In this document: in pieces, positions 1 to 64,000 of the stretch | Layout of the letters: each line of letters starts with the position of its first letter | How positions within the stretch are numbered: position 1 is the first letter of the stretch | Source: Terriglobales bacterium | Lineage (GTDB): Bacteria; Acidobacteriota; Terriglobia; Terriglobales; Acidobacteriaceae | Reading direction: 5' to 3' | Assembly (NCBI GenBank): GCA_025934735.1 | Contig: JAICWP010000017.1 | Span: 1-64,000 of the forward strand | Length of the DNA stretch: 64,000 nucleotides | Made by a program: the position numbers and the translations under genes | Notes under the pieces: generated by a model | What the model saw: only the letters and a program-made list of their open reading frames with translations | Databases searched by the model: none | Told to the model about the DNA's origin: nothing

Positions 1-126
1 CAGGGGAGCCAGAGAAACTGTTGGGCCGTACGAGACGGAGTGAATCTAACGAGGCGCTGTTGAACCACATCTTAAAAACTGCCTCCTTGCGACCACATTA
101 GAAATGATCCCTTTTAGAGGTTTGAA

Positions 127-486
127 TCAGGTCAGCCACAGACCTAAGCAGTGTTTCGGATGGCTCCGACCTTTGGCATAGAAAGCGTCGGCAATGATTC
201 CGCCTGGCACCCCGTCCCCACCGTATGCGCCACTCATGGCAACAACCGGTATTTGAGGAAATCGCCGGCGGACAACCGAAAGAAACTCAAAGCCGGACAT
301 TTGCGGCATGTTAAGGTCGGAGACTATGATGTCGGGCAACGACCGTTTTATCTGCAAGAGAGCATCAAAGCCGTCCTTTGCAGTAACGACTTCGTATCCA
401 ACCAGGGATAACAACAGGGCAAGGCTCTCTCGAATGCTGGGCTCGTCATCCACTACGAGAATTTGCCGCCTGGAAGTGTCAGACAT
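127..486 (-). CDS. Response regulator receiver protein, probably frameshifted near its end
   Basis: A single receiver domain of 119 aa. Visible are the acidic pair D13/D14 (VVDDE), the phosphoacceptor D57 (VSDLNMP), the MSGAY segment and a lysine in YAKG. The ATG at 486 has a good GAGGAG ribosome site, so longer in-frame extensions are unlikely. After SHP the frame leaves the family pattern. If one base is added there, the sequence reads ETLLRSVADLIQ, a normal last helix, and ends at a TAA at 99-101. The gene therefore appears to carry a 1-bp deletion that removes helix 5, unless this is a sequencing error. It has no output domain and is divergent from the Crp gene at 714. Confidence 0.75.
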   Translation of the reverse strand: MSDTSRRQILVVDDEPSIRESLALLLSLVGYEVVTAKDGFDALLQIKRSLPDIIVSDLNMPQMSGFEFLSVVRRRFPQIPVVAMSGAYGGDGVPGGIIADAFYAKGRSHPKHCLGLWLT

Positions 487-555
487 GGCCGCCCTCCTCT
501 CGAGCTCGCACGGCCCTGCAATCCTCTCATTCCAGAGACCTTGAAGCTGTTCACA

Positions 556-592
556 ATTGTACAGCTCCCTCGTTTTGGCAGTGCTGTACAAT
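556..592. promoter_or_regulatory. Inverted repeat in divergent intergenic region
   Basis: ATTGTACAGC (556-565) and its exact reverse complement GCTGTACAAT (583-592) are separated by 17 bp. The repeat lies between the divergent response-regulator and Crp genes, about 70 bp upstream of the former and 120 bp upstream of the latter. It could be a paired operator. No protein can be assigned to it from sequence alone. Confidence 0.4.
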
Positions 593-713
593 ACACAGAT
601 ACGTCCCAACGTCAAGTTTATCTGTCGCCTTATTATCAAAGACTTAGAGATATTTTTAAAGTGACCATGGTAGTTGCTGATAAACTAGGAACAGCGGTCA
701 CAGGAGCCTGGGA

Positions 714-1373
714 GTGGCAAAAACGGCCAAAAAGAGGCGCGATTTCGATGCCAAGGAGTTCCTTGCGACCATCGGCCAGGGGCGAAAAATCATACCTTTT
801 CAAAAGAAACAGACAATCTTCGCTCAGGGGGATGAGGCCGGTGTGGTTTTTTACATTCAGGCAGGCAAGGTGAAACTGAGCGTCGTATCCGACAGCGGCA
901 AGGAAGCCACGATCGCCATCTTGAACCCCGGCGATTTTTTCGGTGAAGGTTGCCTGGCAGGCCAGCCTCTGCGCATGGGTTCGGCAACCGCGATCACCGA
1001 TTGCGCTCTTTTGAAAATCGACAAGGGGGCGATAATCGGAGCGCTGCACCGGGGACACGCGTTTGCGGATCTGTTCGTAGGGTATTTGTTGGCGCGAAAC
1101 ATCCGCTACGAAGAGGACTTGGTGGATCAACTTTTCAATTCCAGCGAGAAACGACTGGCTCGGATTCTTCTCCTGCTCGCCCGTTTCGGGAAAGAAGGAG
1201 CGCCCGAGAGTGTGGTTCCCAAGATCAGCCAGGAGACGCTGGCGGAAATGGTGGGGACCACCCGCTCCCGGGTCAATTTTTTCATGAATAAGTTCAGGAA
1301 GTTGGGCTTCATCAAATACAATGGCGGGCTGGAAGTCCATAATTCGCTGCTCAACGTCGTTCTGCACGATTGA
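714..1373 (+). CDS. Crp/Fnr family transcriptional regulator
   Basis: A 219-aa regulator with an N-terminal cyclic-nucleotide-binding-type beta barrel (about residues 18-110; FAQGDEAG, GDFFGEGCLAG). A long connector helix follows, then a C-terminal winged helix (about 160-205; ISQETLAEMVGTTRSRV is the HTH). The start is a GTG preceded by GGAG. The FGEGCL segment stands where cAMP binders have GELAL, and no Fnr-type cysteine cluster is visible in the N-terminus, so the ligand is unknown. A decayed paralogue lies just downstream. Confidence 0.85.
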   Translation: MAKTAKKRRDFDAKEFLATIGQGRKIIPFQKKQTIFAQGDEAGVVFYIQAGKVKLSVVSDSGKEATIAILNPGDFFGEGCLAGQPLRMGSATAITDCALLKIDKGAIIGALHRGHAFADLFVGYLLARNIRYEEDLVDQLFNSSEKRLARILLLLARFGKEGAPESVVPKISQETLAEMVGTTRSRVNFFMNKFRKLGFIKYNGGLEVHNSLLNVVLHD

Positions 1374-1506
1374 GCAATTCCGCAGCTAAGATTACGCCCC
1401 CGAGATTCCATAGAATCGGTTTCAGAAACCGCCTTGAGCGGGCTTGTTCGCGCCCTCGAAACGCCTCCGGTGGCCACCTTGAGGTCAGGTGTGTGATTTG
1501 TCGTCC

Positions 1507-2150
1507 GTGTTCGAACGTCACGCGGGCGGCTTGCTGAATCGTACATACACGTCGCGCTTGTTTCAGTACCGAGACAAAGAGGTCGTCTTCTCGCAAGGGG
1601 ATAGGCTGATGCTGTCTACTACGTCCAGGATGGCACAGTGAAGCTCACGGCTGTCTCCACGCGTCGCAAAAAAGCCATCATCGCCTTCCTGCAGCGGGGA
1701 AGCTTTTTTGGGGAAGGCTGTCTGGGAGGGCGATCTCTACGGATCTGCACGGCGAGATCAATTGGGCAGTCCACTATCGACCGACTGTCAAAGGTGAGCA
1801 TGGTCGGTACCCTGGTGCGCGACGCGCGGTTTGCGGCGCGGTTTGTTGAATATCTGCTTTCCCGGATTTCGAATCGAAGAAGACCTAGTGGACCAGTTCT
1901 TCAATTTCAGCGAAAGGCGCCTGGCGCGGGTTCTGTTGCTGCTTGGGCATGTAATCCAGGAATCAAGGCCGGACTGCCCTCTGAAGGTGAGCCAAGCGAG
2001 CTTGGCGGAGATGGTCGGCACCACCCGCTCAAGGGTAAGTAGCTTCATGACCAGGTTCAGGAAGAAGGGCTTTGTCCGTTACAACGGCGGGTTGCAAATA
2101 AATGGCCGCTACTCACCGCCTTCCTGCAAAGTCGACGCGGCGGTTGGTGA
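1507..2150 (+). pseudogene. Degenerate Crp/Fnr family paralogue with several frameshifts
   Basis: The same domain order as the gene at 714 is readable only by changing frame. YRDKEVVFSQGD (from 1567) is in one frame, VYYVQDGTVKLTAVS through FVEYLLSR (1614-1860) in another, and RIEEDLVDQFFNFSERRL through VRYNGGL (1870-2095) in the first again. A third shift near 2100 would recover a C-terminus LLTAFLQ. At least two indels are therefore needed, which makes this a pseudogene rather than one bad read. The 5' boundary is approximate. It is a tandem, diverged copy of the intact upstream regulator and runs into the tail of a truncated PH-domain gene on the other strand. Confidence 0.8.
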
Positions 2151-2412
2151 CCGCGATCTCATCCGACACCCGATTCAAGAGGCCGAGAAGGACGGCCCAA
2201 CCCGCCACTTGTAGCATCACGATGCCGCTGACAAGAGCAGATTGGAGGGCGAAATTGTCCATCCAGAAAGCCCAGGAAAACACGATGAGGAGCAGGCCCG
2301 GAACACCGATCGCAACAGCCAGAGCAAATGGGACGACGAGCACGATCCAGTGCAGGCGTGCTCGGTAGCAGACGTGCTCTCCTCGGGCGAACGTCTGATC
2401 GATGGAGGGCAT
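2113..2412 (-). CDS. Truncated bacterial PH-domain membrane protein
   Basis: 99 aa. An N-terminal segment (CYRARLHWIVLVVPF) leads into two hydrophobic helices (about residues 22-46 and 54-78). Then comes DEIAVTNRRVDFAG, which resembles the start of the bPH2 domain (usually EFAVTNKRV). The remainder of that domain, some 60-70 residues, is missing because the frame stops where the sequence meets the Crp pseudogene. The start is firm: AAGGAGG lies 5 nt before the ATG. The family is membrane-anchored and of unclear function. This copy is probably non-functional. Confidence 0.6.
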   Translation of the reverse strand: MPSIDQTFARGEHVCYRARLHWIVLVVPFALAVAIGVPGLLLIVFSWAFWMDNFALQSALVSGIVMLQVAGWAVLLGLLNRVSDEIAVTNRRVDFAGRR

Positions 2413-2416
2413 AGCG

Positions 2417-2650
2417 CACCTCCTTGGAGAACGGCAGCGAGGCGCATCTTGGCGGGACCTTTGCGGTCAAGGGCCAATATCCGCAGGGCGTGGTTCCGGC
2501 AATCCGGCCAGCGCGGCACATCCAAAGCAAGCAGGCGAAGCGCCTCATATCGGGTGTCGTATTTGCCGTCTTCGACAGCTCCGGCAGGACGGCGCTGAAA
2601 CTGCGTGGTTCTTTGTAGCCGGGTTTTGATGACATAGGTTTCTCCGTCTT
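2417..2650 (-). other. Possible remnant of a small coding region upstream of the PH gene
   Basis: On the minus strand one frame reads DGKYDTRYEALRLLALD and then RNHALRILALDRKGPAKMR, which has an amphipathic, HEAT-like look. It ends next to the strong ribosome site of the PH gene. The only nearby ATG (2633-2635) is in a different frame, so a frameshift would be needed to make a gene. I do not recognise the product. It may be chance. Confidence 0.2.
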
Positions 2651-2793
2651 GGACTTCGCGGTCGCGGCCCGGTCGCGGTGCCCTGCCTGGTTGCTAAAGA
2701 GATTGCGGCAGGAAACCTCCTGTGTACCTGCATAAGAATCGGTCGTTGAACCAGCATAGGTTTCTTACTAGCCTTGGTGACCGGAGGATAATC

Positions 2794-3051
2794 ATGCCAG
2801 TACAACAACAGCGTGAAACACAGTACGGCGAGAACGCAAAGTTCCTGCACGCCACGAAGACCAACAATCCCAACGACCCCATCCAGTTGGCCTTCTCTAT
2901 CAACGACGAGCAGGGCAGCGAACAAATCCTGATGGGTGAAGTACCATCCTCCTTCGACCTATACACCGTGTGTGTGGAGAACGGCTGGCTCCGCGAGCCG
3001 CGTCCAGTATCTGCTAACCAAAAACGCAGCAGGATAGCTGTTGCTTCTTAA
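2794..3051 (+). CDS. Small hypothetical protein
   Basis: 85 aa, soluble and polar, starting at an ATG preceded by GGAGG with ideal spacing. It begins MPVQQQRETQYG and includes PNDPIQLAFSINDEQG. No known domain, signal peptide or membrane helix is visible. A stem-loop terminator follows immediately (3064-3096), which supports a real single-gene transcript. I do not recognise the family. Confidence 0.6.
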   Translation: MPVQQQRETQYGENAKFLHATKTNNPNDPIQLAFSINDEQGSEQILMGEVPSSFDLYTVCVENGWLREPRPVSANQKRSRIAVAS

Positions 3052-3063
3052 AGTCACCAATTC

Positions 3064-3096
3064 GGGGCCGCTGGCAAGTTTCTTGCGGCCCCCTTT
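3064..3096 (+). terminator. Rho-independent terminator
   Basis: GGGGCCGC (3064-3071) pairs exactly with GCGGCCCC (3085-3092) across a 13-nt loop and is followed by CTTT. It lies 13 bp after the stop codon of the 85-aa gene. Confidence 0.65.
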
Positions 3097-3408
3097 CAGA
3101 CCACCCGATGTCCTCCAGTCTGCGGCGTTCCTGAGTGCTGTTGGTCAGGGATCCTTGCAAGGCAGCACTGTGATCTGCAGCGTACCCAGTTCTTCGCTGG
3201 CACGGGCAGGCCGATTCTGTCATGCTGCCCTATGGCAGAACGGCGCAACGACCATTACAGGCACCGCTGCCACCTCGATGGGCCTAAACGAGGCGTGCAA
3301 ACCTCTGGTCTCTTTGCATCGCCCCGCAACTGCCGCCCGGCGTTGACAGTTGTTCTTGACGCGCACAAACTGCTAGATAATAGCGTCACTTTGTGTATTG
3401 GAATAGGA
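3097..3408. other. Intergenic stretch with no clear gene
   Basis: No convincing coding region is seen on either strand. Near its end are two TTGAC sequences (3343-3348 and 3356-3361) and GATAAT (3376-3381) about 30 bp before the next gene. Spacing is not canonical (14 or 27 bp), so a promoter here is possible but not shown. Confidence 0.4.
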
Positions 3409-3606
3409 ATGAAATCCCCACCCAAGCTCGATAACGACTTCATTGTGGACGAGAGCGAGTATCAGGCTTGCAAGACTTGGCTCAACCAGGCGAACGAGGA
3501 GACCATCCTTCATCCCTTGGATGACCCCGAATTAGAAATACAGAGACAACGCATCAAAGGTCTGGTCGCCGAATACGAGGAGAATTGGCGGCACTCCGCG
3601 AAATAG
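3409..3606 (+). CDS. Small hypothetical acidic protein
   Basis: 65 aa from an ATG with AGGA just upstream. It contains DNDFIVDESEYQACKTWLNQA and ends in a charged helix (IKGLVAEYEENWRHSAK). A longer in-frame start exists at 3232, but its sequence looks non-coding, so the internal ATG was chosen. There is no recognisable domain. It lies 40 bp before the next small gene in the same direction, so the two may form a small operon. Confidence 0.55.
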   Translation: MKSPPKLDNDFIVDESEYQACKTWLNQANEETILHPLDDPELEIQRQRIKGLVAEYEENWRHSAK

Positions 3607-3646
3607 TACATGGGAGCAAATCTAGGCGACGAGCAAGGAACACGAG

Positions 3647-3841
3647 ATGACAAACGCGAAACTTCAAGCAGCCCTCGATGAAGTCGAGCGGCTGCGCGAC
3701 ACCGTTAAGGGGTTCAAAGAGCGCAATGGCGCGCTGCCTAATTCAGACAGTGACGCTGGCCGCGCACTCTCCACACTGGAGACTTTTACCAGTGAACTGC
3801 GTAAATTGAATCTCGGTAAACTGCTCGATCACAAGGTATAG
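3647..3841 (+). CDS. Small coiled-coil hypothetical protein
   Basis: 64 aa, almost entirely helical by composition: KLQAALDEVERLRDTVKGFK looks like a coiled coil, and TFTSELRKLNLGKLL is a second helix. AAGGA lies 9-10 nt before the ATG. No family is recognised. It sits directly upstream of the left beta-propeller fragment and the inserted IS element. Confidence 0.55.
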   Translation: MTNAKLQAALDEVERLRDTVKGFKERNGALPNSDSDAGRALSTLETFTSELRKLNLGKLLDHKV

Positions 3842-3889
3842 CCGACGAAGCGCGGCATCTGAGACCGAACTCCTGCCTCACTTGAGATG

Positions 3890-4038
3890 TGCGCTTCTCT
3901 GCCCCGTTGTTTATGCCAATACGGGAAACGGGCCATGGGACAATACAGTCGGCGATTGGGGGCAATACTTACCTCAAATTCAAACCAAGCGGCAGCACGC
4001 TTCTGGTCAGGGATTATTTCACTCCACACAAATTGTTT
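3890..4038 (+). pseudogene. Left fragment of beta-propeller gene split by the IS element
   Basis: Reading VVYANTGNGPWDNTVGDWG and then NTYLKFKPSGSTLLVRDYF runs straight into the right fragment once the element 4039-6009 and one copy of AATTGTTT are removed. The junction then reads TPHKLFNTNDQDLGSNT with no gap. One extra G in the run near 3956-3960 shifts the frame, so the gene was damaged besides the insertion. The 5' part of the gene is missing, and its left limit is approximate. The family is the PQQ-like or YVTN-type extracellular beta-propeller proteins common in Acidobacteriota. Confidence 0.7.
4031..4038 (+). repeat. Left target-site duplication AATTGTTT
   Basis: The 8-bp sequence AATTGTTT directly precedes the left inverted repeat and is repeated exactly at 6010-6017. 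Eight bp is the usual duplication length for the IS1595 family. Confidence 0.85.
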
Positions 4039-4061
4039 CATGATTATTTACTTGACAAAAG
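4039..4061 (+). repeat. Left terminal inverted repeat of IS element
   Basis: A 23-bp end beginning CATGATTATTTAC, identical in inverted orientation to 5987-6009. It contains TTGACA (4052-4057), a consensus -35 hexamer pointing inward to the passenger gene. Confidence 0.9.
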
Positions 4062-4142
4062 TCAATGACTAGAGGATTCTTGCGGCTAAGGCCGCCCGAC
4101 CTGAGATTGCAACGGCACCCCGAGCGGCCCCGGAGGTGTTCG

Positions 4143-4898
4143 GTGACAGTTGGCGTAGGATTTCTTTGCGCTGACGGTGTAATGCTTTGTGCTGATGATC
4201 AGATAACGTGGCGCGAAAGTCACAAGTATTACGAACGCAAGATTTACCCCGTCTATGACTCCAAAGCATCAGTGGTTGCGGCGACGTTCTCGGGAAACCC
4301 AGACCTGATGAAATCATTTGTGGGCAAATTTAAGGCGTCAATGGGTCATATGCCAGAACCACATACTGCTGACAGAATCCAAGAGACCATCGAGACGGTA
4401 CTAACATTTTTCGACGTCCTTAAAGACGAGCCCACACAGCTAAACTTGTTGTGCGGAATAGTAATCCCGAATAAGGAATTCAGGCTAGTCAAATCAGATG
4501 GCTATGTTGTGCGCGATGTTCCGCGATTTGATTACGTAGGAATAGGAGATTCATCGGTTCTGCGCTTCTTATCGCCGTTGCTGGTACGGCGCCGAGAGTT
4601 TTTCCTGCAGGAAGCATTTAACATCGCAGCCTATATGGTATTTCAAGCCAAGCGATACGTAGACGGATGTGGGGGCAGCACTGATGGATTGTTGATGGAG
4701 AAAACTGGATGCGGCGTAAATATTCATCTGCAACCGGGAATGGGAATAGAGGCGGCGTTTAGCAGGATAGAACACACGCTAGCAGAGGTTGCCAATGCGC
4801 TATCCGATACTGGGATGTCCGATGATAGGCTCGACAATTATGTGAAGCAATTTGCGGATACGCTTAAAGCAGACGCAACATGGTTTAGGAGAAAGTAA
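4143..4898 (+). CDS. Proteasome/HslV-like Ntn-hydrolase, IS passenger
   Basis: 251 aa. The GTG start has GGAGG 6 nt upstream, and the next codon is Thr, so removal of Met would expose Thr1, as in proteasome beta subunits and HslV. The N-terminus TVGVGFLCADGVMLCADDQ matches the beta-subunit pattern, with Asp at position 17 and Lys at 32 where catalytic Asp17 and Lys33 are expected. Later segments (FDYVGIGDSS; VDGCGGSTDG) fit the family's GSG and D-x-x-S-G regions, though the Ser is Gly here. Catalysis by self-compartmentalised proteolysis is inferred. No ATPase partner is nearby. The gene lies wholly inside the IS element, convergent with its transposase and 19 bp from it. Confidence 0.75.
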   Translation: MTVGVGFLCADGVMLCADDQITWRESHKYYERKIYPVYDSKASVVAATFSGNPDLMKSFVGKFKASMGHMPEPHTADRIQETIETVLTFFDVLKDEPTQLNLLCGIVIPNKEFRLVKSDGYVVRDVPRFDYVGIGDSSVLRFLSPLLVRRREFFLQEAFNIAAYMVFQAKRYVDGCGGSTDGLLMEKTGCGVNIHLQPGMGIEAAFSRIEHTLAEVANALSDTGMSDDRLDNYVKQFADTLKADATWFRRK

Positions 4899-4917
4899 GA
4901 AAAGTAAGACACTTAAT

Positions 4918-5808
4918 TTATGCCGTGAGCTTTTCAAATGTTAGTGTTTGGGCTGTAACCATATGCCGCAGGGTGTCCAAGAACAAATCGGAACGCTTGC
5001 GACGGTTAAACCGAAACTCCATCTCAGCGAGGTATGCTGGAAGGTGCTTTGCGCTGATCTTGTGCCACGTTCCAATGACGCCGCGCTTGAGAAGGGAGAA
5101 TGCATTCTCCACAGTATTAGTGTGAATCTCGCCGTTTACGTACTCTTTCCAGCTATGGTTGATAGTGAAGTGGTTCTCGGTGAAGCCATTCTCTGCGACC
5201 GCCGCAGGGTAGGCTTTGAAATCATCTGTAACGATGCATTCCACGTCCTTGCTGATGTTATCGGCGATGTACTTGGCCAGGGTACCGGATTTAGCGTCTT
5301 CGGCCCGGAAGAAACGAACGTCGCCGCCGCGCTCCCGAATGGCAACGACAATCTGTTTCCCTTTTCCATGTGGTCCGCGTCCCATTCCACGCGTGCGACC
5401 GCCGATATAGGTTTCGTCCATTTCGACCACTCCGCTAAGCATCACATGCTCTGCCTGTGCCATTGCAGCGCGGATACGATGACAGAGATACCAAGCAGTC
5501 TTGTAACTAACCCCCAGCGTGCGCTTCATCTGGTTTGCGGAGAACCCTTTGCGTGCTTCTACCAACAGCAGCACAGCCATGAACCACGTGTTAAGCGGCA
5601 GATGGGAGTCGTTGAAGATCGTGCCAGCGGTTACAGTGAATTGGTAATCACAATCCTTGCAGTAGAACAGTTGCTTTTCCGTCTCCAGCTCAAGCGCTGG
5701 ACATTTGCAGCGCGGGCACTCCGGACCATTGGGCCAGCGCAAACGGCATAGAATCTCGCGGCATTTGCTGTCAGTATCGAAGACGTTTTGAATGTCTAGA
5801 AGGGTCAC
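4918..5808 (-). CDS. IS1595 family transposase
   Basis: 296 aa. An N-terminal zinc ribbon (CPRCKC, then CKDCDY) is followed by a helical DNA-binding region. The RNase H-like DDE core includes DETYIGG, TDDFKAY and HTNTVENAFSLLKRG, in the order expected for the family (D, D, then N/E). The length is normal and the frame intact. It starts at GTG with GAGAGG upstream on the minus strand. A promoter with TTGACA in the right inverted repeat (see 5968-5996) should drive it. Confidence 0.93.
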   Translation of the reverse strand: MTLLDIQNVFDTDSKCREILCRLRWPNGPECPRCKCPALELETEKQLFYCKDCDYQFTVTAGTIFNDSHLPLNTWFMAVLLLVEARKGFSANQMKRTLGVSYKTAWYLCHRIRAAMAQAEHVMLSGVVEMDETYIGGRTRGMGRGPHGKGKQIVVAIRERGGDVRFFRAEDAKSGTLAKYIADNISKDVECIVTDDFKAYPAAVAENGFTENHFTINHSWKEYVNGEIHTNTVENAFSLLKRGVIGTWHKISAKHLPAYLAEMEFRFNRRKRSDLFLDTLRHMVTAQTLTFEKLTA

Positions 5809-5820
5809 AGGGCACCTCTC

Positions 5821-5946
5821 ATGGATGAGAAGCAGAAACGGGAGCAGTTGAAGCGGGTACCGACGCGGAAGCTGCTGGCATCAATTAAGAAGGACATACG
5901 GCGGGACTTGCGGGCATCCGCTACCGCTAAGCCCAAGAAGAAGTGA
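5821..5946 (+). CDS. Tiny lysine/arginine-rich ORF inside the IS element
   Basis: 41 aa beginning MDEKQKREQLKRVP and ending in ATAKPKKK. It is very basic and helical. It lies in the transposase leader on the opposite strand, and its ribosome site is weak. A basic DNA-binding accessory peptide is conceivable. Chance is equally possible. Confidence 0.25.
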   Translation: MDEKQKREQLKRVPTRKLLASIKKDIRRDLRASATAKPKKK

Positions 5947-5967
5947 GCCTTTTCCTTCATGGGTAGG

Positions 5968-5996
5968 ATGGTAGCGTGTCAGCCTGCTTTTGTCAA
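5968..5996 (-). promoter_or_regulatory. Transposase promoter with -35 in the inverted repeat
   Basis: On the minus strand, TTGACA (5991-5996) within the right inverted repeat is followed after exactly 17 bp by TACCAT (5968-5973), which matches the -10 consensus at 4 of 6 bases. It points toward the transposase start at 5808. Confidence 0.5.
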
Positions 5997-6009
5997 GTAA
6001 ATAATCATG
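5987..6009 (-). repeat. Right terminal inverted repeat of IS element
   Basis: A 23-bp perfect inverted copy of 4039-4061, immediately followed by the second AATTGTTT copy. Confidence 0.9.
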
Positions 6010-6017
6010 AATTGTTT
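6010..6017 (+). repeat. Right target-site duplication AATTGTTT
   Basis: Exact copy of 4031-4038. Together they define the element ends. Confidence 0.85.
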
Positions 6018-6632
6018 AATACGAATGATCAAGATTTGGGTTCCAACACTGCTATTCTCCTTCCGACCCAATCTGGAACATACCCCCACGAGATGGTCGG
6101 CGGCGACAAGAATGGGACTATCTATGTGATCAATCGCGACAATATGGGCAAGTTCAACAGCAGCGGCGACCAGATCATTCAAGAATTACGTGGCGCCATT
6201 GGTGTCCACATATCGACTGTATCCGACTGTAATTCCACCACATCGGATTGCAACTATAGTACCCCAGCCTATTGGAACGGGAGGATCTACTTCGCAGGAG
6301 TAAACGACAAAGTAAAGGCATTTGCTGTTTCTAGCGGTTTGCTGTCAGGTCCGACTTCTAAATCCGCCGAAACCTTTGGTTATCCTGGAGCAACGCCCAC
6401 CATATCCGCTAATGGCACAAATAATGGCATTGTTTGGACTATCGAACCTGCAAGGGCCATTCTGCATGCCTACAGTGCAACCGATCTCGGGAATGAACTG
6501 TACAACAGCAACCAGAATAGTAGCCGCGACGCACTCGGATCAAACGTGAAATTTGTCCCTCCCGCCGTTGTAAATGGCAAAGTGTATATTGGGCGATCTT
6601 CTTGCTCGCGAGCTCCATTTCCAGGTCGCTGA
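6018..6632 (+). pseudogene. Right fragment of beta-propeller gene
   Basis: About 195 residues of a propeller protein: NTNDQDLGSNTAILLP, MVGGDKNGTIYVINRDNMG, STPAYWNGRIYFAGVNDKVK, GATPTISANGTNNGIVW and FVPPAVVNGKVYIG. The last matches the usual final blade. After VYIG (about 6596) the sequence no longer fits, and the opposite strand becomes the dodecin gene, so the 3' end is also lost. The full-length family is secreted or periplasmic with PQQ-like or YVTN repeats. The gene is dead at both ends and split by the IS element. Confidence 0.75.
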
Positions 6633-6747
6633 CTCTCGCCCACTTCATTCCGCGAACGGTCGTCGATGCTTCCTCAATGGCATTCGCTGCGGCTTTGGCA
6701 AAGCTCTCGTTGGATACTCCGACGATGTCGATCACTTTGGGGGCCAT
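6439..6747 (-). CDS. Dodecin family protein with replaced C-terminus
   Basis: The first 50 or so residues (APKVIDIVGVSNESFAKAAA, then KWARVSDLEMELASKKI) are clearly dodecin, a small dodecameric flavin-binding protein normally about 65-75 aa. After KKIAQYT (near 6590) the frame enters the antisense of the beta-propeller remnant and runs to 102 aa. The last dodecin strand is therefore replaced by unrelated sequence, and the product is probably inactive or unstable. AGAGGA precedes the ATG. Confidence 0.7.
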   Translation of the reverse strand: MAPKVIDIVGVSNESFAKAAANAIEEASTTVRGMKWARVSDLEMELASKKIAQYTLCHLQRREGQISRLIRVRRGYYSGCCCTVHSRDRLHCRHAEWPLQVR

Positions 6748-6808
6748 AGTCGATTTTCCTCTTTACTTTTGTGGCCATTGATTCTCTCATGGCGGTCAGC
6801 AACACATC

Positions 6809-7006
6809 CTATCCCGCTGTCTTGATGCCGCGGTCTACGGTCCGTTGAGCCAGGTCGGCAATCATATTGAACCCACACTGGAGACAGCAGGGGCCGTCGT
6901 GCGCCCCTGTGCATTTCAACGTGGCCGCGTTTAAGCCGCAGATGGAGCACTGATACGTCCCTGGGCCATCCTCGATTACGGCAAACATCACTGAGCATCG
7001 GGGCAT
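6809..7006 (-). CDS. Small zinc-ribbon-like protein
   Basis: 65 aa starting MPRCSVMFAV from an ATG with GGAGG just upstream; an earlier in-frame ATG would overlap that ribosome site. Two paired-cysteine knuckles (CSIC and CLQC) plus further Cys and His between them suggest one bound zinc. No family is recognised. A CRP-type palindrome (7057-7072) lies about 50 bp upstream. Confidence 0.6.
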   Translation of the reverse strand: MPRCSVMFAVIEDGPGTYQCSICGLNAATLKCTGAHDGPCCLQCGFNMIADLAQRTVDRGIKTAG

Positions 7007-7056
7007 GACGCCCTCCAAAGGTTATGCAAGGATGCGGCTCGGAATGGCTAGGCGTC

Positions 7057-7072
7057 TGTGACCGGGGTCACA
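7057..7072. promoter_or_regulatory. CRP-like palindromic site
   Basis: TGTGA-CCGGGG-TCACA is an exact match to the TGTGA-N6-TCACA pattern of CRP-type regulators and is part of an 18-bp perfect palindrome (7056-7073). It is 51-66 bp upstream of the zinc-ribbon start on the minus strand. A Crp-family regulator is encoded at 714. Linking the two is inference. Confidence 0.5.
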
Positions 7073-7095
7073 GGTCTCCGACTCGAGTTAGGGAG

Positions 7096-7125
7096 TAATA
7101 AGAGCCCCGGCTGGAGGAACGGGGC
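7096..7125 (-). terminator. Possible rho-independent terminator
   Basis: On the minus strand GCCCCG pairs with CGGGGC across a 10-nt loop and is followed by TCTTATT. It would end transcription of the minus-strand ORF stopping at 7141. Confidence 0.45.
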
Positions 7126-7140
7126 CGGTTGGTTTTACGG

Positions 7141-7443
7141 TCATGCAGCAGCAGTGGCGATCGTCTTCTTCGCGATGGCCTCGTCCAGCTTGCAGGGTGT
7201 CACCAGCATCGGCGCTGTCAGGAATCGCTCGACAATCGGCTTCCCTTGAGCCTTGAGAAGGTGGCGGGCGCCGTCGCCAGCGCTCAGGTGGATCTGAACT
7301 CCCACCAGGTCTATGCGGCGCTCTTCGCATTCCTCACCCCTTTCCAAGCAGCGAATCCCATCCTGATCTCGCGACGCCCAAGACGTGACGCTTTTTTCGG
7401 TTCGCACTTGGGCGACCCCCACGCTAAGATTGCCAAAACAACC
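7141..7443 (-). CDS. Hypothetical protein, uncertain start
   Basis: A minus-strand frame whose C-terminal part looks coding: ERRIDLVGVQIHLSAGDGA, HLLKAQGKPIVERFLTAP and CKLDEAIAKKTIATAAA. The frame stays open to 7629, but the only ATG is there and would overlap the next gene. A GTG near 7420 is more likely, without a clear ribosome site. A terminator-like hairpin follows the stop. No family is recognised. Confidence 0.35.
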   Translation of the reverse strand, partial: GCFGNLSVGVAQVRTEKSVTSWASRDQDGIRCLERGEECEERRIDLVGVQIHLSAGDGARHLLKAQGKPIVERFLTAPMLVTPCKLDEAIAKKTIATAAA

Positions 7444-7539
7444 GGATAGCTGCTGGGTCGCTCCCAAGCGGCTATAAGGCGGGGCGCCTTCCCGTCCCAG
7501 GTCACTTCGCAAAATCAGGAAGGTCACGGAAGGTGACAA

Positions 7540-8823
7540 ATGCTTCAGAACGACGAACCGTTTCGGTGGGAGGTTCTTGACCAGCGGCTTATAGCTCCCA
7601 AGATTTCCGCCATCGCGGACAAGATGCACAAGCGAGCCGCTGGAGAGGAGCGTCGCATAGCGTATGAAGTGGCGCAGAGCGGCAATGCAGCCGGGTACCT
7701 GCCCCGATTATTTGATTTTCATGAGCAACTGACGGAACAATGGGCAGCAGATGTTTACGCCGCCCACTGCAAGGCCTGGAAGGAACAAGGCCGCACTGTT
7801 TCGCCCGGCTTCATACGAGCGGTTCGCGACAGGGCCATTACCCCCCTAATCGCGACCAGAAAAGGAACAGTGCAATGGGAGGTTTCCATCCGTGCGACTC
7901 GGATAAGTGAACCGCTGAATTCCTGTGCGCTCGGAGAATGGTCGCGAAGAATGGACCGACTTGCGGCACGTTGGAGCTCCAAGCTAGAAGCCGAAGCAGT
8001 TGCCGCTGAATACCGCTCATCAGATCAGGGCTGTGACATCGGCAATGCAGAATTACCAGACCTACTGAAACTGGCGGATGGCTTCCAATTGCCAGACCCA
8101 GTCGGCACAAATCCCTTTCGACCGGAGGATCCTCGGCATCAGGTCTGGAAAGCCGCGTCGCGTCGTGCAGAACAGGAAGTATGTGTGCTCAATGCTGCAG
8201 GAATAGACGTTGCATGCGAATTTCGGTCTTGTACCGAAGATGAAGCCCGTCGGCTCGTGTTCGCTCGCGTCAGTTATCTCGCCTGTGCCAAATACGACAT
8301 TTGGGCAAAACGCGGCATCCAGATTGTTTGGAGCGATGAGGCAATTCCCACCTATGACCAATGGCTAGCAAATTATGCAAATGCATGGTTAAACACAGTT
8401 AAAAATTGGCGTTTTGAAATGGAAGGGCTTTTACCCGAGCTTCGTTCCCGTCTGATAGGGCGCATGGAGTTTTGGAAATCGGAAGCACGACGGTATGTCG
8501 CCGAGCAGCAGACCGCGGTGGCAAAGCGGGAGGATCCTCACCAACTTCTGCAGGCAGGGCACACTCCTGGGGAGAAGCCCGAACCCGCCCCAGCTCCGAA
8601 GCGCACGGTGATCGGGAGCAACATAGACAAGTTCCGAAAAGAATGTGGATGGAGCTACCATGATCTATCGAACCGGACGGGCCTCGAGAAGAAACTGATT
8701 CTTGGCCATGTCAATAAAGCTAAAGGCCTATACCCCAAGACATTGAAAATTTATGCTGACGCTTTCACTAAGACGCTGGGTCGGATAGTCTCGGTCAAAG
8801 ATTTAGAGACGCCAACCGGCTAA
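7540..8823 (+). CDS. Uncharacterised protein with C-terminal helix-turn-helix
   Basis: 427 aa from an ATG with GGAAGG 7 nt upstream. The first 340 residues are helix-rich and Trp/Arg/Glu-rich (EEYRIA-like, HEQLTEQWAADVYAAHCKAW) with no domain I recognise. A Pro-rich linker (PEPAPAPKR, about 350-357) leads to an XRE-like helix-turn-helix, about 360-420 (SNIDKFRKECGWSYHDLSNRT, then a recognition-helix-like segment, then LKIYADAF). It could be a DNA-binding regulator of the adjoining accessory region. It lies alone between an antisense ORF and tRNA-Val. Confidence 0.65.
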   Translation: MLQNDEPFRWEVLDQRLIAPKISAIADKMHKRAAGEERRIAYEVAQSGNAAGYLPRLFDFHEQLTEQWAADVYAAHCKAWKEQGRTVSPGFIRAVRDRAITPLIATRKGTVQWEVSIRATRISEPLNSCALGEWSRRMDRLAARWSSKLEAEAVAAEYRSSDQGCDIGNAELPDLLKLADGFQLPDPVGTNPFRPEDPRHQVWKAASRRAEQEVCVLNAAGIDVACEFRSCTEDEARRLVFARVSYLACAKYDIWAKRGIQIVWSDEAIPTYDQWLANYANAWLNTVKNWRFEMEGLLPELRSRLIGRMEFWKSEARRYVAEQQTAVAKREDPHQLLQAGHTPGEKPEPAPAPKRTVIGSNIDKFRKECGWSYHDLSNRTGLEKKLILGHVNKAKGLYPKTLKIYADAFTKTLGRIVSVKDLETPTG

Positions 8824-8890
8824 CCAGCGTGCGACATTAACTCCCGGGTAGCAAGTTGGTAGCACCGATCTATCATCGTTGACTGGAAAC

Positions 8891-8967
8891 TGGTGGGCAG
8901 TGCAGGGCTCGAACCTGCGACCTCGTGCTTGTAAGGCACGCGCTCTAACCAGCTGAGCTAACCGCCC
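8891..8967 (-). tRNA. tRNA-Val (anticodon TAC)
   Basis: On the minus strand the acceptor stem GGGCGGT pairs with ACTGCCC, and the D arm is TAGCTCAGCTGGTTAGA. The anticodon stem CGTGC/GCACG encloses loop CTTACAA (anticodon TAC), and the T arm is GCAGGTTCGAGCCCTGC. The 3' CCA is encoded (8891-8893). The 3' end faces the accessory region at lower coordinates. Confidence 0.93.
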
Positions 8968-9169
8968 GTCGGCCAACACCCCTTACTTTATCACTTTCAG
9001 CGCTGAGGCTCGGGTGGATGCTGTGAAGGGGTGCCGTCACCGGCGCCGGTGGTCACGCAATGGTGGAAAGTTGGACTTCCAGGCATCTCTTTCCTTGCTG
9101 CTGGAAACCAAATGCAGGGGGCCCGGCGACTTAAGCTAGAGCGTCGCACCACGGCCGTGCGGGGGCTAC

Positions 9170-9550
9170 ATGAAAGCCATCCTGTTCGTAGACGACCACG
9201 AAGTGCTGGCGCGGCTGAGCTGCGAGATCCTTGAAATGCAGGGCTATCGCGCCGTTTCCGCCTACAACGCCGGCCAGGCGCTGGAAAAGCTGGACCAGGA
9301 AAAATTCGATGTGCTGGTCACCGACTTCCGCATGGAAGGCATGGATGGCCTGCAGCTGGCGCGCAAAATCCACGCGAAAGACCCGGGCATGCCGGTCATT
9401 ATCGTTACCGGGTACGGCCCCATCGAGACCGGGGGCGACGCCACGGCCTGTCTGGCTAAGGAGCATCTCTTCCCCGCCCTGCTGGAAAAAATCCGGCTGG
9501 TTCTGGGCGAAAACGAATCGCGCAAGGAGCCGGCGGGAAAAACCGCGTAA
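9170..9550 (+). CDS. Stand-alone response regulator receiver protein
   Basis: 126 aa with one receiver domain: acidic D8/D9 (FVDDHE), phosphoacceptor D52 (VTDFRM), the T of VTGYG, and a Lys in CLAKEH. There is no output domain, only a short charged tail. It therefore acts through protein partners or a phosphorelay. No histidine kinase is adjacent. The next gene starts 70 bp downstream in the same direction. Confidence 0.85.
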   Translation: MKAILFVDDHEVLARLSCEILEMQGYRAVSAYNAGQALEKLDQEKFDVLVTDFRMEGMDGLQLARKIHAKDPGMPVIIVTGYGPIETGGDATACLAKEHLFPALLEKIRLVLGENESRKEPAGKTA

Positions 9551-9622
9551 AACCGGGAATCCGGTGTCAATAGTCAGTGGTGAGCAGTTAGGCACGACAA
9601 TCACCCCTGCTAGACTGGCGGC

Positions 9623-10510
9623 GTGCGCCGCCTGATCATCAACGCCGACGACTTCGGGCTGACCTCGGGCGTGAACCGCGCCATTCTGGAAGCGCACCAG
9701 CACGGGGTGGTGACTTCAGCCACGCTCATGGCGGGAGGACGCGCCTTCGAGGAAGCGGCGCAATTCGCGCAACAAGCGCCGCAACTGAACGTGGGCTGCC
9801 ATGTGGTGTTGGTGGACGGCGAGCCGCTCTTGCCGCCGGAGCAAGTTCCCAGCCTCGTGCCCGCCGGTGGTCAGGCAGCGCATTTTCGCAGTGGGTTTGG
9901 GGACCTGGCGGCGGCAGCCCTGCGCGGGCGAATTGACGCAGCCCAGGTACAAGCCGAGGCCACGGCGCAAATGCGCAAGCTGCAAGCGGCGGGACTCGCC
10001 CTCTCCCATTTCGACACCCACAAACATGCGCATATGTTTTCCGGCATCCTGCGGCCGCTGCTGCGGGCGGCGCGGGCCTGCGGCGTGCGCGCGCTGCGCA
10101 ATCCTTTTGCTCCGGTGAAGCCCCTGGCTTTCGCCCACCTGCTGCGGCGTCCACGGCTATGGAAGCGCTATTCGGAAGTAACGGCGCTGCGCCGCCTGCT
10201 GGACAGTTTTCGCCGCGCCGTGCAGGAGGAGCAAATGATCACCACCGATGGCACCTTCGGCATCGTCTCCACCGGCGCGCTGGATGAACGGCTGTTTGAC
10301 GCTATCGTGGGCTCGATCCCTGAGGGCACCTGGGAATTCGTCTGCCATCCCGGCTACAACGATTCCGAATTAGGCGGGGTGCGCACGCGGTTGCGCGAGT
10401 CGCGGGTGCAGGAATTACGGGTTCTCACATCCGAGGCGGCAAGAACCACGCTGGAGCGGCATGGAGTGGAGCTGATTTCGTGGAAGCAGTTGCTACCTAG
10501 TAGCTGCTAA
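9623..10510 (+). CDS. hpnK: ChbG/HpnK family deacetylase
   Basis: 295 aa with the YdjC fold. Visible are the metal/catalytic motif INADDFG at residues 6-12, SHFDTHKHAHMF with the metal histidines near 130, and CHPGYND near 245. The family removes N-acetyl groups from small glycans. HpnK acts in hopanoid tail synthesis and ChbG on chitooligosaccharides. HpnK is suggested by the length and taxon, but no other hopanoid gene is in the window. The start is GTG. It is not a PIG-L type BshB, despite lying beside bshA. Confidence 0.8.
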   Translation: MRRLIINADDFGLTSGVNRAILEAHQHGVVTSATLMAGGRAFEEAAQFAQQAPQLNVGCHVVLVDGEPLLPPEQVPSLVPAGGQAAHFRSGFGDLAAAALRGRIDAAQVQAEATAQMRKLQAAGLALSHFDTHKHAHMFSGILRPLLRAARACGVRALRNPFAPVKPLAFAHLLRRPRLWKRYSEVTALRRLLDSFRRAVQEEQMITTDGTFGIVSTGALDERLFDAIVGSIPEGTWEFVCHPGYNDSELGGVRTRLRESRVQELRVLTSEAARTTLERHGVELISWKQLLPSSC

Positions 10511-10671
10511 CTTCTAGCTACCGGCCACTAGCTTTCGGCATGGCTCGAATACCGCATTTGTTGCAAGCAGCCCGTGAAGTAGGAGCTAAAAGCAACGGCT
10601 AAAAAAGCGTTTTTTGCATCTTCCGCAGCCACGCTCCATCGAATCCCTCAGCAGCACCAGCAATGGGGCAC

Positions 10672-11817
10672 ATGAAAATCGGAATCACATGCTATCCAAC
10701 CTACGGCGGCAGCGGTGTGGTCGCCACCGAACTGGGCATTGAACTGGCGCAGCGCGGCCACCAGGTGCATTTCATCACCTACTCGCAGCCCTTTCGGCTG
10801 ACCGGCCCACAACCCAACATCTACTACCATGAGGTCGAGGTTTCCCATTACCCGCTGTTCGATTACCCGCCTTACGACCTGGCACTGGCCACGCGCATGG
10901 CGGAGGTGGCGGAGATCTACGAACTCGACCTGCTGCACGTGCATTACGCCATTCCGCATTCGGTGAGTGCCCTGCTGGCCAAACAAATGTTGGCCACGCG
11001 AAGGGGCAAGCGGCGTTGCCTGCCTTTTGTGACCACGCTGCACGGGACCGATATCACGCTGGTTGGCCAGGACCGCTCTTACCTGCCAATCACGCGCTTT
11101 TCCATCGAGCAGAGCGACGGCGTAACCGCCATCTCGCAGTACCTGCGCGAGCGCACGTTACGCGAATTCGACATTCCCAACTCCATTGAGGTGATCTACA
11201 ACTTCGTCAACTGCGATCTTTACCTGCGCGACCGCAACGTGGCCCAGCGGCGGGCGGAATACGCGGAGCCAGACGAGCGCGTGCTGGTCCATCTTTCCAA
11301 TTTCCGTCCGGTGAAGCGGCTGCTGGATGTGGTCGAAATTTTCGACCGGGTGCAAAAAGAGGTGCCGGCTCGCCTGCTGCTGATCGGCGACGGTCCCGAC
11401 CGCTCGCAGGCGGAGTGGCTGGCAGTGCAGAAAGGCATCCACGACCGCGTGCTTTTTCTGGGCAAGCAGGACCGCATCAACGAAAAGCTGGCGCTGGCGG
11501 ATGTGATGCTGCTGCCCAGCCAACTAGAGTCGTTCGGCTTGGCGGCCCTGGAGGCCATGGCTTGCGAAGTTGTGCCCATCGCCACCCGGGTGGGCGGCTT
11601 GCCGGAAGTGGTGGAGCACGGGGTGAGCGGCTTCTTAGCCGACGTGGGCGATGTGGCCACCATGGCCGGTTACGCCATCGAACTGCTGCAGGATGAATCG
11701 CGACTGCGCAACATGGGTAAGCAGGCGCGACAGGCGGCGCAACTGCGCTTCTGCACCGATAAGATCATCCCGCAATATGAGGCGTTTTACCGCCGGGTGC
11801 TGGAACGGGCCACGTAG
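10672..11817 (+). CDS. bshA: N-acetyl-alpha-D-glucosaminyl L-malate synthase BshA
   Basis: 381 aa, a GT4 family GT-B glycosyltransferase and the first step of bacillithiol synthesis (UDP-GlcNAc plus L-malate). Diagnostic BshA segments are ITCYPTYGGSGVVATELG, YSQPFRL and HVHYAIPHS. Donor-site motifs are HGTDITLVG, NFRPVKR, GDGPDR and ESFGLAALEAMA. An ATG three codons upstream (10663) is an alternative start. It converges with the LytS kinase and overlaps its 3' end by 31 bp. BshB and BshC are not in the window, but a YpdA-type reductase is, at 50459. Confidence 0.92.
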   Translation: MKIGITCYPTYGGSGVVATELGIELAQRGHQVHFITYSQPFRLTGPQPNIYYHEVEVSHYPLFDYPPYDLALATRMAEVAEIYELDLLHVHYAIPHSVSALLAKQMLATRRGKRRCLPFVTTLHGTDITLVGQDRSYLPITRFSIEQSDGVTAISQYLRERTLREFDIPNSIEVIYNFVNCDLYLRDRNVAQRRAEYAEPDERVLVHLSNFRPVKRLLDVVEIFDRVQKEVPARLLLIGDGPDRSQAEWLAVQKGIHDRVLFLGKQDRINEKLALADVMLLPSQLESFGLAALEAMACEVVPIATRVGGLPEVVEHGVSGFLADVGDVATMAGYAIELLQDESRLRNMGKQARQAAQLRFCTDKIIPQYEAFYRRVLERAT

Positions 11818-13130
11818 AAGTCGGGCGTTTCGGCGCTATGCAGCACGGGCAAGCGCAGGCGCACCAGGGTGCCGCGGCCTTCGCGGCTGTCAATCACCAT
11901 GCGCGCCGCCTCGCCGTAGAGCACCTTCAGCCGCTCGGCTACGTTGGCCATACCGATGCCGGTACCGCCCAGGCCCGTGGGGCGCTCCAGCAGGTTGGCT
12001 GAGCCCATGCCTACCCCATCGTCTTCCACTTCAATTTGCAGCATGCCCTCGGCGACCTGGCTGCGCAGATAGATGCTGCCGCCGTCAATCTTTGCCGAAA
12101 GCCCGTGCTTGATGGAATTCTCCACCAGGGGCTGCAGGAGCATGCCGGGAACCAGCACGTCGAGCGAGACAGGGTCGAGTTCCTTGATCACCTTGAGCTT
12201 GTCGCGGCCGAAGCGCACCACTTCGATGTCGAGATAATCGTCAATGAACTCCAGTTCCTCGCGAAAGGGCACAAAGGCATCGCTGCTGCGCAGCAGGCGG
12301 CGCAGAATATTGGCCAGCTTGATGATAAGGTCGCGGGCGGTATCGGGATCGAAGCGCACCAGCGATGAAACCGAGTTCAGGGTGTTGAAGAGGAAGTGCG
12401 GGTTGATCTGGCTCTGCAGCGCCTCCATGCGCGCCTGCAGCAGCGCGCGGTGCTGCTCTTCCAGCTTCATTTCAATGCGCGTGTTGTTCCAGATTTTGAG
12501 CGCGATAGCGATGGACACGATGGCGGTGGCATAAATCGCTATTTCCACCGGCCAGTTGGGACTGTCCACGGAAAAGATGAGTTGAGGGAACTGCTGCGAC
12601 AAGGCCTGGCGCGCCAGCCGCAACACGATGATGGTGAAGAAGAACATGATCTGCCAGTCCAGCTTGGGACGAGGCAGGTTGCGGCGGATCCAGCGATACA
12701 CACTGAGGTCAATGAAAGGAGAGAACGACCAGATATCCTCGCGGGCGCCCGCCAGGTTGCGCAACATGCCGGCGATGAGTCCGGCCACAAGATTGAACGG
12801 GAGGCCCAGCCATTCGCCGTGCAGCAATCCCGGGAGTGCCACAAACCCACCGCCCACCACACCGGCCACCCGGCCGCCGATGACGCCGATCAGGATAGTG
12901 GCCTCGAACGACATATCGGCGGAAAGAAAGTTCTTCACGCTGGTGCGGACCAGTACACCCAAGGCGAACGGAGCGCCGATAAAAAGCGCCAGCCGGATCT
13001 TCTCCGCCGTGGTGCGCTCTTCCTTGAACAACAGGCGCTTGAACCACACCGAGCGCACCTGGGCGCTGGCAATGGCCGCCGCCACGCCCAGCTTCACCAG
13101 TTGGTTGACCAGTATGACCCGCTGTTCCAT
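11787..13130 (-). CDS. LytS/YehU-type sensor histidine kinase
   Basis: 447 aa. An N-terminal 5TMR-LYT membrane domain (about residues 1-200; GVIGGRVAGVVGGGFVALPG, LVAGLIAGMLRN) is followed by a coiled coil. Then comes a PF06580 kinase domain with the phospho-His in INPHFLFNTLNSV (about 256) and an ATPase domain (LVENSIKHG, EDDGVGMG, GTGIGMANVAERL). The family senses envelope or carboxylic-acid signals and usually pairs with a LytTR regulator, but none is adjacent. The final residues (ARSSTRR) are encoded within the bshA 3' end. Confidence 0.9.
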   Translation of the reverse strand: MEQRVILVNQLVKLGVAAAIASAQVRSVWFKRLLFKEERTTAEKIRLALFIGAPFALGVLVRTSVKNFLSADMSFEATILIGVIGGRVAGVVGGGFVALPGLLHGEWLGLPFNLVAGLIAGMLRNLAGAREDIWSFSPFIDLSVYRWIRRNLPRPKLDWQIMFFFTIIVLRLARQALSQQFPQLIFSVDSPNWPVEIAIYATAIVSIAIALKIWNNTRIEMKLEEQHRALLQARMEALQSQINPHFLFNTLNSVSSLVRFDPDTARDLIIKLANILRRLLRSSDAFVPFREELEFIDDYLDIEVVRFGRDKLKVIKELDPVSLDVLVPGMLLQPLVENSIKHGLSAKIDGGSIYLRSQVAEGMLQIEVEDDGVGMGSANLLERPTGLGGTGIGMANVAERLKVLYGEAARMVIDSREGRGTLVRLRLPVLHSAETPDFYVARSSTRR

Positions 13131-13196
13131 GCAGATATGAGCTTAACCCAGGGGGAGCGGAGGGGAAAGGTTGCCAAGGTTCAAGGTTGCAAGGTT

Positions 13197-14405
13197 TCAG
13201 CGCAGCTTCGAGCGAATCCTCTCGAGCGTCGTCTCCAGCAGCTCTACGCTCGCCACGCCACCCTGGGCCATGTCTTTGGTACCGCCGCCACGCCCGCCGG
13301 ACTGGGCCAGCGCCTCTTTCATGAGTGTTCCCATGTCGTAGGGCAATCCGGCAGTTTGGGCAAAGACCAGGGCGGGCGAACCTTCCCCGGAACCCAGCAG
13401 TGCGACGGAACGCTGGCCAGTTGTGCGAACAAGTTTCTGCGCGAGCAGCTTGACGAATTCCAGATCGCGGTCGGGAAACACCTTCACTACCACGCGAAAT
13501 CCGTTCTCCTCCGGCGTCTCCTGCAGCAGGCGGGAGGCATGGAGTTCCGCCAGCTCATTTAGCAGTTCAGAGCGCAGCTTGCGGGCGGCCTTGCACTCAT
13601 CAGCCAATTTACGCACCTGCTGCGGCAATTCCCAAATATGAGCAGAAAGCACGCTGGCGGCCCCGTTCAAGGCTGCAAGATCGCGTCGTGACGCCGCTAT
13701 GGCCCGGCCGCCACAGACGAATTCCACGCGCACCCCCTGGCGCACCTTTTCAATCTTGCGCACCAGAATGGCGCCAATCTGGCCGGTGCGGCCCACGTGG
13801 GTACCACCGCAGGCAGTGAGATCGAATTCGTGGATGTCAATTAGCCGCAGCTGCTCCCGTTCCACGGGTGGCAGCTTGCGCACCCCAAGCCCACGGGCCT
13901 CTTCCACGCTGACGAAGCGAATCTCCACCGGTCGGTCCTCCATCACCACCTGGTTGGCCAGGTCCTCGGCTCGCTCGACCTGCTCCGCCATGGCCGATTT
14001 GGTGTCCAGGTCAATGGTGCAGACCTCGTCGCCCATGTGGAAGGAAACGGTCGGCATGTCGAACAGGCGGATAAACGCGGCGGAGAGCACGTGCTGACCG
14101 GAGTGCTGCTGCATGTGGTCGCGGCGTCGGGGGAGGTCAATGGAGCCGTGGACGCGCGTCCCGGACCTCAGTTCGGCGGGCGTAGCGTCCAGGTAATGCA
14201 GGATGCGATCGTCCTGCTCGGCCACTTCCAACACTGGCAACCGGACGCCGCTCGCCTCCAGCGAGCCGGTATCGAAAACCTGGCCGCCGCTGGTGGGATA
14301 AAAGGCGGTGCGGTCAAGGACAACAGCAGGCCGGGGCGTGGAGCTAACTTCCACTACTTCGGCATCAAACTCGGTTAGAAAGGAATCGGTGTAGTAGAGA
14401 CGCAT
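13197..14405 (-). CDS. AlaX-like alanyl-tRNA editing protein with DHHA1 domain
   Basis: 402 aa. It contains the AlaRS editing fold with zinc ligands in HMQQHSGQHVLS (H-x3-H type) and CGGTHVGRTGQIG. The C-terminal DHHA1/C-Ala-like domain carries SGGRGGGTKDMAQGG. It hydrolyses Ser or Gly mischarged onto tRNA-Ala in trans (AlaX-L type). The ATG at 14405 was chosen because MRLYYTDSFLTEF is the typical N-terminus; the longer frame adds a nonconserved 21-residue lead. Confidence 0.85.
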   Translation of the reverse strand: MRLYYTDSFLTEFDAEVVEVSSTPRPAVVLDRTAFYPTSGGQVFDTGSLEASGVRLPVLEVAEQDDRILHYLDATPAELRSGTRVHGSIDLPRRRDHMQQHSGQHVLSAAFIRLFDMPTVSFHMGDEVCTIDLDTKSAMAEQVERAEDLANQVVMEDRPVEIRFVSVEEARGLGVRKLPPVEREQLRLIDIHEFDLTACGGTHVGRTGQIGAILVRKIEKVRQGVRVEFVCGGRAIAASRRDLAALNGAASVLSAHIWELPQQVRKLADECKAARKLRSELLNELAELHASRLLQETPEENGFRVVVKVFPDRDLEFVKLLAQKLVRTTGQRSVALLGSGEGSPALVFAQTAGLPYDMGTLMKEALAQSGGRGGGTKDMAQGGVASVELLETTLERIRSKLR

Positions 14406-14504
14406 GTTAATTGGCGATTTACGATTGTAGATTGGCGATTGAAGACCTGTTTGGCTGCGCTTAATCAATCTGAAAAACGCCCTTTACCAATCTTCAATCG
14501 TCAG

Positions 14505-15710
14505 TTAATAAGGTCCGATAATCCCGCCAATCTGCCGCGCAGCCGGACGCGCCGTTTCCTTTTCCGTGTACTGTGCAATCACGTCCACGTATTTCAGGCC
14601 GGAGCCGGTGTTGTAGAGGACCACGGCGTCGCTGGACCTGAAAAACCCACCAGCTAAAAGCTTGCGATAGGCAACCAGCGCGGCCGCTCCTTCCGGCGCC
14701 GCGAACAGGCCTTCGGTGCGCGCCCAGTGCTGCATGGCTTCCATGATTTCCTGGTCGCTGGCGGAGACGGCCGTGCCCTGACTCTTTCGCAGGATGTCGA
14801 GCATCAGGTAGTCGCCATAGGCTTTGGGTACGCGGAGCCCAGCGGCCACGGTGGCGGCGTTGGCCCATGCTTCTGCCGTAGGTTTGTGTTCATCCCAGGC
14901 CTTAACAATGGGAGCGCAACCGCTGGCCTGTACGGTGACCATTCTGGGGCGTTCCTTGCCGATCCAGCCCAGCGCTTCCATTTCTTCGAAGGCCTTCCAC
15001 ATGCCGATCAGGCCGACGCCGCCGCCCGTGGGATAGATGATGCCGTCTGGCACCTTCCAGCCCAGCTGCTCCACCGCCTCATAGCCCATGGTCTTCTTGC
15101 CCTCTACCCGGAAGGGCTCCTTAAGAGTAGATACGTCGAACCATCCTTCGGCCTGCTTGCGCTCGCCCACCAGCCGGGCACAATCGCTGATAAGCCCGTC
15201 TACAAGAGTGACATGTGCGCCATAGCTGCGACACTCCACGAGGTTGGCGCGGGGCACGTCCTTGGGCATAAAGATGTGGGCCTCGATGCCGGCCGCGGCG
15301 GAGTAAGCGGCTAAGGCGCTGGCGGCATTGCCCGCCGACGGAATGGCCAGCTTTTTCAGGCCATAAACCCGGGCCATGGTCACGGCGGCGGAGAGGCCGC
15401 GAGCTTTGAAAGAGCCGGTTGGATTCAGTCCTTCATCCTTGATGTACACATTGGGATATTCGCGGCTGCGCAGCAAAGGGGTGAAGCCTTCGCCTAGGGA
15501 GACGGGCGTGGCCTCCGGCAGCACCTCGCGGTAGCGCCACATGGTGGGGGCACGATCGGCCAGAGATTCGCGCTTTAAGCTCTTCTTTATGGATACGAGG
15601 TCATAACGCACGAACAAAACGCCGCCATCGCGGGGGCAGACCGTCTGCGACTGGTCGGGACTGAGGTGTTCGCCACAACGAGTGCATTCCAGAAAGGTGA
15701 TCTTGGCCAT
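14505..15710 (-). CDS. thrC: Threonine synthase
   Basis: 401 aa, a PLP fold type II enzyme converting O-phosphohomoserine to threonine. The PLP lysine is in NPTGSFKARGLS (about residue 107), followed by SAGNAASALAAY and the phosphate loop TGGGVGLIGMW. An N-terminal zinc-ribbon-like segment (CTRCG, CPRDGG) is typical of the long-lineage threonine synthases. The ATG at 15710 gives MAKITFLECTRCG. The frame extends further upstream, but that region lacks homology. Confidence 0.9.
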   Translation of the reverse strand: MAKITFLECTRCGEHLSPDQSQTVCPRDGGVLFVRYDLVSIKKSLKRESLADRAPTMWRYREVLPEATPVSLGEGFTPLLRSREYPNVYIKDEGLNPTGSFKARGLSAAVTMARVYGLKKLAIPSAGNAASALAAYSAAAGIEAHIFMPKDVPRANLVECRSYGAHVTLVDGLISDCARLVGERKQAEGWFDVSTLKEPFRVEGKKTMGYEAVEQLGWKVPDGIIYPTGGGVGLIGMWKAFEEMEALGWIGKERPRMVTVQASGCAPIVKAWDEHKPTAEAWANAATVAAGLRVPKAYGDYLMLDILRKSQGTAVSASDQEIMEAMQHWARTEGLFAAPEGAAALVAYRKLLAGGFFRSSDAVVLYNTGSGLKYVDVIAQYTEKETARPAARQIGGIIGPY

Positions 15711-15747
15711 TGCGCGGAAGTGTAACAAAGAGCTGCCTGAAGAGAAA

Positions 15748-16482
15748 TTACGCCGGCAACCTGCGGAGCAGACCGGAGGCGCGGCGGAACCAGGGACGCT
15801 CCTGGCGCCTGAGAAAACCCGGCATGGTCGGCTTCTTGTTGAGTATGCGCTGTGCCCATTGCCGGGCCTCGGCGTCGCGGTGCTGGGAAGCGAGAAAAGT
15901 AGCGTAGTTATATTGGGTTTCGGAAAGAGTTGAAACTTCCGTGACCTGCTGAAAGAGCGCATTGGCTTTTTCAGTCTGGCCGGCGAGGGCGTAGGCATGC
16001 GCTAGCAGTCCCTGGGCGCGGTAGTAGCCGTGCTTGGGATCCTGCACTACCGCACGCTCAAGGTCGGGAATGGCGGCAGCGGCGTCGCCGAGTTCCATGC
16101 TGCAAATCGCACGATGGTAGAAGGGATCAGGGTAATCAGTGCGCGGCGAAATTGCCTTGTTGTAGCACTCGCGGGCGCGAGCGTACTTGCCATCTTCCCG
16201 GAGGAGATCGGCCAATTCTTCGTAGTTCCCTGCCGAAGGATTATCGAGGACGGCGGATTCCAGTTCGCGTATGCGGCTGCGCCGAGGAAAGGCCTTGAAC
16301 GACTGACGCAGCAGCCCCAGGTCGGGCACCGCTTCCACCAGGAGATAAATAATCGCTCCCAATGCGCCGCCGAAAATGATGACGAAGATCCACCAGGTAT
16401 CCGGCCGGCGGCGTATGAAGTGCACGATCGCCAGGGCCTGGAGGATGATCCCCCAAGAAAAGAAATAGAAGATAGAACCCAT
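15748..16482 (-). CDS. Membrane-anchored tetratricopeptide repeat protein
   Basis: 244 aa. Two N-terminal membrane helices (SIFYFFSWGIILQALAIV; WWIFVIIFGGALGAIIYLL) resemble a phospholipase D-nuclease N-terminal type anchor. They are followed by four or so TPR units (NYEELADLLREDGKYARARE, YHRAICSMELGDAAAAI, LAHAYALAGQTEKANALF, YATFLASQHRDAEARQWAQ). It is probably a scaffold at the inner membrane, with the partner unknown. The start at 16482 places the first helix at the N-terminus. Confidence 0.75.
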   Translation of the reverse strand: MGSIFYFFSWGIILQALAIVHFIRRRPDTWWIFVIIFGGALGAIIYLLVEAVPDLGLLRQSFKAFPRRSRIRELESAVLDNPSAGNYEELADLLREDGKYARARECYNKAISPRTDYPDPFYHRAICSMELGDAAAAIPDLERAVVQDPKHGYYRAQGLLAHAYALAGQTEKANALFQQVTEVSTLSETQYNYATFLASQHRDAEARQWAQRILNKKPTMPGFLRRQERPWFRRASGLLRRLPA

Positions 16483-16625
16483 CTGGAATGAACTGTTTGA
16501 ACTATAGCATCCAGCAGGGCCGGTGCTGCGCGGAGTATTGCAGGACAGCCGCCCGGGCTCTTCGCTTGCCTTGACAAATAAAGCCATTGCTTGCATCCTT
16601 TTTGCGGCAATTTTGGGGGTGTGCT

Positions 16626-17402
16626 ATGAAGCGGAGCCTCGCTCTGCTGTACGGCGTGGTTGCTTACTTGCTGTTCTTCGCAACTTTCCTCTATGCCATC
16701 GCGTTCCTGGGCAATGTTCTGGTGCCCAAGACTGTGGATCGCGGGCAGATGTCCGCGCCGGCAACGGCACTAATCATTAACCTGCTGCTATTGAGCGCCT
16801 TCGCTCTCCAGCACAGCGTGATGGCGCGCTACGGATTTAAGAAGCGGTGGACGCGCCTGGTTTCTTGGCATCTCGAACGCAGCACTTACGTATTGGCTGC
16901 CAGCGCCGCACTGGCCCTGCTGCTATGGCAGTGGCGACCGATGCCAGGAGTCGTCTGGGCAGTGCATAGCTCGAGTTCGCAATTGGCGCTGGACATCCTG
17001 TTCTGGGCCGGATGGGCGACATTGCTGGTCAGTACGTTCCTGATCAACCACTTCGAGCTGTTTGGGTTGGAGCAGGTGTGGCTCTATTTTCGGGGACAGG
17101 AATGGCACCGGCCGCCGTTCCGGACTCCCGCCCTGTACCGCATGGTGCGCCACCCCATTTACCTGGGGTTCGTCATTGCTTTCTGGGCGGTGCCGGTAAT
17201 GACGGTGGGGCACCTGCTCTTCTCAGTGGCCGCCACCGGTTACATCCTTGTGGGAATCTTTTTTGAGGAACGGGATTTGGTGCGTACTTATGGCCAATCC
17301 TATCTGGACTACCGCAAGCGCGTGCCCATGCTGCTTCCCTTCATGCCCCGCAAGCGCTCGCAGGGCAAGCCGGCGAAGACAACCGCGGCCGGCCAGGGTT
17401 AG
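16626..17402 (+). CDS. MddA-like / isoprenylcysteine-type membrane methyltransferase
   Basis: 258 aa with five to six membrane helices. The C-terminal motif RMVRHPIYLGFVIAFW and FFEERDLVRTYGQSYLDYRKRV is characteristic of the NnrU/ICMT-like superfamily. The whole-protein pattern (HSVMARYGFK, ERSTYVL, NHFELFGLEQVW) fits methanethiol S-methyltransferase MddA, which makes dimethyl sulphide from methanethiol with SAM. Substrate specificity cannot be proved from sequence. The ATG after GGGGGTGTGCT was chosen, 13 codons inside the longest frame. Confidence 0.75.
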   Translation: MKRSLALLYGVVAYLLFFATFLYAIAFLGNVLVPKTVDRGQMSAPATALIINLLLLSAFALQHSVMARYGFKKRWTRLVSWHLERSTYVLAASAALALLLWQWRPMPGVVWAVHSSSSQLALDILFWAGWATLLVSTFLINHFELFGLEQVWLYFRGQEWHRPPFRTPALYRMVRHPIYLGFVIAFWAVPVMTVGHLLFSVAATGYILVGIFFEERDLVRTYGQSYLDYRKRVPMLLPFMPRKRSQGKPAKTTAAGQG

Positions 17403-17457
17403 GGTAAGACGGGCGAAAAGGGCGGCTGCCCGAGGGTGCTCTGCTAGAATTTAGGGA

Positions 17458-18312
17458 GTGAAGCCGCCCATCCGCCTGCTGGCCATTGATATTGATGGCA
17501 CCCTGCTGAACAGCCAATTCCAGATTCCAGCCGCCAACCTGGAGGCGCTGCGCCACGCCCACGAGACTGGAGTGGAGATCCTCTTGGTCACTGGGCGGCG
17601 GCACAGCTTTGCCCTGCCCATCGCGGAGCAACTGGGTTTCGACCTCTGGGTTATTAGCTCCAACGGGGCGGTCACGCGCTCCTTGAGCGGTGAATTGTTC
17701 CATCGCGACCTGCTGCCGGTGGCTACCGCCCGCGGATTGTGCGCAGCTATGCACGAATTCCGCGGCAACACTGTGCTGACTTTCGACACCGAAACCAAAG
17801 GCGCGCTGGTGCTGGAACGCATGGACGAGCTCAACGGCAGCATCCAGCGCTGGCTGGAAAAGAATATGCAGTTCATTGATTTCGTGGTGCCGATCGAAAA
17901 TGCCCTGGTCAGCGACCCCGTGCAGGCCATGTTCTGCGGCACCATCGAGCGTATGCGGGGAGCGCTGCAGACGCTGGCCCAATGCGAACTTGCCGACCGC
18001 ATTACCGTCTTGCGCACGGAATACCCGGTGCGCGATCTGTGTATTGTGGACGTGCTCAACCAGGGCTGCTCCAAGGGACATGCGCTGGAACGCTGGGCCG
18101 GTTACCGCGGCATTCCCCGGGAACAGGTCATGGCCATTGGTGATAACTACAACGATATTGAAATGCTTGTCTTCGCAGGTATCCCGGTTATCATGGGAAA
18201 TGCCTCAGCCGAGTTGCGCAATCGGGGCTGGATGGTTACCGGGCTGCATGATGAGGCAGGCGTGGCAACAGCCGTGGAACAGGTCCTAAGTGGTGCCAAA
18301 GCAGCAGTTTAG
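17458..18312 (+). CDS. Cof-type HAD-IIB hydrolase
   Basis: 284 aa. HAD motif I is AIDIDGTLLN (nucleophile and acid/base Asp), motif II is VTGRR, and motif III/IV is AIGDNYNDIEML. A type IIB cap (about residues 85-190) gives the sugar-phosphate or cofactor phosphatase class. The substrate is unknown. It starts at GTG and lies directly upstream of the lytic transglycosylase gene (about 20 bp). Confidence 0.85.
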   Translation: MKPPIRLLAIDIDGTLLNSQFQIPAANLEALRHAHETGVEILLVTGRRHSFALPIAEQLGFDLWVISSNGAVTRSLSGELFHRDLLPVATARGLCAAMHEFRGNTVLTFDTETKGALVLERMDELNGSIQRWLEKNMQFIDFVVPIENALVSDPVQAMFCGTIERMRGALQTLAQCELADRITVLRTEYPVRDLCIVDVLNQGCSKGHALERWAGYRGIPREQVMAIGDNYNDIEMLVFAGIPVIMGNASAELRNRGWMVTGLHDEAGVATAVEQVLSGAKAAV

Positions 18313-18333
18313 GGCAGCCAATTGAGGTTGGAT

Positions 18334-19092
18334 ATGAGGTGCCTGGCCAAACTCGCGCTGGTGGTCGCGCTGGCAACCTATGCAGCCTGGGCGGGCGAAA
18401 TCGCGGTGCTCAGCAATGGTTTTTCCATTCGTCACGATCATCGCGCGGTGCTGGATCAGGTCACGCGCTTATATCTTAGCCCCGGCATTGACAGCTACGT
18501 AGACATCCCCACGGGCGAAATCATCCGCTTCGACAAAGACAATACGCCGGCGCAACGGGCAATCGCTCCCGCCTCCCCGGCCATTTTCGATGTGAACGCG
18601 GCGGTAAGCGCGGCCAGCAACCGCCACCAAATTGATTCCGACTTCATCAATAGCGTGATCCATGCGGAGAGCAGCTTCAACCCACATGCGGTTTCGCCCA
18701 AGGGCGCGCAGGGATTGATGCAACTGATGCCGGGCACGGCCTCCAAGCTGGGGGTCGACAATCCGTTCGATCCGGCCGCCAATGTAGACGGTGGGACGCG
18801 CTATTTGCGGGAACTGCTGGACTACTATCACGGTGACATGGCTAAAACGCTGGCCGCCTACAATGCAGGCCCGCACCGGGTGGCGCAGTATAACGGTGTG
18901 CCGCCGTATCGCGAAACCCATGCCTACGTGGCTCGAATTATTCGTGAATTCAACCGCAAGAAACTGGCGGAGCAGAAAGCACAGGCCGCCCGGAAGAAGC
19001 GCGTTAGCCATAGCGGCAACCGCCAGACCGTATCCAACCCCACGCGGGTCCCCGGCCACACCGTCCAGAAGCCGGCAGGTACGGGCTCATAA
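18334..19092 (+). CDS. Periplasmic lytic transglycosylase (SLT family)
   Basis: 252 aa. A signal peptide (LAKLALVVALATYAAWA) is followed by a short beta-rich region (IAVLSNGFSIRHDHR). The goose-type/SLT catalytic domain has catalytic Glu in VIHAESSFNPHAVS, then GAQGLMQLMPGTA and AAYNAGPHRV. It cleaves peptidoglycan glycan strands to anhydromuropeptides. The basic C-terminal tail (KKRVSHSGNRQ) may bind the wall. A TTG four codons upstream is an alternative start. Confidence 0.88.
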   Translation: MRCLAKLALVVALATYAAWAGEIAVLSNGFSIRHDHRAVLDQVTRLYLSPGIDSYVDIPTGEIIRFDKDNTPAQRAIAPASPAIFDVNAAVSAASNRHQIDSDFINSVIHAESSFNPHAVSPKGAQGLMQLMPGTASKLGVDNPFDPAANVDGGTRYLRELLDYYHGDMAKTLAAYNAGPHRVAQYNGVPPYRETHAYVARIIREFNRKKLAEQKAQAARKKRVSHSGNRQTVSNPTRVPGHTVQKPAGTGS

Positions 19093-19176
19093 TCCACCCT
19101 CTCTGAACTCAGCAGCGTTGACCTCCGGTAATGGCTCATATAGCTTGGAGTTTTGCCCCTGGGCTCGGCGCCCCGC

Positions 19177-20559
19177 ATGAGCAAAAAGCGTATCCTCACC
19201 ACCACCGCCGTCGTTGCCGTCCTGGGTGTGCTGGTCTACTTCCAGGTGGAGCATTGGCGGTCCTTCGACTGGGCGCGCTTTCGGGCAGCCAGCCACGTCC
19301 ACCCTCTCCAGATTGCCATTGCCGTGGGCCTGGTTTATCTCACCTATGTATTGCGGGCGGTGCGCTGGAAGGTCTTCCTGGAACCGGTGTGCCGGGCGCG
19401 TACGGCGCCGCTCATCCCTCCTACCTTCATCGGCTTTGCCGGGCTGGCACTGCTGGGGCGGCCGGGTGAATTCATCCGCCCCTACCTGATTGCGAAGGAA
19501 GAAAATGTCACGGTTTCTTCGCAAATCGGGGTGTGGACGGTGGAGCGCATCTTCGATATTGGCGCCTTCACTGTTCTGATGGCCATAGCCGTCTTCTTCT
19601 CCCCGCAAATCAAGGCCAACCCTTATGTGGGCAAATTTCAGCTGGCAGCCATCGCCCTTTGTGTACTTGTAGCTTTCATGGCCGTCGCGGCGGTCATGAT
19701 CCGCCGGCGCGGGCCGCAGGTGGCCAGGTTTCTGCACGGAATGACCTCGAAGGTTTCGACCACCCTGGCGCACCACGTGGACCAGAAGGTGCGCGCCTTC
19801 GGTGAGGGACTGAACACTGTGGCCGGACCCAAATCGTTTGCCAAGCTGGTGGGCCTTTCCCTGATCATCTGGTTTCTGATTGCGTTGGCTTACCGGGAGG
19901 TGGCGCACTCTTATCCTCCCGACCCGGGCGAGAAAATCGTCGAACAGGGGCCGCCGTCGGTGGACGTGGAAACCGCCAAACTGGCCGACCTGCCTGAATT
20001 GGCGGGGCAACCGCTGGGCCAGGAGACGGAAGAAATGCTGCAGCCTGCCCTGCAGGCCAAAGGTTACGACCTGAAGGAAGTGAACGGCGATTTGTGGCTG
20101 GTGCGCAAAAACAAGCGGATCAAAAAAGTCGGAGACCATCCGCACTTGAGCAACATGGACGTTCCGCACGTGCTCTTGCTGATGGGCTTCAGCATGGTAG
20201 GTTCAGTGGCTCAGCTTCCGGCGGTGGGGGGCGGCAGCCAACTTGCTGTGATCAGCGCCTTGCAGATCATCTATGGAATCCCGCCGGAAGCGGCGGTGAG
20301 TTGCGGCATGCTGCTGTGGCTGGTGACCTTTATGGCCTGCATTCCTGTGGGGCTGTTCTTCGCACATCGCGGACACCTTTCGCTGCGCAAGCTTTCGGCC
20401 GAAAGTCATGAGGAAGAAGAGCGCGAAGAGGAGCAAGCCGAGCCCTTATTTGCCGGAACCAATCCCCATCTGCCCAAGGCGCCGGCGGATAACGCGGCCG
20501 GAGAACAACCGCACGGCGCGCGGCCGGAGCCCCGCCCGGGGCACCCACACCAGCCGTAA
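19177..20559 (+). CDS. Lysylphosphatidylglycerol synthase TM/flippase-like membrane protein
   Basis: 460 aa of the AglD/YbhN-like UPF0104 superfamily: VYLTYVLRAVRWKVFLEP near residue 50, LGRPGEFIRPYL, and several helices through QLPAVGGGSQLAVISALQ. It probably moves or senses lipid-linked molecules in the inner membrane. An unusual soluble insertion of about 85 residues (VDVETAKLADLPELAGQ through RIKKVGDHPHL) sits between two helices. The C-terminus is acidic then proline-rich. The internal ATG (MSKKRILTTTAVV) is preferred over the frame start at 19153. Confidence 0.7.
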   Translation: MSKKRILTTTAVVAVLGVLVYFQVEHWRSFDWARFRAASHVHPLQIAIAVGLVYLTYVLRAVRWKVFLEPVCRARTAPLIPPTFIGFAGLALLGRPGEFIRPYLIAKEENVTVSSQIGVWTVERIFDIGAFTVLMAIAVFFSPQIKANPYVGKFQLAAIALCVLVAFMAVAAVMIRRRGPQVARFLHGMTSKVSTTLAHHVDQKVRAFGEGLNTVAGPKSFAKLVGLSLIIWFLIALAYREVAHSYPPDPGEKIVEQGPPSVDVETAKLADLPELAGQPLGQETEEMLQPALQAKGYDLKEVNGDLWLVRKNKRIKKVGDHPHLSNMDVPHVLLLMGFSMVGSVAQLPAVGGGSQLAVISALQIIYGIPPEAAVSCGMLLWLVTFMACIPVGLFFAHRGHLSLRKLSAESHEEEEREEEQAEPLFAGTNPHLPKAPADNAAGEQPHGARPEPRPGHPHQP

Positions 20560-20616
20560 ACATCATTTTCAAGCGCCTTGATACAATCGGTTTATCGCTA
20601 ATAGCTTAGCGCCATC

Positions 20617-21114
20617 ATGAAGTGTCCTTTTTGCGGATTCGCGAACGACAAGGTGGTGGATTCACGGGAGAGCAAGGAAGCCGAATCCATCCGCCGCCGG
20701 AGAGAGTGTTTGCAGTGCGGCAAACGCTTTACTACCTACGAGCGCATTGACGAGATCCCTTACATGGTGGTGAAGAAAGATGGCCGGCGGGAAAAATTCG
20801 AGCGCCAGAAGGTGCTGAACGGGTTGTTGCACGCCTGCGAAAAACGCCCGGTCTCCATGGGCAAACTGGAGCAGATCGTCAACGAGACGGAAGCCTTCGT
20901 CATTGATTCAGCGGAACGCGAACGCAAGAGCAGCGAAATTGGCGAACTGATCATGAACCGGTTGCGCAAGCTGGACAAAGTGGCCTACGTGCGCTTCGCC
21001 TCCGTGTACCTGGACTTTAAGGACGTGCAGGAATTCATGACCGAACTGAAGGACCTGCTCAAGACCAAAGAAGGTGTGCCGCTGCCCAAGGCCAAAAGCG
21101 GAGCGCGAGTATAG
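20617..21114 (+). CDS. nrdR: Transcriptional repressor NrdR
   Basis: 165 aa. An N-terminal zinc ribbon (CPFCG, then CLQCGKRFTTYERI) is followed by an ATP-cone (VVKKDGRREKFERQKVLNGL). It represses ribonucleotide reductase genes according to ATP/dATP state. The length is normal, with a slightly extended C-terminus (KTKEGVPLPKAKSGARV). No ribonucleotide reductase gene is in the window. Confidence 0.95.
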   Translation: MKCPFCGFANDKVVDSRESKEAESIRRRRECLQCGKRFTTYERIDEIPYMVVKKDGRREKFERQKVLNGLLHACEKRPVSMGKLEQIVNETEAFVIDSAERERKSSEIGELIMNRLRKLDKVAYVRFASVYLDFKDVQEFMTELKDLLKTKEGVPLPKAKSGARV

Positions 21115-21245
21115 AACCGGGAGTGAGGAGTCAGCATCGGCCGTCTCGGCAGAGCGCAGACGTGAGGGAGCGCCGTCCCATTAGTGCAGTGACGAACGGT
21201 AACTGCACAATCCCACGCTTCAACTGATACATCTATAGTTAAGAG

Positions 21246-22277
21246 ATGGCTTATCAAGTCACACTGATTCCCGGCGATGGCATAGGCCCGGAGGTCACCG
21301 ACGCCGCAGTGCGCATCCTGGAGGCTACCGGCGTAAAGTTCGAGTGGGAACGGTGCAATGCCGGGCAGGAAGCCTACGAGAGATACGGCGAGTACCTGCC
21401 AAAAGAGCTGCTGAATTCCATCGAGCGCACGCGAGTAGGGCTGAAGGGCCCGGTGACCACACCCATAGGCGGCGGCTTCGCCAGCATTAACGTGGCCCTG
21501 CGCAAACATTTCGAGCTGTACGCTAATTTCCGGCCTATCCGCAACCTGCCGCACATTCCCACCCGTTATCCCGACGTGGACCTCATCATCGTGCGTGAAA
21601 ACACCGAGGGCCTGTACTCGGGCATCGAACACGAGGTGGTGCCTGGGGTGGTGGAGAGCCTGAAGATCATTACCGAGAAGGCTTGCATGCGCATTGCGCG
21701 ATTCGCCTTTGAGTACGCCCGCAAGAACAAGCGCAAGAAAATCCATTCCATCCACAAAGCCAATATCATGAAACTGTCCGACGGGCTATTCCTGCGCTGC
21801 TCGCGCGCAATTTCCAAGGATTACCCGGAGATTACCTACGGCGAGCACATCGTGGACAATACCTGCATGCAACTGGTGATGAATCCCTACCAGTACGACA
21901 TGCTGCTGCTGGAAAATCTTTACGGCGACATCATCTCCGACTTGTGCGCGGCATTTGTGGGCGGGTTGGGACTGGTGCCTGGAGCCAACCTGGGCGACAC
22001 GACGGCGATATTCGAGGCGGTGCATGGGTCGGCTCCCGACATAGCAGGAAAAAACATCGCCAATCCCACTGCGATGCTGCGTTCGGCGCTGCTCATGCTC
22101 CGCCATCTAGGCGAACACGACGCCGCCTGGCGCATCCGTACCGCACTGGAGAAAGTTTACCGCCAGCGCGAGAAGCTTACCCGTGATGTAGGCGGCAAGG
22201 CCAGCACATCGCAGTTCGCTGATTCGGTGATCGAGGCCATGCAGTCGGAACAGGTCCCCGAACCCGCCCGTGCCTGA
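21246..22277 (+). CDS. NAD-type isocitrate dehydrogenase (isocitrate/isopropylmalate family)
   Basis: 343 aa beta-decarboxylating dehydrogenase. It shows IPGDGIGPEV at the start, the substrate loop GGGFASINVALRKHFELYAN, VRENTEGLYSGIEHE, the catalytic Lys in HKANIMKLSDGLF, and metal Asp residues in NLYGDIISDL. The size and the S-x-N-x-x-L-R pattern fit the short NAD-dependent isocitrate dehydrogenases rather than LeuB (which would have a leucine-pocket pattern). It supplies the TCA cycle. It is transcribed alone. Confidence 0.85.
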   Translation: MAYQVTLIPGDGIGPEVTDAAVRILEATGVKFEWERCNAGQEAYERYGEYLPKELLNSIERTRVGLKGPVTTPIGGGFASINVALRKHFELYANFRPIRNLPHIPTRYPDVDLIIVRENTEGLYSGIEHEVVPGVVESLKIITEKACMRIARFAFEYARKNKRKKIHSIHKANIMKLSDGLFLRCSRAISKDYPEITYGEHIVDNTCMQLVMNPYQYDMLLLENLYGDIISDLCAAFVGGLGLVPGANLGDTTAIFEAVHGSAPDIAGKNIANPTAMLRSALLMLRHLGEHDAAWRIRTALEKVYRQREKLTRDVGGKASTSQFADSVIEAMQSEQVPEPARA

Positions 22278-22420
22278 AGGCTTCTACATACCTCTGGCAA
22301 ATCCCCGGTTATCACACGGCAACGTGATTGACGCTAGCCGCCCTGTGGGAGTAACATCGCCCACAATTTCGGAGAAGCTGTAGGAAAGCGGCTCATATTC
22401 CTGGGGTTGGTCTGGGGTCT

Positions 22421-23449
22421 GTGGGGAACTTGGTTGCAACAACGCGACGAGTAGGTGTAGTGCTCTTCCAGTTGGGCGGACCCGACAACCTGGAAGCGAT
22501 TGAACCTTTCCTTTACAACCTGTTTTGCGATCCAGACATTATTGATTTCCCCTTCGCGCGTCTGGGGCGCAAGGCACTGGCCAAGCTGATCTCGACCACG
22601 CGAGCGCGCAAGGTGGAACACCACTATTCGGTCATCGGGGGAGGATCGCCCATCCGCAAGCATACCGAGCGGCAAGCCTGCGCCCTGGAACAGCAACTGG
22701 CCGAAGCAGGCATTGACGCCACCTGCGTGGTGGCCATGCGTTACTGGCATCCCTTCACCCGGGAGGCCATCGCCAAGCTCGAAGCAGCGGCAGTGGACGA
22801 AATCGTCCTCCTGCCGCTTTATCCGCAATACTCCTCCACCACTACTGGCAGCAGCCTCAACGAGTGGAACCGCTGTTTCCAACCTTCCTCCGTTCCCATG
22901 CATTACGTCCGGGAGTTTTACCGTCACCCCACCTATCTGGAAGCGGTAGCGGAGAAGGTGGAGGAGGCGCTAGACCGCTTCCCTCGACCGCAGGAAGCTC
23001 TGTTGTTGTTCAGCGCCCACAGCGTCCCTACGGCGGTGGTTGAGAAAGGCGATCCCTACCAGCGGCAGATCGAAGAGACTGTGGAATTGGTGATGCGGCG
23101 CGGCGGCTGGCGGAATCGGCACCGGCTCTGCTACCAGAGCAAGGTAGGCGCCAGCAAATGGTTGCAGCCTTCGCTGCGCACCACCCTGCGCCAGATAGCG
23201 GCGGAAGGAGCGCGCCAGGTATGCGTGGTGCCCATCTCCTTCGTATCCGACCACGTGGAGACGCTTGGCGAGGTGGACCACGAAGCGCGAGAGCAGGCGG
23301 TTCAGTTAGGAATCACACAGTTCGAGATGTGCGCGGGGCTGAACGATTCACCGAAATTTATTGCCGCGCTAGCAGAACTGGCAGCCGCGGCTATGGGCGT
23401 TCCGCAAAGCAGCCAAAGCAACAACCAGTGCCTGGTCGCGGCCGATTGA
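22421..23449 (+). CDS. hemH: Ferrochelatase
   Basis: 342 aa. It inserts ferrous iron into protoporphyrin (or coproporphyrin) in the last haem steps. Visible are LFQLGGPDN at the N-terminus, YSVIGGGSPI, MRYWHPF, YPQYSSTTTGSS, the catalytic His in FSAHSVPTAVV, SKVGASKWLQPS, and the conserved Glu in VSDHVETLGEVDHE. It starts at GTG 22421. It lies just upstream of the bc-complex genes, so haem supply and haem use are clustered here. Confidence 0.92.
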   Translation: MGNLVATTRRVGVVLFQLGGPDNLEAIEPFLYNLFCDPDIIDFPFARLGRKALAKLISTTRARKVEHHYSVIGGGSPIRKHTERQACALEQQLAEAGIDATCVVAMRYWHPFTREAIAKLEAAAVDEIVLLPLYPQYSSTTTGSSLNEWNRCFQPSSVPMHYVREFYRHPTYLEAVAEKVEEALDRFPRPQEALLLFSAHSVPTAVVEKGDPYQRQIEETVELVMRRGGWRNRHRLCYQSKVGASKWLQPSLRTTLRQIAAEGARQVCVVPISFVSDHVETLGEVDHEAREQAVQLGITQFEMCAGLNDSPKFIAALAELAAAAMGVPQSSQSNNQCLVAAD

Positions 23450-23500
23450 ACGGCTCAGCCGCGGAGCGCAGGCGCAGTCGCAAAACGGGGTAAAGGATCA

Positions 23501-24640
23501 ATGGCAGACGAGCAATCGAAGACCGGCGTCCTCGGGCATCTTCCTCCCTTGCCGCGCAAACCGCTGAACAACTCAGTCATTGCCATGGAACAAGCCTACC
23601 GGCAGCGCAAAGGTCTGCCGGTGCTGACCGAAGCGGAGATGGAAGCTCTGAAGGCTGGCGTCCCCATGCCGTGGGAAGCGGGCGGCGCCGGGGCAAGCGC
23701 AGCTCCGGCGGCCCCAAGCACGGCGGCTTCAGCCCAGCCGGCCGCCCCGGCCACCACGTCGGCAGTAGCGGTAGCAGAACCGCCGGGCGGCGACTCCGCG
23801 GGCATGACTGAAACCGTAAAGGGGCTGCTGGCCTCCTATCCCAAGTGGAACAAGTCCACGGTGGCGGCGGAGCAGGCGCGCAGGAAACGCAAGGGACTGC
23901 CGCTGCTCACCGATGCGGAAGCGTCGGCGCTGACGGGTGAAGCACCGGCGGCCGCGACCCCGCCGACGGCGGCGGTACCGGTACCAGCGGCGGCGGCGAG
24001 ACCAGCAGTCGCAGCTCGGACCGCGGCAGTAGTGGCACCGGCGGGCCCCCCTCCGATTGCGCGCGACGGAACCGCAGTTAGGTACGTAGGAACGCCAGCG
24101 GTCGGGACCTCGAAAGCGGCGGCGGCGGGCGGAGTGGCCACGGCAGGGCCGGAGGACACCGACATTGACCGGGTACGCCGCCGGTTTGTGTGGAGCAGCG
24201 TAGTCGCGTTTCTGGGAGCATGGTTCATTGCCTTCTTCCGCTTTTTCCTGCCGCGCACCCTCTTTGAGCCCAGCACGGTTTTCAAGATCGGCGCGGCTTC
24301 CGATTACGCCCTGGGCATTGATGAGAAGTGGCTGCAGAAATACCGCATCTGGGTGGACCGCCGGCCCGATCGCCTGTTCGTGATTTACGCCCGCTGCACG
24401 CATCTGGGCTGCACCCCTGACTGGAAGCCGGCGGAGCACAAGTTCAAATGCCCCTGCCACGGCAGCGGCTATGACGACGAAGGCGTCAACTTCGAGGGTC
24501 CGGCGCCACGGCCCATGGACCGGGCGCATATTGAGGTCGCGCCTGACGGACAAATCCTGGTGGATACTTCGCACTTATACCAGTGGCCCAAGGGGCAGCC
24601 GAGCCAGTTCAACGATCCGGGAGCGTATTTGCCGGTGTAG
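23501..24640 (+). CDS. Rieske iron-sulphur protein of a bc-type complex
   Basis: 379 aa. The C-terminal Rieske fold has both cluster motifs, CTHLGC and CPCHGS, with the family Gly-Pro region near GPAPRPMDRA. One membrane helix (FVWSSVVAFLGAWFIAFF) lies at about 230. The N-terminal 215 residues are Ala/Pro-rich and contain a duplicated motif: SVIAMEQAYRQRKGLPVLTE (about 28-47) and STVAAEQARRKRKGLPLLTD (about 123-142). That extension is unusual for the family. It accepts electrons from quinol at the cytochrome b Qo site and is the first gene of the complex operon. Confidence 0.92.
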   Translation: MADEQSKTGVLGHLPPLPRKPLNNSVIAMEQAYRQRKGLPVLTEAEMEALKAGVPMPWEAGGAGASAAPAAPSTAASAQPAAPATTSAVAVAEPPGGDSAGMTETVKGLLASYPKWNKSTVAAEQARRKRKGLPLLTDAEASALTGEAPAAATPPTAAVPVPAAAARPAVAARTAAVVAPAGPPPIARDGTAVRYVGTPAVGTSKAAAAGGVATAGPEDTDIDRVRRRFVWSSVVAFLGAWFIAFFRFFLPRTLFEPSTVFKIGAASDYALGIDEKWLQKYRIWVDRRPDRLFVIYARCTHLGCTPDWKPAEHKFKCPCHGSGYDDEGVNFEGPAPRPMDRAHIEVAPDGQILVDTSHLYQWPKGQPSQFNDPGAYLPV

Positions 24641-24708
24641 GTGGACAGCGCGAAACAGATCCATCGCGGGCGGGACGCCGGCGGGATGCCGGCGCTACAA
24701 GGGGATAT
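24640..24708. repeat. Short GC-rich direct repeat
   Basis: GGGACGCCGGC and GGGATGCCGGC occur in tandem near 24672-24693, between the Rieske and cytochrome b genes. It resembles a dispersed GC-rich intergenic repeat. Function is unknown. Confidence 0.4.
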
Positions 24709-25680
24709 ATGGCTGAAGATAACAATCAGAATGGCCAGAATGGCAACGGAAACGGCGGCGGGGTCAAGCTGCTGTCGAAGATGCGAACCAAGGTCCTGGC
24801 GGGCGTCAAAGAAGACGTCCAAATGCTCAAGGTGGATTTGCCCGCTAAGGCCAAGGAGCAGGTGGAACTGGTAAAGGACCCGACCAAGACCCAGGTTTAC
24901 ACCTCCATCTTCCGCCACAAGCACGACGACACACCTCGCAACCGCGCTCTGGGCGTGCTGTCGAACGTGTTCCTGCACCTCCACCCGGCCAAGATCAACC
25001 GGGATTCGGTGCGCTATAGCTACACGTGGGGTATGGGCGGAATCACCTTCTACCTTTTTATCGTGCTCACCTTTACCGGGGTGCTGCTGATGTTCTACTA
25101 CCATCCGGAAAAGGTGCAGGCCTTCCGTGACGTGCTCTACCTGGAGCACGACGTACCCTTCGGCAAGCTGTTGCGCAACATGCACCGCTGGGCGGCCCAC
25201 CTGATGGTGATCGCCGTTTGGCTGCACATGTACCGCGTATTTCTCACTGGCTCATACAAGAAGCCGCGAGAGTTCAACTGGAACGTGGGCGTGATCCTGC
25301 TGGTATTGACCCTGCTGCTCTCCTTTACCGGCTACCTGCTGCCCGACGATCAGCTGGGCTTCTGGGCGGTGACGGTGGGCACCAACATGGCACGCGCCAC
25401 CCCCCTGCTGGGCCACGAAGGTCCGTTCGGCCACCAGTTGGGCATGACGCCTTACAACGACATACGTTTCGGCCTGCTGGGCGGCTCCATCGTGGACGCC
25501 AATGCGCTGCTGCGCTCTTACATCTGGCACTGCATCGGCATTCCCATTGTGGCTTCGCTTTTCATGATCGTGCACTTCTGGCGAGTGAGAAAAGATGGCG
25601 GCATCTCCGGGCCGGCGCCAGTGATGCTGGAGGCGGAAGTGAAGGAGCCGCGGGGCGCGAAGGCGGCCGCGCACGCATAA
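24709..25680 (+). CDS. Cytochrome b N-terminal half (b6-like)
   Basis: 323 aa, four membrane helices with bis-His haem ligands. The pair flanking RWAAHLMVIAVWL is spaced H-x13-H, and the pair flanking CIGIPIVASLFMIV is spaced H-x14-H. H-x14-H in the second pair is the b6 (split) type rather than mitochondrial type. Conserved KKPREFNWNVGV and TGYLLPDDQLGFWA are present. A charged, Asn-rich N-terminus of about 90 residues precedes the first helix. The ATG at 24709 was chosen after AAGGGG. It works with the subunit-IV-like gene 97 bp downstream. Confidence 0.92.
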   Translation: MAEDNNQNGQNGNGNGGGVKLLSKMRTKVLAGVKEDVQMLKVDLPAKAKEQVELVKDPTKTQVYTSIFRHKHDDTPRNRALGVLSNVFLHLHPAKINRDSVRYSYTWGMGGITFYLFIVLTFTGVLLMFYYHPEKVQAFRDVLYLEHDVPFGKLLRNMHRWAAHLMVIAVWLHMYRVFLTGSYKKPREFNWNVGVILLVLTLLLSFTGYLLPDDQLGFWAVTVGTNMARATPLLGHEGPFGHQLGMTPYNDIRFGLLGGSIVDANALLRSYIWHCIGIPIVASLFMIVHFWRVRKDGGISGPAPVMLEAEVKEPRGAKAAAHA

Positions 25681-25776
25681 GAAGCTAACTGGCTGGCTAG
25701 CTGGCTCGCTGACTGGCCGGTCACAGTGGGGTTCAGCTAGTCAGCCAGACAGCTAGCGAGATGCTTGGGAGGTTCT
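25681..25776. repeat. Tandem GCTGGCT/CTAGC-rich intergenic sequence
   Basis: A run of imperfect repeats (GGCTGGCTAGCTGGCTCGCTG and GTCAGCCAGACAGCTAGCG) can fold back on itself between the two cytochrome b genes. Similar GCTGGCTGGC motifs recur near 54827-54850. It may be an mRNA structure in the operon. Confidence 0.4.
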
Positions 25777-26706
25777 ATGGATTGGCATCAGCTGTGGGAG
25801 ATTGTATCCGCACCAGACAACGTGCCCATCGTGGCCCTGGTGCCGCTGCTCATCTTCTACACCGCTCTGGCGGTGAAGCAGGCGCGCGCCAACGACAGGC
25901 TGATCGCGGAACTGGAAGCCAATCCCCAGGAAGCCAAAACGCGCTACCGGAAGGCCTGGCCTTTCAAGCCGGGCTGGCAAAAAGAAGTGCACGTGTGGCC
26001 GTTCCTGTTGCGTGTGGAATTTCTGGCCGCAATCATTGTGACCGCCATCCTGATGGTCTGGTCCATCAGCCTGAATGCGCCGCTGGAAGAGCCTTCCAAC
26101 CCTAACGTGACCATGAACCCGGCCAAGGCGCCGTGGTACTTCCTGGGACTTCAGGAAATGCTGGTTTATTTCGATCCCTGGATCGCCGGCGTGGTCATGC
26201 CCACGCTGATCATCGTGGGGCTGATGGTGGTTCCCTACATTGACACCAACCCGCTGGGCAACGGCTACTACACGCTGCGGCAGCGCCGTTTCTCCATTGG
26301 GACATTCGCTTTCGGCTTCCTGTTTCTGTGGGTGACCATGATCCTGATCGGCACCTTCATTCGCGGCCCAGGCTGGCAATGGTTCTGGCCGGGGCAAACC
26401 TGGGACCATAGCCGCCTGATTTACGAAGTGAACCGCGACTTGCCTGACCTGTTCGGCATTACCTCGAACATGGGCAAGGTGGTGTTTGGGGCGGTGGTGG
26501 TCGGCGGCTATTACCTGCTGGGCGGGTTCATTGTGTTCGCCCTGTTCCGGCGGCACCAGCCCAAGGACTATCGGCGCATGAGCTTGCTGCAGTACTCCAT
26601 CATGGTGTTCTTTCTGCTGACCATGGTCGGCTTGCCCATCAAGATGGGGCTGCGCCTGGCTATGCATATTAAATACGTTTGGATTACGCCGTACTTCAAC
26701 ATCTGA
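25777..26706 (+). CDS. Cytochrome b C-terminal half (subunit IV-like)
   Basis: 309 aa with about six hydrophobic segments. The Qo-site motif normally PEWY appears as APWY in NPAKAPWYFLGLQEMLVYF, a pattern common in menaquinol-oxidising complexes. The protein is longer than plant subunit IV (about 160 aa) and continues with extra helices (MILIGTFIRGPG, YYLLGGFIVFALFRR, YSIMVFFLLTMVGLPIK). GGGAGG precedes the ATG. It ends 10 bp before the multihaem cytochrome gene, with which it is probably co-translated. Confidence 0.9.
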   Translation: MDWHQLWEIVSAPDNVPIVALVPLLIFYTALAVKQARANDRLIAELEANPQEAKTRYRKAWPFKPGWQKEVHVWPFLLRVEFLAAIIVTAILMVWSISLNAPLEEPSNPNVTMNPAKAPWYFLGLQEMLVYFDPWIAGVVMPTLIIVGLMVVPYIDTNPLGNGYYTLRQRRFSIGTFAFGFLFLWVTMILIGTFIRGPGWQWFWPGQTWDHSRLIYEVNRDLPDLFGITSNMGKVVFGAVVVGGYYLLGGFIVFALFRRHQPKDYRRMSLLQYSIMVFFLLTMVGLPIKMGLRLAMHIKYVWITPYFNI

Positions 26707-26716
26707 GGAGGCGACG

Positions 26717-29700
26717 GTGCCGGAGTTACCCACGCCTGACGATGACCCGATAACCAGTAAGTCGTACGCCCTGTACTATGCGCTTGCGACCGCCGTGCTC
26801 ACCGCCTCGCTGTTCTGGGCGCTGTGGGACGAGGCCTACGGCCAGCGTCCCTGGAAGGAATACCAGGAGGTCTTCCAACAGCGCTACAGCGCGTTTCTGA
26901 AGACGGCGCGGTCGAAATCCACCCAGTCGCAGAAGGAGGTGGAGTCCAGCCCCGACTATCAGAAGATGGAACAGCAGTACAAGCAGGCCTCCGACCAAGC
27001 CACTCCCCAGATCAATAAACTGCACGACAGCATTACCGATTTGAGCGCGCAGATTCTGGCGGTGCAGAACGTCTTTACCGACAAGCGCGCCTACGTGAGC
27101 GCGGTCACCTACGAGATTGAGACCGACACCGACCCTTCTTCCAAGCGCAACAGGCAACGCGACCTGGCGAAGTGGAAGCAGCAGTTGTTCACGGTGGCGT
27201 TCCCCGACGGCAGCCGCAAAAAATATAACTACGAGCAACTCGAAGCGGAATACAACGCGCTTAAGGACCAGCGCACGGCGGCCAACAGCCAACTTGGCGA
27301 CGTTCTGAAGCCCATCACGGCCATCAAGACGCAGATGGACCAGTACGTCTCCGACCACATGGCCACCTTGACCCCGTTGCAGGTCACCGGGCTGGAGAAT
27401 AAAGTCGAGGACATATCGCCGGCCATTCACCAGATCGTCATTCCCGACCCGCGCAACAGCGGCAACCCCATCATGGTGGACCGCTGCGAGTCCTGCCATC
27501 TAGGCATCCGCGAACCGCTGAAGCTGACCGCGGCGGATATGGCGGCGCGGGGACAAAAGCCGGACAAGTACGCGCGCGCCTTTGTCAGCCATCCGGACAC
27601 GGAACTGCTGGACATTCATGATCCTGAAAAATTCGGCTGCACCACCTGCCACCAGGGTAATGGCCGGGCTACCACCAGCATGGTAAAGGCACACGGCACC
27701 TACGAGCACTGGCTGTGGCCTCTGTTCCCCAAAGAAAACGTCGAGGCGGGTTGCCAGAACTGCCATTCCCGCGACATGGTGCTGATCAGCGGCAACGCCG
27801 GCCAAGTCATCAGCGAAGGTAAGTTCCTGTTTGAACAACGCGGCTGCATGGGCTGCCACAAGTACCAGGGCTACAACAGCGAGCCCGAGGAACTCCGGGG
27901 CACGGACCAGCAGATCAAGCAGCTCGAACAGCAGAAGATTGACAATCTGAAGATGGCCGCCGAGTACACCCACGAAGGCGACCAGGCGCCCGACAATACC
28001 AGCGCCAATCTTCTGTACACCAAGGCGGAGACGCTGAAGGTGGACAACAGCAAGATTGACGGCCAGATACATCAACTGGACCTGGAGACCCGCGACCTGA
28101 TGCGCGACACCAAGAAGGTCGGGCCCAACCTGAAGGAAATCCGCGCCAAGCTGAACCGCAACTGGGTTCCGGTGTGGCTGCACAAGCCAACCGACTTCCG
28201 GCGTACTACGAAAATGCCGAACTTCCGGCTGAACGATGAGCAGATCCGCTCCATAGCCGCCTACTTGTGGCAGACGGCGCTGAAGGATCCCATCCCTCAT
28301 GCCGCTCCCGGGGACGCGGCCCACGGCAAGGAACTGTTCGAAACCCGCGGCTGCCTGGCGTGCCACTCCATCGGCGAAGGCGACCAGAGGCAGGGCGGCG
28401 ACTTTGCTGCCAACCTGACGCGTGTGGGCGAGAAGGCCAACTACGACTACCTGGTCCGCTGGGTACACAACCCTCGCCAGCGCATTCGTCCCTACTGCCC
28501 GTACGAAAAGAAGGACATCGGGCCGGAGGATTACGCCAAGCACGGCCTCACCTACGCGTTTGATCTGGACCACACCACCTGCCCCAATGATGGCCACGAG
28601 CTGCAGGTGGAGAACATGACGGTGATGCCCAGCCTGCGCTTGAGCCAGCAGGATGCGCAGGATGTAGCGAGCTACCTGATCACGCTCAAGGAAAAGGATC
28701 CGAGCTCTTATCCCGACGCCTCCTACATGGACGATCCCAAGCTGAAGGCCGAGGGCGAGAAGTGGATTCGCCAGTTTGGCTGTGCCGGCTGCCACGAAAT
28801 CTCCGGCTTTGAGGACGATCGCGGCATCGGGACCGAACTGACCCAGGAAGGCAGCAAGCCTATCGAGCGGCTGGATTTCGCGCTGTTTACCGATATGGCC
28901 CAGCGCGGCGAAGGCGAGCCTATCACCGATCCCGTGGACCGTGCCCGCCTGCCCGAAGGACCGGCCAAAGCGCCTTGGTACAGCCTGAAGGGCTTCTTCG
29001 AGCACAAACTGGCCGAGCCCAACATCTTCGACAAGGGCATGATCAAGTCGGACACCGACAAACTGCGCATGCCCAATCCGCATCTCACGCCGGAGCAGAT
29101 TCGCGCCATCACTACCTTCCTGATGGGCAGCGAAGACACCTCGGCGATTCCCGCTGCCTTCCAGTACGCGCCCGAAGACGCTCGGCGTGACATCCAGGAG
29201 GGCTGGTGGATTGTACGCAAGTACAATTGCGTGGGCTGCCACCAGTTCTATCCCGGCCAACAGACCGTGCTCATGGGCATGAAGCGCTATCAGGACCCAG
29301 ACTGGAAGGAGCAACTGCCACCCAAGTTGCTGACCGAGGGAGCGCGCGTCAGCCCGCAATGGCTCACCAAGTTCCTGGCCAATCCGGCACTCAGCACCAC
29401 CGATACGAATCGCAATGGCGTGCGCCCCTACTTGAAGGTGCACATGCCAACCTTCTTCTTCTCCGATCACGAGATTCGGGTTCTGGTGCGCTTCTTCCAG
29501 GCCTTGTCGAAGCAGCCGATGCCGTATCTGCCAGAGCAGGTACCGGTATTGACCGCCAAAGAAACGGATATGGCGCGCAGCCTGTTCACCAGCCAGGCAG
29601 CGCCATGCCTGAAGTGCCACGCCACCGGCGATCCGCAGCACGACAAGTTCGCCACTGCGCCCAACTTCCTGCTGGCTAAGGACCGCCTGAAGCCGAACTG

Positions 29701-30034
29701 GGTGGCGCGCTGGCTGATCGACCCGCAAGCCATTAGCCCGGGCACCTCCATGCCCTCCGGCTTATTCCGGCAGCAAAGCGGGCACTGGGTATTCGCCGGG
29801 CCAACCCCACCCTCATTCCAGGGCTACGAGCAGGACCAGAACGCACTGCTGATGCGCTATATCTTCCAGCTCACGCCGGAAGAGCAGCACCGGCTCTCAG
29901 GCATGATGCCACGCAACGCAGCGCCCGCGAAAAAAGCTTCCAACAGCGTTCCGGCAAAGGGTAAGCGCGCCAGCGGGACGCTGCGCCGCTCGCCCGCAGA
30001 CCAGGCTGCTGCTCTGGGAAGCGGTTCGCGTTAA
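26717..30034 (+). CDS. Octahaem cytochrome c of the bc-type complex
   Basis: 1,105 aa. An N-terminal membrane anchor (about residues 17-37) is followed by a long coiled-coil region (about 40-235) and then eight CXXCH haem sites at about 257, 308, 346, 377, 546, 689, 838 and 964. Several modules are mono-haem cytochrome c domains (for example GKELFETRGCLACHSIGEG) with a Met ligand region such as MPNFRLNDEQIRSIAAYLW. It begins at GTG, preceded by GAGGAGG, 10 bp after the subunit IV gene. It probably carries electrons from the Rieske/cytochrome b core to terminal oxidases on the periplasmic side. The size and haem number are far above a normal cytochrome c1 or f. Confidence 0.9.
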   Translation: MPELPTPDDDPITSKSYALYYALATAVLTASLFWALWDEAYGQRPWKEYQEVFQQRYSAFLKTARSKSTQSQKEVESSPDYQKMEQQYKQASDQATPQINKLHDSITDLSAQILAVQNVFTDKRAYVSAVTYEIETDTDPSSKRNRQRDLAKWKQQLFTVAFPDGSRKKYNYEQLEAEYNALKDQRTAANSQLGDVLKPITAIKTQMDQYVSDHMATLTPLQVTGLENKVEDISPAIHQIVIPDPRNSGNPIMVDRCESCHLGIREPLKLTAADMAARGQKPDKYARAFVSHPDTELLDIHDPEKFGCTTCHQGNGRATTSMVKAHGTYEHWLWPLFPKENVEAGCQNCHSRDMVLISGNAGQVISEGKFLFEQRGCMGCHKYQGYNSEPEELRGTDQQIKQLEQQKIDNLKMAAEYTHEGDQAPDNTSANLLYTKAETLKVDNSKIDGQIHQLDLETRDLMRDTKKVGPNLKEIRAKLNRNWVPVWLHKPTDFRRTTKMPNFRLNDEQIRSIAAYLWQTALKDPIPHAAPGDAAHGKELFETRGCLACHSIGEGDQRQGGDFAANLTRVGEKANYDYLVRWVHNPRQRIRPYCPYEKKDIGPEDYAKHGLTYAFDLDHTTCPNDGHELQVENMTVMPSLRLSQQDAQDVASYLITLKEKDPSSYPDASYMDDPKLKAEGEKWIRQFGCAGCHEISGFEDDRGIGTELTQEGSKPIERLDFALFTDMAQRGEGEPITDPVDRARLPEGPAKAPWYSLKGFFEHKLAEPNIFDKGMIKSDTDKLRMPNPHLTPEQIRAITTFLMGSEDTSAIPAAFQYAPEDARRDIQEGWWIVRKYNCVGCHQFYPGQQTVLMGMKRYQDPDWKEQLPPKLLTEGARVSPQWLTKFLANPALSTTDTNRNGVRPYLKVHMPTFFFSDHEIRVLVRFFQALSKQPMPYLPEQVPVLTAKETDMARSLFTSQAAPCLKCHATGDPQHDKFATAPNFLLAKDRLKPNWVARWLIDPQAISPGTSMPSGLFRQQSGHWVFAGPTPPSFQGYEQDQNALLMRYIFQLTPEEQHRLSGMMPRNAAPAKKASNSVPAKGKRASGTLRRSPADQAAALGSGSR

Positions 30035-30088
30035 TATAGTTAGTTTGTAGAGGGCTCGTTCAAACCTTAAGAGAGGTGCAACGACGTC

Positions 30089-30889
30089 ATGAATAAGAAA
30101 CTCTGGATTGCCAGCGCAGGATTGTTCATCCTGCTCGGGCTCGTGCTGCTAGCCGGCTGCAGCAAAAAGCAGGCCAGCAACGAGCAAGAGGAGGGTGCCG
30201 CCACCCCCAAAGCGACAGCTACCATTGATCCCAGCACTGTGGGCTCGGTACAGGGGACGATTAAATTCGAAGGTACGGCCCCCAAACCGGTGAAGATTGA
30301 CATGAGTCAGGATCCGGCCTGTAAAGGCACCAATACCTCCGAGGATATGGTGGTCGACAACGGCAACCTGGCCAATGTATTCGTTTATGTAAAGGATGGG
30401 TTGGACAACTACTCGTTCGAGCCGCCTAAGGATCCTGTCAAGATTGACCAGGATGGGTGCCGTTACCACCCGCACGTGCTGGGGGTGATGGCTGGGCAGA
30501 CGGTGGAGGTGGTCAACAGCGACCCCACAACGCATAACATCCATCCGACTCCCAAGGACAACCGGGAGTGGAACGAGTCGCAGCCTCCCAAGGCGGCTCC
30601 AATTGACAAGAGCTTTGCACGCCAGGAAATCATGCTGCCGGTGAAGTGCAATCAACATCCGTGGATGAAGATGTACATCAGCGTGGTGAAGACGCCCTTC
30701 TTCGCCGTCACCGATAAGGACGGCAAGTTCGAAATCAAGGGCCTGCCTCCGGGCACCTACACGGTGGCCGCGGTGCAGGAAAAACTAGGCGAGCAGGACC
30801 AGAAGATCACGATCGCTCCCAAAGGCAGCCAAACCGTGGACTTCACCTTCAAGCCAGGTGGAGCGTCCGCGGCGGCCATGGGCGATTAG
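30089..30889 (+). CDS. Cupredoxin-like lipoprotein with carboxypeptidase-regulatory-like domain
   Basis: 266 aa. A signal peptide with a lipobox (LLAGC) is followed by a low-complexity linker, then a beta-sandwich with VFVYVKDGLDNYSF, CRYHPHVLGVMAGQTVEVVN, DPTTHNIHP and LPVKCNQHPWMKMYISVV. The His and Cys-x2-H positions resemble type 1 copper ligands (H, C, H, M). A regulatory-like domain (FEIKGLPPGTYTVAAV) closes it. It is likely an electron carrier or copper protein serving the complex encoded upstream. A strong terminator follows. Confidence 0.75.
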   Translation: MNKKLWIASAGLFILLGLVLLAGCSKKQASNEQEEGAATPKATATIDPSTVGSVQGTIKFEGTAPKPVKIDMSQDPACKGTNTSEDMVVDNGNLANVFVYVKDGLDNYSFEPPKDPVKIDQDGCRYHPHVLGVMAGQTVEVVNSDPTTHNIHPTPKDNREWNESQPPKAAPIDKSFARQEIMLPVKCNQHPWMKMYISVVKTPFFAVTDKDGKFEIKGLPPGTYTVAAVQEKLGEQDQKITIAPKGSQTVDFTFKPGGASAAAMGD

Positions 30890-30911
30890 CGTTCTGGTAA
30901 AATCAGCCCTT

Positions 30912-30950
30912 CTGAGTGGGCTGGGGTTGCCGGCCCACTCAGCTTTCCTT
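30912..30950 (+). terminator. Rho-independent terminator ending the bc-complex operon
   Basis: CTGAGTGGGC (30912-30921) pairs exactly with GCCCACTCAG (30933-30942), followed by CTTTCCTTT. It separates the complex genes from ctaA. Confidence 0.75.
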
Positions 30951-31040
30951 TCGCGTGTGGGCTGGCATTCCAGCTTCAGCGTAAAACGCGGCGTGGGGCC
31001 GCGGCAGGGAAAGCCCACAGAATAACCCAGGAGTACTCTT

Positions 31041-31985
31041 CTGAACTCGTCGCCAACACCCTACAACCGGGCCCACCATCGTTTTTGCGTGCTTGTGGCG
31101 TGTGCCACCTTCCTGCTGCTTATCGCCGGGGCTTTGGTGACCAGTAATGACGCAGGCCTTTCCGTGCCCGATTGGCCGACTTCGTTTGGTTCGCTTTACA
31201 AGCTGCCGCGCATGGTGGGCGGGGTGAAATTTGAACACGGCCATCGCATGGTGGCGGAGCTTGTGGGTCTGCTGACTATCATCCTGGCGGTGTGGACGTG
31301 GCGCGTGGACCGCCGCGGCTGGGTGCGCAAGCTGGGCATCGCGGCACTCGCAACCGTTGTCGCACAAGGCATTCTCGGTGGAATTACCGTGCTGTTCTAT
31401 TTGCCTCCTGCAGTCTCCACGGCTCATGCCACCCTGGCGCAAACTTTCTTCTGCATTGTGGTGGTGCTCGCGCTGGTGACCGGCCGCGGATGGACAGAAG
31501 CGCCGCGGATGGAATTGGCAGAATCGCACCGCCTGCCGCTGACCAGGCTGGCCACGGTGGCGGCGGCTTCGGTTTATGTGCAACTCATTCTGGGTGCTGG
31601 CTTCCGCCACTCCGGCATAAAGCTGCTGCCGCACCTGGTCAGCGCAATTGTGGTCACCACCCTGGTGTTGTGGACCATTACGCGCGTGCTGGCGAGCTAC
31701 GGTTCGGTTGCGGCGCTGCGCCGTCCGGCGGTAGTGCTGATGGCCCTGTTGGTCACGCAACTGGGGCTGGGATTTGCCGCCTATCTCACGCGCGTGCAAT
31801 GGGGACAGGATGCGGTGCAGCCGGAAATGCCTATGATCGTTTCTACAGTTGCGCACGTGGCGGTGGGAGCCCTGGTGCTGGCTTCCGCCGTGGTGCTCGC
31901 CATGCAGGCCTGGCGCCATATGGGAAGAGCCCAGGAAAATAAAGCGATTTCCCCGAGCCATTTGAGGAAAGCTGTGAACGCATGA
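31041..31985 (+). CDS. ctaA: Haem A synthase (CtaA/Cox15), apparent CTG start
   Basis: 314 aa, eight membrane helices. It hydroxylates and oxidises haem O to haem A for aa3-type oxidases. Haem-site histidines are in FEHGHRMVAE and PAVSTAHATLAQTFF, with further pairs in SGIKLLPHLV and STVAHVAVGA. Conserved TSNDAGLSVPDWPTSF is near the N-terminus. Homology reaches upstream of the GTG at 31089: a CTG at 31041 with AGGAG 7 nt before it gives LNSSPTPYNRAHHRF, the usual N-terminus. It overlaps ctaB by ATGA. Confidence 0.85.
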   Translation: MNSSPTPYNRAHHRFCVLVACATFLLLIAGALVTSNDAGLSVPDWPTSFGSLYKLPRMVGGVKFEHGHRMVAELVGLLTIILAVWTWRVDRRGWVRKLGIAALATVVAQGILGGITVLFYLPPAVSTAHATLAQTFFCIVVVLALVTGRGWTEAPRMELAESHRLPLTRLATVAAASVYVQLILGAGFRHSGIKLLPHLVSAIVVTTLVLWTITRVLASYGSVAALRRPAVVLMALLVTQLGLGFAAYLTRVQWGQDAVQPEMPMIVSTVAHVAVGALVLASAVVLAMQAWRHMGRAQENKAISPSHLRKAVNA

Positions 31986-32959
31986 GCGGCGCAAGCCAGC
32001 CTATGAACCGAGCAGGGGAAGCTAGTGTTGCCGCAGGCAATCAGGTACCGACCTCCCGCAGCGGAGTTATTGGCCTGGTGCAGGATTACGGAGAACTGAC
32101 CAAGGCCAGCGTCACTTCGCTGATCATGATGACGGCCTGGTGCGGCTTCTATTTTGGCTGCTTCAAATCGGGCGAGTCGTCCGTGTCTTGGACGCTGGTC
32201 AACGCCGTGCTGGGCATTGGGCTGGTGGCGGCGGGCACAGCGGCGCTCAACGAAGTGATGGAGCATGAGACCGATGGTCACATGCGGCGTACCGCGCTGC
32301 GGCCCCTGCCTGCCAAACGCATGAGCATGGCCCATGCCGTGATCGCGGGCAGCTTGCTGACCATAGGGGGCGCGCTCTACCTGGCTTGGGCCACCAATCC
32401 GCTGACCGGGGCGCTCACTCTCGCCACTTCCGTCATGTATCTGGCGGCTTACACGCCGCTCAAGAAGGTTCATCCCATCTGCACTTTTGTGGGAGCGTTC
32501 CCCGGGGCTATGCCTGCGTTGCTGGGATGGACGGCAGCGCGCAACCGCCTGGATTGGGAAGCTCTGGTCCTGTTCGGCATTGTTTTCCTGTGGCAATTCC
32601 CGCACTTCTTCTCTATCGCCTGGCTCTATCGGGAAGACTACGAGCGCGGCAGCATTCGCATGCTGCCGGTGGTGGAAGCCGATGGCCGCTCCACCGTGCG
32701 CGAAATCCTGGTCTACTCGCTGGCCCTGATTCCTGTCAGTCTCGCGCCGGGCTTTTTGGGCATGTCGGGACGAATCTACCTGGCGGGAGCTTTTGTGCTG
32801 GGTGTGGCCCTGCTGTGGTTTGGGGTGCGCCTGGCCCGGCTGCACCTGCCGCCCACGGCCGCGCGTTCCAAGGCCGCCGCCAGGCACTTGCTGCAGGCTA
32901 CGATTTTTTATTTGCCGCTGCTGTTCGCTTTGATGATGATCAACACCGCGGCGCGATAG
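31982..32959 (+). CDS. ctaB: Protohaem IX farnesyltransferase (haem O synthase)
   Basis: 325 aa UbiA-family prenyltransferase. Asp motifs are in NEVMEHETDGHMRRTALRPLP (a D-x4-R type variant of the N-x3-D-x2-x-D motif) and SIAWLYREDYERGSIRML. Eight or nine membrane helices. It makes haem O from haem B and farnesyl-PP. Its ATG overlaps the ctaA stop by 4 bp, so it is translationally coupled. A 40-residue N-terminal lead is longer than usual. Confidence 0.92.
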   Translation: MSGASQPMNRAGEASVAAGNQVPTSRSGVIGLVQDYGELTKASVTSLIMMTAWCGFYFGCFKSGESSVSWTLVNAVLGIGLVAAGTAALNEVMEHETDGHMRRTALRPLPAKRMSMAHAVIAGSLLTIGGALYLAWATNPLTGALTLATSVMYLAAYTPLKKVHPICTFVGAFPGAMPALLGWTAARNRLDWEALVLFGIVFLWQFPHFFSIAWLYREDYERGSIRMLPVVEADGRSTVREILVYSLALIPVSLAPGFLGMSGRIYLAGAFVLGVALLWFGVRLARLHLPPTAARSKAAARHLLQATIFYLPLLFALMMINTAAR

Positions 32960-32967
32960 AATACCTT

Positions 32968-33993
32968 GTGACCCCGAAAGCTACGGAATTCGCCCCGGCG
33001 CCGGCAAGACCCGCCGAACCGGCCCACAGCGCCGATCCCGCCGTCATCGTCGTGGACAACATCCGCCATCGTTACGACGGCCGGATGGCTCTCGACGGCG
33101 TTTCCTTCCAGGTACGCTCCGCCGAATTGTTTGGCCTGTTGGGCCCGAACGGCAGCGGCAAAACCACGTTGTTCCGTATCCTTTCCACGCTGATGCTGCC
33201 CTCGGAAGGCCGGGCTATGATCCTGGGCCGCGACGCTGCCAAGGACCCTAACGGGTTGCGTCGCCAGATCGGGGTAGTATTCCAGGCGCAAAGCGTGGAC
33301 GTGAAGCTCAGCGCCTTTGAAAACCTGCGCCATCAGGGCCATCTCTACGGCCTGAGTGGTGCGCCGCTGCGGGCGCGTATTCAGGAGATGTTGGGACGGG
33401 TAGGTCTGGCGGACCGCGCCAATGAGCGCGTGGAGACTTTCTCTGGCGGCATGCAGCGGCGGGTAGAACTGGCCAAGGGGCTGCTTCATCATCCTTCGGT
33501 TCTACTGCTGGACGAACCCACCACCGGCCTGGATCCGGGAGCGCGCCGCGACCTGTGGCAGTACCTGCGCATTCTGCGCGACGAAGAACACGTTACGGTA
33601 ATCGTGACCACGCACCTGATGGAAGAAGCTGAGCGCTGTGACCGGCTCGCCATCCTCAACCAGGGCAAGGTAGTGGCCCTGGGCACGCCGGCGGAACTGA
33701 AGCACGAGATTGGCGGGGACGTAATTCTGCTGGAAGCAGACGATCCGGAGTCGCTGGCACAGCGCATCCGCGCCCGCTTTCCGGTGGAAGCTGCCGTGCT
33801 CGCCGGCAAGGTGCGCATCGAGCTCGAAAATGGCCATCGCTTCATTACCGACGTGGTGGAGGCTTTTCCGGGAGAAATCCAGTCGGTTTCCGTCAGTAAG
33901 CCGACGCTCGAAGACGTGTTCATTCACCGCACCGGCCACCGCTTCTGGACAGAGGCCAATGGCGAAGCGGCGGCGGCGAAAAAGAAACATTAA
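32968..33993 (+). CDS. ABC exporter ATP-binding protein (DrrA-like)
   Basis: 341 aa. Walker A GPNGSGKTT, the Q-loop FQAQSVD, signature FSGGMQRR, Walker B LLLDEPTTGLD and the H-loop VTTHLMEE are all present. It has the C-terminal extension found in DrrA/CcmA-like exporters. The start is GTG 32968, 9 bp after ctaB; the much longer open frame overlaps ctaB and is not coding. The substrate is unknown. Its place inside the haem and oxidase cluster suggests a link to oxidase assembly, but that is inference. Confidence 0.88.
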   Translation: MTPKATEFAPAPARPAEPAHSADPAVIVVDNIRHRYDGRMALDGVSFQVRSAELFGLLGPNGSGKTTLFRILSTLMLPSEGRAMILGRDAAKDPNGLRRQIGVVFQAQSVDVKLSAFENLRHQGHLYGLSGAPLRARIQEMLGRVGLADRANERVETFSGGMQRRVELAKGLLHHPSVLLLDEPTTGLDPGARRDLWQYLRILRDEEHVTVIVTTHLMEEAERCDRLAILNQGKVVALGTPAELKHEIGGDVILLEADDPESLAQRIRARFPVEAAVLAGKVRIELENGHRFITDVVEAFPGEIQSVSVSKPTLEDVFIHRTGHRFWTEANGEAAAAKKKH

Positions 33994-34046
33994 CTGGGTG
34001 CCGAGCATGAGGGACAAGGAGCCGGCATTCAGCCTAGGGAGGCGAA

Positions 34047-34298
34047 ATGCTGGTATGGGTGGCGACGTCTGCATTTCTGGGAGTGTTTCCCCTGCTGGGA
34101 ATCGGGGAACTCTACATTAACGGGCTGTCATTCACGGTGGGCGGCTTGTTCATGACCCTGATCCTGCTGGCGATGTCAGGGATCTTTTTGCAGAACACAG
34201 TTGCCGGCGTGCAGCAGATTAAGGCCGCCAAACAGGAAAAGCTTGCGCCTGAGCCATTAAGAGCGCAGGCAGTTGCCGGCACACAGAAAGGCAGTTAG
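34047..34298 (+). CDS. Small membrane protein between ABC subunits
   Basis: 83 aa with two hydrophobic helices (VWVATSAFLGVFPLLGIGEL and FTVGGLFMTLILLAMSGIFL) and a charged C-terminal tail. GGGAGG precedes the ATG. Its stop overlaps the permease start by one base (TAGTG), so it is coupled to the transporter and may be an accessory subunit. No known family is recognised. Confidence 0.7.
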   Translation: MLVWVATSAFLGVFPLLGIGELYINGLSFTVGGLFMTLILLAMSGIFLQNTVAGVQQIKAAKQEKLAPEPLRAQAVAGTQKGS

Positions 34299-35125
34299 TG
34301 GCTACTCAAAGTACAACTTATCGGGCGCCTACGCAGGCGCGCACGCTGGGCCTGCTGCCCGCCATGTCGCTGTGGTGGCGCGAGGTGGTGCGCTTTTACC
34401 GCCAGCGTGCCCGGGTGGTGGGAGTCATTCTTTCGCCGCTGCTCTTTTGGGTGGTGATCGGCTCCGGCTTTGGGACCTCGTTCAATTCCGGCAGCTCCGC
34501 CGGCGGACAGCATTACCTGGAATTTTTCTATCCCGGCGCGCTGATCATGATTGTGCTCTTCACCTCCATCTTCACCATGATGTCGGTGATCGAGGACCGA
34601 AAGGAGGGATTCCTGCTTTCGGTGCTGGTGGCGCCAGTGCGGCGCTCCGCCATCGTGCTGGGTAAGGTGCTGGGCGGTTCCACGCTGGCAGCGGCGCAGG
34701 GGTTGATCTTTCTGGTGTTCGCGCCCGCCATCGGCGTGCATTTCGGCCTGGCGCAGTTCGGGCTGTTGGTGCTGACTGTGTTCCTGGTTTCGTTTTCCCT
34801 GACCGCGCTGGGATTCGCCATTGCGTGGCCCATGGATTCAACGCAGGCGTTTCATGCCATTATCAACTTGTTTTTGATACCGCTGTGGCTGCTATCCGGA
34901 GCTCTGTTTCCGCTGTCAGGAGCATCGGGGTGGCTGCGTTGGGTGATGCGACTGAATCCGCTGACGTACGGCGTCGAGGCGCTGCGAGGATTGCTCTTCC
35001 CGGGCACCGGCTCGCTGGATTTTTCGGTGAGTACGTCGTTGCTGATCCTCGGGCTATTTACGGCGGCGATGTTCGGCCTGGCGTTCTTGATGGCGAACCG
35101 GCGCACCACAAAGCCCGCAGCATGA
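34298..35125 (+). CDS. ABC-2 type transporter permease
   Basis: 275 aa, six membrane helices, with the ABC-2 pattern FYPGALIMIVLFTSIFTMMSV and EDRKEGFLLSVLVAPVRR, then PLTYGVEALRGLLFPG. It starts at GTG overlapping the previous stop. It partners the ATPase at 32968 to export an unknown substrate. Confidence 0.88.
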   Translation: MATQSTTYRAPTQARTLGLLPAMSLWWREVVRFYRQRARVVGVILSPLLFWVVIGSGFGTSFNSGSSAGGQHYLEFFYPGALIMIVLFTSIFTMMSVIEDRKEGFLLSVLVAPVRRSAIVLGKVLGGSTLAAAQGLIFLVFAPAIGVHFGLAQFGLLVLTVFLVSFSLTALGFAIAWPMDSTQAFHAIINLFLIPLWLLSGALFPLSGASGWLRWVMRLNPLTYGVEALRGLLFPGTGSLDFSVSTSLLILGLFTAAMFGLAFLMANRRTTKPAA

Positions 35126-35256
35126 TTTTGGCCTGGGTTTAAAAGTGCATGGTTTTCAGCCGGGCCGATGGCGCGCGAACTCGCAGTACTGAAATCCGCC
35201 CGGAATAAGGCAAGAAAGGGAACGTTCGGCGCGGCTGAAGCCGCTGCCCTTCAAGC

Positions 35257-35712
35257 ATGCTCGATTACACGAACTTCCCGGCCATCAACGCCACGCTGAA
35301 CGGCACCAGCGCGGTGCTGATCGTGACCGGGCGCGGCTTGATTAAACGCGGCCGCATCGCAGCCCATCGCGCCTGCATGATCGCCGCCGTGGTGTGTTCC
35401 AGCCTGTTCCTGGTGTCTTACATCTATTACCATGCGCACGCGGGCGTAATCCGGTTTCAGGGACAAGGCCTGGTGCGGCCTGTGTACTTTTCTATTCTGA
35501 TCACCCACACCATCTTGGCCGCGATCATTGTGCCCCTGGTGATCATTACGCTAGCGCGGGCCTGGCGCGGAACCTTCGACCGCCATCGTGCCATTGCGCG
35601 CTGGACCTTCCCTGTGTGGCTATATGTTTCGATTACCGGGGTGGTGATCTATGTCCTGCTTTATCACCTCTACGCGGCCGGTTCGCTGGTCAATTTCGTC
35701 GCGCCGAAGTAG
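35257..35712 (+). CDS. DUF420 membrane protein
   Basis: 151 aa with four membrane helices and conserved histidines (KRGRIAAHRACMIAAVV, SYIYYHAHAG, ITHTILAAIIVP, FDRHRAIARWTFPVWLYV, YHLY). The DUF420/YozB family is found beside cytochrome oxidase and haem A genes and may have a metal or haem role in oxidase biogenesis. The context here agrees. Confidence 0.82.
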   Translation: MLDYTNFPAINATLNGTSAVLIVTGRGLIKRGRIAAHRACMIAAVVCSSLFLVSYIYYHAHAGVIRFQGQGLVRPVYFSILITHTILAAIIVPLVIITLARAWRGTFDRHRAIARWTFPVWLYVSITGVVIYVLLYHLYAAGSLVNFVAPK

Positions 35713-35773
35713 CCGGTTGCAGATGCTCAGAATCCTGGCTTGCGTGGTGTATGATTTTTGAGTTTAGAGACAT

Positions 35774-36058
35774 ATGTCCATCGTCCGGCTGAAAATTGAT
35801 ATTTCCGGAACGCGCGGCGACGAGGCTTGGCGTGGGCTGCGCCAGTTTGACCAGATCCAGAGCGCAGCCTTCGGGCCGCGGTTCGGCAGCAGTGGGCCCT
35901 GCCGCCACCCCCAGGATGCCCCTCACGCCAAGGGAGAGTGGATGGGCGCGGAAATCACCCTGCAGACGCCGCTGCTGGCCCAGTACGCCGTTTCTCATTA
36001 CCTGGAGCAGGACCGCGTACTCGACGCCGACGTTCTGGAAGAGGCGCAGCAGGCCTAG
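35774..36058 (+). CDS. Hypothetical protein upstream of HEAT gene
   Basis: 94 aa: MSIVRLKIDISG at the start, then EITLQTPLLAQYAVSHYLEQ near the end. No domain, membrane helix or signal is seen. It ends 8 bp before the next gene, which supports translation in one operon. The ribosome site is weak and the function unknown. Confidence 0.45.
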   Translation: MSIVRLKIDISGTRGDEAWRGLRQFDQIQSAAFGPRFGSSGPCRHPQDAPHAKGEWMGAEITLQTPLLAQYAVSHYLEQDRVLDADVLEEAQQA

Positions 36059-36066
36059 ACTTACTC

Positions 36067-36963
36067 ATGAGCAGCAATCCTCCCAACACCCCACCCGAGA
36101 CCTTTTCTGATACCACCGCGGACCAGAGTTCGCCCCCGCGGCGGCCGCGCATGTCGTTTCGCACCCGGCTGCTGTTTTTCGGCGTCGCCTGGCTGATCGT
36201 GCTCATGCCTTTCCTCTTCTGGTGGAGCACATGGTTCGGCCGCCAGCTTTCGGATGCGAAGCTGAACGAGTACCTCCACGACACCAGCAAACCGCGGCAT
36301 ATACAGCATGCCTTGGTGCAACTCTCCGACCGCATGTCGCGCCACGATCCGGTCGCGAAGAAGTACTATCCGGACATGGCGGCGCTGGCCACCAATCCTT
36401 CGGTGGAAATTCGTAACACCGACGCCTGGGCCATGGGCCAGGACACTGAAGTCCCCGAATTCCACCAGACCTTGCTGAAGATGCTGCAGGATCCTGCCTT
36501 GATGGTGCGGGGCAATGCCGCCTTGGCCCTGGTTCGCTTTGGCGATCCCAGCGGCCGGCCACAAATCGTAGCCCTGCTGCAATCCGCCAACGTTCTTGCG
36601 CCCGCGGCAGGCAAGGTGACCGACACGGCTAAAGCGGGCACGGCGGTGCGCGAAGGAGGGCTGGTGGCCCAAATCCAAAGTGACGGCCAAAGCGTGGAGG
36701 CGCGCTCCCCGCTCACTGGAACGGTGGCGGCGGTAGGCATGCCGCGCGGGGCCCAAGTCGGGGCCGGCGCTCAACTGGCGGTCATAGATCCGGGCGAAAC
36801 TCAGGTTTGGGAGGCGTTGCGCGCCTTATACATTGTGGGTACGCCTGAGGATCTGCCCGCCATCGCACGCTATGAGCACGAACAACCCGGTCTTCCCGAC
36901 CGCATCCGCCAGCAGGCAATTCTGACCGAGCATGCCATCAGGCAGAGGGCTGAAAACCGGTAG
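36067..36963 (+). CDS. Membrane HEAT-repeat protein with embedded lipoyl-like fold
   Basis: 298 aa. A Pro-rich lead is followed by one membrane helix (LLFFGVAWLIVLMPFLFWW, about 35-53), then HEAT-like helices (HALVQLSDRMSRHDP, FHQTLLKMLQDPALMVRGNAALALVRFGD). An insertion of about 70 residues (NVLAPAAGKVTDTAKAG through GTVAAVGMPRGAQVGAGA) has the two-half barrel-sandwich pattern of lipoyl/biotinyl domains. At the place of the modified Lys (ESDKA) it has SDGQS, so it cannot be lipoylated. A last HEAT unit (ALRALYIVGTPEDLPAIARY) follows. Function is unknown. Confidence 0.65.
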   Translation: MSSNPPNTPPETFSDTTADQSSPPRRPRMSFRTRLLFFGVAWLIVLMPFLFWWSTWFGRQLSDAKLNEYLHDTSKPRHIQHALVQLSDRMSRHDPVAKKYYPDMAALATNPSVEIRNTDAWAMGQDTEVPEFHQTLLKMLQDPALMVRGNAALALVRFGDPSGRPQIVALLQSANVLAPAAGKVTDTAKAGTAVREGGLVAQIQSDGQSVEARSPLTGTVAAVGMPRGAQVGAGAQLAVIDPGETQVWEALRALYIVGTPEDLPAIARYEHEQPGLPDRIRQQAILTEHAIRQRAENR

Positions 36964-37032
36964 TCGGTAGCACGCGGCTGGTCGTTTGGAGTTTCATAAA
37001 TCAGCAACTACGAGCTACTGGTTCCTCCCGGT

Positions 37033-37182
37033 CTACTGCGAAGACATAGGCGTGCCCTTAATGGATGGCGTGGGCGCAGTCTTATGGTAGCGCAGCCAGA
37101 AACCCGCCAAAACAAAAACCACAATCAGGGCGATTATGGAAGCGAGCATGATACTGCCGGGTTTGTCCGCGGTGGGTGGCAT
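37033..37182 (-). CDS. Small single-helix membrane protein
   Basis: 49 aa: a short polar start (MPPTADKPGS), one membrane helix (IMLASIIALIVVFVLAGFW), then a basic end (LRYHKTAPTP). It is too short for common gene finders, but the composition is clean. It could be a small subunit of a respiratory complex. No homologue is recognised. Confidence 0.45.
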   Translation of the reverse strand: MPPTADKPGSIMLASIIALIVVFVLAGFWLRYHKTAPTPSIKGTPMSSQ

Positions 37183-37307
37183 CAGTAGAAGTGATTAGGA
37201 TGCAGTGCTTCCGAGGCACCGCATCAGTGGCTCAAAAACTTGGATGCGGACAGGCAAATACCGGGACGTACGTTCAGGAACACTGGACAGGAGCGTGCAG
37301 ACGCGAC

Positions 37308-37691
37308 TCAGTAGGTCATGACGCCGACTTCTTTTTCCACCTCGACGGTATCTACCATGGCGATGGCGTCCCACGGGCAGCCGTCGAGGAACGAGCCGTC
37401 AGGGCCCTTGCTGGTGCACTTCTTGCAGCCGATGCACAGGATCGGGTCCACCTGGATGCGACCGAAAGGCGGGTGATCCTCATCGGCCACCCAGAACATG
37501 CAGTCTTCCACCGGGCAGTATTCCACGCAGGCGGGCGAACCGGCGCAACCAGTGCAACACTCGGTGATAACCGCCAGCTCTTTAGGCTTTTTCTTGCGGG
37601 CGGTGACTATGCCCTTGGATCGGGGCTCTGATTTCAGTTCGTCCGGCACCATGCCGGGGGCCTTGGGTTCTGTCCCGGGTACGCTCGCCAT
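37308..37691 (-). CDS. Ferredoxin-like 2[4Fe-4S] protein
   Basis: 127 aa. Two cluster regions are present, CCTGCAGSPACVEYCPVEDC and CIGCKKCTSKG...CPWDAI, in the arrangement of bacterial seven- or eight-iron ferredoxins. A basic, Pro-rich N-terminal lead of about 40 residues precedes them. The ATG at 37691 was preferred over the frame start at 37751. It lies near the activase genes, and low-potential electrons for such activases usually come from ferredoxin, so a functional link is plausible. Confidence 0.85.
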   Translation of the reverse strand: MASVPGTEPKAPGMVPDELKSEPRSKGIVTARKKKPKELAVITECCTGCAGSPACVEYCPVEDCMFWVADEDHPPFGRIQVDPILCIGCKKCTSKGPDGSFLDGCPWDAIAMVDTVEVEKEVGVMTY

Positions 37692-37798
37692 AGGTGGAGG
37701 GATTATAGCGCAGCTTGCGTAAAAGCGAGGAAAGTTTCGGGAATCAAGCACTTAGCACATAGCAGGTGGCGCTTAGCCCTTGTCTAATGGCAGATCCT

Positions 37799-38089
37799 CT
37801 AATTGCTCAGTTCAGGAGTATAGGGGGCCAGTTCCCGCTCAATGTCGGCCGGCGTGAGCTTTTCGCCTTCGTTCATTCGCTTGAGCAGGGCGTCAATGCG
37901 GTCCTTGGCCTCTTCCTTGCGGAAGTTCTTGATGAAGCCGTCGTAGAAGTGCTCGCCGGAGAGGGCGCGGTTGATCTCGTATTCCTTATTGGCTTCATTC
38001 AACTCGGTGAAGTACACCACGCGGTATTTGCCGGTGTAGGCAGTTTCACGGTAAATCTCGAACATCACCTTGTCGGCTTCCATCAGCAT
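37799..38089 (-). CDS. Conserved-looking hypothetical protein
   Basis: 96 aa, soluble and charged: ADKVMFEIYRETAYTGKYRV, YFTELNEANKEYEINRA, then a helical EEAKDRIDALLKRMNEGEKL. An ATG two codons in (MEADKV) is an alternative start. There is no recognised domain. It lies downstream of the large activase gene on the same strand, but a terminator stands between them. Confidence 0.6.
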   Translation of the reverse strand: MLMEADKVMFEIYRETAYTGKYRVVYFTELNEANKEYEINRALSGEHFYDGFIKNFRKEEAKDRIDALLKRMNEGEKLTPADIERELAPYTPELSN

Positions 38090-38114
38090 GGGACTATTGT
38101 ACCGAACAAGAGCA

Positions 38115-38270
38115 TTTCACCACAGAGACACAGAGGCGCGCAGTGGAAAATTGACGTACTTGGATCGAGGATTTCGCCCGCCACGGACCGCAGTTCAATC
38201 ATCATTTAATCAACAATCACATTCGCCCTTTCTGTGTGTCTCCCTGCCTCCGTGGTGAACGGGAGTTTCA
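38115..38270. repeat. Inverted repeat pair of a dispersed intergenic element
   Basis: TTCACCACAGAGACACAGAGG (about 38115-38135) and a related reverse copy ending CCTCCGTGGTGAA (about 38245-38260) flank about 110 bp of non-coding sequence. Such CACAGAGACACAGAGG units are a widespread intergenic repeat type in bacteria of this kind. No gene is seen inside. Confidence 0.45.
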
Positions 38271-38300
38271 AATTAAAAGGCCCGGCGTGGCCGCCGGGCC
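38270..38300 (-). terminator. Rho-independent terminator of the activase gene
   Basis: On the minus strand GGCCCGGCG and CGCCGGGCC form a 9-bp perfect stem with a 4-nt loop (38279-38300), followed by TTTTAATTT. It lies 40 bp after the stop at 38341. Confidence 0.8.
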
Positions 38301-38340
38301 CTTTATCTCGACTTCAACCCATGGCCCCAAGGTTTAAGTC

Positions 38341-41300
38341 TTAGTCGCCGCTCATCTCAACCAGCTCATCCTGCCGGGCTGCACCGCCAAGCTGGGGATC
38401 GCCGATCTGGACGAGAGTGTCGGCAGGCGCTTGCGGCCGCTCCACGTTCTTATACTTTTCGGCGGTGGCCAGCTCCTGCCGCAGCTGTTCCTCGAACTTC
38501 TTCAGCTGCTCGTCAATGGTCAGCTTCTTTTGCTTCTCTCGCACCATGTCTTCGCGGTAGCGTTTGAGGAAGTAGCCGATGGTCTCGACGCGAATCTTGA
38601 TGGACCCGCTGGGCTTATTCTCGTCAATATCCTTGAAGCAGAAGTAGGGCGTGCCGGTGTGCTCCACCACTTCTTCAATGACTGTGTAGATGGGCGCATC
38701 GTGGCCGCACTTGAAGCTGGAGAGCTCGAGCGCCACCAGGTTAGGGTGCCGGCCCACGTACTTTGCCGACCACACCTTGCGCGAGGTGTTCTCGGAGTAG
38801 GAATTCTTCCACGCATCCGTGATGTCCAGGGGATGCTGGATGAGGCCGGCCTTGACGTCGTCGCCGAAAAGTCTCCAGATAATCTCGTCATCAATCGGCA
38901 GCGAATCCTGCGAGAACACCGGGTAGCCGAGCTTCTGGAACTCCTCAAGGATCTCGTGGTTGATGCCGGGATCGTGATGATAGGGACGGCCCAGGAGCAC
39001 GATGCCCAGGCGATCCTCGGCTTCGAGCTTCTTGAGAACTTCCCGCGCCTGGCTGCGCATGATGTCATCGGAGAACTTGTCCAGCGCCTTGAACCCTTCC
39101 TCAACCGCGCGGTAATTCTCTTCCTCGCTCAGGCCCAGAATGTCCTTCCAGTCGGTAAACATCTGGCGATGGCAAATGTTGATTTTGTCGAGACCGACCA
39201 TAGTGTCCTTCCAGATGACACCTTTCTCCTTGAACAGGTCGGCTTCCTTGGTGAAGGCCGCCTTCACCGAAGCCGGTGTAGCGGTCACGGTGGGACAGGC
39301 GCGGCTGGCCTGCGTGTGCTTCAGGAAGGTGGGCAGTGAATCAATCATCGGGAAAAAGATGATGTCGAGCTGCTTCTTGGGGTGGATCACGTAAAGCAGG
39401 TTGTGAACATGCGGGATGCCAACCTTGGAGGGGAAGCAGGGATCAATGGCGCCACGCTTGGCGCCCTCCTTGTAGAGCTGCTCGCTGGTGTACTCGGACC
39501 AGATGAGGTTTTCGGCCTTGAGCCCCAGTGCCTGGAAGTAGGCGGTGAAGAAGGGCCCGCAGGAATACATGTTCAGGGCCTTGGGCATGCCGATCTTCAA
39601 CTCGGCGCGCTTCTTCATCAGCTCGGCGCGCTTTTTTTGCCCTGAGGTAATAGCGAACTTGGGCAGCGGGTCGGCCACTATCGGCGGCTCGTAGTCCTTG
39701 AAGGCCGCCTTGGCCGCCACTTCCACCAGGTTCGGGTTCTCTTTCTTAATGGCGTCAATGTTGCCCTTGATGACGCGCATCTCGTCCACGTTCTCCACCG
39801 TTCCCTTTTCGCAGGTGGCGATGATCAGGCGCTGCGCGCCTTCGGCCAGCGGCACCTTGGTCTTTGACGGCGGCTTGTAATTCGGGTTGGGTGTCACCGT
39901 CTTGACGTCAATGAAGGTGCGCAGGCACTTGTTCTTGCAGAAATAGCAGCGCGTAGCCTCGTTGCGCGTGGTGGTGAAGCTGATGGAGGCCACGCCGTCC
40001 AGGCCGATAAATTCGGTCTGCAGGCCGTTCTCCCACAAGCGCACCGCCTCGAAGGCGCAGCCAATGGCGCCCGCCTCACCGCAGTGCTGGTGGACGATCA
40101 CTTCCGCCTGCACGTCCTTGCCCTTAAAGCGCGACTCGATGAAGTCAACCTGCGACTTCACCGCTGCCAGGTTGTGCTGTGTGCCACCCTGCAGGATGAA
40201 TTTCCGCCCGATGGCCGACAAATTGGGAATCTGTGAAACGTACAGCCAAATGTTTTTAGGCAGCACGTTGCACAACCCGGCCATGATCTCTTCCGGCTTC
40301 CAGCCCTGGCGCTGGAAATCCACGATATCGGACTGCATGAACACGGCGCATCCGTAGCCGAATTGCGGGAAGGCTTTGGCGCCGAAGGCGATCTCGGCGA
40401 ACTCCTCCACCTTGAAGCCGAAGCTCTCGCAGGTGCCCTGCAGAAAATAGCCGTTGCCGGCGGAGCACTGGGTGTTGAGCTTGAAATCTTTTACGCGGCC
40501 ATCCTTGAGGATGATGATCTTGATGTCCTGGCCGCCCACGTCGCAGATGACATCGGCATCAGGATAGAAGTGCAGCGCGGCCTGGGTATGGGCCACGGTT
40601 TCCACCAGGGCCACATCGGCGCCCACAGCGTCCTTCAGGATGTCCTTGGCGTAGCCGGTGGTGCCCACGCCCAGGATTTTGATGGTCGCACCCTGGTCGG
40701 TTACCTGCTTGGCAATTTTGCCGATGACCTCCTGCGTATCCTCTATCGGATTGCCTCTGGAGAGCTGGTAAGTCTTGCAGAGAATGTTGCGGTTCCTATC
40801 CACCAGCACCGCTTTGGTGGACGTGGAGCCGCCGTCAATGCCGATGAACCCTTCCACCACCTGCCCGGGCTGGAAGGTTGTGGGCACGAACTTCTTCTTG
40901 GTGTATTTCTGCCTGAATGCGTCCAGTTCATCCGGGGTCTTGGCCAGCGCCTGGCCGCCGCCCTTCTTGGCCTTCTCGATGGCGCGGCCCTCGGTGATGT
41001 ACCACTCGAGCTTTTCGTAGCCGAGATAGACGCCCACGCCGGGGTCTTCCTGCTTGCCGAACTCAACCGCACCGATGCAGGCAAAGTACTGCGCGTTATC
41101 GGGAGTGCGCACCAGGTCTTCGGGATTCACGCCTTCGGGCAGGGGGTAATTGCGCTCTTCCCAGATTTTGGGGATGTTGTGCTTCCAGCAGTCGCGCATG
41201 CCCTTGATGTAGCAGTTGGGGCCGCCGAGCAGGAGCACCACCGGGCGCAGAGTATTGCCGCGCGTCAAAACGGAAAGGTTCTGCTGCACGATGGACTCAA

Positions 41301-41937
41301 ACAGCGAGGCCATCAGCTCCGGCGGGGACACGCCCTGCTTCTGCAGGCTGTTGATGTCGGTTTCGGCAAACACGCCGCACTTGCCGGCCACCGGGTGCAG
41401 CTTCAGCCCGTTGTAGCCCATCTGGCAAAGCTGGTCGGAGGGGATGCGCAGCTTGGCGTTGATCTTGTCAATCACCGCGCCCGTGCCGCCCGCGCACTTG
41501 TCGTTCATGGAAGGCAGCTTCTTCTTTTTGCCGGTCTCGGGATCCTCCTTGAAGATGATGATCTTGGCGTCCTGCCCGCCCAGTTCGATCACCGAACCGC
41601 ATTCCGGGTAGAGCTTCTCCACCGACAGCGAAACAGCGTTGACCTCCTGCACGAACTTGGCGCCAATGTGCTTGGAGACGGTGCTGCCGCCCGAGCCGGT
41701 GATGAACACACGAAAGTTTTCGTAGGGAGTAGCGGGAAAGTCGGCGTGGATGGCGTGCAGCATCTCCAGCGTCTTCTCCGGCTGCTTGGTCTCATGGCGC
41801 TGGTAGTCCTGCCAGAGAATATCGTCATTCTCGCCGTCAATGACGACCACCTTGACCGTGGTCGAGCCCACGTCCACGCCCATCCACAGCAGGTCGTATT
41901 TCTTTTGCGAATTCGCCTTTTCCGTTATTCCCGGCAT
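38341..41937 (-). CDS. Double acyl-CoA dehydratase activase (BadF/BadG) fused to DUF2229
   Basis: 1,198 aa. Two ASKHA ATPase modules: the first (MGVDVGSTTVKVVVIDGEN; cluster-type Cys in KCAGGTG near 147 and GKCGVFAETD), the second (IGIDGGSTSTKAVLVD; QCSAGNGYFLQ near 490 and GCAVFMQSD). The C-terminal third (from about 780; IGMPKALNMYSCGPFF, DPCFPSKVGIPHV) is DUF2229. The architecture matches YjiL-type activases, which use ATP to drive one electron at very low potential into an HgdB-like partner; that partner is the next gene upstream at 42046. The substrate is unknown. The ATG at 41937 is preferred over a GTG two codons earlier. Confidence 0.88.
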   Translation of the reverse strand: MPGITEKANSQKKYDLLWMGVDVGSTTVKVVVIDGENDDILWQDYQRHETKQPEKTLEMLHAIHADFPATPYENFRVFITGSGGSTVSKHIGAKFVQEVNAVSLSVEKLYPECGSVIELGGQDAKIIIFKEDPETGKKKKLPSMNDKCAGGTGAVIDKINAKLRIPSDQLCQMGYNGLKLHPVAGKCGVFAETDINSLQKQGVSPPELMASLFESIVQQNLSVLTRGNTLRPVVLLLGGPNCYIKGMRDCWKHNIPKIWEERNYPLPEGVNPEDLVRTPDNAQYFACIGAVEFGKQEDPGVGVYLGYEKLEWYITEGRAIEKAKKGGGQALAKTPDELDAFRQKYTKKKFVPTTFQPGQVVEGFIGIDGGSTSTKAVLVDRNRNILCKTYQLSRGNPIEDTQEVIGKIAKQVTDQGATIKILGVGTTGYAKDILKDAVGADVALVETVAHTQAALHFYPDADVICDVGGQDIKIIILKDGRVKDFKLNTQCSAGNGYFLQGTCESFGFKVEEFAEIAFGAKAFPQFGYGCAVFMQSDIVDFQRQGWKPEEIMAGLCNVLPKNIWLYVSQIPNLSAIGRKFILQGGTQHNLAAVKSQVDFIESRFKGKDVQAEVIVHQHCGEAGAIGCAFEAVRLWENGLQTEFIGLDGVASISFTTTRNEATRCYFCKNKCLRTFIDVKTVTPNPNYKPPSKTKVPLAEGAQRLIIATCEKGTVENVDEMRVIKGNIDAIKKENPNLVEVAAKAAFKDYEPPIVADPLPKFAITSGQKKRAELMKKRAELKIGMPKALNMYSCGPFFTAYFQALGLKAENLIWSEYTSEQLYKEGAKRGAIDPCFPSKVGIPHVHNLLYVIHPKKQLDIIFFPMIDSLPTFLKHTQASRACPTVTATPASVKAAFTKEADLFKEKGVIWKDTMVGLDKINICHRQMFTDWKDILGLSEEENYRAVEEGFKALDKFSDDIMRSQAREVLKKLEAEDRLGIVLLGRPYHHDPGINHEILEEFQKLGYPVFSQDSLPIDDEIIWRLFGDDVKAGLIQHPLDITDAWKNSYSENTSRKVWSAKYVGRHPNLVALELSSFKCGHDAPIYTVIEEVVEHTGTPYFCFKDIDENKPSGSIKIRVETIGYFLKRYREDMVREKQKKLTIDEQLKKFEEQLRQELATAEKYKNVERPQAPADTLVQIGDPQLGGAARQDELVEMSGD

Positions 41938-42045
41938 TGACACCCCGTTTTTGGTCGTTGGCTATTGGTCGTTGCCACGTCGCAACTCGTGCGGGACCCG
42001 GTCGTCGACCGGTCATGCGGGGCCGAGCCCCGCCCCACACCGGCT

Positions 42046-43818
42046 CTAGTGCGTTTCCAAGTGATACGGCACCTGGGCGCCCATCTTCTCCGCCACGTGG
42101 ACAGCGAAATTGGCCGCGGTCCCGACCACGCCCTTATATTTGGGCACATGGTAGATCGCCTTTGACATCTCCGGATGCTCGGCCACGTAGGCCTTCAACT
42201 CATCCGCCGTCTTGCCGATCTTCTGCAGCACGTCTTTGAACTCCAGCTTGGCCTTGGCTTTGGCTTCGCCCAGCGCCATCTGCACCCGGCTGTGAGCGTT
42301 GATTTCCCCCTCGCCGGAGGTCTCGATCGGCAGGTAAATCATGTCTTTGTAATGGGCTACCACGGCCGATTGCGCGCCGTCCGACTGCGTGGAAGGCATG
42401 CAGCCGAAGGGCTTTAGCGACAGCACCATGTGCGCCAGTTCGTGGTTGGTGTAGTAAATGTTTTTGGCGACTTCCAAGTGGCCTTCGCCGCCTTCAGCGC
42501 GGGTGTTGTAGTAGGGGTGGCCAACGCGCTGCAACTCGTATTGATCCACCAGCTTGTGAGCGGTCCCGCCGAGCGCCTCGATGATCTTGTGGTACTCGCG
42601 CGCGAAAATCTTCTCCGCCGCCTTCAGCTTGAGAAGCTTGTTGCGGTAAGCCCACTCGATCTTGGCGTGCTTGTCAATGCGCCACGCCGCGGGCATCACC
42701 GCGCCCTCTTCCAGGCCGCGTCGGTCGCGGCCCTTCTGGATCACCTGGTGGATCAGGTAATTGATCCAGGTGGCGATAGGCTCGACGATGATCTGGGCCC
42801 CTTCCTTATTGAGGAAGCTGAACATATTGAAGTTGCCGTCGCCTTCCGTGGTCTGCGCCCAGAACTCGCCCGTAATCTTCACGATGGGCTTAACCTTCAA
42901 CCGGTCCACGGGGATCGAGTTGAAGCGGTCGCGGCAGTGGTGCAGCGCTTCGACATAGTCGTCGCTGTAGAGTTGCTCCAGGAACTTGCCCAAGTACTCG
43001 ACTGCAGCCTTGGCGGGCAGCTTGCTGGCAAACTTGCCCAGCTTAGCTTCCACGCTCCAGGGCGACTTCTTCTTGAGCACTTCATGCATGTAATCAATCA
43101 CTTCGTCGAGCACGGCATCGGTGTCGCCGGGGTTTAGCTCAAAGGCGCGCACCTGGTGGGCCAGTTCATTGATCACGTCGCCCATGTTCAGGCCGTTGAG
43201 AATGCTGAGGAAGAAGTCCAGGTTCATGTCCAGGCCGGCTTCCGCCTCGGCCTGGTTCAAGCCACCGGACTGCTGGAACAGGAGCACCCGGAACCCGTCA
43301 TAGCCCGCGTTACGCAGGGCCAGCCGGTACTCGGATTCGTACATGCCGAAGCGGCAGGGACCGCAGGCGCCGGCAGTCAGGAAGACGTAGTTGTTGATGA
43401 GGTCCTGGCGCTTCTGCCCCGATTCTTCCAGTGTCTGCAGGTATTGCACCAGGTTGCCGACCGTGAAGTAGGTGGGGTTGCACTGGCCGTTGTTGCCATA
43501 TTCCTTCCCCAGTTGGAAGGCTTTCACATCGGGCGTGGGCACCACCTCACAGCGGTAGCCCAGACCTTCCAATGCGCCGTGAACCAGTTTTTCGTGCTTC
43601 CAGGTCAGGCCGCCGAAAAGCAGGGTGGTGCGGTGGCGCTGGTCAGCGGTGAAGGGGCGCTCAATGGGTTTATGGAAGTGGTGCGCCTCTTTGTGAACAA
43701 TGCCAGCTTCCCGCTCCAGGCGGGCTCGTTCTTCCGCCACGCGGTCGCGAATCATGTCTTCTACTGTGGTGATCTGCACGAGCTCATTGCCGGATACCGG
43801 ATGCGTCGAAGTACTCAT
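42046..43818 (-). CDS. HgdB/2-hydroxyacyl-CoA dehydratase-like partner protein
   Basis: 590 aa. It resembles the iron-sulphur subunit family HgdB/YjiM. Conserved Cys regions are GNNGQCNPTYFTVGNLVQYL, GACGPCRFGMYESEYRLAL and KPFGCMPSTQSDGA, likely cluster ligands. GAGG lies just before the ATG at 43818; the frame start eight codons earlier is less good. It is first in the minus-strand operon with the activase (108 bp apart). It probably receives low-potential electrons from the activase. No dedicated dehydratase alpha subunit is adjacent, so the reaction cannot be named. Confidence 0.82.
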   Translation of the reverse strand: MSTSTHPVSGNELVQITTVEDMIRDRVAEERARLEREAGIVHKEAHHFHKPIERPFTADQRHRTTLLFGGLTWKHEKLVHGALEGLGYRCEVVPTPDVKAFQLGKEYGNNGQCNPTYFTVGNLVQYLQTLEESGQKRQDLINNYVFLTAGACGPCRFGMYESEYRLALRNAGYDGFRVLLFQQSGGLNQAEAEAGLDMNLDFFLSILNGLNMGDVINELAHQVRAFELNPGDTDAVLDEVIDYMHEVLKKKSPWSVEAKLGKFASKLPAKAAVEYLGKFLEQLYSDDYVEALHHCRDRFNSIPVDRLKVKPIVKITGEFWAQTTEGDGNFNMFSFLNKEGAQIIVEPIATWINYLIHQVIQKGRDRRGLEEGAVMPAAWRIDKHAKIEWAYRNKLLKLKAAEKIFAREYHKIIEALGGTAHKLVDQYELQRVGHPYYNTRAEGGEGHLEVAKNIYYTNHELAHMVLSLKPFGCMPSTQSDGAQSAVVAHYKDMIYLPIETSGEGEINAHSRVQMALGEAKAKAKLEFKDVLQKIGKTADELKAYVAEHPEMSKAIYHVPKYKGVVGTAANFAVHVAEKMGAQVPYHLETH

Positions 43819-44232
43819 ATCCTCACCTTCCCTGGCAAGCATGGTGAATCATTGATACTTAAGGACTTTTTGCTGGTACACGTTTCCCTGATTAAAAACG
43901 CTACATATTGTTGCCCGGTTTAGCTGCCAGCCGAATCGGTTTGTAGCGAACGGCGGAAATTAGTGGTTCAAGGGGCCGATGGGGGTGCTGAGCGGATAAT
44001 AACCCTCCTCATTTTCAGTGACTTACAAGCTCTTATCACACTCCGTTGTGATAAGGGGAGCGGGGCCGCAGGCGGCAAAAAAATGATCCACGGCTTTACG
44101 CCCGTTTTCCCCGCGTCCTATCGCTTCGGGCCAGGCCAGCACACTCCTCAGTGATACGAATCACAGCCAGTGGTTCACGCCGGAGCCGATACTGCCAGCC
44201 AAGCCGGGGTAAACGTGTGCCCGGCTGCTCGC
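43819..44232. other. Divergent intergenic region of the activase operons
   Basis: 413 bp with no convincing gene. It should hold promoters for both divergent activase/HgdB pairs and contains the 24-bp inverted repeat at 44032-44055. A plus-strand frame open from 44170 continues into the next gene, but its first 21 residues look non-coding. Confidence 0.6.
44032..44055. promoter_or_regulatory. Perfect inverted repeat, possible shared operator
   Basis: CTTATCACA (44032-44040) and TGTGATAAG (44047-44055) are exact inverted copies with a 6-bp spacer. They lie about 210 bp upstream of the minus operon and 180 bp upstream of the plus operon. There is no T-run after it, so an operator is more likely than a terminator. 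Confidence 0.5.
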
Positions 44233-47200
44233 ATGATTAACCTCGGTTTGGATATTGGCGCGGTGAGCCTGAAGCTGGCGGCTGTGGGCGACGCAAGTGA
44301 CGCCGGGGCTCTGGCGCGCCTGACAAGCCAAAGTGAAGAGTTCTTCCTCTCCGCCACCGCGGGCAAAGCCTTGGCGGACAGTTCAGTGGCACTTTCGCGC
44401 GTCCGAGCGGTACAGGGTAGTCCACTGCAGGGCGCCGTGGAACTGCTGCAGGAATTTTTGCTTTGGGTACCACCTGCGGGTATCGAGGGCGTGCGGGTAA
44501 CCGGGCTGGGTGGGCGGCTGACCGCTCACGCCCTGAACGCGGAATTTGAAAATGAGTTTCGCGCCGTGGCCAGGGGCGTTCGCTCCCTCTATCCTGACGC
44601 CCGCACCATTTTCGAGATGGGTGGCGAGACCTGCAAGTACATCCGTCTCGATCCCGAGGACCACTCCAGCTACCTTGGCATCTGCGATTACTCCGCCAGC
44701 GGCGATTGCGCTGCCGGAACCGGCGGCTTCATCGAGCAACAAGCTTCGCGCCTGCGGTACGCGGTAGAGAACGTGGGCCCGGCGGCTTGCGGGGCCAGTT
44801 GTGCCGCGCGGGTTGCGGGCCGCTGTTCCGTATTTGCCAAGACGGACATGATCCACGCCCAGCAGAAGGGCTATACCACTGACCAGATTCTGCGCGGGCT
44901 GTGCGACGCGGTAGCGCGCAACTTCAAATCCAGCGTCGTCAAGGGACACGAAGTAATTCCGCCGGTGCTGTTTATCGGCGGCGTCGCTCTGAACCAGGGC
45001 GTGCGCAACGCATTGCGCGAGGTGTTCAAGCTGCAGGAGCAACAATTCATCGTACCCGAGCTGTACTCCTGGCTGGGCGCACTGGGGGCCGCACTGTTTC
45101 AGGCGGAAACGCGTGCAAGGAGCCGCTTTTCGGGTATCGAGCGCCTGCGCGAGGTTGCCGCCTGCCTCCAGGACTTCCCTTCCACCAATGCGCTTTCCCT
45201 GGCCAACGTGGAACTCCTGCGCGACCGGGTTGCGGTGCCGCCGCCGTTCGTAAACGCGCACACGGTGGAAGCTTACCTGGGAATTGACATCGGGTCGGTC
45301 AGCACCAACCTCGTGGTACTGGATTCGCAAGGCCGCCTCCTGAAGGAAATTTACCTTGCCACCGAAGGCCGGCCTATCGAGGTGGTCAACCGGGGTCTGG
45401 CGGAAATTCAAGCCGAAATGGGCGAGCGACTAGACATTCGGGGCGTGGGCACCACCGGCTCCGGCCGCGAACTGGTTGGCGAACTGGTGGGCGCCGACAT
45501 CGTCACCGACGAGATCACTGCCCATAAGACCGGAGCCATGCACGTGTGCCAGGAAATGGGCATGGCGCCCGTGGATACCATTTTCGAAATCGGCGGCCAG
45601 GATTCCAAGTTCATCCGCATCGAGCACGGCGTAGTGGTGGATTTCACCATGAATGAAGCCTGCGCCGCGGGCACGGGCTCGTTCCTGGAAGAGCAGGCGG
45701 AGCGGCTGGGAATCTCGATCAAAGGCGAGTTCGCCCGGCTGGCGCTCTCCTCTCAGCACCCGGCGCGCCTGGGCGAGCGCTGCACCGTGTTCATGGAGCG
45801 CGACGTCAATGGTTTGCTGCGCAAAGGCGCGCAGGTGGCCGACCTGTGCGCGGGACTGGCTCATTCCGTGGCGCTGAACTACCTGAACCGGGTGGTGCGC
45901 GGGCGGAAGATCGGCGACGTCATCTTTTTCCAGGGGGGAACCGCCTACAACGACGCCGTGGCCGCCGCCTTCTCCCAAATTCTCGGCAAGACCATTATTG
46001 TTCCGCCTCACAACGGGGTGATCGGCGCCATCGGCATGGCTTTGATCGCGCGCGAGCGCATGCAGGCGCGGCATCAGCCCAGTCGCTTCCGCGGCTACGA
46101 CCTGGGGCAGGTGAACTTTTCCACCCGCGATTTCGTCTGCAAGGCCTGTTCCAATTATTGCGATATGAAGGAGTTCGTCATCGAAGGCCAGCGCAGCTAC
46201 TGGGGCGACAAATGCTCGGACAAGTTTCGTAAGCGCCCGCGCGGCGATCGCCAGCCAGTCATCGAAGACCTGGTCGAATTCCGCGACCACTTGCTGGAGC
46301 AGGCAGTCGCGCCCGTTCCGGTGAAGCCCAACGGCCACGTGAGGCCGCGAGTGGGCATTCCCCGCGCCATGTTCTTCTATGACCGCGGTCCTTTCTGGGC
46401 GGCCTACTTACGGGAGTGCGGATTCGAGGTGGTGACCTCGCGGGCTACCGATGGGCGCATGGCTGCCGCCGGCGACGAACTCGCGATTGCCCAGCCTTGT
46501 TTTCCCGTGATCGTGGCCCACGGCCATGTTCAGGATCTGCTGCAGCGTGGCGTGGATTACGTACTGGTCCCGAACATTCTTGACTATGAGGCACCGGACC
46601 AGAACGTAAAGTCGCATCTCTGCCCCTGGAACCAGACGCTGCCTTTCGTGCTCCGTGCCGCGCCCAAGTTGGAGAACGCCGCCGGCCAGCTGCTCGCGCC
46701 GACTGTGCACTTCCGTCTGGGACAGGAACATGTGCGCAAGGCGTTGGGGGAGTTTGCGCGCCAACTAGGGGTTTCCCGATCCGTGAACAAACGCGCCGTA
46801 AACGCTGCTTACGCCGCGCAGCAGCGCTTTCGAGAGCAACTGCTCGATGCCGGCGAGCGCACACTCGCCACGCTCGCGAAAGCCGGAGAGCCTGGCCTCG
46901 TACTCCTGGGCCGCCCCTACAATCTTTATGACCGCAACATCAATTGCGATCTACCGCGCAAACTGCGAACTCTCTACGGCGCCAACGTGATCCCGCTGGA
47001 CTTCCTGCCGTTAGAGGAAGAGGACATTTCTGAGATCAACGACAATATGTACTGGAACTCAGGGCGGCTGATCCTGGCCGCGGCGCGCATCACTAGTCGC
47101 TATCCCAACCTGCACCTGATCTACATTTCCAATTTCAAATGCGGGCCCGATTCTTACATTAAGTCATTCTTGTATGACGCTTCCGGCAAACCCAGCCTGC

Positions 47201-47310
47201 TGCTGCAGTTCGACGGCCACTCAAACGACGCCGGCTTTCTCACCCGTTGCGAAGCCTATCTCGACAGCAAAGGATTCCTGCGATGCAACTCCGCGCCCAC
47301 CGCTGTGTGA
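44233..47310 (+). CDS. Second double acyl-CoA dehydratase activase-DUF2229 protein
   Basis: 1,025 aa, paralogue of the 38341 gene in the same architecture. ASKHA module 1 (LGLDIGAVSLKLAAVGD; DCAAGTGGFIEQQ near 159; GRCSVFAKTDM) and module 2 (LGIDIGSVSTNLVVLDSQG; ACAAGTGSFLEEQ near 477; ERCTVFMERDV) lead to DUF2229 from about 705 (VGIPRAMFFYDRGPFW, AQPCFPVIVAHGH). Here both modules keep the classic CAAGTG form, closer to true activases than the other copy. The ATG at 44233 begins at the first conserved strand. It overlaps the next gene by 28 bp. Confidence 0.87.
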   Translation: MINLGLDIGAVSLKLAAVGDASDAGALARLTSQSEEFFLSATAGKALADSSVALSRVRAVQGSPLQGAVELLQEFLLWVPPAGIEGVRVTGLGGRLTAHALNAEFENEFRAVARGVRSLYPDARTIFEMGGETCKYIRLDPEDHSSYLGICDYSASGDCAAGTGGFIEQQASRLRYAVENVGPAACGASCAARVAGRCSVFAKTDMIHAQQKGYTTDQILRGLCDAVARNFKSSVVKGHEVIPPVLFIGGVALNQGVRNALREVFKLQEQQFIVPELYSWLGALGAALFQAETRARSRFSGIERLREVAACLQDFPSTNALSLANVELLRDRVAVPPPFVNAHTVEAYLGIDIGSVSTNLVVLDSQGRLLKEIYLATEGRPIEVVNRGLAEIQAEMGERLDIRGVGTTGSGRELVGELVGADIVTDEITAHKTGAMHVCQEMGMAPVDTIFEIGGQDSKFIRIEHGVVVDFTMNEACAAGTGSFLEEQAERLGISIKGEFARLALSSQHPARLGERCTVFMERDVNGLLRKGAQVADLCAGLAHSVALNYLNRVVRGRKIGDVIFFQGGTAYNDAVAAAFSQILGKTIIVPPHNGVIGAIGMALIARERMQARHQPSRFRGYDLGQVNFSTRDFVCKACSNYCDMKEFVIEGQRSYWGDKCSDKFRKRPRGDRQPVIEDLVEFRDHLLEQAVAPVPVKPNGHVRPRVGIPRAMFFYDRGPFWAAYLRECGFEVVTSRATDGRMAAAGDELAIAQPCFPVIVAHGHVQDLLQRGVDYVLVPNILDYEAPDQNVKSHLCPWNQTLPFVLRAAPKLENAAGQLLAPTVHFRLGQEHVRKALGEFARQLGVSRSVNKRAVNAAYAAQQRFREQLLDAGERTLATLAKAGEPGLVLLGRPYNLYDRNINCDLPRKLRTLYGANVIPLDFLPLEEEDISEINDNMYWNSGRLILAAARITSRYPNLHLIYISNFKCGPDSYIKSFLYDASGKPSLLLQFDGHSNDAGFLTRCEAYLDSKGFLRCNSAPTAV

Positions 47311-48608
47311 AGCCCACGCTACCTCCCGGCCACCCGCTGGCAGGAAAGACGGTGTACGTTCCCGCCATGGCACAGGGCGCGGTTGAGGCATTCGCCGCCG
47401 TCTTCCGCTGGTTCGGCGTGGCCGCGCAGCCCACGCCGCCTTCCAACCAGCGCACCCTCGAACTGGGGGCCAAGTTCACCAGCGGTGATGAATGCTATCC
47501 CGCCAAGATCACGGTGGGCGATTTCCTGCGCATCCTGGAACAACCCGGAGTGGACCCGGAGCGCACCATATTCTTCATGGCTACGGCCGATGGCCCCTGC
47601 CGCTTCGGCCAGTATGTTCCGTTTTTGCGCAAAGTCCTGGCGCAGGCGGGTTTTCCAGATGTGCAGGTATACGCCCCGAGCACGCAGCAGGCCTACCGCG
47701 ATATTGCCCGCCTGGGCAGCACGTTTGAGCGCACCGCGTGGCGGGCTCTGGTCGCCGCTGACATTCTGCGTAAAGCCCTGCTGCAGACCCGGCCCTATGA
47801 AACCGCCGCCGGCGCCGCCGACCAGGCCTTCACAGAATCGGTTGCCGATCTTTGCCAGGCCATTGAAGCCAGTTGCACAGACACCGCCTGCCAGATGAAG
47901 TCGCTGGTGGTTTCCCTTCAGCGTGCGCGCCAGCGCTTCCTCCTGGTTCCCGCGAGCTACACCCGGCAGCGACCGCTGATCGGCGTGGTGGGCGAAATTT
48001 TCTGCCGGCTTAATAACTTCAGCAACGCCGATCTGGTGCGCAACCTGGAAATGCAAGGCGGTGAAGGCTGGCTGACCGACATCGCGGAGTGGATCGGATA
48101 CTGCAACTCAGAAGTCGCCCGCAAGCTGCGCCTGGTAGGGCAGGCAATCTCGCTGGAGATGCTGAAGAGCACCTTGCGCAGCCACGTCCAGCACAGCGAC
48201 GAACGTGCCCTGCTGGCGCCCTTCGCCCAGGATTTTGCCGGCTATGAGGAGCCCCACATCAGCGAAGTTCTGGACCTGGCCCGCCCCTACCTGCCCAACA
48301 CCGGGGTGGAAGGCGAAATGGTGGTGAGCATCGGCAAAGCCGCCTACCTGGCGCGGCATGGCGCGGACGGCATTGTGGACATCAGCCCCTTCACCTGCAT
48401 GAACGGCATCGTCAGCGAGGCCATCTACCCCAAGCTGAGCAAGGACTACGGCGGCATTCCCATCCGCAATTTTTACTTCGACGGCACCCAGGCCGAACTG
48501 CAGCGTGATTTGGGCATCTACCTGGAACTGGCCCGCTCCTACCGGGAGAAGAAGCCGTTCTCGCGGCGCTATCCCGCTCGTTTCAAACAGGCTATGGCGG
48601 CGGACTGA
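47283..48608 (+). CDS. Second HgdB-like partner protein
   Basis: 441 aa, the counterpart of the 42046 gene and shorter. Conserved Cys regions are [37 protein letters not shown] and [18 protein letters not shown]. The ATG within the activase 3' end (28-bp overlap, AAAGGA upstream) implies translational coupling and equal dosage. It is likely the electron acceptor of the 44233 activase. The reaction is unknown. Confidence 0.82.
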
Positions 48609-48765
48609 ACCTCTCTTTGGGAGTGGCTTTCGGAAAAGCACAGCTTTAGGCGTGCCGTTGGCAGCGGAGCATCTGCTAAGATTAGGGCAAATCCCTAGCC
48701 GCCTCGGCAGTATTGGTCTCCTGGGCCCAGGTTCGCGCGGACGGGGTCACGAAGGAGCGTCTCCC

Positions 48766-49236
48766 ATGGGAAAGAGTGTTAACAAAGTTATCCTCATCGG
48801 CAATCTGGGCAAAGATCCCGAGGTCAAATACACGCCCAGCGGCACACCGGTGGCAAAATTCACCCTGGCCACGAACGAACGCTACAAAGATAAGGACGGC
48901 CAGTGGCAGGACCGCACCGAGTGGCACAACATTGTGGCCTGGCAGCGTACCGCCGAGATCGCCGGTGAGTACCTGAAGAAGGGACGCTCGGTTTACATTG
49001 AAGGACGGCTGCAGACCCATTCTTGGGACGACAAAACCAGCGGGCAAAAGAAGTACATGACGGAGATTGTGGTCAGCGACCTGGTGCTGCTCGGCGGCGG
49101 GCGTGAGGCTGGCGAAGGCTCTTCCGCGGGACGCAGCCGCGGCGCTGCGGCCCCGGGCGGTGATTTCGACCAGCGCGCCCCTGAGCCCGATGTGGCCCAC
49201 TCCACCACCATTACCGACGAAGACATACCGTTCTAG
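48766..49236 (+). CDS. ssb: Single-stranded DNA-binding protein
   Basis: 156 aa. An N-terminal OB fold ([59 protein letters not shown]) is followed by a Gly/Ala-rich linker and the acidic C-terminal tip DEDIPF that recruits replication and repair proteins. GAAGGAG precedes the ATG. It is a single-gene unit with a terminator. Confidence 0.95.
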
Positions 49237-49254
49237 CTCCACCAACAGCCACGT

Positions 49255-49285
49255 CCCTCGGGGCTTCGGCCCCGAGGGATTTCGA
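49255..49285 (+). terminator. Hairpin terminator after ssb
   Basis: A 10-bp perfect stem (CCCTCGGGGC/GCCCCGAGGG, 49255-49278) has a TTCG tetraloop and is followed by ATTTC. It is very stable. The U-tract is short. Confidence 0.7.
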
Positions 49286-49427
49286 GCGCGGTCCGACGCA
49301 ACCCCTTGGTTCCCAAAGGCAATCTCCTGCAATCTCCGCGTTAGTTGCGTTGTTATTGGTTACCTTTCTGCAGCTCTGACCAACACTGTTTCCTTTCCCG
49401 CCATCTAAGAGCTTTGAACCTGCTGCT

Positions 49428-50399
49428 ATGAAAATCAGCTTCTGGTTGCGTCTCCTGGTCTTTCCCTGCGCCATCCTCGCGCTCCTGCCGCTGGCCTCCT
49501 GTGCCCGGCCTAACCTCAAACAGGCGCTGCGCGCCAGCACCCCCGCGGCACCCAACTCCTGGCCCGTGATGCTGGCCGCTTACCAGCCCTGGTTCGGGGT
49601 GAAGAACCACATGAACGTGGGCTATGCCTCTAACGATCCTGTGGCTCTGCAGAAGCAAATCACCCAGGCCAAGAGCCTGGGCATTGCCGCATTCGTGGTC
49701 AACTGGTACGGACCGCGCAAGCCTTTCGAGGATGGGAACTACGCGCTGCTGCAGAACCTGGCCGCGAAAAACAATTTCAAGGTGGCCCTCCAGTACGATG
49801 AGGCTGTGGATTCACCCGGCTCCACCACAGATGCGGTCGTGGTTGACCTGCGCTACGCTTATGACCGCTACATTGGGCCGCAGGCTGGGCCCTCGCGCGA
49901 GGCTTACCTGCGCTATGACGGGCGGCCGATGATCTTTATCTTCCCCAAGCACGCGGGCACCGACTGGAACCAGGTGCGGCAGGCGGTGGATTCCTGGCCC
50001 GAACCGGACCGTCCGTTGCTGATTACGCAGGCCTATGGCGGGCGGGATGCCAGCGCTTTTGATGGCTTCTACGCCTGGGTAAGCCCCGGCAACCAAGGCT
50101 GGGCCCCCGATGGCAGCCACTGGGGCGGCAGCTACCTGGAGAATTTCTATCAAACCATGATTTCCAAGTATCCGGACAAGATCGCGGTGGGCGCGGCCTG
50201 GCCCGGCTTTGACGACTCGCATGCGCCCTGGAGCCAGAACCGCCATATCAGCCCACGCTGCGGCAAAACTTTTGACGATACCCTCCGGATGTTTCGCGCT
50301 TTCTACAACGATTCCCATCCTCTTCCCTTCCTGATGATTGATACCTGGAACGACTACGAGGAGGGGACGGCGATCGAGAAAGGGCTGCCGAGATGCTGA
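49428..50399 (+). CDS. GH99/GH71-like secreted lipoprotein
   Basis: 323 aa. A lipoprotein signal (LALLPLASC) is followed by a TIM-barrel with the family pattern PVMLAAYQPWFGVKNHMNVG, QAKSLGIAAFVVNWYGP, VALQYDE, RPMIFIFPK and PFLMIDTWNDYEEGTAIEKG. The last resembles the catalytic WNEW-type end of GH99/GH71 alpha-glycan hydrolases, with D in place of the usual E at one position. It probably degrades or trims exopolysaccharide. The substrate is not certain. The gene is monocistronic. Confidence 0.7.
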   Translation: MKISFWLRLLVFPCAILALLPLASCARPNLKQALRASTPAAPNSWPVMLAAYQPWFGVKNHMNVGYASNDPVALQKQITQAKSLGIAAFVVNWYGPRKPFEDGNYALLQNLAAKNNFKVALQYDEAVDSPGSTTDAVVVDLRYAYDRYIGPQAGPSREAYLRYDGRPMIFIFPKHAGTDWNQVRQAVDSWPEPDRPLLITQAYGGRDASAFDGFYAWVSPGNQGWAPDGSHWGGSYLENFYQTMISKYPDKIAVGAAWPGFDDSHAPWSQNRHISPRCGKTFDDTLRMFRAFYNDSHPLPFLMIDTWNDYEEGTAIEKGLPRC

Positions 50400-50458
50400 A
50401 GAGCAGCTACGAGCTGCCAGCCTCTAGGTTCCAGCCATGGGGTAGTAGCTAGCGCTCT

Positions 50459-51565
50459 TTACGCTGCCCCGCTCGCCAGTTTGCGGCTCAGATCGGCGGC
50501 GATGAGTTGGCCGTGGAAGCGGCCGTTTTCGATGAAGATCTCGTTGGTGCTGGATCCGGCGACGATCACTCCTGCCACATAGATTCCCGCCACATTGCTC
50601 TCCAGGGTTTCCGGATCGCATACCGGGCGGCATTGCTCAGGCGAAAGCTCGATTCCCAGGCTGCACAGAAAGTCATAGTCCGGATGGTAGCCGGTCATCG
50701 CGAAAACGAAGTCGTTCTTCAGCACGCGCTCGCCTTGGGGCGTGTTGATGCGCACCGCCTCGGGCGTGACTTCGAGCACACGGCTGCGGAAAAACGCCTG
50801 GATTTCTCCATTCTTGATGCGGTTCTCGATGTCGGGCTTGATCCAGTATTTGACATGGCGGTGAATGCCGTCTTCACGGACGACCATGGTGACCCGCGCT
50901 CCGTGGCGCCACAACTCCAAAGCGGCGATGGCGGCTGAATTCTTGGCGCCGACCACCACCACATCGGTGTCGTAATACGGGTGGGGCTCGTTGTAGTAAT
51001 GCATCACTTTCCGCAGGTCCTCACCGGGAATGTTCATGTAGTTCGGCAGGTCGTAGTAGCCGGTGGCGACGATGATCTTGCGCGCATAGTAATCATGGAC
51101 GGCTTCCTTGCGATCCAGTGTGGTCACGCGAAACTCGCCGTCTTCCCCAGTCACCGTCTTCACCCATTCATACTGATGGATCTTCAGTTCGTAGTGCTGG
51201 GCTACGTTGCGGTAGTACTCCAGCGCTTCCTGCCGGGTGGGCTTCATGTTCGCCGTATTGAAAGGAATGCCGCCGATTTCCAGCAGCTCCGGCGTGGTGA
51301 AGAAGGTCATGTTGGCGGGATAGTGGAACAGCGAGTTGACCACGCAGCCTTTATCAATCACCAGCACTTTCAAGCCTGCGCGCTGCGCCTCGATGGCACA
51401 CGCCAATCCGGTGGGGCCGGCGCCGATGACTAGCACATCCGTCCAGCCGTCAGGACGCGCGTGCGCCTGCTTGCGCGCCACAGGTTCGGGAGTCTTGCTG
51501 GTTTTGAGCACGGGTTTGCGCGCCTTGTTGCTGGCCTTGCGTGGCACAGGTCTTCCCCTATGCAC
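50459..51565 (-). CDS. ypdA: YpdA family bacillithiol disulphide reductase
   Basis: 368 aa flavoprotein. FAD motif VLVIGAGPTGLACAIEAQRAG (from about 44), NADPH motif VVVVGAKNSAAIAALELWR (from about 200), and the YpdA-specific SLFHYPANMTFFTTPELLEIGG. It reduces bacillithiol disulphide with NADPH. Together with BshA (10672) it implies bacillithiol is the main thiol. A basic 40-residue N-terminal lead (KARKPVLKTSKTPEPVARK) is unusual, and the start is GTG. It is divergent from aspA. Confidence 0.9.
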   Translation of the reverse strand: MHRGRPVPRKASNKARKPVLKTSKTPEPVARKQAHARPDGWTDVLVIGAGPTGLACAIEAQRAGLKVLVIDKGCVVNSLFHYPANMTFFTTPELLEIGGIPFNTANMKPTRQEALEYYRNVAQHYELKIHQYEWVKTVTGEDGEFRVTTLDRKEAVHDYYARKIIVATGYYDLPNYMNIPGEDLRKVMHYYNEPHPYYDTDVVVVGAKNSAAIAALELWRHGARVTMVVREDGIHRHVKYWIKPDIENRIKNGEIQAFFRSRVLEVTPEAVRINTPQGERVLKNDFVFAMTGYHPDYDFLCSLGIELSPEQCRPVCDPETLESNVAGIYVAGVIVAGSSTNEIFIENGRFHGQLIAADLSRKLASGAA

Positions 51566-51726
51566 GCGATTCTAGCATGCGCATTTTGCGCCTCCGGTGC
51601 AGCTACACGCATCACACAACCCTGTGCGCTGCTGCCTGGGCGGACTGGCGACGCTTGCTATAATTTTTGGTTCTCGATGGCCTCATCTTCGCCATTGCGT
51701 TCATCCCTCTTCAGGAGCTAGCCACC

Positions 51727-53178
51727 ATGGCGACCGCGACCAAGAACCTGACGCGCACCGAAAAAGATTCGCTGGGCACTAAGGAAATTCCTGCTGGCGT
51801 TTACTACGGCATCCAGACCGCGCGGGCGGTGGAAAACTTCCCCATTTCCGGCATGCGCGCCCATCCCACCTTCATTCAGGCTCTGGGCATGATTAAGCAG
51901 GCCGCCGCTGAGTCCAACCAGGAACTCGGACTAGTGGACGAGAAGCGCGCCCGCGCCATCATTCAGGCGGCCAAGGAAGTGCAGCAGGGCAAGTGGGACC
52001 AGGAATTCGTGGTGGACGTTTTCCAGGCAGGCGCCGGAGTCAGCCTGCACATGAACAGCAATGAAGTCATCGCCAACCGCGCTCTGGAGACGCTGGGCGG
52101 CGCACTGGGCGACTACTCCGTGGTTCATCCCAACGATCATGTCAACTACGGGCAAAGCACCAACGATGTGATTCCCACGGCCATGCGCGTGGCGTCTCTC
52201 CTGGAACTGGAGAAACTGTATCCGGTGCTCGACAACCTGGCGGCCGCGTTCGACGCCAAAGGCAAGGAGTTCTGGCACGTCCTGAAGTCGGGGCGCACCC
52301 ACATGCAGGACGCGGTTCCCATGCGCCTGGGGCAGGAATTTGCCGCCTATGCCGGCGCCATCCGCCGCGCCAAGGATTCGATCCGGCAGTCCTCTGAGCT
52401 GTTGCGGGAGTTAGGCCTGGGCGGTTCAGCGGTGGGCACCGGCATCAACACCCATCCCGACTATCGCGAGAAAGCTATCGCCAACCTGGCGCGCATCTCC
52501 GGGCAGAAACTTAAGCCGGTGGACGACATGCGCTACGCCATGAATTCCAACCTGTGCATGGCGGCGGTTTCTTCAGCGCTGCGCAACCTGGCGCTGGAGG
52601 TGATTCGTATCTCGAATGATCTGCGGCTGCTCTCCTCGGGGCCCAACACCGGCTTCGGTGAAATCAATCTGCCGGCGCTGCAGCCCGGCTCCTCCATCAT
52701 GCCAGGCAAAATCAACCCGGTCATCCCGGAACTGGCCGCCATGGTTTCCTTCCAGGTGGTGGGCAACGATGTAGCGGTGGCCATGGCGGTGCAGGCGGGA
52801 CAGTTGGAACTCAACGTCATGATGCCCACCATGGCCTATAGCGTGCTCCAGTCCATCACCATATTGACTAACATGCTGCGCCAGTTCGCCGACCGCTGCG
52901 TAAAGGGCATCACCGCCAACGAGAAAAAGAACGCTTTTTATGCGCAGAGCACAGTGTCCCTGGCCACGGCGCTCAACCCTTACATCGGCTACGCCAAAGC
53001 GGCGGAGATTGCCAAGGAGTCCGTGGCCACCGGGCGTTCTATTATTGAGATTGCCCGCGAGAAGAAGTTGCTGAGTGAGAAAGAAATTGCCGAGATCCTC
53101 GATCCCCAACGCATGACCGAGCCGCAACGCCCGCTGGAAGCCGCCGCCAAACGGGAGGAGATAAAAGCAAAGAAATAG
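51727..53178 (+). CDS. aspA: Aspartate ammonia-lyase
   Basis: 483 aa, fumarase/aspartase superfamily; it deaminates aspartate to fumarate. The signature GSSIMPGKINPV with the catalytic Ser loop, AGVSLHMNSNEVIANRALE, NYGQSTNDVIPTAMR and GRTHMQDAVPMRLGQEF (aspartase-type) are all present. The start is ATG 51727 after AGGAGC. It ends in a Lys-rich tail (REEIKAKK). Confidence 0.92.
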   Translation: MATATKNLTRTEKDSLGTKEIPAGVYYGIQTARAVENFPISGMRAHPTFIQALGMIKQAAAESNQELGLVDEKRARAIIQAAKEVQQGKWDQEFVVDVFQAGAGVSLHMNSNEVIANRALETLGGALGDYSVVHPNDHVNYGQSTNDVIPTAMRVASLLELEKLYPVLDNLAAAFDAKGKEFWHVLKSGRTHMQDAVPMRLGQEFAAYAGAIRRAKDSIRQSSELLRELGLGGSAVGTGINTHPDYREKAIANLARISGQKLKPVDDMRYAMNSNLCMAAVSSALRNLALEVIRISNDLRLLSSGPNTGFGEINLPALQPGSSIMPGKINPVIPELAAMVSFQVVGNDVAVAMAVQAGQLELNVMMPTMAYSVLQSITILTNMLRQFADRCVKGITANEKKNAFYAQSTVSLATALNPYIGYAKAAEIAKESVATGRSIIEIAREKKLLSEKEIAEILDPQRMTEPQRPLEAAAKREEIKAKK

Positions 53179-53225
53179 CTTCAGCTCGCGGCAGATAAAC
53201 CCAGAGATCTCCTAACGCACAAACT

Positions 53226-53292
53226 TGTCATCCTGAGTCGAGGCGCGGGCAAATCAATCCCGCGCCGAGCGAAGGACCTCTACAGTGCAGCC
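53226..53292. repeat. Dispersed intergenic repeat element
   Basis: TTGTCATCCTGAGTCGAGGCGCG followed by GCGCCGAGCGAAGGACCTCTAC is a composite with an internal inverted repeat (GGCGCGGG/CCCGCGCC). This TGTCATCCTGAG...GAAGGACCTC pattern is a common dispersed repeat in acidobacterial genomes. It lies between the convergent aspA and fabH genes. Confidence 0.5.
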
Positions 53293-53400
53293 ACTGTCGC
53301 TACTGCTGGAGGGAGTTCTCTGTACCCGTGCCCTCGACCAAGATGACATTTGTCTCGAATGGAATTTGTCGTTCACCCGCGTTCATCTGCGGCGAAGAAG

Positions 53401-54399
53401 TTAGAAGGCCCAGCGCAGCAGCGTAGCACCCACGGTGAAACCGGCGCCCACCGAGGCCAGCATTACTAGATCGCCTTTCTTCAGCCGGCCCTCCTGGCAC
53501 GCGGTTTCCATGGCCAGAGGAATGGTTCCGGCGGTGGTATTGCCATAGCGGTCAATGTTGATGATCACGCTTTCCTTGCGCAGGCCGAGGCGATCGGCCG
53601 TGGCCGTGATGATGCGCTTGTTGGCCTGGTGCGGAATGAAAGCGTCAATATCGCTTCCCTTCAGGTTATTGCGCGTCAGCAGGCGATCGCAAACCTCGGC
53701 CATCTTGCGCACCGCGTACTTGAACACCGCTTGGCCGTCCTGATGGACAAAGTGCATCTTCTTGTCCACTGTTTCATGGGTGGAAGGATGCAGGCTGCCG
53801 CCACCTGGCATGTAGAGCGCACAACCCCCGGAACCATCCACCTCATGGAGAAAGTCAATAATGCCTTCAGAATCGCCATTGGCAGGTTCCAGCAGGACCG
53901 CGCCGGCGCCGTCACCGAAAATTACGCAGGTGGCGCGGTCGGTGTAGTCAATCACCGACGACATCACGTCGGCGCCGATGACCAGCACGTTTTTGTGCGC
54001 GCCCGTGCACACAAATTGGGCGCCCGCCTGCAGCGCATAGACGAATGCGGAACAGGCGGCGGAGAGGTCGAATCCCCAGGTGCCGACGGCGCCCAGTTTG
54101 TGCTGCACCAGGCAGGCGGTGGAAGGAAAGAACATGTCGGGCGTGACCGTGGCGACGATGATGGCGCCCACATCCTTCGGCTGCACCTGGCGCTGAACCA
54201 ATGCCTTGCGCGCTGCTTCCGCGGCCAGATCGCTGGTCGCCATGCCCTTTTCCACCAGATGGCGCTCGCGGATGCCGGTGCGCTCCATGATCCACTCATC
54301 AGTGGTGTCCACCATCTTTTCCAGGTCTTTATTGCTCAAGACCCGAGGAGGTACGTAGGTGCCCAACGCGGTAATCTTCGCCCGCCGCAGATTGCTCAA
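53401..54399 (-). CDS. fabH: Beta-ketoacyl-ACP synthase III
   Basis: 332 aa, starts fatty-acid synthesis by condensing acetyl-CoA with malonyl-ACP. The catalytic triad is visible: Cys in [12 protein letters not shown] (about 112), His in IPHQANKRI and Asn in [13 protein letters not shown]. The C-terminal [13 protein letters not shown] is normal. The likely start is TTG at 54399 with GGGAGA upstream; the longer open frame to 54501 has no homology. Confidence 0.93.
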
Positions 54400-54699
54400 T
54401 GATTTCTCCCGGAACAGAAGAAGTATTTTGACGGATGGAGGGCAGAATTGTCTAACGCTATCGCGACGGAAACGGCCGCTGCGAACCAAAGCGTTCAGCA
54501 CTCAGCATTCAGTACGTGCACGGTAGACAATTAGCACTTGGCACTTGCCCCTGAACTTCATTGCCGGCTTGAAGAGAATCGTGAATGGCTAAATGCTAAT
54601 CGCTAGCTGCTCCCGGGCTGAGTGCTGACTGCTGATTGCTGAGCGCTTGCCAGATTCGCTAGAAGCCGCGTTTGGGAGAGTACTGGTAAAATAGACTTG
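54400..54699. other. Non-coding stretch with short repeats
   Basis: No gene is seen. It contains repeated CAGCACTCAGCATTCAG and GAGTGCTGACTGCTGATTGCTGAG type segments that could fold together. A TAAAAT box (54687-54692) at the end is probably the -10 of the SRP RNA. Confidence 0.45.
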
Positions 54700-54806
54700 G
54701 TCAGGCATCGGTCCCACGCGACGCAATCCCGCCAACCCCGCCAGGTCCGGAAGGAAGCAACGGTAACGGGCTCGTGCGTGTGCAGTGGGTTCCCGGTGCC
54801 TGACTT
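54700..54806 (+). ncRNA. ffs: Signal recognition particle RNA (4.5S, small bacterial type)
   Basis: The conserved domain IV loop CCAGGTCCGGAAGGAAGCA (54745-54765 region) with downstream ACGGTAAC identifies the SRP RNA. The ends pair (GTCAGGCATCGG with CCGGTGCCTGAC), giving about 105 nt in one long hairpin. It binds Ffh and targets membrane proteins. Confidence 0.93.
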
Positions 54807-54911
54807 CTTAGTTATGGGGCTGACAAGCTGGCTGGCTTTCCTAGCTGGCTAGCATCCTATGTGGCTTCATGGTCTGAAGCCGCGCAGGACGACGACCATT
54901 TCACTGACCAG

Positions 54912-55277
54912 CTATTCCGATGCCCCGGTGCAGGTATCGGAGACTTTATTGATGCTGGCCACGGAGAGGCTGCGTTCCGGACGGCTGAAGCTGCTGGCCG
55001 TCTGCTTTTCCTTGGGCGGGATTCGCTGCTCGAGGTTCCCCGTCACTTCCACTTGCTGGCCGTCAAAGCCGCTCAATTCCTTGTCGCAGCCCGTCAGCCT
55101 GTAAACGAGGTGGTTGTCGTCCACCAGACGGTATTGGCCGACGGCTCCGGTCAAGCAGCCGCGAACCGTCGCTTGGCTCCCATGGGACGCATTCGCAGAA
55201 GGAGTGTTTTGCTGCTGCTGGGCAGCAGCCCACGTCGTCAACACTGCAACTACGGCGAGCAGAAGTATCTTTCTCAT
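54912..55277 (-). CDS. Secreted OB-fold-like hypothetical protein
   Basis: 121 aa. A signal peptide (KILLLAVVAVLTTWAAA) leads to a small beta domain: ATVRGCLTGAVGQYRLVDDN, LVYRLTGCDKELSGFDGQQV, EVTGNLEQ. The GC-L-x-L and EGKxVxVTG-like pattern resembles the secreted DUF5818-type domains abundant in Acidobacteriota. It has a final IxxVSDTC. The ATG at 55277 sits at the signal peptide. Function is unknown. Confidence 0.65.
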   Translation of the reverse strand: MRKILLLAVVAVLTTWAAAQQQQNTPSANASHGSQATVRGCLTGAVGQYRLVDDNHLVYRLTGCDKELSGFDGQQVEVTGNLEQRIPPKEKQTASSFSRPERSLSVASINKVSDTCTGASE

Positions 55278-55364
55278 GGCCGATATTCCGCCATAAAGGT
55301 TAGACACTCCGGCTCAAACTTGCAAGAGCCGGAGTGTGCGGCCGATCAAACATCTTGTTGCGAG

Positions 55365-56585
55365 CTATTCGAAGCGCAGCGCTTCGATGGGATCGAGCCG
55401 TGCCGCTTTGCGCGCCGGATAGAAGCCAAAGAAAACGCCCACGCCGGCGGAGAAGATCACCGCCGCCACAATGGCCAGCGGCGAAACCAGCACCGCCCAG
55501 CCCAGCAGCTTGCTGATAATCAGCGAAGAGCCGACGCCGAATAAAATTCCGGCGGCGCCCCCCATTAGGCTGAGCACCACCGCTTCGATCAGGAACTGGC
55601 GCTGAACGTCCTCTTCGGTCGCGCCAATCGCCATGCGCACGCCGATTTCGCGTGTGCGCTCGGTCACCGACACTAGCATGATGTTCATAATGCCGATGCC
55701 GCCCACGATCAGCGAAACCCCCGCGATCGAGGCGAGCAGCATGGTCATCACCCGCGAAGACTGATCCGCGAGTTGAGCCACGTCAGCCAGGTTACGCACC
55801 ATGAAGTCGTCATCCTGGCCCTGCCGGATGCGGTGCCGGTCGCGCAACAGCCCGGTGATTTCCTGCTGCGCCGCATAGGTGGCGTCCTTGGAAACAGCGG
55901 AGACCACGATGTAGCGCAGCCAGGGCTCGCCCGTGAGCTTCTTCTGCAGCGTGGTAATGGGGACAAAGATCACGTCGTCCTGGTCCTGACCCATGGCGGC
56001 CGACTGCCCCTTCGCGCTGAGCACGCCCACAACTTTGAAGGGCAGCTTGGAGATGCGTACGGTCTGGCCGATGGGGTCCTCGGCGCCAAACAGGTTCTGG
56101 CGCACGCTCGCACCGATCACCGCCACATCCGCGGCGGAGGTCACATCGCTTTCCGTAAATGAAACACCCTCCTGCATCGGCCAGGAACGGATGTCAAAAT
56201 ACTGCGGCTCGGTGCCCTGGACGTTGGTGAACCAGTTGTCGGAACCGAACACAACCTGGGCGGTGGTGGCGCTGCCAGGCGCGGCTTCCTTCACCGCCGG
56301 AGCCTGCTGAACGATGGCCTTCATGTCGTCATACACCAGGGTTTTAGTCTGGCCCCAGCCCAGGCGCAGGCCGCCGCGATTCACCGTGCCGCTGGAAACG
56401 AAAAGCATATTGGAGCCCATGGCGGAAATCTGGTCCTGCACCTGCTTGCTGGCGCCCTGGCCCACGCCCACCATGGCGATGACCGCGCCCACGCCGATGA
56501 TGATGCCCAGCATGGTCAGCGCGGAGCGCATCTTGTTGCGCGATAGAGCCCGCATTGCAATTCGCAAAATGGATATGAGATCCAT
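55365..56585 (-). CDS. MacB-like ABC permease (FtsX family)
   Basis: 406 aa. An N-terminal helix (MRSALTMLGIIIGVGAVIAMV) is followed by a periplasmic MacB_PCD domain (about 45-240) and three C-terminal helices (SLIVGGIGIMNIMLVSVTER; VVLSLMGGAAGILFGVGSSL; VAAVIFSAGVGVFFGFYPAR). The end PARKAARLDPIEALRFE is typical. It works with the ATPase and adaptor upstream as a tripartite efflux or lipoprotein-type exporter using mechanotransmission. The outer-membrane partner is not in the window. Confidence 0.92.
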   Translation of the reverse strand: MDLISILRIAMRALSRNKMRSALTMLGIIIGVGAVIAMVGVGQGASKQVQDQISAMGSNMLFVSSGTVNRGGLRLGWGQTKTLVYDDMKAIVQQAPAVKEAAPGSATTAQVVFGSDNWFTNVQGTEPQYFDIRSWPMQEGVSFTESDVTSAADVAVIGASVRQNLFGAEDPIGQTVRISKLPFKVVGVLSAKGQSAAMGQDQDDVIFVPITTLQKKLTGEPWLRYIVVSAVSKDATYAAQQEITGLLRDRHRIRQGQDDDFMVRNLADVAQLADQSSRVMTMLLASIAGVSLIVGGIGIMNIMLVSVTERTREIGVRMAIGATEEDVQRQFLIEAVVLSLMGGAAGILFGVGSSLIISKLLGWAVLVSPLAIVAAVIFSAGVGVFFGFYPARKAARLDPIEALRFE

Positions 56586-56595
56586 AAACGTCCTC

Positions 56596-57402
56596 TCAGT
56601 CCTCCACCGTGGGCAAGGTCTTCAGCATCTCAGCCGCGCGGGGGCGGTCCTTCACTGGCTCATCGCGGCGGATCTTGCCGTCGCGGAATACGATGGTGCG
56701 CTTGGCGAAGCGGGCAATGTCGGGCTCGTGGGTCACCAGTACAAGGGTGAGCCCGCCTTCATTCAGCGTTTGAAAAATCTGCATGATTTCTACCGAGGTG
56801 CGGCTGTCCAGGTTGCCGGTGGGCTCGTCCGCCAGCAATATGGAGGGCCGGTTCACCAGGGCGCGAGCAATGGCCACGCGCTGCTGCTGGCCGCCGGACA
56901 GCTGCGATGGAAAATGCTCCATGCGGTCGCCTAAGCCCACCAGTTGCAGCGATTCTTTCGCTCGCTGCAGCCGCTCCTCTTTAGGCAGGCGCGCGTACAG
57001 CGTGGGCAGCTCCACGTTTTCCAGAGCGGTGGTGCGCGAGAGCAGGTTGAATCCCTGGAACACGAAGCCCAATTTGCGGTTGCGAATCGCAGCCAGCGCC
57101 TTCTTGTCGAGTTGGGAAACGTCCGTGCCTTCGAGCAGGTAGCGCCCGCTGGAGGGCTTATCCAGGCACCCCAGCAGGTTCATGAAAGTGGACTTGCCGC
57201 TGCCGCTCGCTCCCATGATGGCGACAAACTCCCCGCCGGCAATCTCCACGCTCACCCCGCGCAGGGCGTGCACCTTGTTTTCACCCAGATCGTAGTACTT
57301 GTGCACGTCCTCAACGCGGATTACCGGCTGCTCGAGCGTCAAACCCTGAAGCTCCGCCAGCTTGGTGCGCGTAATCGCTCCGTTTTTAGTCACGGTGGCC
57401 AT
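56596..57402 (-). CDS. MacB/LolD-type ABC ATPase
   Basis: 268 aa with Walker [11 protein letters not shown]-loop FQGFNLLSR, signature LSGGQQQR, Walker [13 protein letters not shown] and H-loop VTHEPD. An N-terminal extension of 25 residues precedes [20 protein letters not shown]. The start overlaps the adaptor stop by one base (TAATG), and the permease follows 10 bp on, so the three genes are one operon. Confidence 0.92.
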
Positions 57403-58742
57403 TAGCGCATCCTCGTCATTCCTGGCGCGAGCCCGCCGGACTTCTGGGTTGTGCTGACCGCGCCCGTGATCAGTTCATCTCCGGGCTGCAGGCTGCCCTT
57501 GAGCAGTTGCGCCACTTCTGTATCCGTGTGGTCGGTGATGCCGGTGCGAACCAGTACCGGCTGCAGGGATTTGTCGCCGGCCAGCTTCCACACCACGCTC
57601 ACGTCGTGGCGTGGTACGTGCGCTGCGGCATTGAGTGAGCTGCCGCTGGCTGCCTTGCTCGCACTTGCAGACCCGCTCGGCGCGGCACTCGACAGCTGAT
57701 GAATCCCGTATTTTTCGTACACCGCCCGCAACTGCTCCGGTTTCATGTCGGGCTTGAAGCGCAGGGCAGTGTTGGGGACCTCAAGCACGTTCTGCGCGGT
57801 GGCTACGGGCACGCTGACGTAAGCCGTCATGCCCGGGAAAAGCTTCATCTGCGGGTTGTCGAAGGCGATCACCGTGTCGTAAGTGACCACGTTCTGCACC
57901 GTCGTGGGGTTCAGGCGTATCTGAACCACCTTCCCACGGAAGGCTTGGTTAGGATAAGCATCCACCGTAAACGTGGTTTCCTGGCCCACTTTGATGTTGC
58001 CCACATCGGACTCATCGGTCTGCGTGTCAACCTGCATCTTGGTGAGATCCTGGGCGATATTGAACAGCGTTGGCGCCTGCAGCGACGCAGCCACGGTCTG
58101 GCCAACGTCCACATTGCGGGCCACAACAATGCCGTCAATGGGAGACCGGATAATGGTGTGGTCCAGGTTGGTTTTGGCCACCTGCACCGCAGCCGCTTTC
58201 AGGTTGACCTGAGCGGCCGCCTGTTTCACCTGCGCCTGGGCGGCAGCTACGGCCGCATTATTGCTATCAGCACTGGCCTTGGCCAGGTCGAATTGCTGGG
58301 CGCTGACAACTCCGTCCTTCACCAGAGCCGCGTTGCGGGCGTAATCCGCCTTGGTTTGCGCTGCCGACGCTTCGGCTTTCGTCAGGTCAGCCTGGGCCGA
58401 GGCCAGGATGGCGCGCGCATTCTGCAGGTCCGCTTCCGCCTGCAGCACCGCTCCCTGGAACAGCGACGGATCTAATAGGGCGATGACCTCGCCTTTTTTC
58501 ACGCGCGAGTTGAAGTCGGCGTTGAGCTTGGAAATGGTCCCCGAAGCCTGGGACCCAACCTGCACCGTCGTCACCGCGTTGATGGTGCCGGTGGCCTGCA
58601 CCACATCATTGATGGTGCCGGTCTGCGCCTTGGCGGTGAAATACTGGGCCTGGTCCTTGCGCCCGAACGTAAAAGCCGCCAGCAGGACGACCAACCCGAT
58701 CGCGGTCAGCGAGAGAAGCCACTTGTTGCGTATGAGCTTCAT
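57402..58742 (-). CDS. MacA-like periplasmic adaptor (membrane fusion protein)
   Basis: 446 aa. An N-terminal helix ([19 protein letters not shown]), a split lipoyl/barrel-sandwich domain ([20 protein letters not shown] and [20 protein letters not shown]), a long alpha-hairpin rich in Ala/Lys/Gln, and a beta-barrel domain. It is first in the efflux operon. About 55 bp upstream of its start lies an exact GTAAA-N5-GTAAA operator, the same as at cpxR/spy, so it is likely controlled by the CpxR-like regulator at 59520. Confidence 0.92.
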
Positions 58743-58796
58743 GGAAATGTTCCTTCTTTCTCCTAACCATTTGATCCCTGGGCACTCCCGCCTGGC

Positions 58797-58834
58797 GTAA
58801 AGAGTCAGTCACGACGGGGTAAAAAATTGTAAAG
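58797..58834. promoter_or_regulatory. CpxR-type operator upstream of macA-like operon
   Basis: GTAAA-AAATT-GTAAA at 58819-58833 is an exact CpxR-box pattern. It is preceded at 22 bp by GTAAAGAGTCAGTCA (58797-58811). The same two-part arrangement occurs at 59420-59455. It lies about 55-90 bp upstream of the macA-like ATG at 58742. Confidence 0.7.
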
Positions 58835-58871
58835 ACCAGCCGGCCGGAGGCCATCCAGTCGGCTGCTCCCG

Positions 58872-59360
58872 TTATTGGCCTTGAGGCTGGCTCTGCGAGC
58901 CGCTCCCCAGCCACTTCTGCATGTGCTCCAGCCGGCGTTGCTGCATCTGGTCGAACTTGGTCCGCTGTTCAGGAGTAAGCAGGGTGTAGATCTTGGACTG
59001 CAACTCCTGTCGGGCCACGATCAAATTGGCCAGCGTCTGCCCTTGCTGGTTGGCGATGGCTTGCACCTTGGCCGCGTCGAATTGGCCATTCTGGGTGGCA
59101 GTCAGCATCTGCGCCCGTTGCGAGGCCATTTGCTGCATCAGCCCCTTCAGGGCGGGACGTTGCGCTTCCACCAGTGATTTCACCTGCTGCTGCTGGGCGT
59201 CGTTCAGGTCCAGCGCCCGGGTCAGATGGGCGATGCGCCGGTTCAGGAAGTCACCCCCGTGCCAATGCCCACCCTTGCCGGCCAAACTCTGGCCCAGAGC
59301 GGCAACTCCAACCACCACCAGGAGTGCAGCCAGGCCGACTACAATGCGCTTGCGATTCAT
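58872..59360 (-). CDS. Spy/CpxP-like periplasmic chaperone
   Basis: 162 aa. A signal peptide (RIVVGLAALLVVVGVAALG) precedes an all-helical domain with two LTxxQ-type motifs: ALDLNDAQQQQVKSLV and YTLLTPEQRTKFDQMQQRR. The family acts as stress chaperone or as CpxA inhibitor. It is divergent from the CpxR-like gene, with CpxR boxes between, as in Cpx systems. It has a His/Gly-rich stretch (GKGGHWHGGD) near the N-terminus. Confidence 0.85.
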   Translation of the reverse strand: MNRKRIVVGLAALLVVVGVAALGQSLAGKGGHWHGGDFLNRRIAHLTRALDLNDAQQQQVKSLVEAQRPALKGLMQQMASQRAQMLTATQNGQFDAAKVQAIANQQGQTLANLIVARQELQSKIYTLLTPEQRTKFDQMQQRRLEHMQKWLGSGSQSQPQGQ

Positions 59361-59419
59361 CTAGAAACCTCCATAAAGGTCTTGCTAATTAGGTAAACAC
59401 GGGTGGCAGGCGGGAAGGG

Positions 59420-59455
59420 GTAAAGAGTCGGTCAAAGCCGGTAAATTTTTGTAAA
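59420..59455. promoter_or_regulatory. CpxR-type operator between spy-like and cpxR-like genes
   Basis: GTAAA-TTTTT-GTAAA at 59441-59455 is an exact CpxR-box pattern. It is preceded at 21 bp by GTAAAGAGTCGGTCA (59420-59434). It is near-identical in layout to the site at 58797 and suggests autoregulation plus control of spy. Confidence 0.7.
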
Positions 59456-59461
59456 GAAAGG

Positions 59462-59476
59462 CTTACACTTCTTTAC
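59462..59476 (-). promoter_or_regulatory. Third, inverted CpxR-like half-matched box
   Basis: On the minus strand GTAAA-GAAGT-GTAAG departs from the pattern at one base. It lies 7 bp from the plus-strand box and faces it, about 45 bp before the regulator start. Confidence 0.45.
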
Positions 59477-59519
59477 GTTGCAGGGGCCCGTACTTGATGT
59501 AGAAAAGGAAACGAGGCCA

Positions 59520-60221
59520 ATGGACCGCGTGCTGGTAGTGGATGATGACGTGGAGTTGTGCGAGCTGGTGAAGGAGTTCCTCGAGCCTGAGGGGCTGCAG
59601 GTGGAAGCCGTGCATAACGGCATCCGCGGGCTGGAGCGGGCGCTCACCGGAGAGCACGCGCTGGTGGTGCTCGACGTCATGCTGCCGGGGATGAACGGAC
59701 TTGACGTGCTGCGCAAGTTGCGCGCCTCCTCCTCGGTCCCGGTGCTGCTGCTCACGGCGCGCGGGCAGGACGTGGATCGAATCGTCGGCCTGGAACTGGG
59801 CGCGGACGATTACCTGCCCAAGCCTTTCAACCCGCGCGAACTGGTGGCGCGCATTCGAGCCATTTTGCGGCGCACGCGGAGCGAAGCGGGAGAACGGCAG
59901 ACGCCGCAAACCAGCGTGCACGTGGGCGATGTGGAGCTCAATCCCGCAACGCGCACCGTCCTGCGCGGCGGCGAAGCGGTGGACCTGACCGCGGTCGAGT
60001 TCAACCTGCTCGATGTGCTGCTGCGCGAAGCGGGGCGCGTGGTCACGCGCGATGAACTGGCCAAGATCGCGCTGGGCCGGCTGTTTTCCCCCTACGACCG
60101 CAGCATCGACATGCACATCAGCAAGTTGCGCAAGAAGCTGGGGGAGGACGGCAAAGGAGGGGAACGCATCAAAACCGTACGCGGGGTAGGATACATTTAC
60201 GCCGCGCCTACGGGCGATTGA
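59520..60221 (+). CDS. CpxR-like OmpR-family response regulator
   Basis: 233 aa. A receiver domain (VVDDD at 6-10, phosphoacceptor Asp in LVVLDVMLPGMNG near 50, LLTARG, YLPKPF) is followed by an OmpR-type winged helix (about 135-230; LTAVEFNLLDVLLREAGRVV and KLRKKLGEDG). The ATG at 59520 gives MDRVLVVDDD; the upstream 14 codons lie in the operator region. The cognate kinase follows 6 bp downstream. It should bind the GTAAA-N5-GTAAA sites at 58819 and 59441. Confidence 0.92.
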   Translation: MDRVLVVDDDVELCELVKEFLEPEGLQVEAVHNGIRGLERALTGEHALVVLDVMLPGMNGLDVLRKLRASSSVPVLLLTARGQDVDRIVGLELGADDYLPKPFNPRELVARIRAILRRTRSEAGERQTPQTSVHVGDVELNPATRTVLRGGEAVDLTAVEFNLLDVLLREAGRVVTRDELAKIALGRLFSPYDRSIDMHISKLRKKLGEDGKGGERIKTVRGVGYIYAAPTGD

Positions 60222-60227
60222 AAGGCC

Positions 60228-61634
60228 ATGCGGAGCATCTTCCTCAAAATTTTCCTTTCTTTCTGGCTGACCCAGGCGCTCTTCCTGGTGCTGGCCCTGG
60301 TGCTCGCCGAGCGCCCCACCGAGCGGGTCATCATGCGCTGGCACTCGCTGACGGCCGACGCTCTCAAGCTCTACGACCAGAATGGCATCGCATTTCTAGA
60401 GAAAGGGCAGCCGGAAAAAGCGACCGCCTACCTGCAAGATCTCGAACACAGTGCTGATGTGCAGTTTTTCTGGTTTGATTCCCACGGCAAAAAGCTCTTC
60501 GGCGAAGCAGAGGTTCCGCCCAAGGTGCGGCAGCTGGCGCTGCACGTAAGCCGCACCGGCCAGCAAGAATTCGTTCCCACACAAAGAGCAACTCTGGGCG
60601 GCCAAGTGGCTGTAGCCAGCAACGGCGAGCGTTATGTATTGGTGGCCCAGATCCTCCGCGGCCACGGCCCCTTCGCCTTGCGCCGCACTACCGAGGAATT
60701 CATCACCCGGCTGGGACTCGCCATCCTGGTGACGGGATTCGTTTGCTTCTGGCTGGCGCGTTACCTCACCGGACCCATCGTTCGCCTGCGCGCCGCCACC
60801 CATCAACTGGCGAGCGGCAACCTGGGAGCGCGCGCCGCCGAGACCAAGCGCACCGACGAACTCGCCGAACTGATACACGATTTCAACCGCATGGCGGAGC
60901 GATTGGAAGCGCTCCTGAATTCGCAGAAACAGCTCATCAGCGATATCTCACACGAGTTGCGCTCGCCGCTGGCTCGCCTGAACGTGGCTCTCGGCCTGGC
61001 GCGGCAACGCTCGAACGCGGATTCCGCCAAAGTTCTGGACCGCATCGAACTGGAAGCCGACCGGCTCAACGAGATGATAGGCAAGCTGCTGACGTTGGCC
61101 CGGCTGGAAAGCGGTGAGCCGCCGGAGGAGCATGCGGTGGTCCACATTCCTGACCTGCTGCAGGAAGTGGTGGCCGATGCCGACTTCGAGGCCCGCAGCC
61201 GCAATTGCGGGGTCAAGCTTCTGCAGGCCGATGACTGCACCACTCAGGGCAATCCCGGACTGCTCCGCAGCGCTATCGAAAACGTGGTGCGTAACGCGGT
61301 GCGCTACACCGCTCCCGTCAGCGAAGTGGAGATCCGCCTGAGTTGCCGCACTCAGAACGGAGCCGGATCGCAGGCCGTCATTTCCGTGCGCGACCATGGT
61401 CCGGGCGTCCCCGACCAGGAGATCAGCAATCTCTTCCGTCCCTTCTACCGCCTGGATGCGGCCCGAGAGCGCCAAACCGGCGGGACGGGGCTGGGCCTGG
61501 CCATTGCCGAGCGCGCCGTCCGCCTGCATCAGGGAACTATCACTGCGCGCAATGCCCAGGGCGGCGGCCTCGAGGTCGAAATCCGCCTCCCGGCTACCCC
61601 CGTCCCTTCTCCCGCCATGGTCGCCCAGATATAA
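60228..61634 (+). CDS. CpxA-like sensor histidine kinase
   Basis: 468 aa. An N-terminal helix (IFLKIFLSFWLTQALFLVLA) is followed by a periplasmic sensor (about 30-160), a second helix (LGLAILVTGFVCFWLARYL), HAMP, then HisKA with the phospho-His in LISDISHELRSPLARLNVAL (about 242). The ATPase has AIENVVRNAVRYT, VRDHGPGVPD and GTGLGLAIAERAV. It is co-transcribed with the regulator. It senses envelope stress and may be held off by the Spy/CpxP-like protein; that is an inference from the E. coli system. Confidence 0.92.
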   Translation: MRSIFLKIFLSFWLTQALFLVLALVLAERPTERVIMRWHSLTADALKLYDQNGIAFLEKGQPEKATAYLQDLEHSADVQFFWFDSHGKKLFGEAEVPPKVRQLALHVSRTGQQEFVPTQRATLGGQVAVASNGERYVLVAQILRGHGPFALRRTTEEFITRLGLAILVTGFVCFWLARYLTGPIVRLRAATHQLASGNLGARAAETKRTDELAELIHDFNRMAERLEALLNSQKQLISDISHELRSPLARLNVALGLARQRSNADSAKVLDRIELEADRLNEMIGKLLTLARLESGEPPEEHAVVHIPDLLQEVVADADFEARSRNCGVKLLQADDCTTQGNPGLLRSAIENVVRNAVRYTAPVSEVEIRLSCRTQNGAGSQAVISVRDHGPGVPDQEISNLFRPFYRLDAARERQTGGTGLGLAIAERAVRLHQGTITARNAQGGGLEVEIRLPATPVPSPAMVAQI

Positions 61635-61741
61635 TTCTGCTCAGCTTACGAAACCCTTCCCGCGGTTGCCTCATCCAAACAGGGCTGAGGCTCTTACAGT
61701 GATCTGGGGCGCGAAACTGTGGCTCCAGTCCGGCATATCCC

Positions 61742-63355
61742 ATGGCAGCTAACAGTCGACGCTCTTTCTTCCTGGTGCTTTCCGTATTGCTGGCCTGCGG
61801 TGTTCTGGGAGCGCTGTTTGGACAATCTCCCACTCTGAATTCCTCCGGTGAATCCCAAATCAGCAATAGTTTGCACACCTTCACTCAGGCCTACAACATC
61901 GTCGAGCAGAATTATGCCGAGCCGGTAAGTCCCGACAAAGCGATCTACGACGGTGCGATTCCCGGCATGCTGCGCGTGCTCGATCCCCACTCCACCTTCT
62001 TCGATCCCAAGGCCTACGCCATGCTCAAGGAGTCGCAGAGTGGGAAGTACTACGGCATCGGCATGACCATTGGCCCGCGCAACAACCACATTGTGGTGAT
62101 TGCACCCTTTGCCGGCACACCTGCCTACAAGGCTGGTGTCCGCCCGGGCGATGTGATCGTGGCGGTCAATGGCAAGCCCACTGACAACATGAGCACCGAA
62201 GAAGTGGCCGAGTTGGTGCGTGGACCCAAGGGCACCACCGTGACTCTGACCATTCTGCGCGAAGGCGAGCCCAAGCCGCTGCAGTTCACCGTGGAGCGGG
62301 CTGAGATTCCGCATTACAGCGTGGATCTTCACTTCCTGCTGCACCCAGGAATCGGCTACCTGCATGTGGCTTCCTTCGACGAGACCACGGATGACGAGGT
62401 GCAGAACGCGCTCAGCCAGTTCGGGAGCCTGCAAGGCTTGGTGCTCGATTTGCGTCAGGATCCGGGCGGACTGCTCAATGCCGCCGTCGGGGTCGCTGGA
62501 CAGTTCCTTCCCAAAGGAGACGTGGTGGTCTCCCAGGCCGGCCGGGCCTCGCCGGAAAAGGTTTATCGAGCTACGCGGGGCGAAGACGGCAAGCCCTACC
62601 CCATCGTCGTTCTGGTGGATCGCGGCACCGCTTCCGGCGCTGAAATCGTGGCCGGTGCTATTCAGGACCATGACCGCGGGCTGGTCGCCGGCGAAAACAC
62701 CTTCGGCAAGGGCCTCGTGCAGACTGTATTCCCCCTGTCGCAGGATACCGGCCTGGCCCTGACCACGGCCAAGTACTACACTCCCAGCGGCCGCCTGATT
62801 CAGCGCAACTATAGCGGTGTGTCGCTCTACGATTATTACTTCGAGCGCGAGAACAACAGCAGCAATGCCGGCCGTGAGATGAAGTATACCGACAGCGGCC
62901 GCCCGGTTTATGGCGGCGACGGCATTACTCCCGATGTGAAGATCCCTCCGCCCAAGCACAATCCGTTCCAGGACACGCTGCTGGTGCACTACACGTTTTT
63001 TAACTTTGCCCAGGACTACCTGCAGCACCATCACCTGGCTCAGAATTTCCAGGTGACCGACCAGGTAATGCAGGATTTCCGTAACTTCCTCAACCGGCAG
63101 AATGTGGCCTACTCCGAGGCGGACCTGGCGCAGAACCTGGATTGGGTGAAGTGGAACCTGCGCAGCGAGTTGTTCACCGATGCGTTCGGGATGGAAGCCG
63201 GTTTAAAGGTCCATGCCGAGGCCGATCCCGAGGTGGTCCAGGCGCTGCAGTTACTGCCCCAGGCCAGGCAACTGGCGCAAAATGCACGCCGCATCATCGC
63301 CGAACGCAAGACTGCGGCCAGTTTGCAGCATGAGCACGCGGCGGTTCACCAGTAA
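61742..63355 (+). CDS. C-terminal processing peptidase (S41 family)
   Basis: 537 aa. A signal anchor (SFFLVLSVLLACGVLGALFG) is followed by a helical region and a PDZ domain (about 95-185; GIGMTIGPRNNHIVVIAPF, RPGDVIVAVNG). The S41 core has its nucleophile Ser in DRGTASGAEIVAGA and the Lys in TFGKGLVQT. A C-terminal helical extension of about 120 residues (QDYLQHHHLAQNFQV) follows. It cleaves periplasmic proteins from the C-terminus, fitting the envelope-stress neighbourhood. It begins 107 bp after the kinase, possibly as a separate unit. Confidence 0.9.
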   Translation: MAANSRRSFFLVLSVLLACGVLGALFGQSPTLNSSGESQISNSLHTFTQAYNIVEQNYAEPVSPDKAIYDGAIPGMLRVLDPHSTFFDPKAYAMLKESQSGKYYGIGMTIGPRNNHIVVIAPFAGTPAYKAGVRPGDVIVAVNGKPTDNMSTEEVAELVRGPKGTTVTLTILREGEPKPLQFTVERAEIPHYSVDLHFLLHPGIGYLHVASFDETTDDEVQNALSQFGSLQGLVLDLRQDPGGLLNAAVGVAGQFLPKGDVVVSQAGRASPEKVYRATRGEDGKPYPIVVLVDRGTASGAEIVAGAIQDHDRGLVAGENTFGKGLVQTVFPLSQDTGLALTTAKYYTPSGRLIQRNYSGVSLYDYYFERENNSSNAGREMKYTDSGRPVYGGDGITPDVKIPPPKHNPFQDTLLVHYTFFNFAQDYLQHHHLAQNFQVTDQVMQDFRNFLNRQNVAYSEADLAQNLDWVKWNLRSELFTDAFGMEAGLKVHAEADPEVVQALQLLPQARQLAQNARRIIAERKTAASLQHEHAAVHQ

Positions 63356-63428
63356 GGATTGCAGGTAGAGTTGCGTCAGCCCCGAAGGAATGCACTCCCA
63401 TCCGAATCACGGATGGGAGAACCAGCCG

Positions 63429-64000
63429 CTACAAGCTGAGGCTGCCCCGTCCCAGGCGGTAGTACACCTGATTGGTCGGCACCCCACCCGGATGCGTAGC
63501 CAGCACCGTGACCAGGTGCAGTCCGGGGTAAACGCTTTTCAGCACGTATTCAACTCCCAACAATCTGCCATCCGAATGGCGGAGATTGCGCTGCCCCAAC
63601 GATGCCCCCGCCTGCAGGAACTGACTCCATTCTTCTTCGTCGTATTCCACTGGATTCTGCGAGAACACATTGGTGATGCGGCCCAGGAATTGCGTGCGTT
63701 CAAATCCCAGCATTTCGCATAGGGCATCATTGACGTCCAGGATTTTTCGCGCGTTATCCAGCACCATGCTGGGCAAGGGCGAATTCATGAACATCACTCG
63801 GAAATGCCCATCGTTCACCGCCACCTCAGCGGTCTGGGTGCGGGCCCGGAACCAGGTGTCCAGGTCGGAGCGGAAAGCGAACACCACGGCGCCTTTTTTC
63901 GTCGCTATGCGCCGGATAGGAAAATGAAAGTCCCTCTCCCAGCGCTGCAGGGTGCGCACCGAAGCGCCTGCGTAGGAGGCAATTTCCTTCCAGGATCGCA
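63429..64000 (-). CDS. PAS-domain protein with N-terminal helix-turn-helix, cut by window edge
   Basis: Partial, at least 190 aa. The visible start SWKEIASYAGASVRTLQRWE with FAFRSDLDTWFRAR is a MerR/DNA-binding-like excisionase-type helix-turn-helix. A PAS domain follows (about residues 60-165: FRVMFMNSPLPSMVLDNARK, ILDVNDALCEMLGFERTQFL). Acidobacteria have many such regulators. The real start lies beyond 64000. It probably senses a ligand or redox signal; the target is unknown. Confidence 0.75.
   Translation of the reverse strand, partial: RSWKEIASYAGASVRTLQRWERDFHFPIRRIATKKGAVVFAFRSDLDTWFRARTQTAEVAVNDGHFRVMFMNSPLPSMVLDNARKILDVNDALCEMLGFERTQFLGRITNVFSQNPVEYDEEEWSQFLQAGASLGQRNLRHSDGRLLGVEYVLKSVYPGLHLVTVLATHPGGVPTNQVYYRLGRGSLSL

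Follow-up and report, generated by a model that had tools for sequence, protein, structure and literature searches.

The analysed stretch of DNA (the window; 64,000 nt of a Terriglobales bacterium contig, JAICWP010000017.1) holds at positions 4039–6009 two convergent genes, for a cargo protein on the plus strand and a transposase on the minus strand, 19 bp apart and enclosed by terminal inverted repeats (Table 1). The repeats are perfect over 23/23 bp and bordered by an exact 8-bp duplication; a repeat finder gives 25 bp because the duplication by chance adds two complementary bases. The transposase matched NF033547 (2.8e-59, score 200.6 against a cut-off of 75 bits), PF12762 over its full length (1–153/153) and PF12760 (1.7e-9). 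The DDE transposase with its zinc ribbon, the terminal repeats and the 8-bp duplication place the element in the IS1595 family, as a preliminary description of a complete IS1595-type element with an intact transposase had proposed. As to the putative transposase promoter, most related elements have a -10-like hexamer at a spacing of 17–18 bp. A 41-codon basic ORF (5821–5946, plus strand) also lies in the interval that separates the start of the transposase gene from the right end.

Table 1. Features of the cargo-carrying element and its insertion site (window positions)
Feature	Position	Strand	Basis or remark
Interrupted target gene, 5' part, beta-propeller-like	3961–4038	+	Flank joining, homologues
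Target-site duplication, left copy AATTGTTT	4031–4038	.	Sequence
Left terminal inverted repeat CATGATTATTTACTTGACAAAAG	4039–4061	+	Consensus common to ~25 related elements
TTGACA in left repeat, possible -35 box	4052–4057	+	Promoter role inferred
Cargo gene, predicted proteasome-like Ntn-hydrolase, 251 aa, GTG start, Thr1/Asp17/Lys32 at residues 2/18/33	4143–4898	+	Profile, alignment, AlphaFold, Foldseek
IS1595-family DDE transposase with zinc ribbon, 296 aa	4918–5808	-	Profile matches; convergent with cargo
Putative transposase promoter: TTGACA (5991–5996) in right repeat, 17-bp spacer, TACCAT (5968–5973)	5968–5996	-	Inference
Right terminal inverted repeat, perfect complement of left	5987–6009	-	Sequence
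Target-site duplication, right copy AATTGTTT	6010–6017	.	Sequence
Interrupted target gene, 3' part	6018–6593	+	Flank joining, homologues

Judged from its sequence, this segment is a complete cargo-carrying IS1595-family element inserted into a gene that is uninterrupted in relatives. When the element and one copy of the duplication were removed in silico, a continuous reading frame was obtained across the junction, and the rejoined product aligned end to end, over the junction, with uninterrupted genes of relatives at 50–54% identity. The restored frame and the intact homologues argue for a genuine insertion into a gene, and the interrupted gene, together with the separate insertion sites of related elements, implies past transposition activity. 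The ends of the window element occur in one copy in the window's genome.

Transporter ISs (tIS) with passengers are known, for example ISNha5 (PMC11891212, citing Siguier 2009); the passengers reported for them comprise regulators, methyltransferases and resistance genes. Like the IS1595 tIS, the window element has a transposase of this family, short inverted repeats that come with an 8-bp duplication, and a passenger within the ends. It differs in its cargo, a proteasome-like hydrolase of a kind that has been exchanged among vehicles from more than one IS family.

Family, fold and active site of the cargo protein

By computational assignment of its fold and residues, the window cargo is a proteasome-like Ntn-hydrolase (PF00227 superfamily). 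The single protein matched PF00227 weakly (E = 0.08–0.1; 13.0 bits, under the 22.4-bit gathering score) and retrieved nothing relevant from the PDB with phmmer; the assignment is significant because of a 38-member family profile, for which homologues were gathered by whole-genome search. Against the PDB, this profile matched proteasome beta subunits (5e-16) and Anbu (4.5e-14), in alignments running from Thr1 over about 200 residues. PF00227 was matched by 32/38 family members (E up to 1, best 1.5e-8), and PHROG 1040, 'peptidase HslV family', was matched weakly by 10/38. For an AlphaFold model of the window cargo (four rows; pLDDT 76, pTM 0.74), the top Foldseek match was Anbu (TM 0.72/0.78, probability 1.00, E 1.6e-10), so that profile and model agree on the Ntn-hydrolase fold that the preliminary description had suggested looking for.

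The Thr1/Asp17/Lys32 pattern noted earlier in the 251-aa protein was likewise confirmed: Thr2, Asp18 and Lys33 of the window cargo correspond to these residues and are conserved in relatives. Met1, Asp18, Lys33 and Gly133 were invariant (38/38 sequences) and Thr2 was replaced once, by Ser, in an alignment with a mean column identity of about 20%. The cargo gene begins Met-Thr, with no propeptide established, and the codon ahead of the Thr was always a start codon (ATG in 29, GTG in 16 and TTG in 1 of 46 cargos); therefore removal of the initiator Met should suffice to free the nucleophile. An in-frame open stretch of at least 16 codons precedes Met-Thr in 39/46 cargos, against a shuffling expectation of 57%. 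This stretch (4065–4142 in the window, and upstream of most cargos) is Pro/Arg-rich, often with ...KRLPxRK. It was considered as a possible propeptide, but its codon-position information was not clearly coding-like and the codon before the Thr is always a start; Met-Thr was therefore kept as the putative start of the cargo. Two close cargo pairs had dN/dS of ~0.10 and 0.15, by a simple method and with synonymous sites near saturation, suggesting that the cargo is under purifying selection.

Among known systems, Anbu is the best fold match and shares the Met-Thr start without an established propeptide, as well as C-terminal helices. However, its identity to the window cargo is ~15%, and the Anbu-type genes encountered in the same phylum adjoin other conserved genes and no transposase, whereas the window cargo stands alone with its transposase; for these reasons we did not retain the window cargo as a member of Anbu. 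With the 20S proteasome beta subunit, HslV and BPH it shares the Thr1/Asp17/Lys33 pattern and the core fold, the best profile scores being to beta subunits. A difference from these systems is that the window element carries neither an alpha subunit nor an ATPase partner, and no ATPase partner was seen inside the other elements searched for one.

That this protein is an Ntn enzyme without proteolytic function, for instance a connectase-like specific ligase or amidase, is an improbable alternative. The family does include ligases, as connectase shows (PMC8665760), and the cargos have divergent surfaces, but the H1–H2 helices that are missing in connectase are predicted in the window cargo (H53–68 and H76–93).

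In 2021, Fuchs, Alva and Lupas described 22 families of proteasome homologues (PMC8665760); their study gives no genomic context that informs on function, and neither transposons nor Acidobacteria are mentioned in it. WPH, PHI, PMI and other families of that study resemble the window cargo in being uncharacterised, divergent and propeptide-less, and the cargo may belong to one of them. The same study reports phage carriage of the proteasome-like homologues PPH and AAH, which are also borne on a mobile element, but on a phage rather than a DDE insertion sequence. The preliminary description knew of no mobile element that moves such a protease. Phage carriage takes away the broad form of that statement; for transposons, carriage of a proteasome-like enzyme looks novel, tIS and proteasome homologues each being already known. 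None of the literature that we searched describes an insertion sequence with a proteasome-like cargo; most subscription papers were beyond its reach, so that an earlier mention is possible. Searches for IS1595 with proteasome returned nothing, and those for proteasome, insertion sequence and passenger returned nothing relevant.

Recurrence of the pairing and exchange of cargo

To avoid selection on cargo, transposases were searched on their own across 250 genomes from the bacterial family to which the window belongs. Twenty-nine had 59% identity or more to the transposase of the window; 25 of these adjoined a proteasome-like cargo, one adjoined an SDH protease and three were unjudgeable (contig edges or second end not found). 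A proteasome-like cargo thus lay tail-to-tail with the transposase in 25/26 judgeable elements. The exception, L124 (3308–5970), belongs to the window's clade and has a ClpP-like SDH serine protease (PF01972, 1.8e-14) in its cargo slot. Ten more distant transposases (53–58%) adjoined no recognised proteasome-like gene but mostly genes for proteins with N-terminal hydrophobic segments. A sister IS1595 set, with transposases ~52–58% identical (L118, L119, L120, L128, L180, L183, L184, L186), carries convergent slot cargos of ~280–440 aa, several of which have hydrophobic segments at the N-terminus; no significant Pfam match was obtained for those tested.

When each element had to show its two ends together with an exact 8-bp duplication, we counted 28 with inverted repeats and proteasome-like cargo in total. 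The count comes from sampled genomes and is no census, and contig ends may truncate elements in draft assemblies. The window's clade accounts for 21 (the window element, WIN, with L008, L045, L046, L050, L052, L053, L058, L064, L069, L077, L080, L115, L116, L117, L121, L123, L126, L127, L178 and L179). Five are IS1-type with GGTAGTG-type or GGTACTG ends (L055, L056, L068, L081, L060), one lies in another IS1595 group (L071) and one has no transposase (L073, 1411 bp). Carriage is thus wider than the IS1595 scope of the preliminary description, whose proposed search for the same ends around homologous cargo–transposase pairs found them in many genomes. The IS1595 elements have the common end consensus CADGATTATNYACTTGACNAARG, which had 0 matches in 1.29 Mb of shuffled sequence. 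Beyond Acidobacteriota, the sampling drew on collections of plasmids, phages and viruses and on two genome-contig scans; the plasmid and phage records gave no match to the cargo family with the queries tried, and single-sequence scans of genome contigs and the viral collection with the window cargo gave none.

Homologues occurred in 48/250 genomes, mostly as single copies. Among the 46 homologue loci first collected, genes near an IS1595 or IS1-like transposase were mostly tail-to-tail with it, and 15 had no recognisable IS around them; in the tree, these 15 are intermingled with IS-borne homologues. The case named earlier as a refutation, homologues lying always outside ISs, did not arise. 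The most diverged cargos (L115, L116, L122, L123, L126, L127) had, with their own profile, a proteasome beta subunit as best PDB match (2.4e-8); some diverged members were recognised through family profiles only. Chance capture in a single element might be suggested by the one copy in the window's genome, but it is refuted because the pairing recurs across tens of genomes, where the insertions have target duplications of their own, and we give it practically no credence. Four elements (L045, L069, L126 and L123) have the target duplication ACTTCAGT/ACTGAAGT in common; the palindrome GCACGACTTCAGTCGTGC is the target of both L045 and L069, which suggests a preference for a repeated hairpin site.

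Cargo and vehicle have diverged to different extents. In the 21 IS1595 elements, transposase identity averaged 67.5% (minimum 54.6) against a cargo mean of 18.6%, with no positive correlation between the two (rho -0.16), and on the cargo tree we counted 22 changes of vehicle type, against 22.5 with shuffled labels. The IS1595 element L045 groups with the IS1 element L009 (cargos 56% identical, transposases 20%), and the window cargo pairs with that of L014 (support 97), on a tree whose branches are long and deep joins weak but whose shallow joins suffice for the decoupling. L014, a predicted viral IMG/VR contig (3300032897_000002), has the cargo closest to the window's (39% identity), adjoining an IS1-like transposase in divergent orientation, with one end found. 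The simplest reading of the decoupled identities and the vehicle-scrambled cargo tree is exchange of cargo cassettes between vehicles, and cargo lineages recognised by their sequence relationships ride alike on IS1595, IS1-type and transposase-less vehicles.

These data bear on a role in transposition, which the preliminary description had listed among its suggestions. An enzyme that regulates jumping by cleaving the transposase or a factor of the host would fit the near-constant tail-to-tail pairing within the window's clade and the mostly single copies per genome. However, cargo and transposase do not co-vary, related vehicles have an SDH protease or membrane proteins in its place, and a single cargo lineage also operates alongside unrelated IS1 transposases; we consider such a regulator unlikely. 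The passenger would be dispensable, since sister elements carry unrelated cargos.

Several elements differ from the window's in their content. L073 (5528–6938) has perfect 16-bp ends and the duplication CAAGAAAA, and contains a single small ORF besides its proteasome-like gene; its ends resemble those of transposase-bearing L071, and it appears to be a non-autonomous cargo cassette. Two IS1-type elements have a co-cargo, a TIR-domain protein in L009 (4000–8924) and a HicA-type gene, accompanied by a putative HicB, in L068 (5821–9050). A small basic protein (GKGKRPRDPNQLAKW...) recurs as extra cargo of IS1-type elements (the L009, L068, L056, L081 group).

Possible functions of the cargo enzyme

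The findings give a large group of proteasome homologues a clear context, that of small transposons between which they are exchanged with the active site kept, and carriage by transposons would explain the patchy distribution of these enzymes. They also raise directly the question of why a transposon carries a proteasome-like enzyme, for which dozens of compact elements form a natural test collection. We think it probable that the window holds a transporter IS1595 element with a modular slot for swapped proteasome-like hydrolases, the cargo being kept for the host or the element and not for transposition. The DDE transposase would act on the 23-bp ends and generate the 8-bp duplication, as the anatomy of the element indicates. 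The cargo would be a catalytically competent Ntn-hydrolase with its Thr nucleophile directly after the start codon, and, as the sequences show, diverse proteasome-like hydrolases, occasionally other proteins, have been swapped into the slot over evolution. Retained most likely for its service to the host or the element, the enzyme may degrade or process a target protein; any help would presumably come from housekeeping chaperones, because no ATPase partner is carried.

What this service might be can be suggested only tentatively. A host-beneficial stress or protein-quality peptidase, like an uncapped 20S proteasome, HslV or Anbu, could aid persistence of the element and is a possible, though not a likely, answer. 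It would account for the proteasome-like fold with its conserved active site, for the purifying selection and for the solitary copies that persist outside ISs, and the same phylum has Anbu, HslV and 20S relatives. The patchy occurrence (48/250 genomes) and the mean identity of 19% are unlike one housekeeping task.

Under selfish retention by addiction, the hydrolase would act on a protein that depends on the element for its protection, so that losing the element carries a penalty; this seems to us improbable. The HicA-type toxin co-cargo of one IS1-type element points that way, but the window element has no second gene for an antidote, and the solitary and transposase-less copies lack a conserved partner.

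Our leading guess, held with less than even confidence, is that the cargo may be a fast-diversifying proteolytic effector of the conflict or defence kind. Somewhat more doubtful is the specific form of this guess, in which IS1595- and IS1-group ISs of Acidobacteriota would shuttle a large and fast-diversifying pool of single-gene proteasome-like conflict effectors, swapped as cassettes between vehicles, for defence against phages or rival mobile elements. The hints are few and uncontrolled: the TIR and HicA co-cargos, the SDH protease in the slot, and solitary homologues near KAP-NTPase or PDC-M34B genes. Against a conflict role, the window element has no partner, immunity gene or unfoldase, and no PADLOC defence family was matched, the window protein being unmatched and one of the 38 members giving a weak Cas6 match.

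Further genes lie close to individual homologues. At the solitary homologue L082 (4676–6336), a PDC-M34B gene is found 30 bp upstream, and at L010 (5720–10034), also solitary, a KAP NTPase (QatA-like) gene lies downstream. In L083, an SDH-type gene is ~1.5 kb from the proteasome-like gene. The IS1-type element of L068 is nested inside a second pair of related ends (5798–10239) with the exact duplication AGAATCTC, and a GIY-YIG-like gene lies between it and these outer ends.

Follow-up and report, generated by a model that had tools for sequence, protein, structure and literature searches.

A propeptide-free, proteasome-beta-like Ntn hydrolase as the probable, exchangeable passenger of transporter insertion sequences in Acidobacteriota

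Anbu genes sit in a chromosomal operon. Like the gene product described here, Anbu lacks a propeptide, and the accessible part of the survey by Fuchs, Alva and Lupas (2021) adds 22 uncharacterised proteasome-like subfamilies which are propeptide-free and for which neither an informative genomic context nor an AAA partner was found (PMC8665760). Phage carriage is noted there for the PPH and AAH groups; the available text contains none of the terms ‘transpos’, ‘insertion sequence’ and ‘Acidobacteri’ (PMC8665760). A separate literature, likewise represented by accessible parts of the papers, describes transporter insertion sequences (ISs) of the IS1 and IS1595 families with other passengers, namely regulators, methyltransferases and resistance genes (PMC3129680, PMC8496243, PMC11891212). 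The locus analysed here has the features described for these elements, that is, an IS1595 transposase, terminal inverted repeats (TIRs), an 8-bp target-site duplication (TSD) and a passenger presumably without a role in transposition, but its passenger is a proteasome-like hydrolase which has repeatedly been replaced by members of its own family. Very probably, the open reading frame at 4143-4898 is the passenger of a transporter IS, encodes a propeptide-free, proteasome-beta-like Ntn hydrolase, and belongs to a family that has spread and been exchanged as a cassette. Neither transporter ISs nor uncharacterised proteasome homologues are thus new in themselves; a report joining proteasome-like proteins with IS passengers, or describing a slot in which members of a single enzyme family are swapped, was not found in the open-access papers searched.

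The window, a stretch of 64,000 nucleotides from a Terriglobales bacterium (contig JAICWP010000017.1), contains an IS1595-family transporter IS at 4039-6009, the features of which are collected in Table 1. The element proper comprises 1,971 bp with 23-bp ends (the raw scan gave perfect inverted repeats of 25 nt), and the hydrolase gene and the transposase gene are arranged tail-to-tail inside the TIRs. Since the TIRs and the TSD enclose the gene beside an IS1595 transposase, it is regarded as the passenger of a transporter IS, and its family affiliation suggests that it is unrelated to transposition. A duplication of 8 bp is the usual length for the IS1595 family. When the two flanks are joined with one copy of AATTGTTT, an uninterrupted host reading frame runs across the site. 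A promoter scan that included the left TIR listed no site on the + strand upstream of the passenger gene. An earlier reading made from the sequence alone had interpreted the start and the motif residues of this gene in a way that stands, while the transposon context had escaped it.

Table 1. Coordinates of the IS1595-type element, its passenger and the interrupted host gene (positions in the 64,000-nucleotide window).
Feature	Positions	Strand	Basis
Interrupted host gene, left part; reading frame continuous from this point over the joined flanks	3886..4038	+	
Target-site duplication, 8 bp, left copy AATTGTTT	4031..4038	.	
Left TIR of the IS1595-type element, matching the right TIR at 23 of 23 positions	4039..4061	+	
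GGAGG, ribosome-binding-site-like, 6 nt before the GTG	4132..4136	+	read directly
Passenger gene, predicted 251-aa proteasome-beta/Anbu-like Ntn hydrolase, start GTG-ACA (Met-Thr)	4143..4898	+	profile, fold, N-terminus comparison
Codon of the predicted nucleophile Thr1	4146..4148	+	N-terminus comparison, yeast beta2 alignment
Asp17 codon	4194..4196	+	invariant 59/59
Lys32 codon, equivalent of proteasome Lys33	4239..4241	+	invariant 59/59
IS1595-family transposase, convergent, 19 nt past the passenger stop	4918..5808	-	DDE_Tnp_IS1595 E 6.1e-34; NF033547 E 2.8e-59
Right terminal inverted repeat	5987..6009	-	
Target-site duplication, right copy AATTGTTT	6010..6017	.	
Interrupted host gene, right part; beta-propeller-like by eye	6018..6632	+	

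The passenger frame opens with the GTG at 4143-4145 and closes with a TAA stop at 4896-4898; residue numbers such as Asp17 and Lys32 count the Thr after the start Met as 1. The sequence-only reading had placed the start at this GTG, with GGAGG six nucleotides upstream and a Thr directly after the initiator, and had concluded that no propeptide is present. Direct reading confirms the motif and the codons, and the relatives agree: among 75 loci (the window, 71 fetched loci and three further ones), N-termini were readable in 69, of which 68 begin with Met-Thr and one with Met-Ser. The start was picked within six codons of the position expected from the profile, with a preference for Thr or Ser as the next residue, and the start codons of the 69 readable members are ATG in 47, GTG in 20 and TTG in two. 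Homologues starting further upstream, which would have spoken against that reading, were looked for among these readable members and none was found. The window protein thus apparently lacks a propeptide and is ready for work without trimming, as far as can be judged from the N-termini of its relatives.

A longer protein of 277 aa, beginning at the in-frame ATG at 4065 and carrying a 26-residue propeptide in need of removal, is accommodated by an open frame, but is very improbable as the true product. The GGAGG suits the GTG instead, only 26 nt of the element precede that ATG, the readable members share the short start, and in 10 of these 69 an upstream start is impossible as no earlier in-frame ATG, GTG or TTG exists.

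Conservation within the family is low overall and high at the putative active site. In an alignment of 59 members (from which L106, L117, L119, L125, rows shorter than 200 aa and rows lacking a readable N-terminus were omitted), the mean column identity is 16%, yet four columns, the start Met1, Asp17, Lys32 and a single Gly, do not vary. The residue after the Met is Thr in 58 of these full-length relatives and Ser in one, so that the catalytic triad Thr/Ser1, Asp17 and Lys32 is kept in 59 of 59, in line with the earlier remark that Asp17 and Lys32 fit such an enzyme. The same reading had noted a Gly in place of the expected Ser, and alignment with yeast beta2 bears this out: the position of proteasome Ser169 is G177 of the window protein, and the column holds Gly in 53 of 59 members and Ser in one. 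The Asp166-equivalent column is variable (Asp in 17 of 59), and the C-terminal parts vary widely between members. Only two of 17 passenger pairs tested were unsaturated in dS; these gave dN/dS values of 0.15 and 0.09, indicative of purifying selection, while the other 15 pairs were saturated.

Taken alone, the window protein reaches 13 bits with the Pfam Proteasome model, below the 22.4-bit cut-off, and its single-sequence search of the PDB returned no proteasome relative or chain. A search with it through 396 genomes of the host phylum gave matches in five: its own genome and four others, the latter at 20-32% identity. With a profile, matches were found in 62 of 398 genomes of the host's family, and with a larger profile at a stricter cut-off in 33 of 396 genomes of the host phylum, 12 of the 33 in the host's own family. 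In the 71 loci fetched around profile matches the gene is present in all 71, and the host genome itself holds a single passenger copy. Weaker matches (L169-L189, E about 1e-7 to 1e-18) belong mostly to other families of the phylum. Scans of genome_contigs and viral_contigs with the window protein alone gave no close relative, tblastn of the window protein against plasmids and phages gave no relative, plasmids queried with L002 and L021 and phages queried with L002 gave none, and a pattern scan (A3) of viral_contigs gave 72 pattern matches and no relatives.

When the 59-member profile was compared to the PDB, yeast beta2 was the first among the matches listed (E 8.5e-18), Anbu reached 3e-16 and an archaeal beta subunit 3.5e-16, and profile position 2 aligned on residue 1 of mature yeast beta2. 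HslV was not among the best 60 of 309 PDB matches, which by itself excludes nothing. In single scans of the 59 members, 22 matched Pfam Proteasome (PF00227) at E ≤1e-3, 16 an archaeal beta model and eight a phage HslV-type family, and none of the 59 matched a PADLOC defence family. An identity as HslV (ClpQ), with which the family has the predicted Thr1 chemistry in common (hhalign against the host's HslV, E 3.4e-7), was rejected: no member out of 59 matches any of the HslV equivalog models of NCBIfam at E 1e-3, a comparison in which the genuine HslV of the host reaches E 5.6e-84, and there is no adjacent hslU, hslU and hslV being located on contig C5.

The predicted structures point in the same direction. 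The sequence-only reading had made its case dependent on a four-layer Ntn sandwich, and the window protein as modelled with AlphaFold2, at moderate confidence (mean pLDDT 67.4, pTM 0.68, built from seven sequences), adopts an Ntn alpha-beta-beta-alpha fold that matches Anbu and 20S beta subunits. Its best Foldseek match is Anbu (E 3.5e-9); with VIA, Z is 21.6 for Anbu (rmsd 3.6, with 217 aligned) and about 21 for 20S beta subunits, values that are tied within 1. The model of another family member, L021, has yeast beta2 as its first VIA match (Z 23.9, rmsd 2.1 over 186). Residue 2 of the window model superposes on residue 1 of the mature beta subunit, the catalytic Thr, in many beta-subunit rows, and two C-terminal helices extend beyond the core. 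On the strength of profile and fold prediction, the product is assigned to the proteasome-beta/Anbu class of Ntn hydrolases, and the earlier interpretation as an Ntn hydrolase is supported. It resembles the 20S proteasome beta subunit (PF00227) in its predicted fold, N-terminal Thr1, Asp17 and Lys33 equivalent, but differs in having no propeptide, no alpha partner that was seen, a Gly for Ser169, C-terminal helices and a transposon as its carrier. Anbu structures (5nyj, 5nyg, 5lox), the best Foldseek matches, align as far as the first C-terminal helix at about 13% identity. By its description, the family is also like the 22 subfamilies mentioned above, being propeptide-free, of unknown function and with no AAA partner that was found (PMC8665760).

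The association with transposases recurs across the family. Among 72 loci (the window and the 71 fetched), 44 have an IS1595-, IS1- or IS630-type transposase within 1.2 kb of the relative, convergent and within 1 kb in 36 of the 72 (23 IS1595, 12 IS1 and one IS630-type) and in another arrangement within 1.2 kb in eight, while 28 have no seeded transposase. As a control, a convergent transposase within 1 kb was found beside eight of 263 other long ORFs of the same loci, and several of these eight face the passenger's own transposase from its other side. The packing is tight, 26 of the 36 convergent pairs lying within 50 nt of each other and eight of the 36 overlapping by 4 nt. TIRs with an exact 8-bp TSD surround the pair in 10 of the 44 transposase-linked loci compared to none of 440 shuffles and none of 98 slid windows. 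TIRs of at least 14/16 also arise by chance (36 of 440 shuffles, 20 of 98 slid windows), and TIRs without a TSD are therefore weak evidence. IS630 was considered as a third carrier and rejected. The locus in question (L065, 3585-5768), still counted among the 36 convergent loci and with a shortened passenger, also holds an IS1595 fragment beside the IS630-type transposase, and IS630 has therefore probably inserted into an IS1595 element.

The 28 transposase-less loci are of several kinds. Some are contig ends and two are passenger-only elements: L114 (4414-5824; TIR 16/16, TSD 8/8 CAAGAAAA) contains, besides the Ntn gene, an ORF of 132 aa whose family is unknown, has no transposase and shares its TIR with the IS1595-linked L111, while L115 has an IS1-like TIR (16/16) and a TSD of 7/8. 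Both resemble mobile insertion cassettes as these are described in the available part of PMC3129680. The remaining transposase-less loci might be stable host copies. One transposase-less member (L092, 4980-5801) is located between genes that by eye are def-like and fmt-like; it may be a relic or may have settled there.

A comparison of passengers and transposases shows that the cargo is replaced. Transposases that are 90% identical can flank passengers of 22% identity, with no DNA similarity over the passenger, which implies that the slot is swapped like a cassette. In the pair L066/L103, the DNA is 86% identical from the last passenger bases through the transposase and 89% identical at the left end, with no DNA match in the passenger; synonymous differences amount to 0.85 (saturated) in the passenger and 0.46 in the transposase, and we read this pattern, from the DNA comparison, as probable replacement of the passenger rather than fast protein evolution. 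The two elements are inserted, in two genomes, in the same short sequence ending ACTTCAGT (around 1024 in L066 and around 4894 in L103), which suggests a repeated target. Over 19 IS1595 loci, the identity of passengers does not correlate significantly with that of their transposases (r 0.11, Mantel p 0.20); over 16 IS1-type loci the two are weakly correlated (r 0.28, p 0.0095), which indicates some co-inheritance of passenger and transposase there. Exchange also crosses carrier types: the passengers of L061 (IS1) and L066 (IS1595) are 57% identical beside transposases of different families, and the passenger tree, from which rows shorter than 200 aa and L117, L119 and L125 were omitted, groups L061 with L066 and L067 (both IS1595) with high support. 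At least nine carrier-type changes are required by this tree, a count obtained by a quick method over long branches, so that only the L061/L066/L067 grouping is relied on.

In 60 genomes of the family, ten full-length transposases, counting that of the window and disregarding an incomplete match in G398 at the edge of a contig, are at least 59% identical to the window's, and eight of the ten adjoin a family passenger from the 62-genome profile search. Beside the other two (L190 and L191) lie relatives of greater divergence, which start with Met-Ser and Met-Thr, respectively, and have hhalign values to the family of E 6.9e-5 over 207 columns and 5.2e-6 over 186, compared to 0.32 for an unrelated passenger. 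In L190 (2612-3484), the gene, whose product has Ser in place of Thr next to the initiator, lies in an IS1595 element with a TSD. At 18 further IS1595 loci, the next-best rows only (transposase identity 36-51%), no family member was found at E ≤10, and several carry other genes, among them a ClpP-type protease and a PIN-domain protein. The former belongs to an IS1595 element that has TIRs and a TSD of 8 bp (L209, 3417-6096; PF00574, E 1e-17), the ORFs of which lie at 4440-5027 (+) and 5011-6063 (-), the second trypsin-like by eye; this is another compartmental protease as IS passenger. The PIN-domain protein (PIN_10, E 4.6e-13) is encoded by one ORF of an IS1595-linked pair (L200, 905-2003) that looks like a toxin-antitoxin passenger.

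As to proteolysis, ring assembly, substrate and benefit of the passenger to the element or the host, the role of the enzyme is one that we infer. Removal of the initiator Met by methionine aminopeptidase would expose Thr1, which Lys32 and Asp17, by the known chemistry of the family, would activate for attack on a peptide (or amide) bond. The enzyme is probably a homo-oligomer without a dedicated unfoldase, and its substrates are probably unfolded or specially recognised. The gene very probably spreads on IS1595- and IS1-type elements in Acidobacteriota, and family members are exchanged as cassettes in the cargo slot, which reaches from the left inverted repeat to where the transposase gene ends. 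The sequence-only reading had seen no HslU-type or other AAA partner in the window, leaving stand-alone action or the use of a host ATPase, and a search of window frames of at least 200 codons agrees: the Walker A pattern occurs in five places, two of them ABC-ATPase-like by eye and none unfoldase-like. As no unfoldase is visible in the window, and as HslU belongs to an hslVU locus elsewhere (the host's hslV and hslU lie together on C5), stand-alone action is likelier than the borrowing of a host ATPase.

Other explanations of the locus differ in how well they accommodate these observations. That the hydrolase is an ordinary host gene near which IS elements merely happened to insert would account for the 28 of 72 loci without a seeded transposase, but has next to no probability: the window gene lies inside TIRs and a TSD, and it is the joining of the flanks of the whole element that restores the host frame, while a transposase linkage above that of control ORFs speaks against it as well, as does the enclosure of gene and transposase by TIR and TSD, which was found at 10 of 44 loci and in none of 440 shuffles. 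More deserving of attention, though still improbable, is a passenger that controls the element carrying it, for instance through transposase degradation that would limit transposition. The tight tail-to-tail packing of the convergent pairs and the presence of a similar gene in both IS1595- and IS1-type elements would agree with such self-regulation. That the passenger is not co-inherited with IS1595 transposases argues against control of the element's own transposase, as do the near-identical transposases beside highly diverged passengers and the quite different passengers of other IS1595 elements.

The activity itself may also be of another kind. A proteasome-fold Ntn hydrolase that is not a protease, but makes or exchanges peptide or amide bonds like connectase or cleaves a small amide, probably as a monomer or small oligomer, is rather unlikely and is nevertheless the best placed of these alternatives. 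Some proteasome-like homologues, connectase among them, are non-proteolytic according to the accessible part of PMC8665760, and the Gly at the Ser169 position, the variable Asp166 position and the strongly differing C-terminal parts would suit such a change of function; against it, the best fold and profile matches, among those listed, are beta subunits and Anbu. The reading of the passenger as a propeptide-free, proteasome-beta-like hydrolase carried and exchanged by transporter ISs is retained. An extension of it is tentative: an acidobacterial IS1595 clade, together with some IS1-type elements, may possess a slot dedicated to this family, and swaps between highly diverged hydrolases, which leave the backbone almost unchanged and always keep the triad, may reflect conflict or adaptation, providing the element or the host with mobile, substrate-diversified threonine proteases.

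The context of these genes inside IS elements, where they are swapped as cassettes, offers a handle on the function of orphan proteasome homologues, and makes clear that a transposon can carry proteasome-type enzymes. With dozens of natural variants on similar backbones, the substrate, the assembly and the benefit of the enzyme are directly testable. The transposon-borne, swapped hydrolases point to a mobile, so far unstudied use of proteasome-like enzymes.

Follow-up and report, generated by a model that had tools for sequence, protein, structure and literature searches.

In a window of 64,000 nucleotides (the whole stretch of DNA analysed, from contig JAICWP010000017.1 of a Terriglobales bacterium), two divergent gene pairs have the Act1-Act2-Red1-Red2 layout of PlsA/PlsR and Ger, and we consider it rather likely that both encode ATP-driven, ferredoxin-fed [4Fe-4S] reductases, one of which (pair B) would convert ester to ether bonds for the lipids of the tetraether synthase Tes, while the other (pair A) would likely act on another acyl-ester substrate. 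In each ATP-driven cycle, ASKHA activases with a bridging [4Fe-4S] cluster pass a single electron on to the Red clusters. In each pair, four cysteines of the single Act1-Act2 chain would hold one such cluster, which should take its electrons from ferredoxin; ATP hydrolysis would then inject them, presumably at very low potential, into the pair of Red1 (DUF2229) and Red2 with its Cys-ligated clusters, where an acyl ester could be converted to a ketyl-type radical and, by reduction and dehydration, to a vinyl or alkyl ether. Pair B would act on glycerol esters in membrane lipids destined for tail-to-tail coupling by Tes (tetraethers of the brGDGT type), its substrate being probably an acyl chain bound to glycerol, either before or after this coupling. 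Pair A would be a second, independently evolved member of the superfamily, sister to PlsA, whose different substrate is most likely to be found among acyl-ester lipids.

All four open reading frames of the original prediction were found where it had placed them. Pair A (38341-43842, minus strand) consists of A1 (38341..41943, 1200 aa), comprising Act1-Act2-Red1, and A2 (42046..43842, 598 aa), the putative Red2 subunit. Tblastn located two further genes on this strand, namely a conserved 96-aa protein directly 3' of A1 (cluster C4, 37799..38089), which has no Pfam or NCBIfam match, and a ferredoxin-like protein with two Cys clusters (37311..37673), the gene order being A2, A1, the 96-aa protein and the ferredoxin-like protein. 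The latter is the nearby ferredoxin noticed earlier; it is real and lies just outside the span of the two pairs (38341-48608), is 87-89% identical to its homologue, one copy of which (L086:3866-4240, 89% identical) gives weak Fer4 matches, and adjoins A in six relatives. It probably supplies the A system with electrons. Pair B (44170-48608, plus strand) consists of B1 (Act1-Act2-Red1; 44170..47310, an ORF of 1046 aa) and B2 (Red2; 47247..48608, an ORF of 453 aa). The true start of B1 is probably the ATG at 44233 and not the GTG at 44170, because the homologues begin at about residue 22 (MINLGLDIG), and B2 probably starts from the ATG at 47283, overlapping B1.

The predicted fusion of a double ASKHA activase to DUF2229 was borne out by Pfam and NCBIfam searches, since A1 and B1 each contain two BcrAD_BadFG stretches and a DUF2229 domain with scores far above the Pfam cut-offs; A1 also has a CxxCxNxC motif. 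The cysteine motifs were likewise as described: CAGGTGAV and CSAGNGYF in the activase modules of A1, CAAGTGGF and CAAGTGSF in those of B1. Each module has in addition a second Cys motif (GKCGVFAE and GCAVFMQ in A1, GRCSVFAK and RCTVFME in B1). Cysteines at the cluster-ligand positions are conserved in Act1, Act2, Red1 and Red2 of both pairs. Cys 180, 219, 498, 538, 657, 660, 664, 682, 777, 818 and 991 of B1 are kept in 21 of 21 homologues, Cys 83, 118, 253 and 384 of B2 in 14 of 14, and Cys 121, 163 and 481 of A2 are invariant in an alignment of 47 sequences.

The second protein of each pair, which had been called HgdB-like, was recognised by fold in the case of A2 and by sequence homology and conserved cysteines in the case of B2. 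A2 has no match in Pfam, HGD-D (PF06050) included, and a phmmer search of the PDB returned no match for A2 or B2. Foldseek matched the AlphaFold2 model of A2 (pLDDT 85) best to catalytic subunits, namely those of 3-methylbenzoyl-CoA reductase, DCCP and BzdNO (probability 0.93-0.98, E 0.004-0.02). A VIA-align search listed chains of HAD, DCCP and BCR in its first seven rows (Z 7.7-9.3, with 272-289 residues aligned between 65 and 530), ahead of an unrelated protein with Z 7.1 over 113 residues. By its predicted fold (HgdB/BcrB/DCCP), A2 is therefore a subunit of the HAD/DCCP/BCR type. B2 gives a DUF2229 match below the Pfam threshold, has no HGD-D match, and in blastp aligns with the Red2 portion of PlsA-type fusion proteins; this homology and its four invariant cysteines identify it as the predicted Red2 subunit of pair B.

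PlsA/PlsR and Ger are Act1-Act2-Red1-Red2 enzymes of the BCR/HAD family which convert esters to vinyl or alkyl ethers, and the validated Ger carries two PF01869 domains (PMC12838417, PMC13274423, PMC8788747, PMC11150832). The layout of A and B, with two PF01869 activase domains, a DUF2229 Red1 and an HgdB-like Red2 (for B2 by sequence only), is of this type. PlsA-PlsR (CPE1194/1195 of C. perfringens, the fused PlsA of E. faecalis and L. cremoris, and the Listeria ortholog L028) has the same order of Act1-Act2-Red1 and Red2, has the cluster-ligand cysteines in common with A and B, and occurs, as they do, in split or fused forms. Ger of T. maritima (Tmari_0479) and D. alkenivorans (SHJ90043), compared by its published description, is likewise a PlsA-like enzyme with a double PF01869 domain; it has an alkyl-ether role in producers of membrane-spanning lipids and is discussed in print alongside the coupling enzyme Mss. 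Tblastn against plasmid records revealed fused or split homologues in Listeria (fused, 1483 aa), Haliovirga (fused, 1449 aa), Collinsella, Fusobacterium, Acetoanaerobium and Subdoligranulum, the Fusobacterium homologue (985+404 aa) being split after Red1, at the same place as the pairs of the window. Among 14 control genomes, DUF2229 matches were found in T. maritima, Lactococcus and two others; for T. maritima and Lactococcus, Ger or PlsA activity has been validated in the species or genus.

Within this architecture, A and B are separate subfamilies. In trees built on the Act1-Act2-Red1 region, with neither the PlsA of C. perfringens nor a validated Ger (Tmari_0479 of T. maritima or that of D. 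alkenivorans) among the references, A falls on one side with the PlsA-type references, and B on the other with fused Acidobacteriota proteins of about 1400 aa. A1 is sister to PlsA (SH-aLRT 100) on a stem of 2.4 changes per site, a position which long-branch attraction may affect, and a topology uniting A with B was rejected (AU p=0.004). The PlsA references carry CAGGTGAF and CS(A/S)GCGSF; the latter, the Act2 motif of the PlsA clade, is absent from both pairs, A1 having CSAGNGYF and B1 CAAGTGSF. Pair A resembles PlsA-PlsR in its CAGGTG and CS-G-G motif style and as its sister clade, but differs in its long separate stem, in the Red2 gene preceding Act-Act-Red1, and in its partners, namely the ferredoxin, the 96-aa protein and, in relatives, the radical SAM enzyme, whereas pair B, with CAAGTG twice, stands on the other side of the tree. 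Given the split in the tree and the distinct motif styles of A, B and PlsA, the difference in Act motifs marks a deep division into subfamilies. That B does not cluster with PlsA weakens the lipid-reductase explanation. Pair A adds to the PlsA/Ger superfamily at least one more large branch, to which no product has been assigned; therefore, genome surveys scoring any PlsA-like match as Ger (with identity cut-offs of 30%) may mix enzymes with different jobs.

As to the role of pair B, a Tes homologue (E 5.5e-137 to PDB 7tol) immediately precedes B1 in the same orientation, within a single Tes-B1-B2 operon, in L080 and its congener L079. With Tes called at no less than 50% identity to the Tes of this operon, it was present in 18 of the 23 genomes with B and in 8 of the 274 others in a phylum sample of 297 genomes (Fisher p=1.5e-18), two of the 18 genomes with both belonging to the query's own genus; counted by family, B and Tes went together in 8 of 10 families (p=8e-8). 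A class sample of 219 genomes, overlapping the phylum sample in part of the window's family, contained Tes in 16 of 30 genomes with B versus 2 of 189 others (p=2.5e-14), and 14 of its 16 Tes genera carry B; the Fisher tests ignore shared descent, which the family and genus counts mend only partly. The window's own genome has B and no Tes ortholog, and one family (f84) has B without Tes, which also weakens the lipid-reductase explanation. Tes with neither A nor B is found in one genome (G029) of the window's family. Nearly all genomes of the class, including that of the window, also carry a weaker Tes paralog (36-38% identity), some Tes-like match being present in 214 of 219; this paralog is a matter apart from the association of B with Tes. 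In the window's genome B may make non-spanning ether lipids or act together with the paralog.

Judging from its homology and its association with Tes, pair B is most likely an ester-to-ether reductase for lipids of the brGDGT type. These lipids underlie widely used soil and sediment palaeothermometers, and B is a specific, testable candidate for the formation of their ether bonds in Acidobacteriota, because it goes with Tes in one family after another and can lie with it in a common operon. Tes homologues are known in Acidobacteria (PMC8941075), Koribacter versatilis is reported to make iso-diabolic tetraesters (PMC13274423), and for S. usitatus, of the same phylum, the same pairing, i.e., cooperation of PlsAR-like enzymes with Tes in brGDGT synthesis, has already been proposed (PMC10087280). 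What is added to that proposal is the subfamily that carries the association, its statistics and the Tes-B1-B2 operon; the available part of that publication contains neither the split into two subfamilies nor a Tes association restricted to B, and does not specify the subfamily concerned.

Pair A is found in many phyla. A1 is 84-87% identical to its relatives in the window's family and 54-76% identical to homologues in other bacteria; a scan of named genomes and the tree placed the nearest named relatives in Terriglobia, which points to this class of Acidobacteriota as the most likely origin of the window, and A-type genes are also present in a contig of Candidatus Solibacter (L221). At 54-76% identity the scan retrieved homologues from Acidobacteriota, Ignavibacteriota, Marinimicrobia, Planctomycetota, Latescibacterota, Zixibacteria, Poribacteria, Myxococcota (Nannocystis), Gemmatimonadota, Bacteroidota, Chloroflexota and Gammaproteobacteria, many of these genomes being metagenome bins, so that individual assignments may be wrong. 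The family spans at least ten phyla, and Nannocystis is an aerobic myxobacterium. In most complete loci A2 adjoins A1, and some contigs from Chloroflexota, Planctomycetota and Deltaproteobacteria have an open frame of 1730-1811 aa, long enough for a fused form of A. The 96-aa protein recurs 3' of A1 in Acidobacteriota, Latescibacterota, Marinimicrobia, Poribacteria and Planctomycetota. Many genera of the window's family have a radical SAM gene (MoaA/SPASM-like) within the A operon or next to it; this partner gene was found in 19 of the 26 family genomes that have a DUF2229 match and in 0 of the 34 that have none, and the window's genome is without it. The idea that the radical SAM partner is Tes was rejected, its best PDB matches being weak ones to SPASM-, viperin- and MoaA-type proteins.

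From its kinship, pair A is probably an acyl-ester lipid reductase. More tentatively, it could represent an unrecognised family of ATP-driven radical reductases with a substrate of its own and with a dedicated ferredoxin, the 96-aa protein and, in many members of the window's family, a radical SAM enzyme as partners, building an undescribed lipid. Somewhat less probable, yet the best surviving alternative, is the reading in which only B is a lipid ester reductase and A is a different low-potential reductase, linked to isoprenoids or hopanoids or making its product with the radical SAM partner. It would account for the long stem of A and the radical SAM gene of its operons, for the hpnC-hpnD-hpnE-like genes that precede A2-A1 in Ignavibacteria, and for the membrane protein with a CSSC redox motif encoded 3' of A in Latescibacterota and Marinimicrobia; the hpnC-hpnD-hpnE-like and radical SAM neighbours need not mean ester reduction and so make A less certain as an ester reducer. 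The distribution of Tes also fits this alternative. A direct link between A and Tes looked significant in the phylum sample and vanished with B held fixed: in the class sample Tes was present in 14 of 22 genomes with both A and B versus 1 of 40 with A and without B, which traces the link between A and Tes to B. However, A is sister to PlsA and has its motif style, one Planctomycetota contig (L193) has A2-A1 followed by Tes on one strand, A co-occurs with B above chance, and in two phyla TetR-like regulators are encoded upstream of A, as described for the pls genes of facultative anaerobes (PMC9702350); these observations argue for acyl-ester lipid reduction by A.

The original prediction had left it open whether the two pairs form one hetero-system or two systems, and had proposed phylogeny and co-occurrence as a check. 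A single complex, with each pair giving half of the catalytic machinery, would agree with their divergent arrangement in the window and with their co-occurrence (in the class sample, A is present in 22 of 30 genomes with B versus 40 of 189 others, p=4e-8), but we consider it very improbable. The Act and Red modules are complete in either pair, A and B are not sister groups, and each occurs without the other, A in 40 of the 62 genomes that have it and B in 8 of its 30. In relatives, moreover, ssb stands directly beside A2 with no B between them, whereas in the window B1-B2 stands between A2 and ssb; the adjacency of A and B was seen only in the window's genome among those examined, and the neighbourhood therefore looks like an insertion in the window's lineage. 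The favoured reading is thus that of two systems with related metabolic roles.

The supposition that the role lies outside fermentation held up; that of the activation of a corrinoid or another cofactor at low potential fared worse and seems to us scarcely credible. ASKHA activases do feed low-potential electrons and a ferredoxin lies near A, but in both pairs the double activase forms one chain with a reductase module of the BCR/HAD type and has a paired Red2, and no corrinoid gene was seen among the conserved neighbours. RACo proteins, the dedicated corrinoid reactivators, which combine an ASKHA domain with an N-terminal ferredoxin domain, probably belong to a family other than A and B. The main Pfam domains of A1 and B1 are BcrAD_BadFG and DUF2229. 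The evidence points instead to lipid ester reduction within the PlsA/Ger family. Finally, a classical 2-hydroxyacyl-CoA dehydratase or benzoyl-CoA reductase, which would have the activase and reductase folds in common with A and B (A2 gives Z 9.3 to 3o3n and 7.7 to 9g87), can practically be dismissed, as the pairs differ from HgdABC/HadBC and Bcr/Bzd/Mbd in having a fused double activase with DUF2229 and no CoA-ester subunits, their scores are far below the equivalog cut-offs of benzoyl-CoA reductase (NCBIfam BcrA/BcrD/BzdQ; 113.9 vs 578 bits and others), and the partner set of standard 2-hydroxyacyl-CoA dehydration, looked for genome-wide, was not found (no PF06050 match in the whole genome), in agreement with the earlier remark that no CoA-acid enzyme is seen. 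The double-cubane cluster protein DCCP, which has an [8Fe9S] cluster, with its DCCP-R, and YjiM/YjiL of E. coli are similar to A and B in the Red2 fold (A2, Z 8.1-8.4) and in activase homology, but DCCP-R and YjiL are single activases with a separate reductase and no DUF2229 fusion.

Two minor observations concern the surroundings of the genes. On the opposite strand, ORFs adjacent to B2 that seemed "conserved" (cluster C3) were set aside as GC-rich artefacts, as were further long antisense ORFs. The divergent intergenic region common to A and B (43843..44169) contains two dyads, CTTATCAC-N8-GTGATAAG at 44032-44055 and GTGAT-N4-ATCAC at 44151-44164, which might be regulatory; no such dyads arose in 100 shuffles.

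Upstream of B1, the gene of the Act1-Act2-Red1 protein of pair B, two perfect dyads were found, CTTATCAC-N8-GTGATAAG (window 44032-44055) and the FNR/CRP-like GTGAT-N4-ATCAC (window 44151-44164), each of which occurs once in the window and in none of 100 shuffles. In eight loci from four families (L071, L072, L073, L074, L075, L076, L077, and L078; the activator was tested against Pfam in L074 only), a GAF-GAF-sigma54 activator gene adjoins B1 divergently, which suggests redox or signal control of B. As to the distant B-like protein of a Paraclostridium plasmid (1282 aa, L024:3749-7597), it lacks the CxxCxNxC motif, and its gene forms one cluster with cupin and ABC transporter genes, a hint that the substrate in this branch is imported and not a lipid.

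A paralog of the tetraether-lipid synthase Tes (G000:C10:92445-93911, L246; 36-38%, 650-760 aa) is near-universal in Terriglobia, being present in nearly all genomes of the class. Its ubiquity is similar to that of iso-diabolic acid, for which it may be the coupling enzyme.

Pair A has a radical SAM partner in relatives (L095:3145-4446; homologues in L133-L142 and L201:6196-7578), encoded in operons of the order A2-rSAM-A1 or rSAM-A2-A1. This protein has a SPASM-like C-terminus and gave no match to Tes. Near its N-terminus is a short motif, RxDVxLHxLL..P, that also occurs in some of the A1 and A2 proteins encoded beside it in these operons and that may be a docking peptide common to them. The gene of a 96-aa protein (window 37799-38089, minus strand), without match in Pfam or NCBIfam, follows A1 in several phyla. 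In Ignavibacteria, squalene-type genes, assigned from sequence alone as hpnC/hpnD/hpnE-like, lie directly upstream of A2-A1 (L182, L186, L189, L190, and L223). In some close relatives (G200 and G453, genus g32) A1 is seemingly broken or fragmentary, consistent with the loss of an accessory function.
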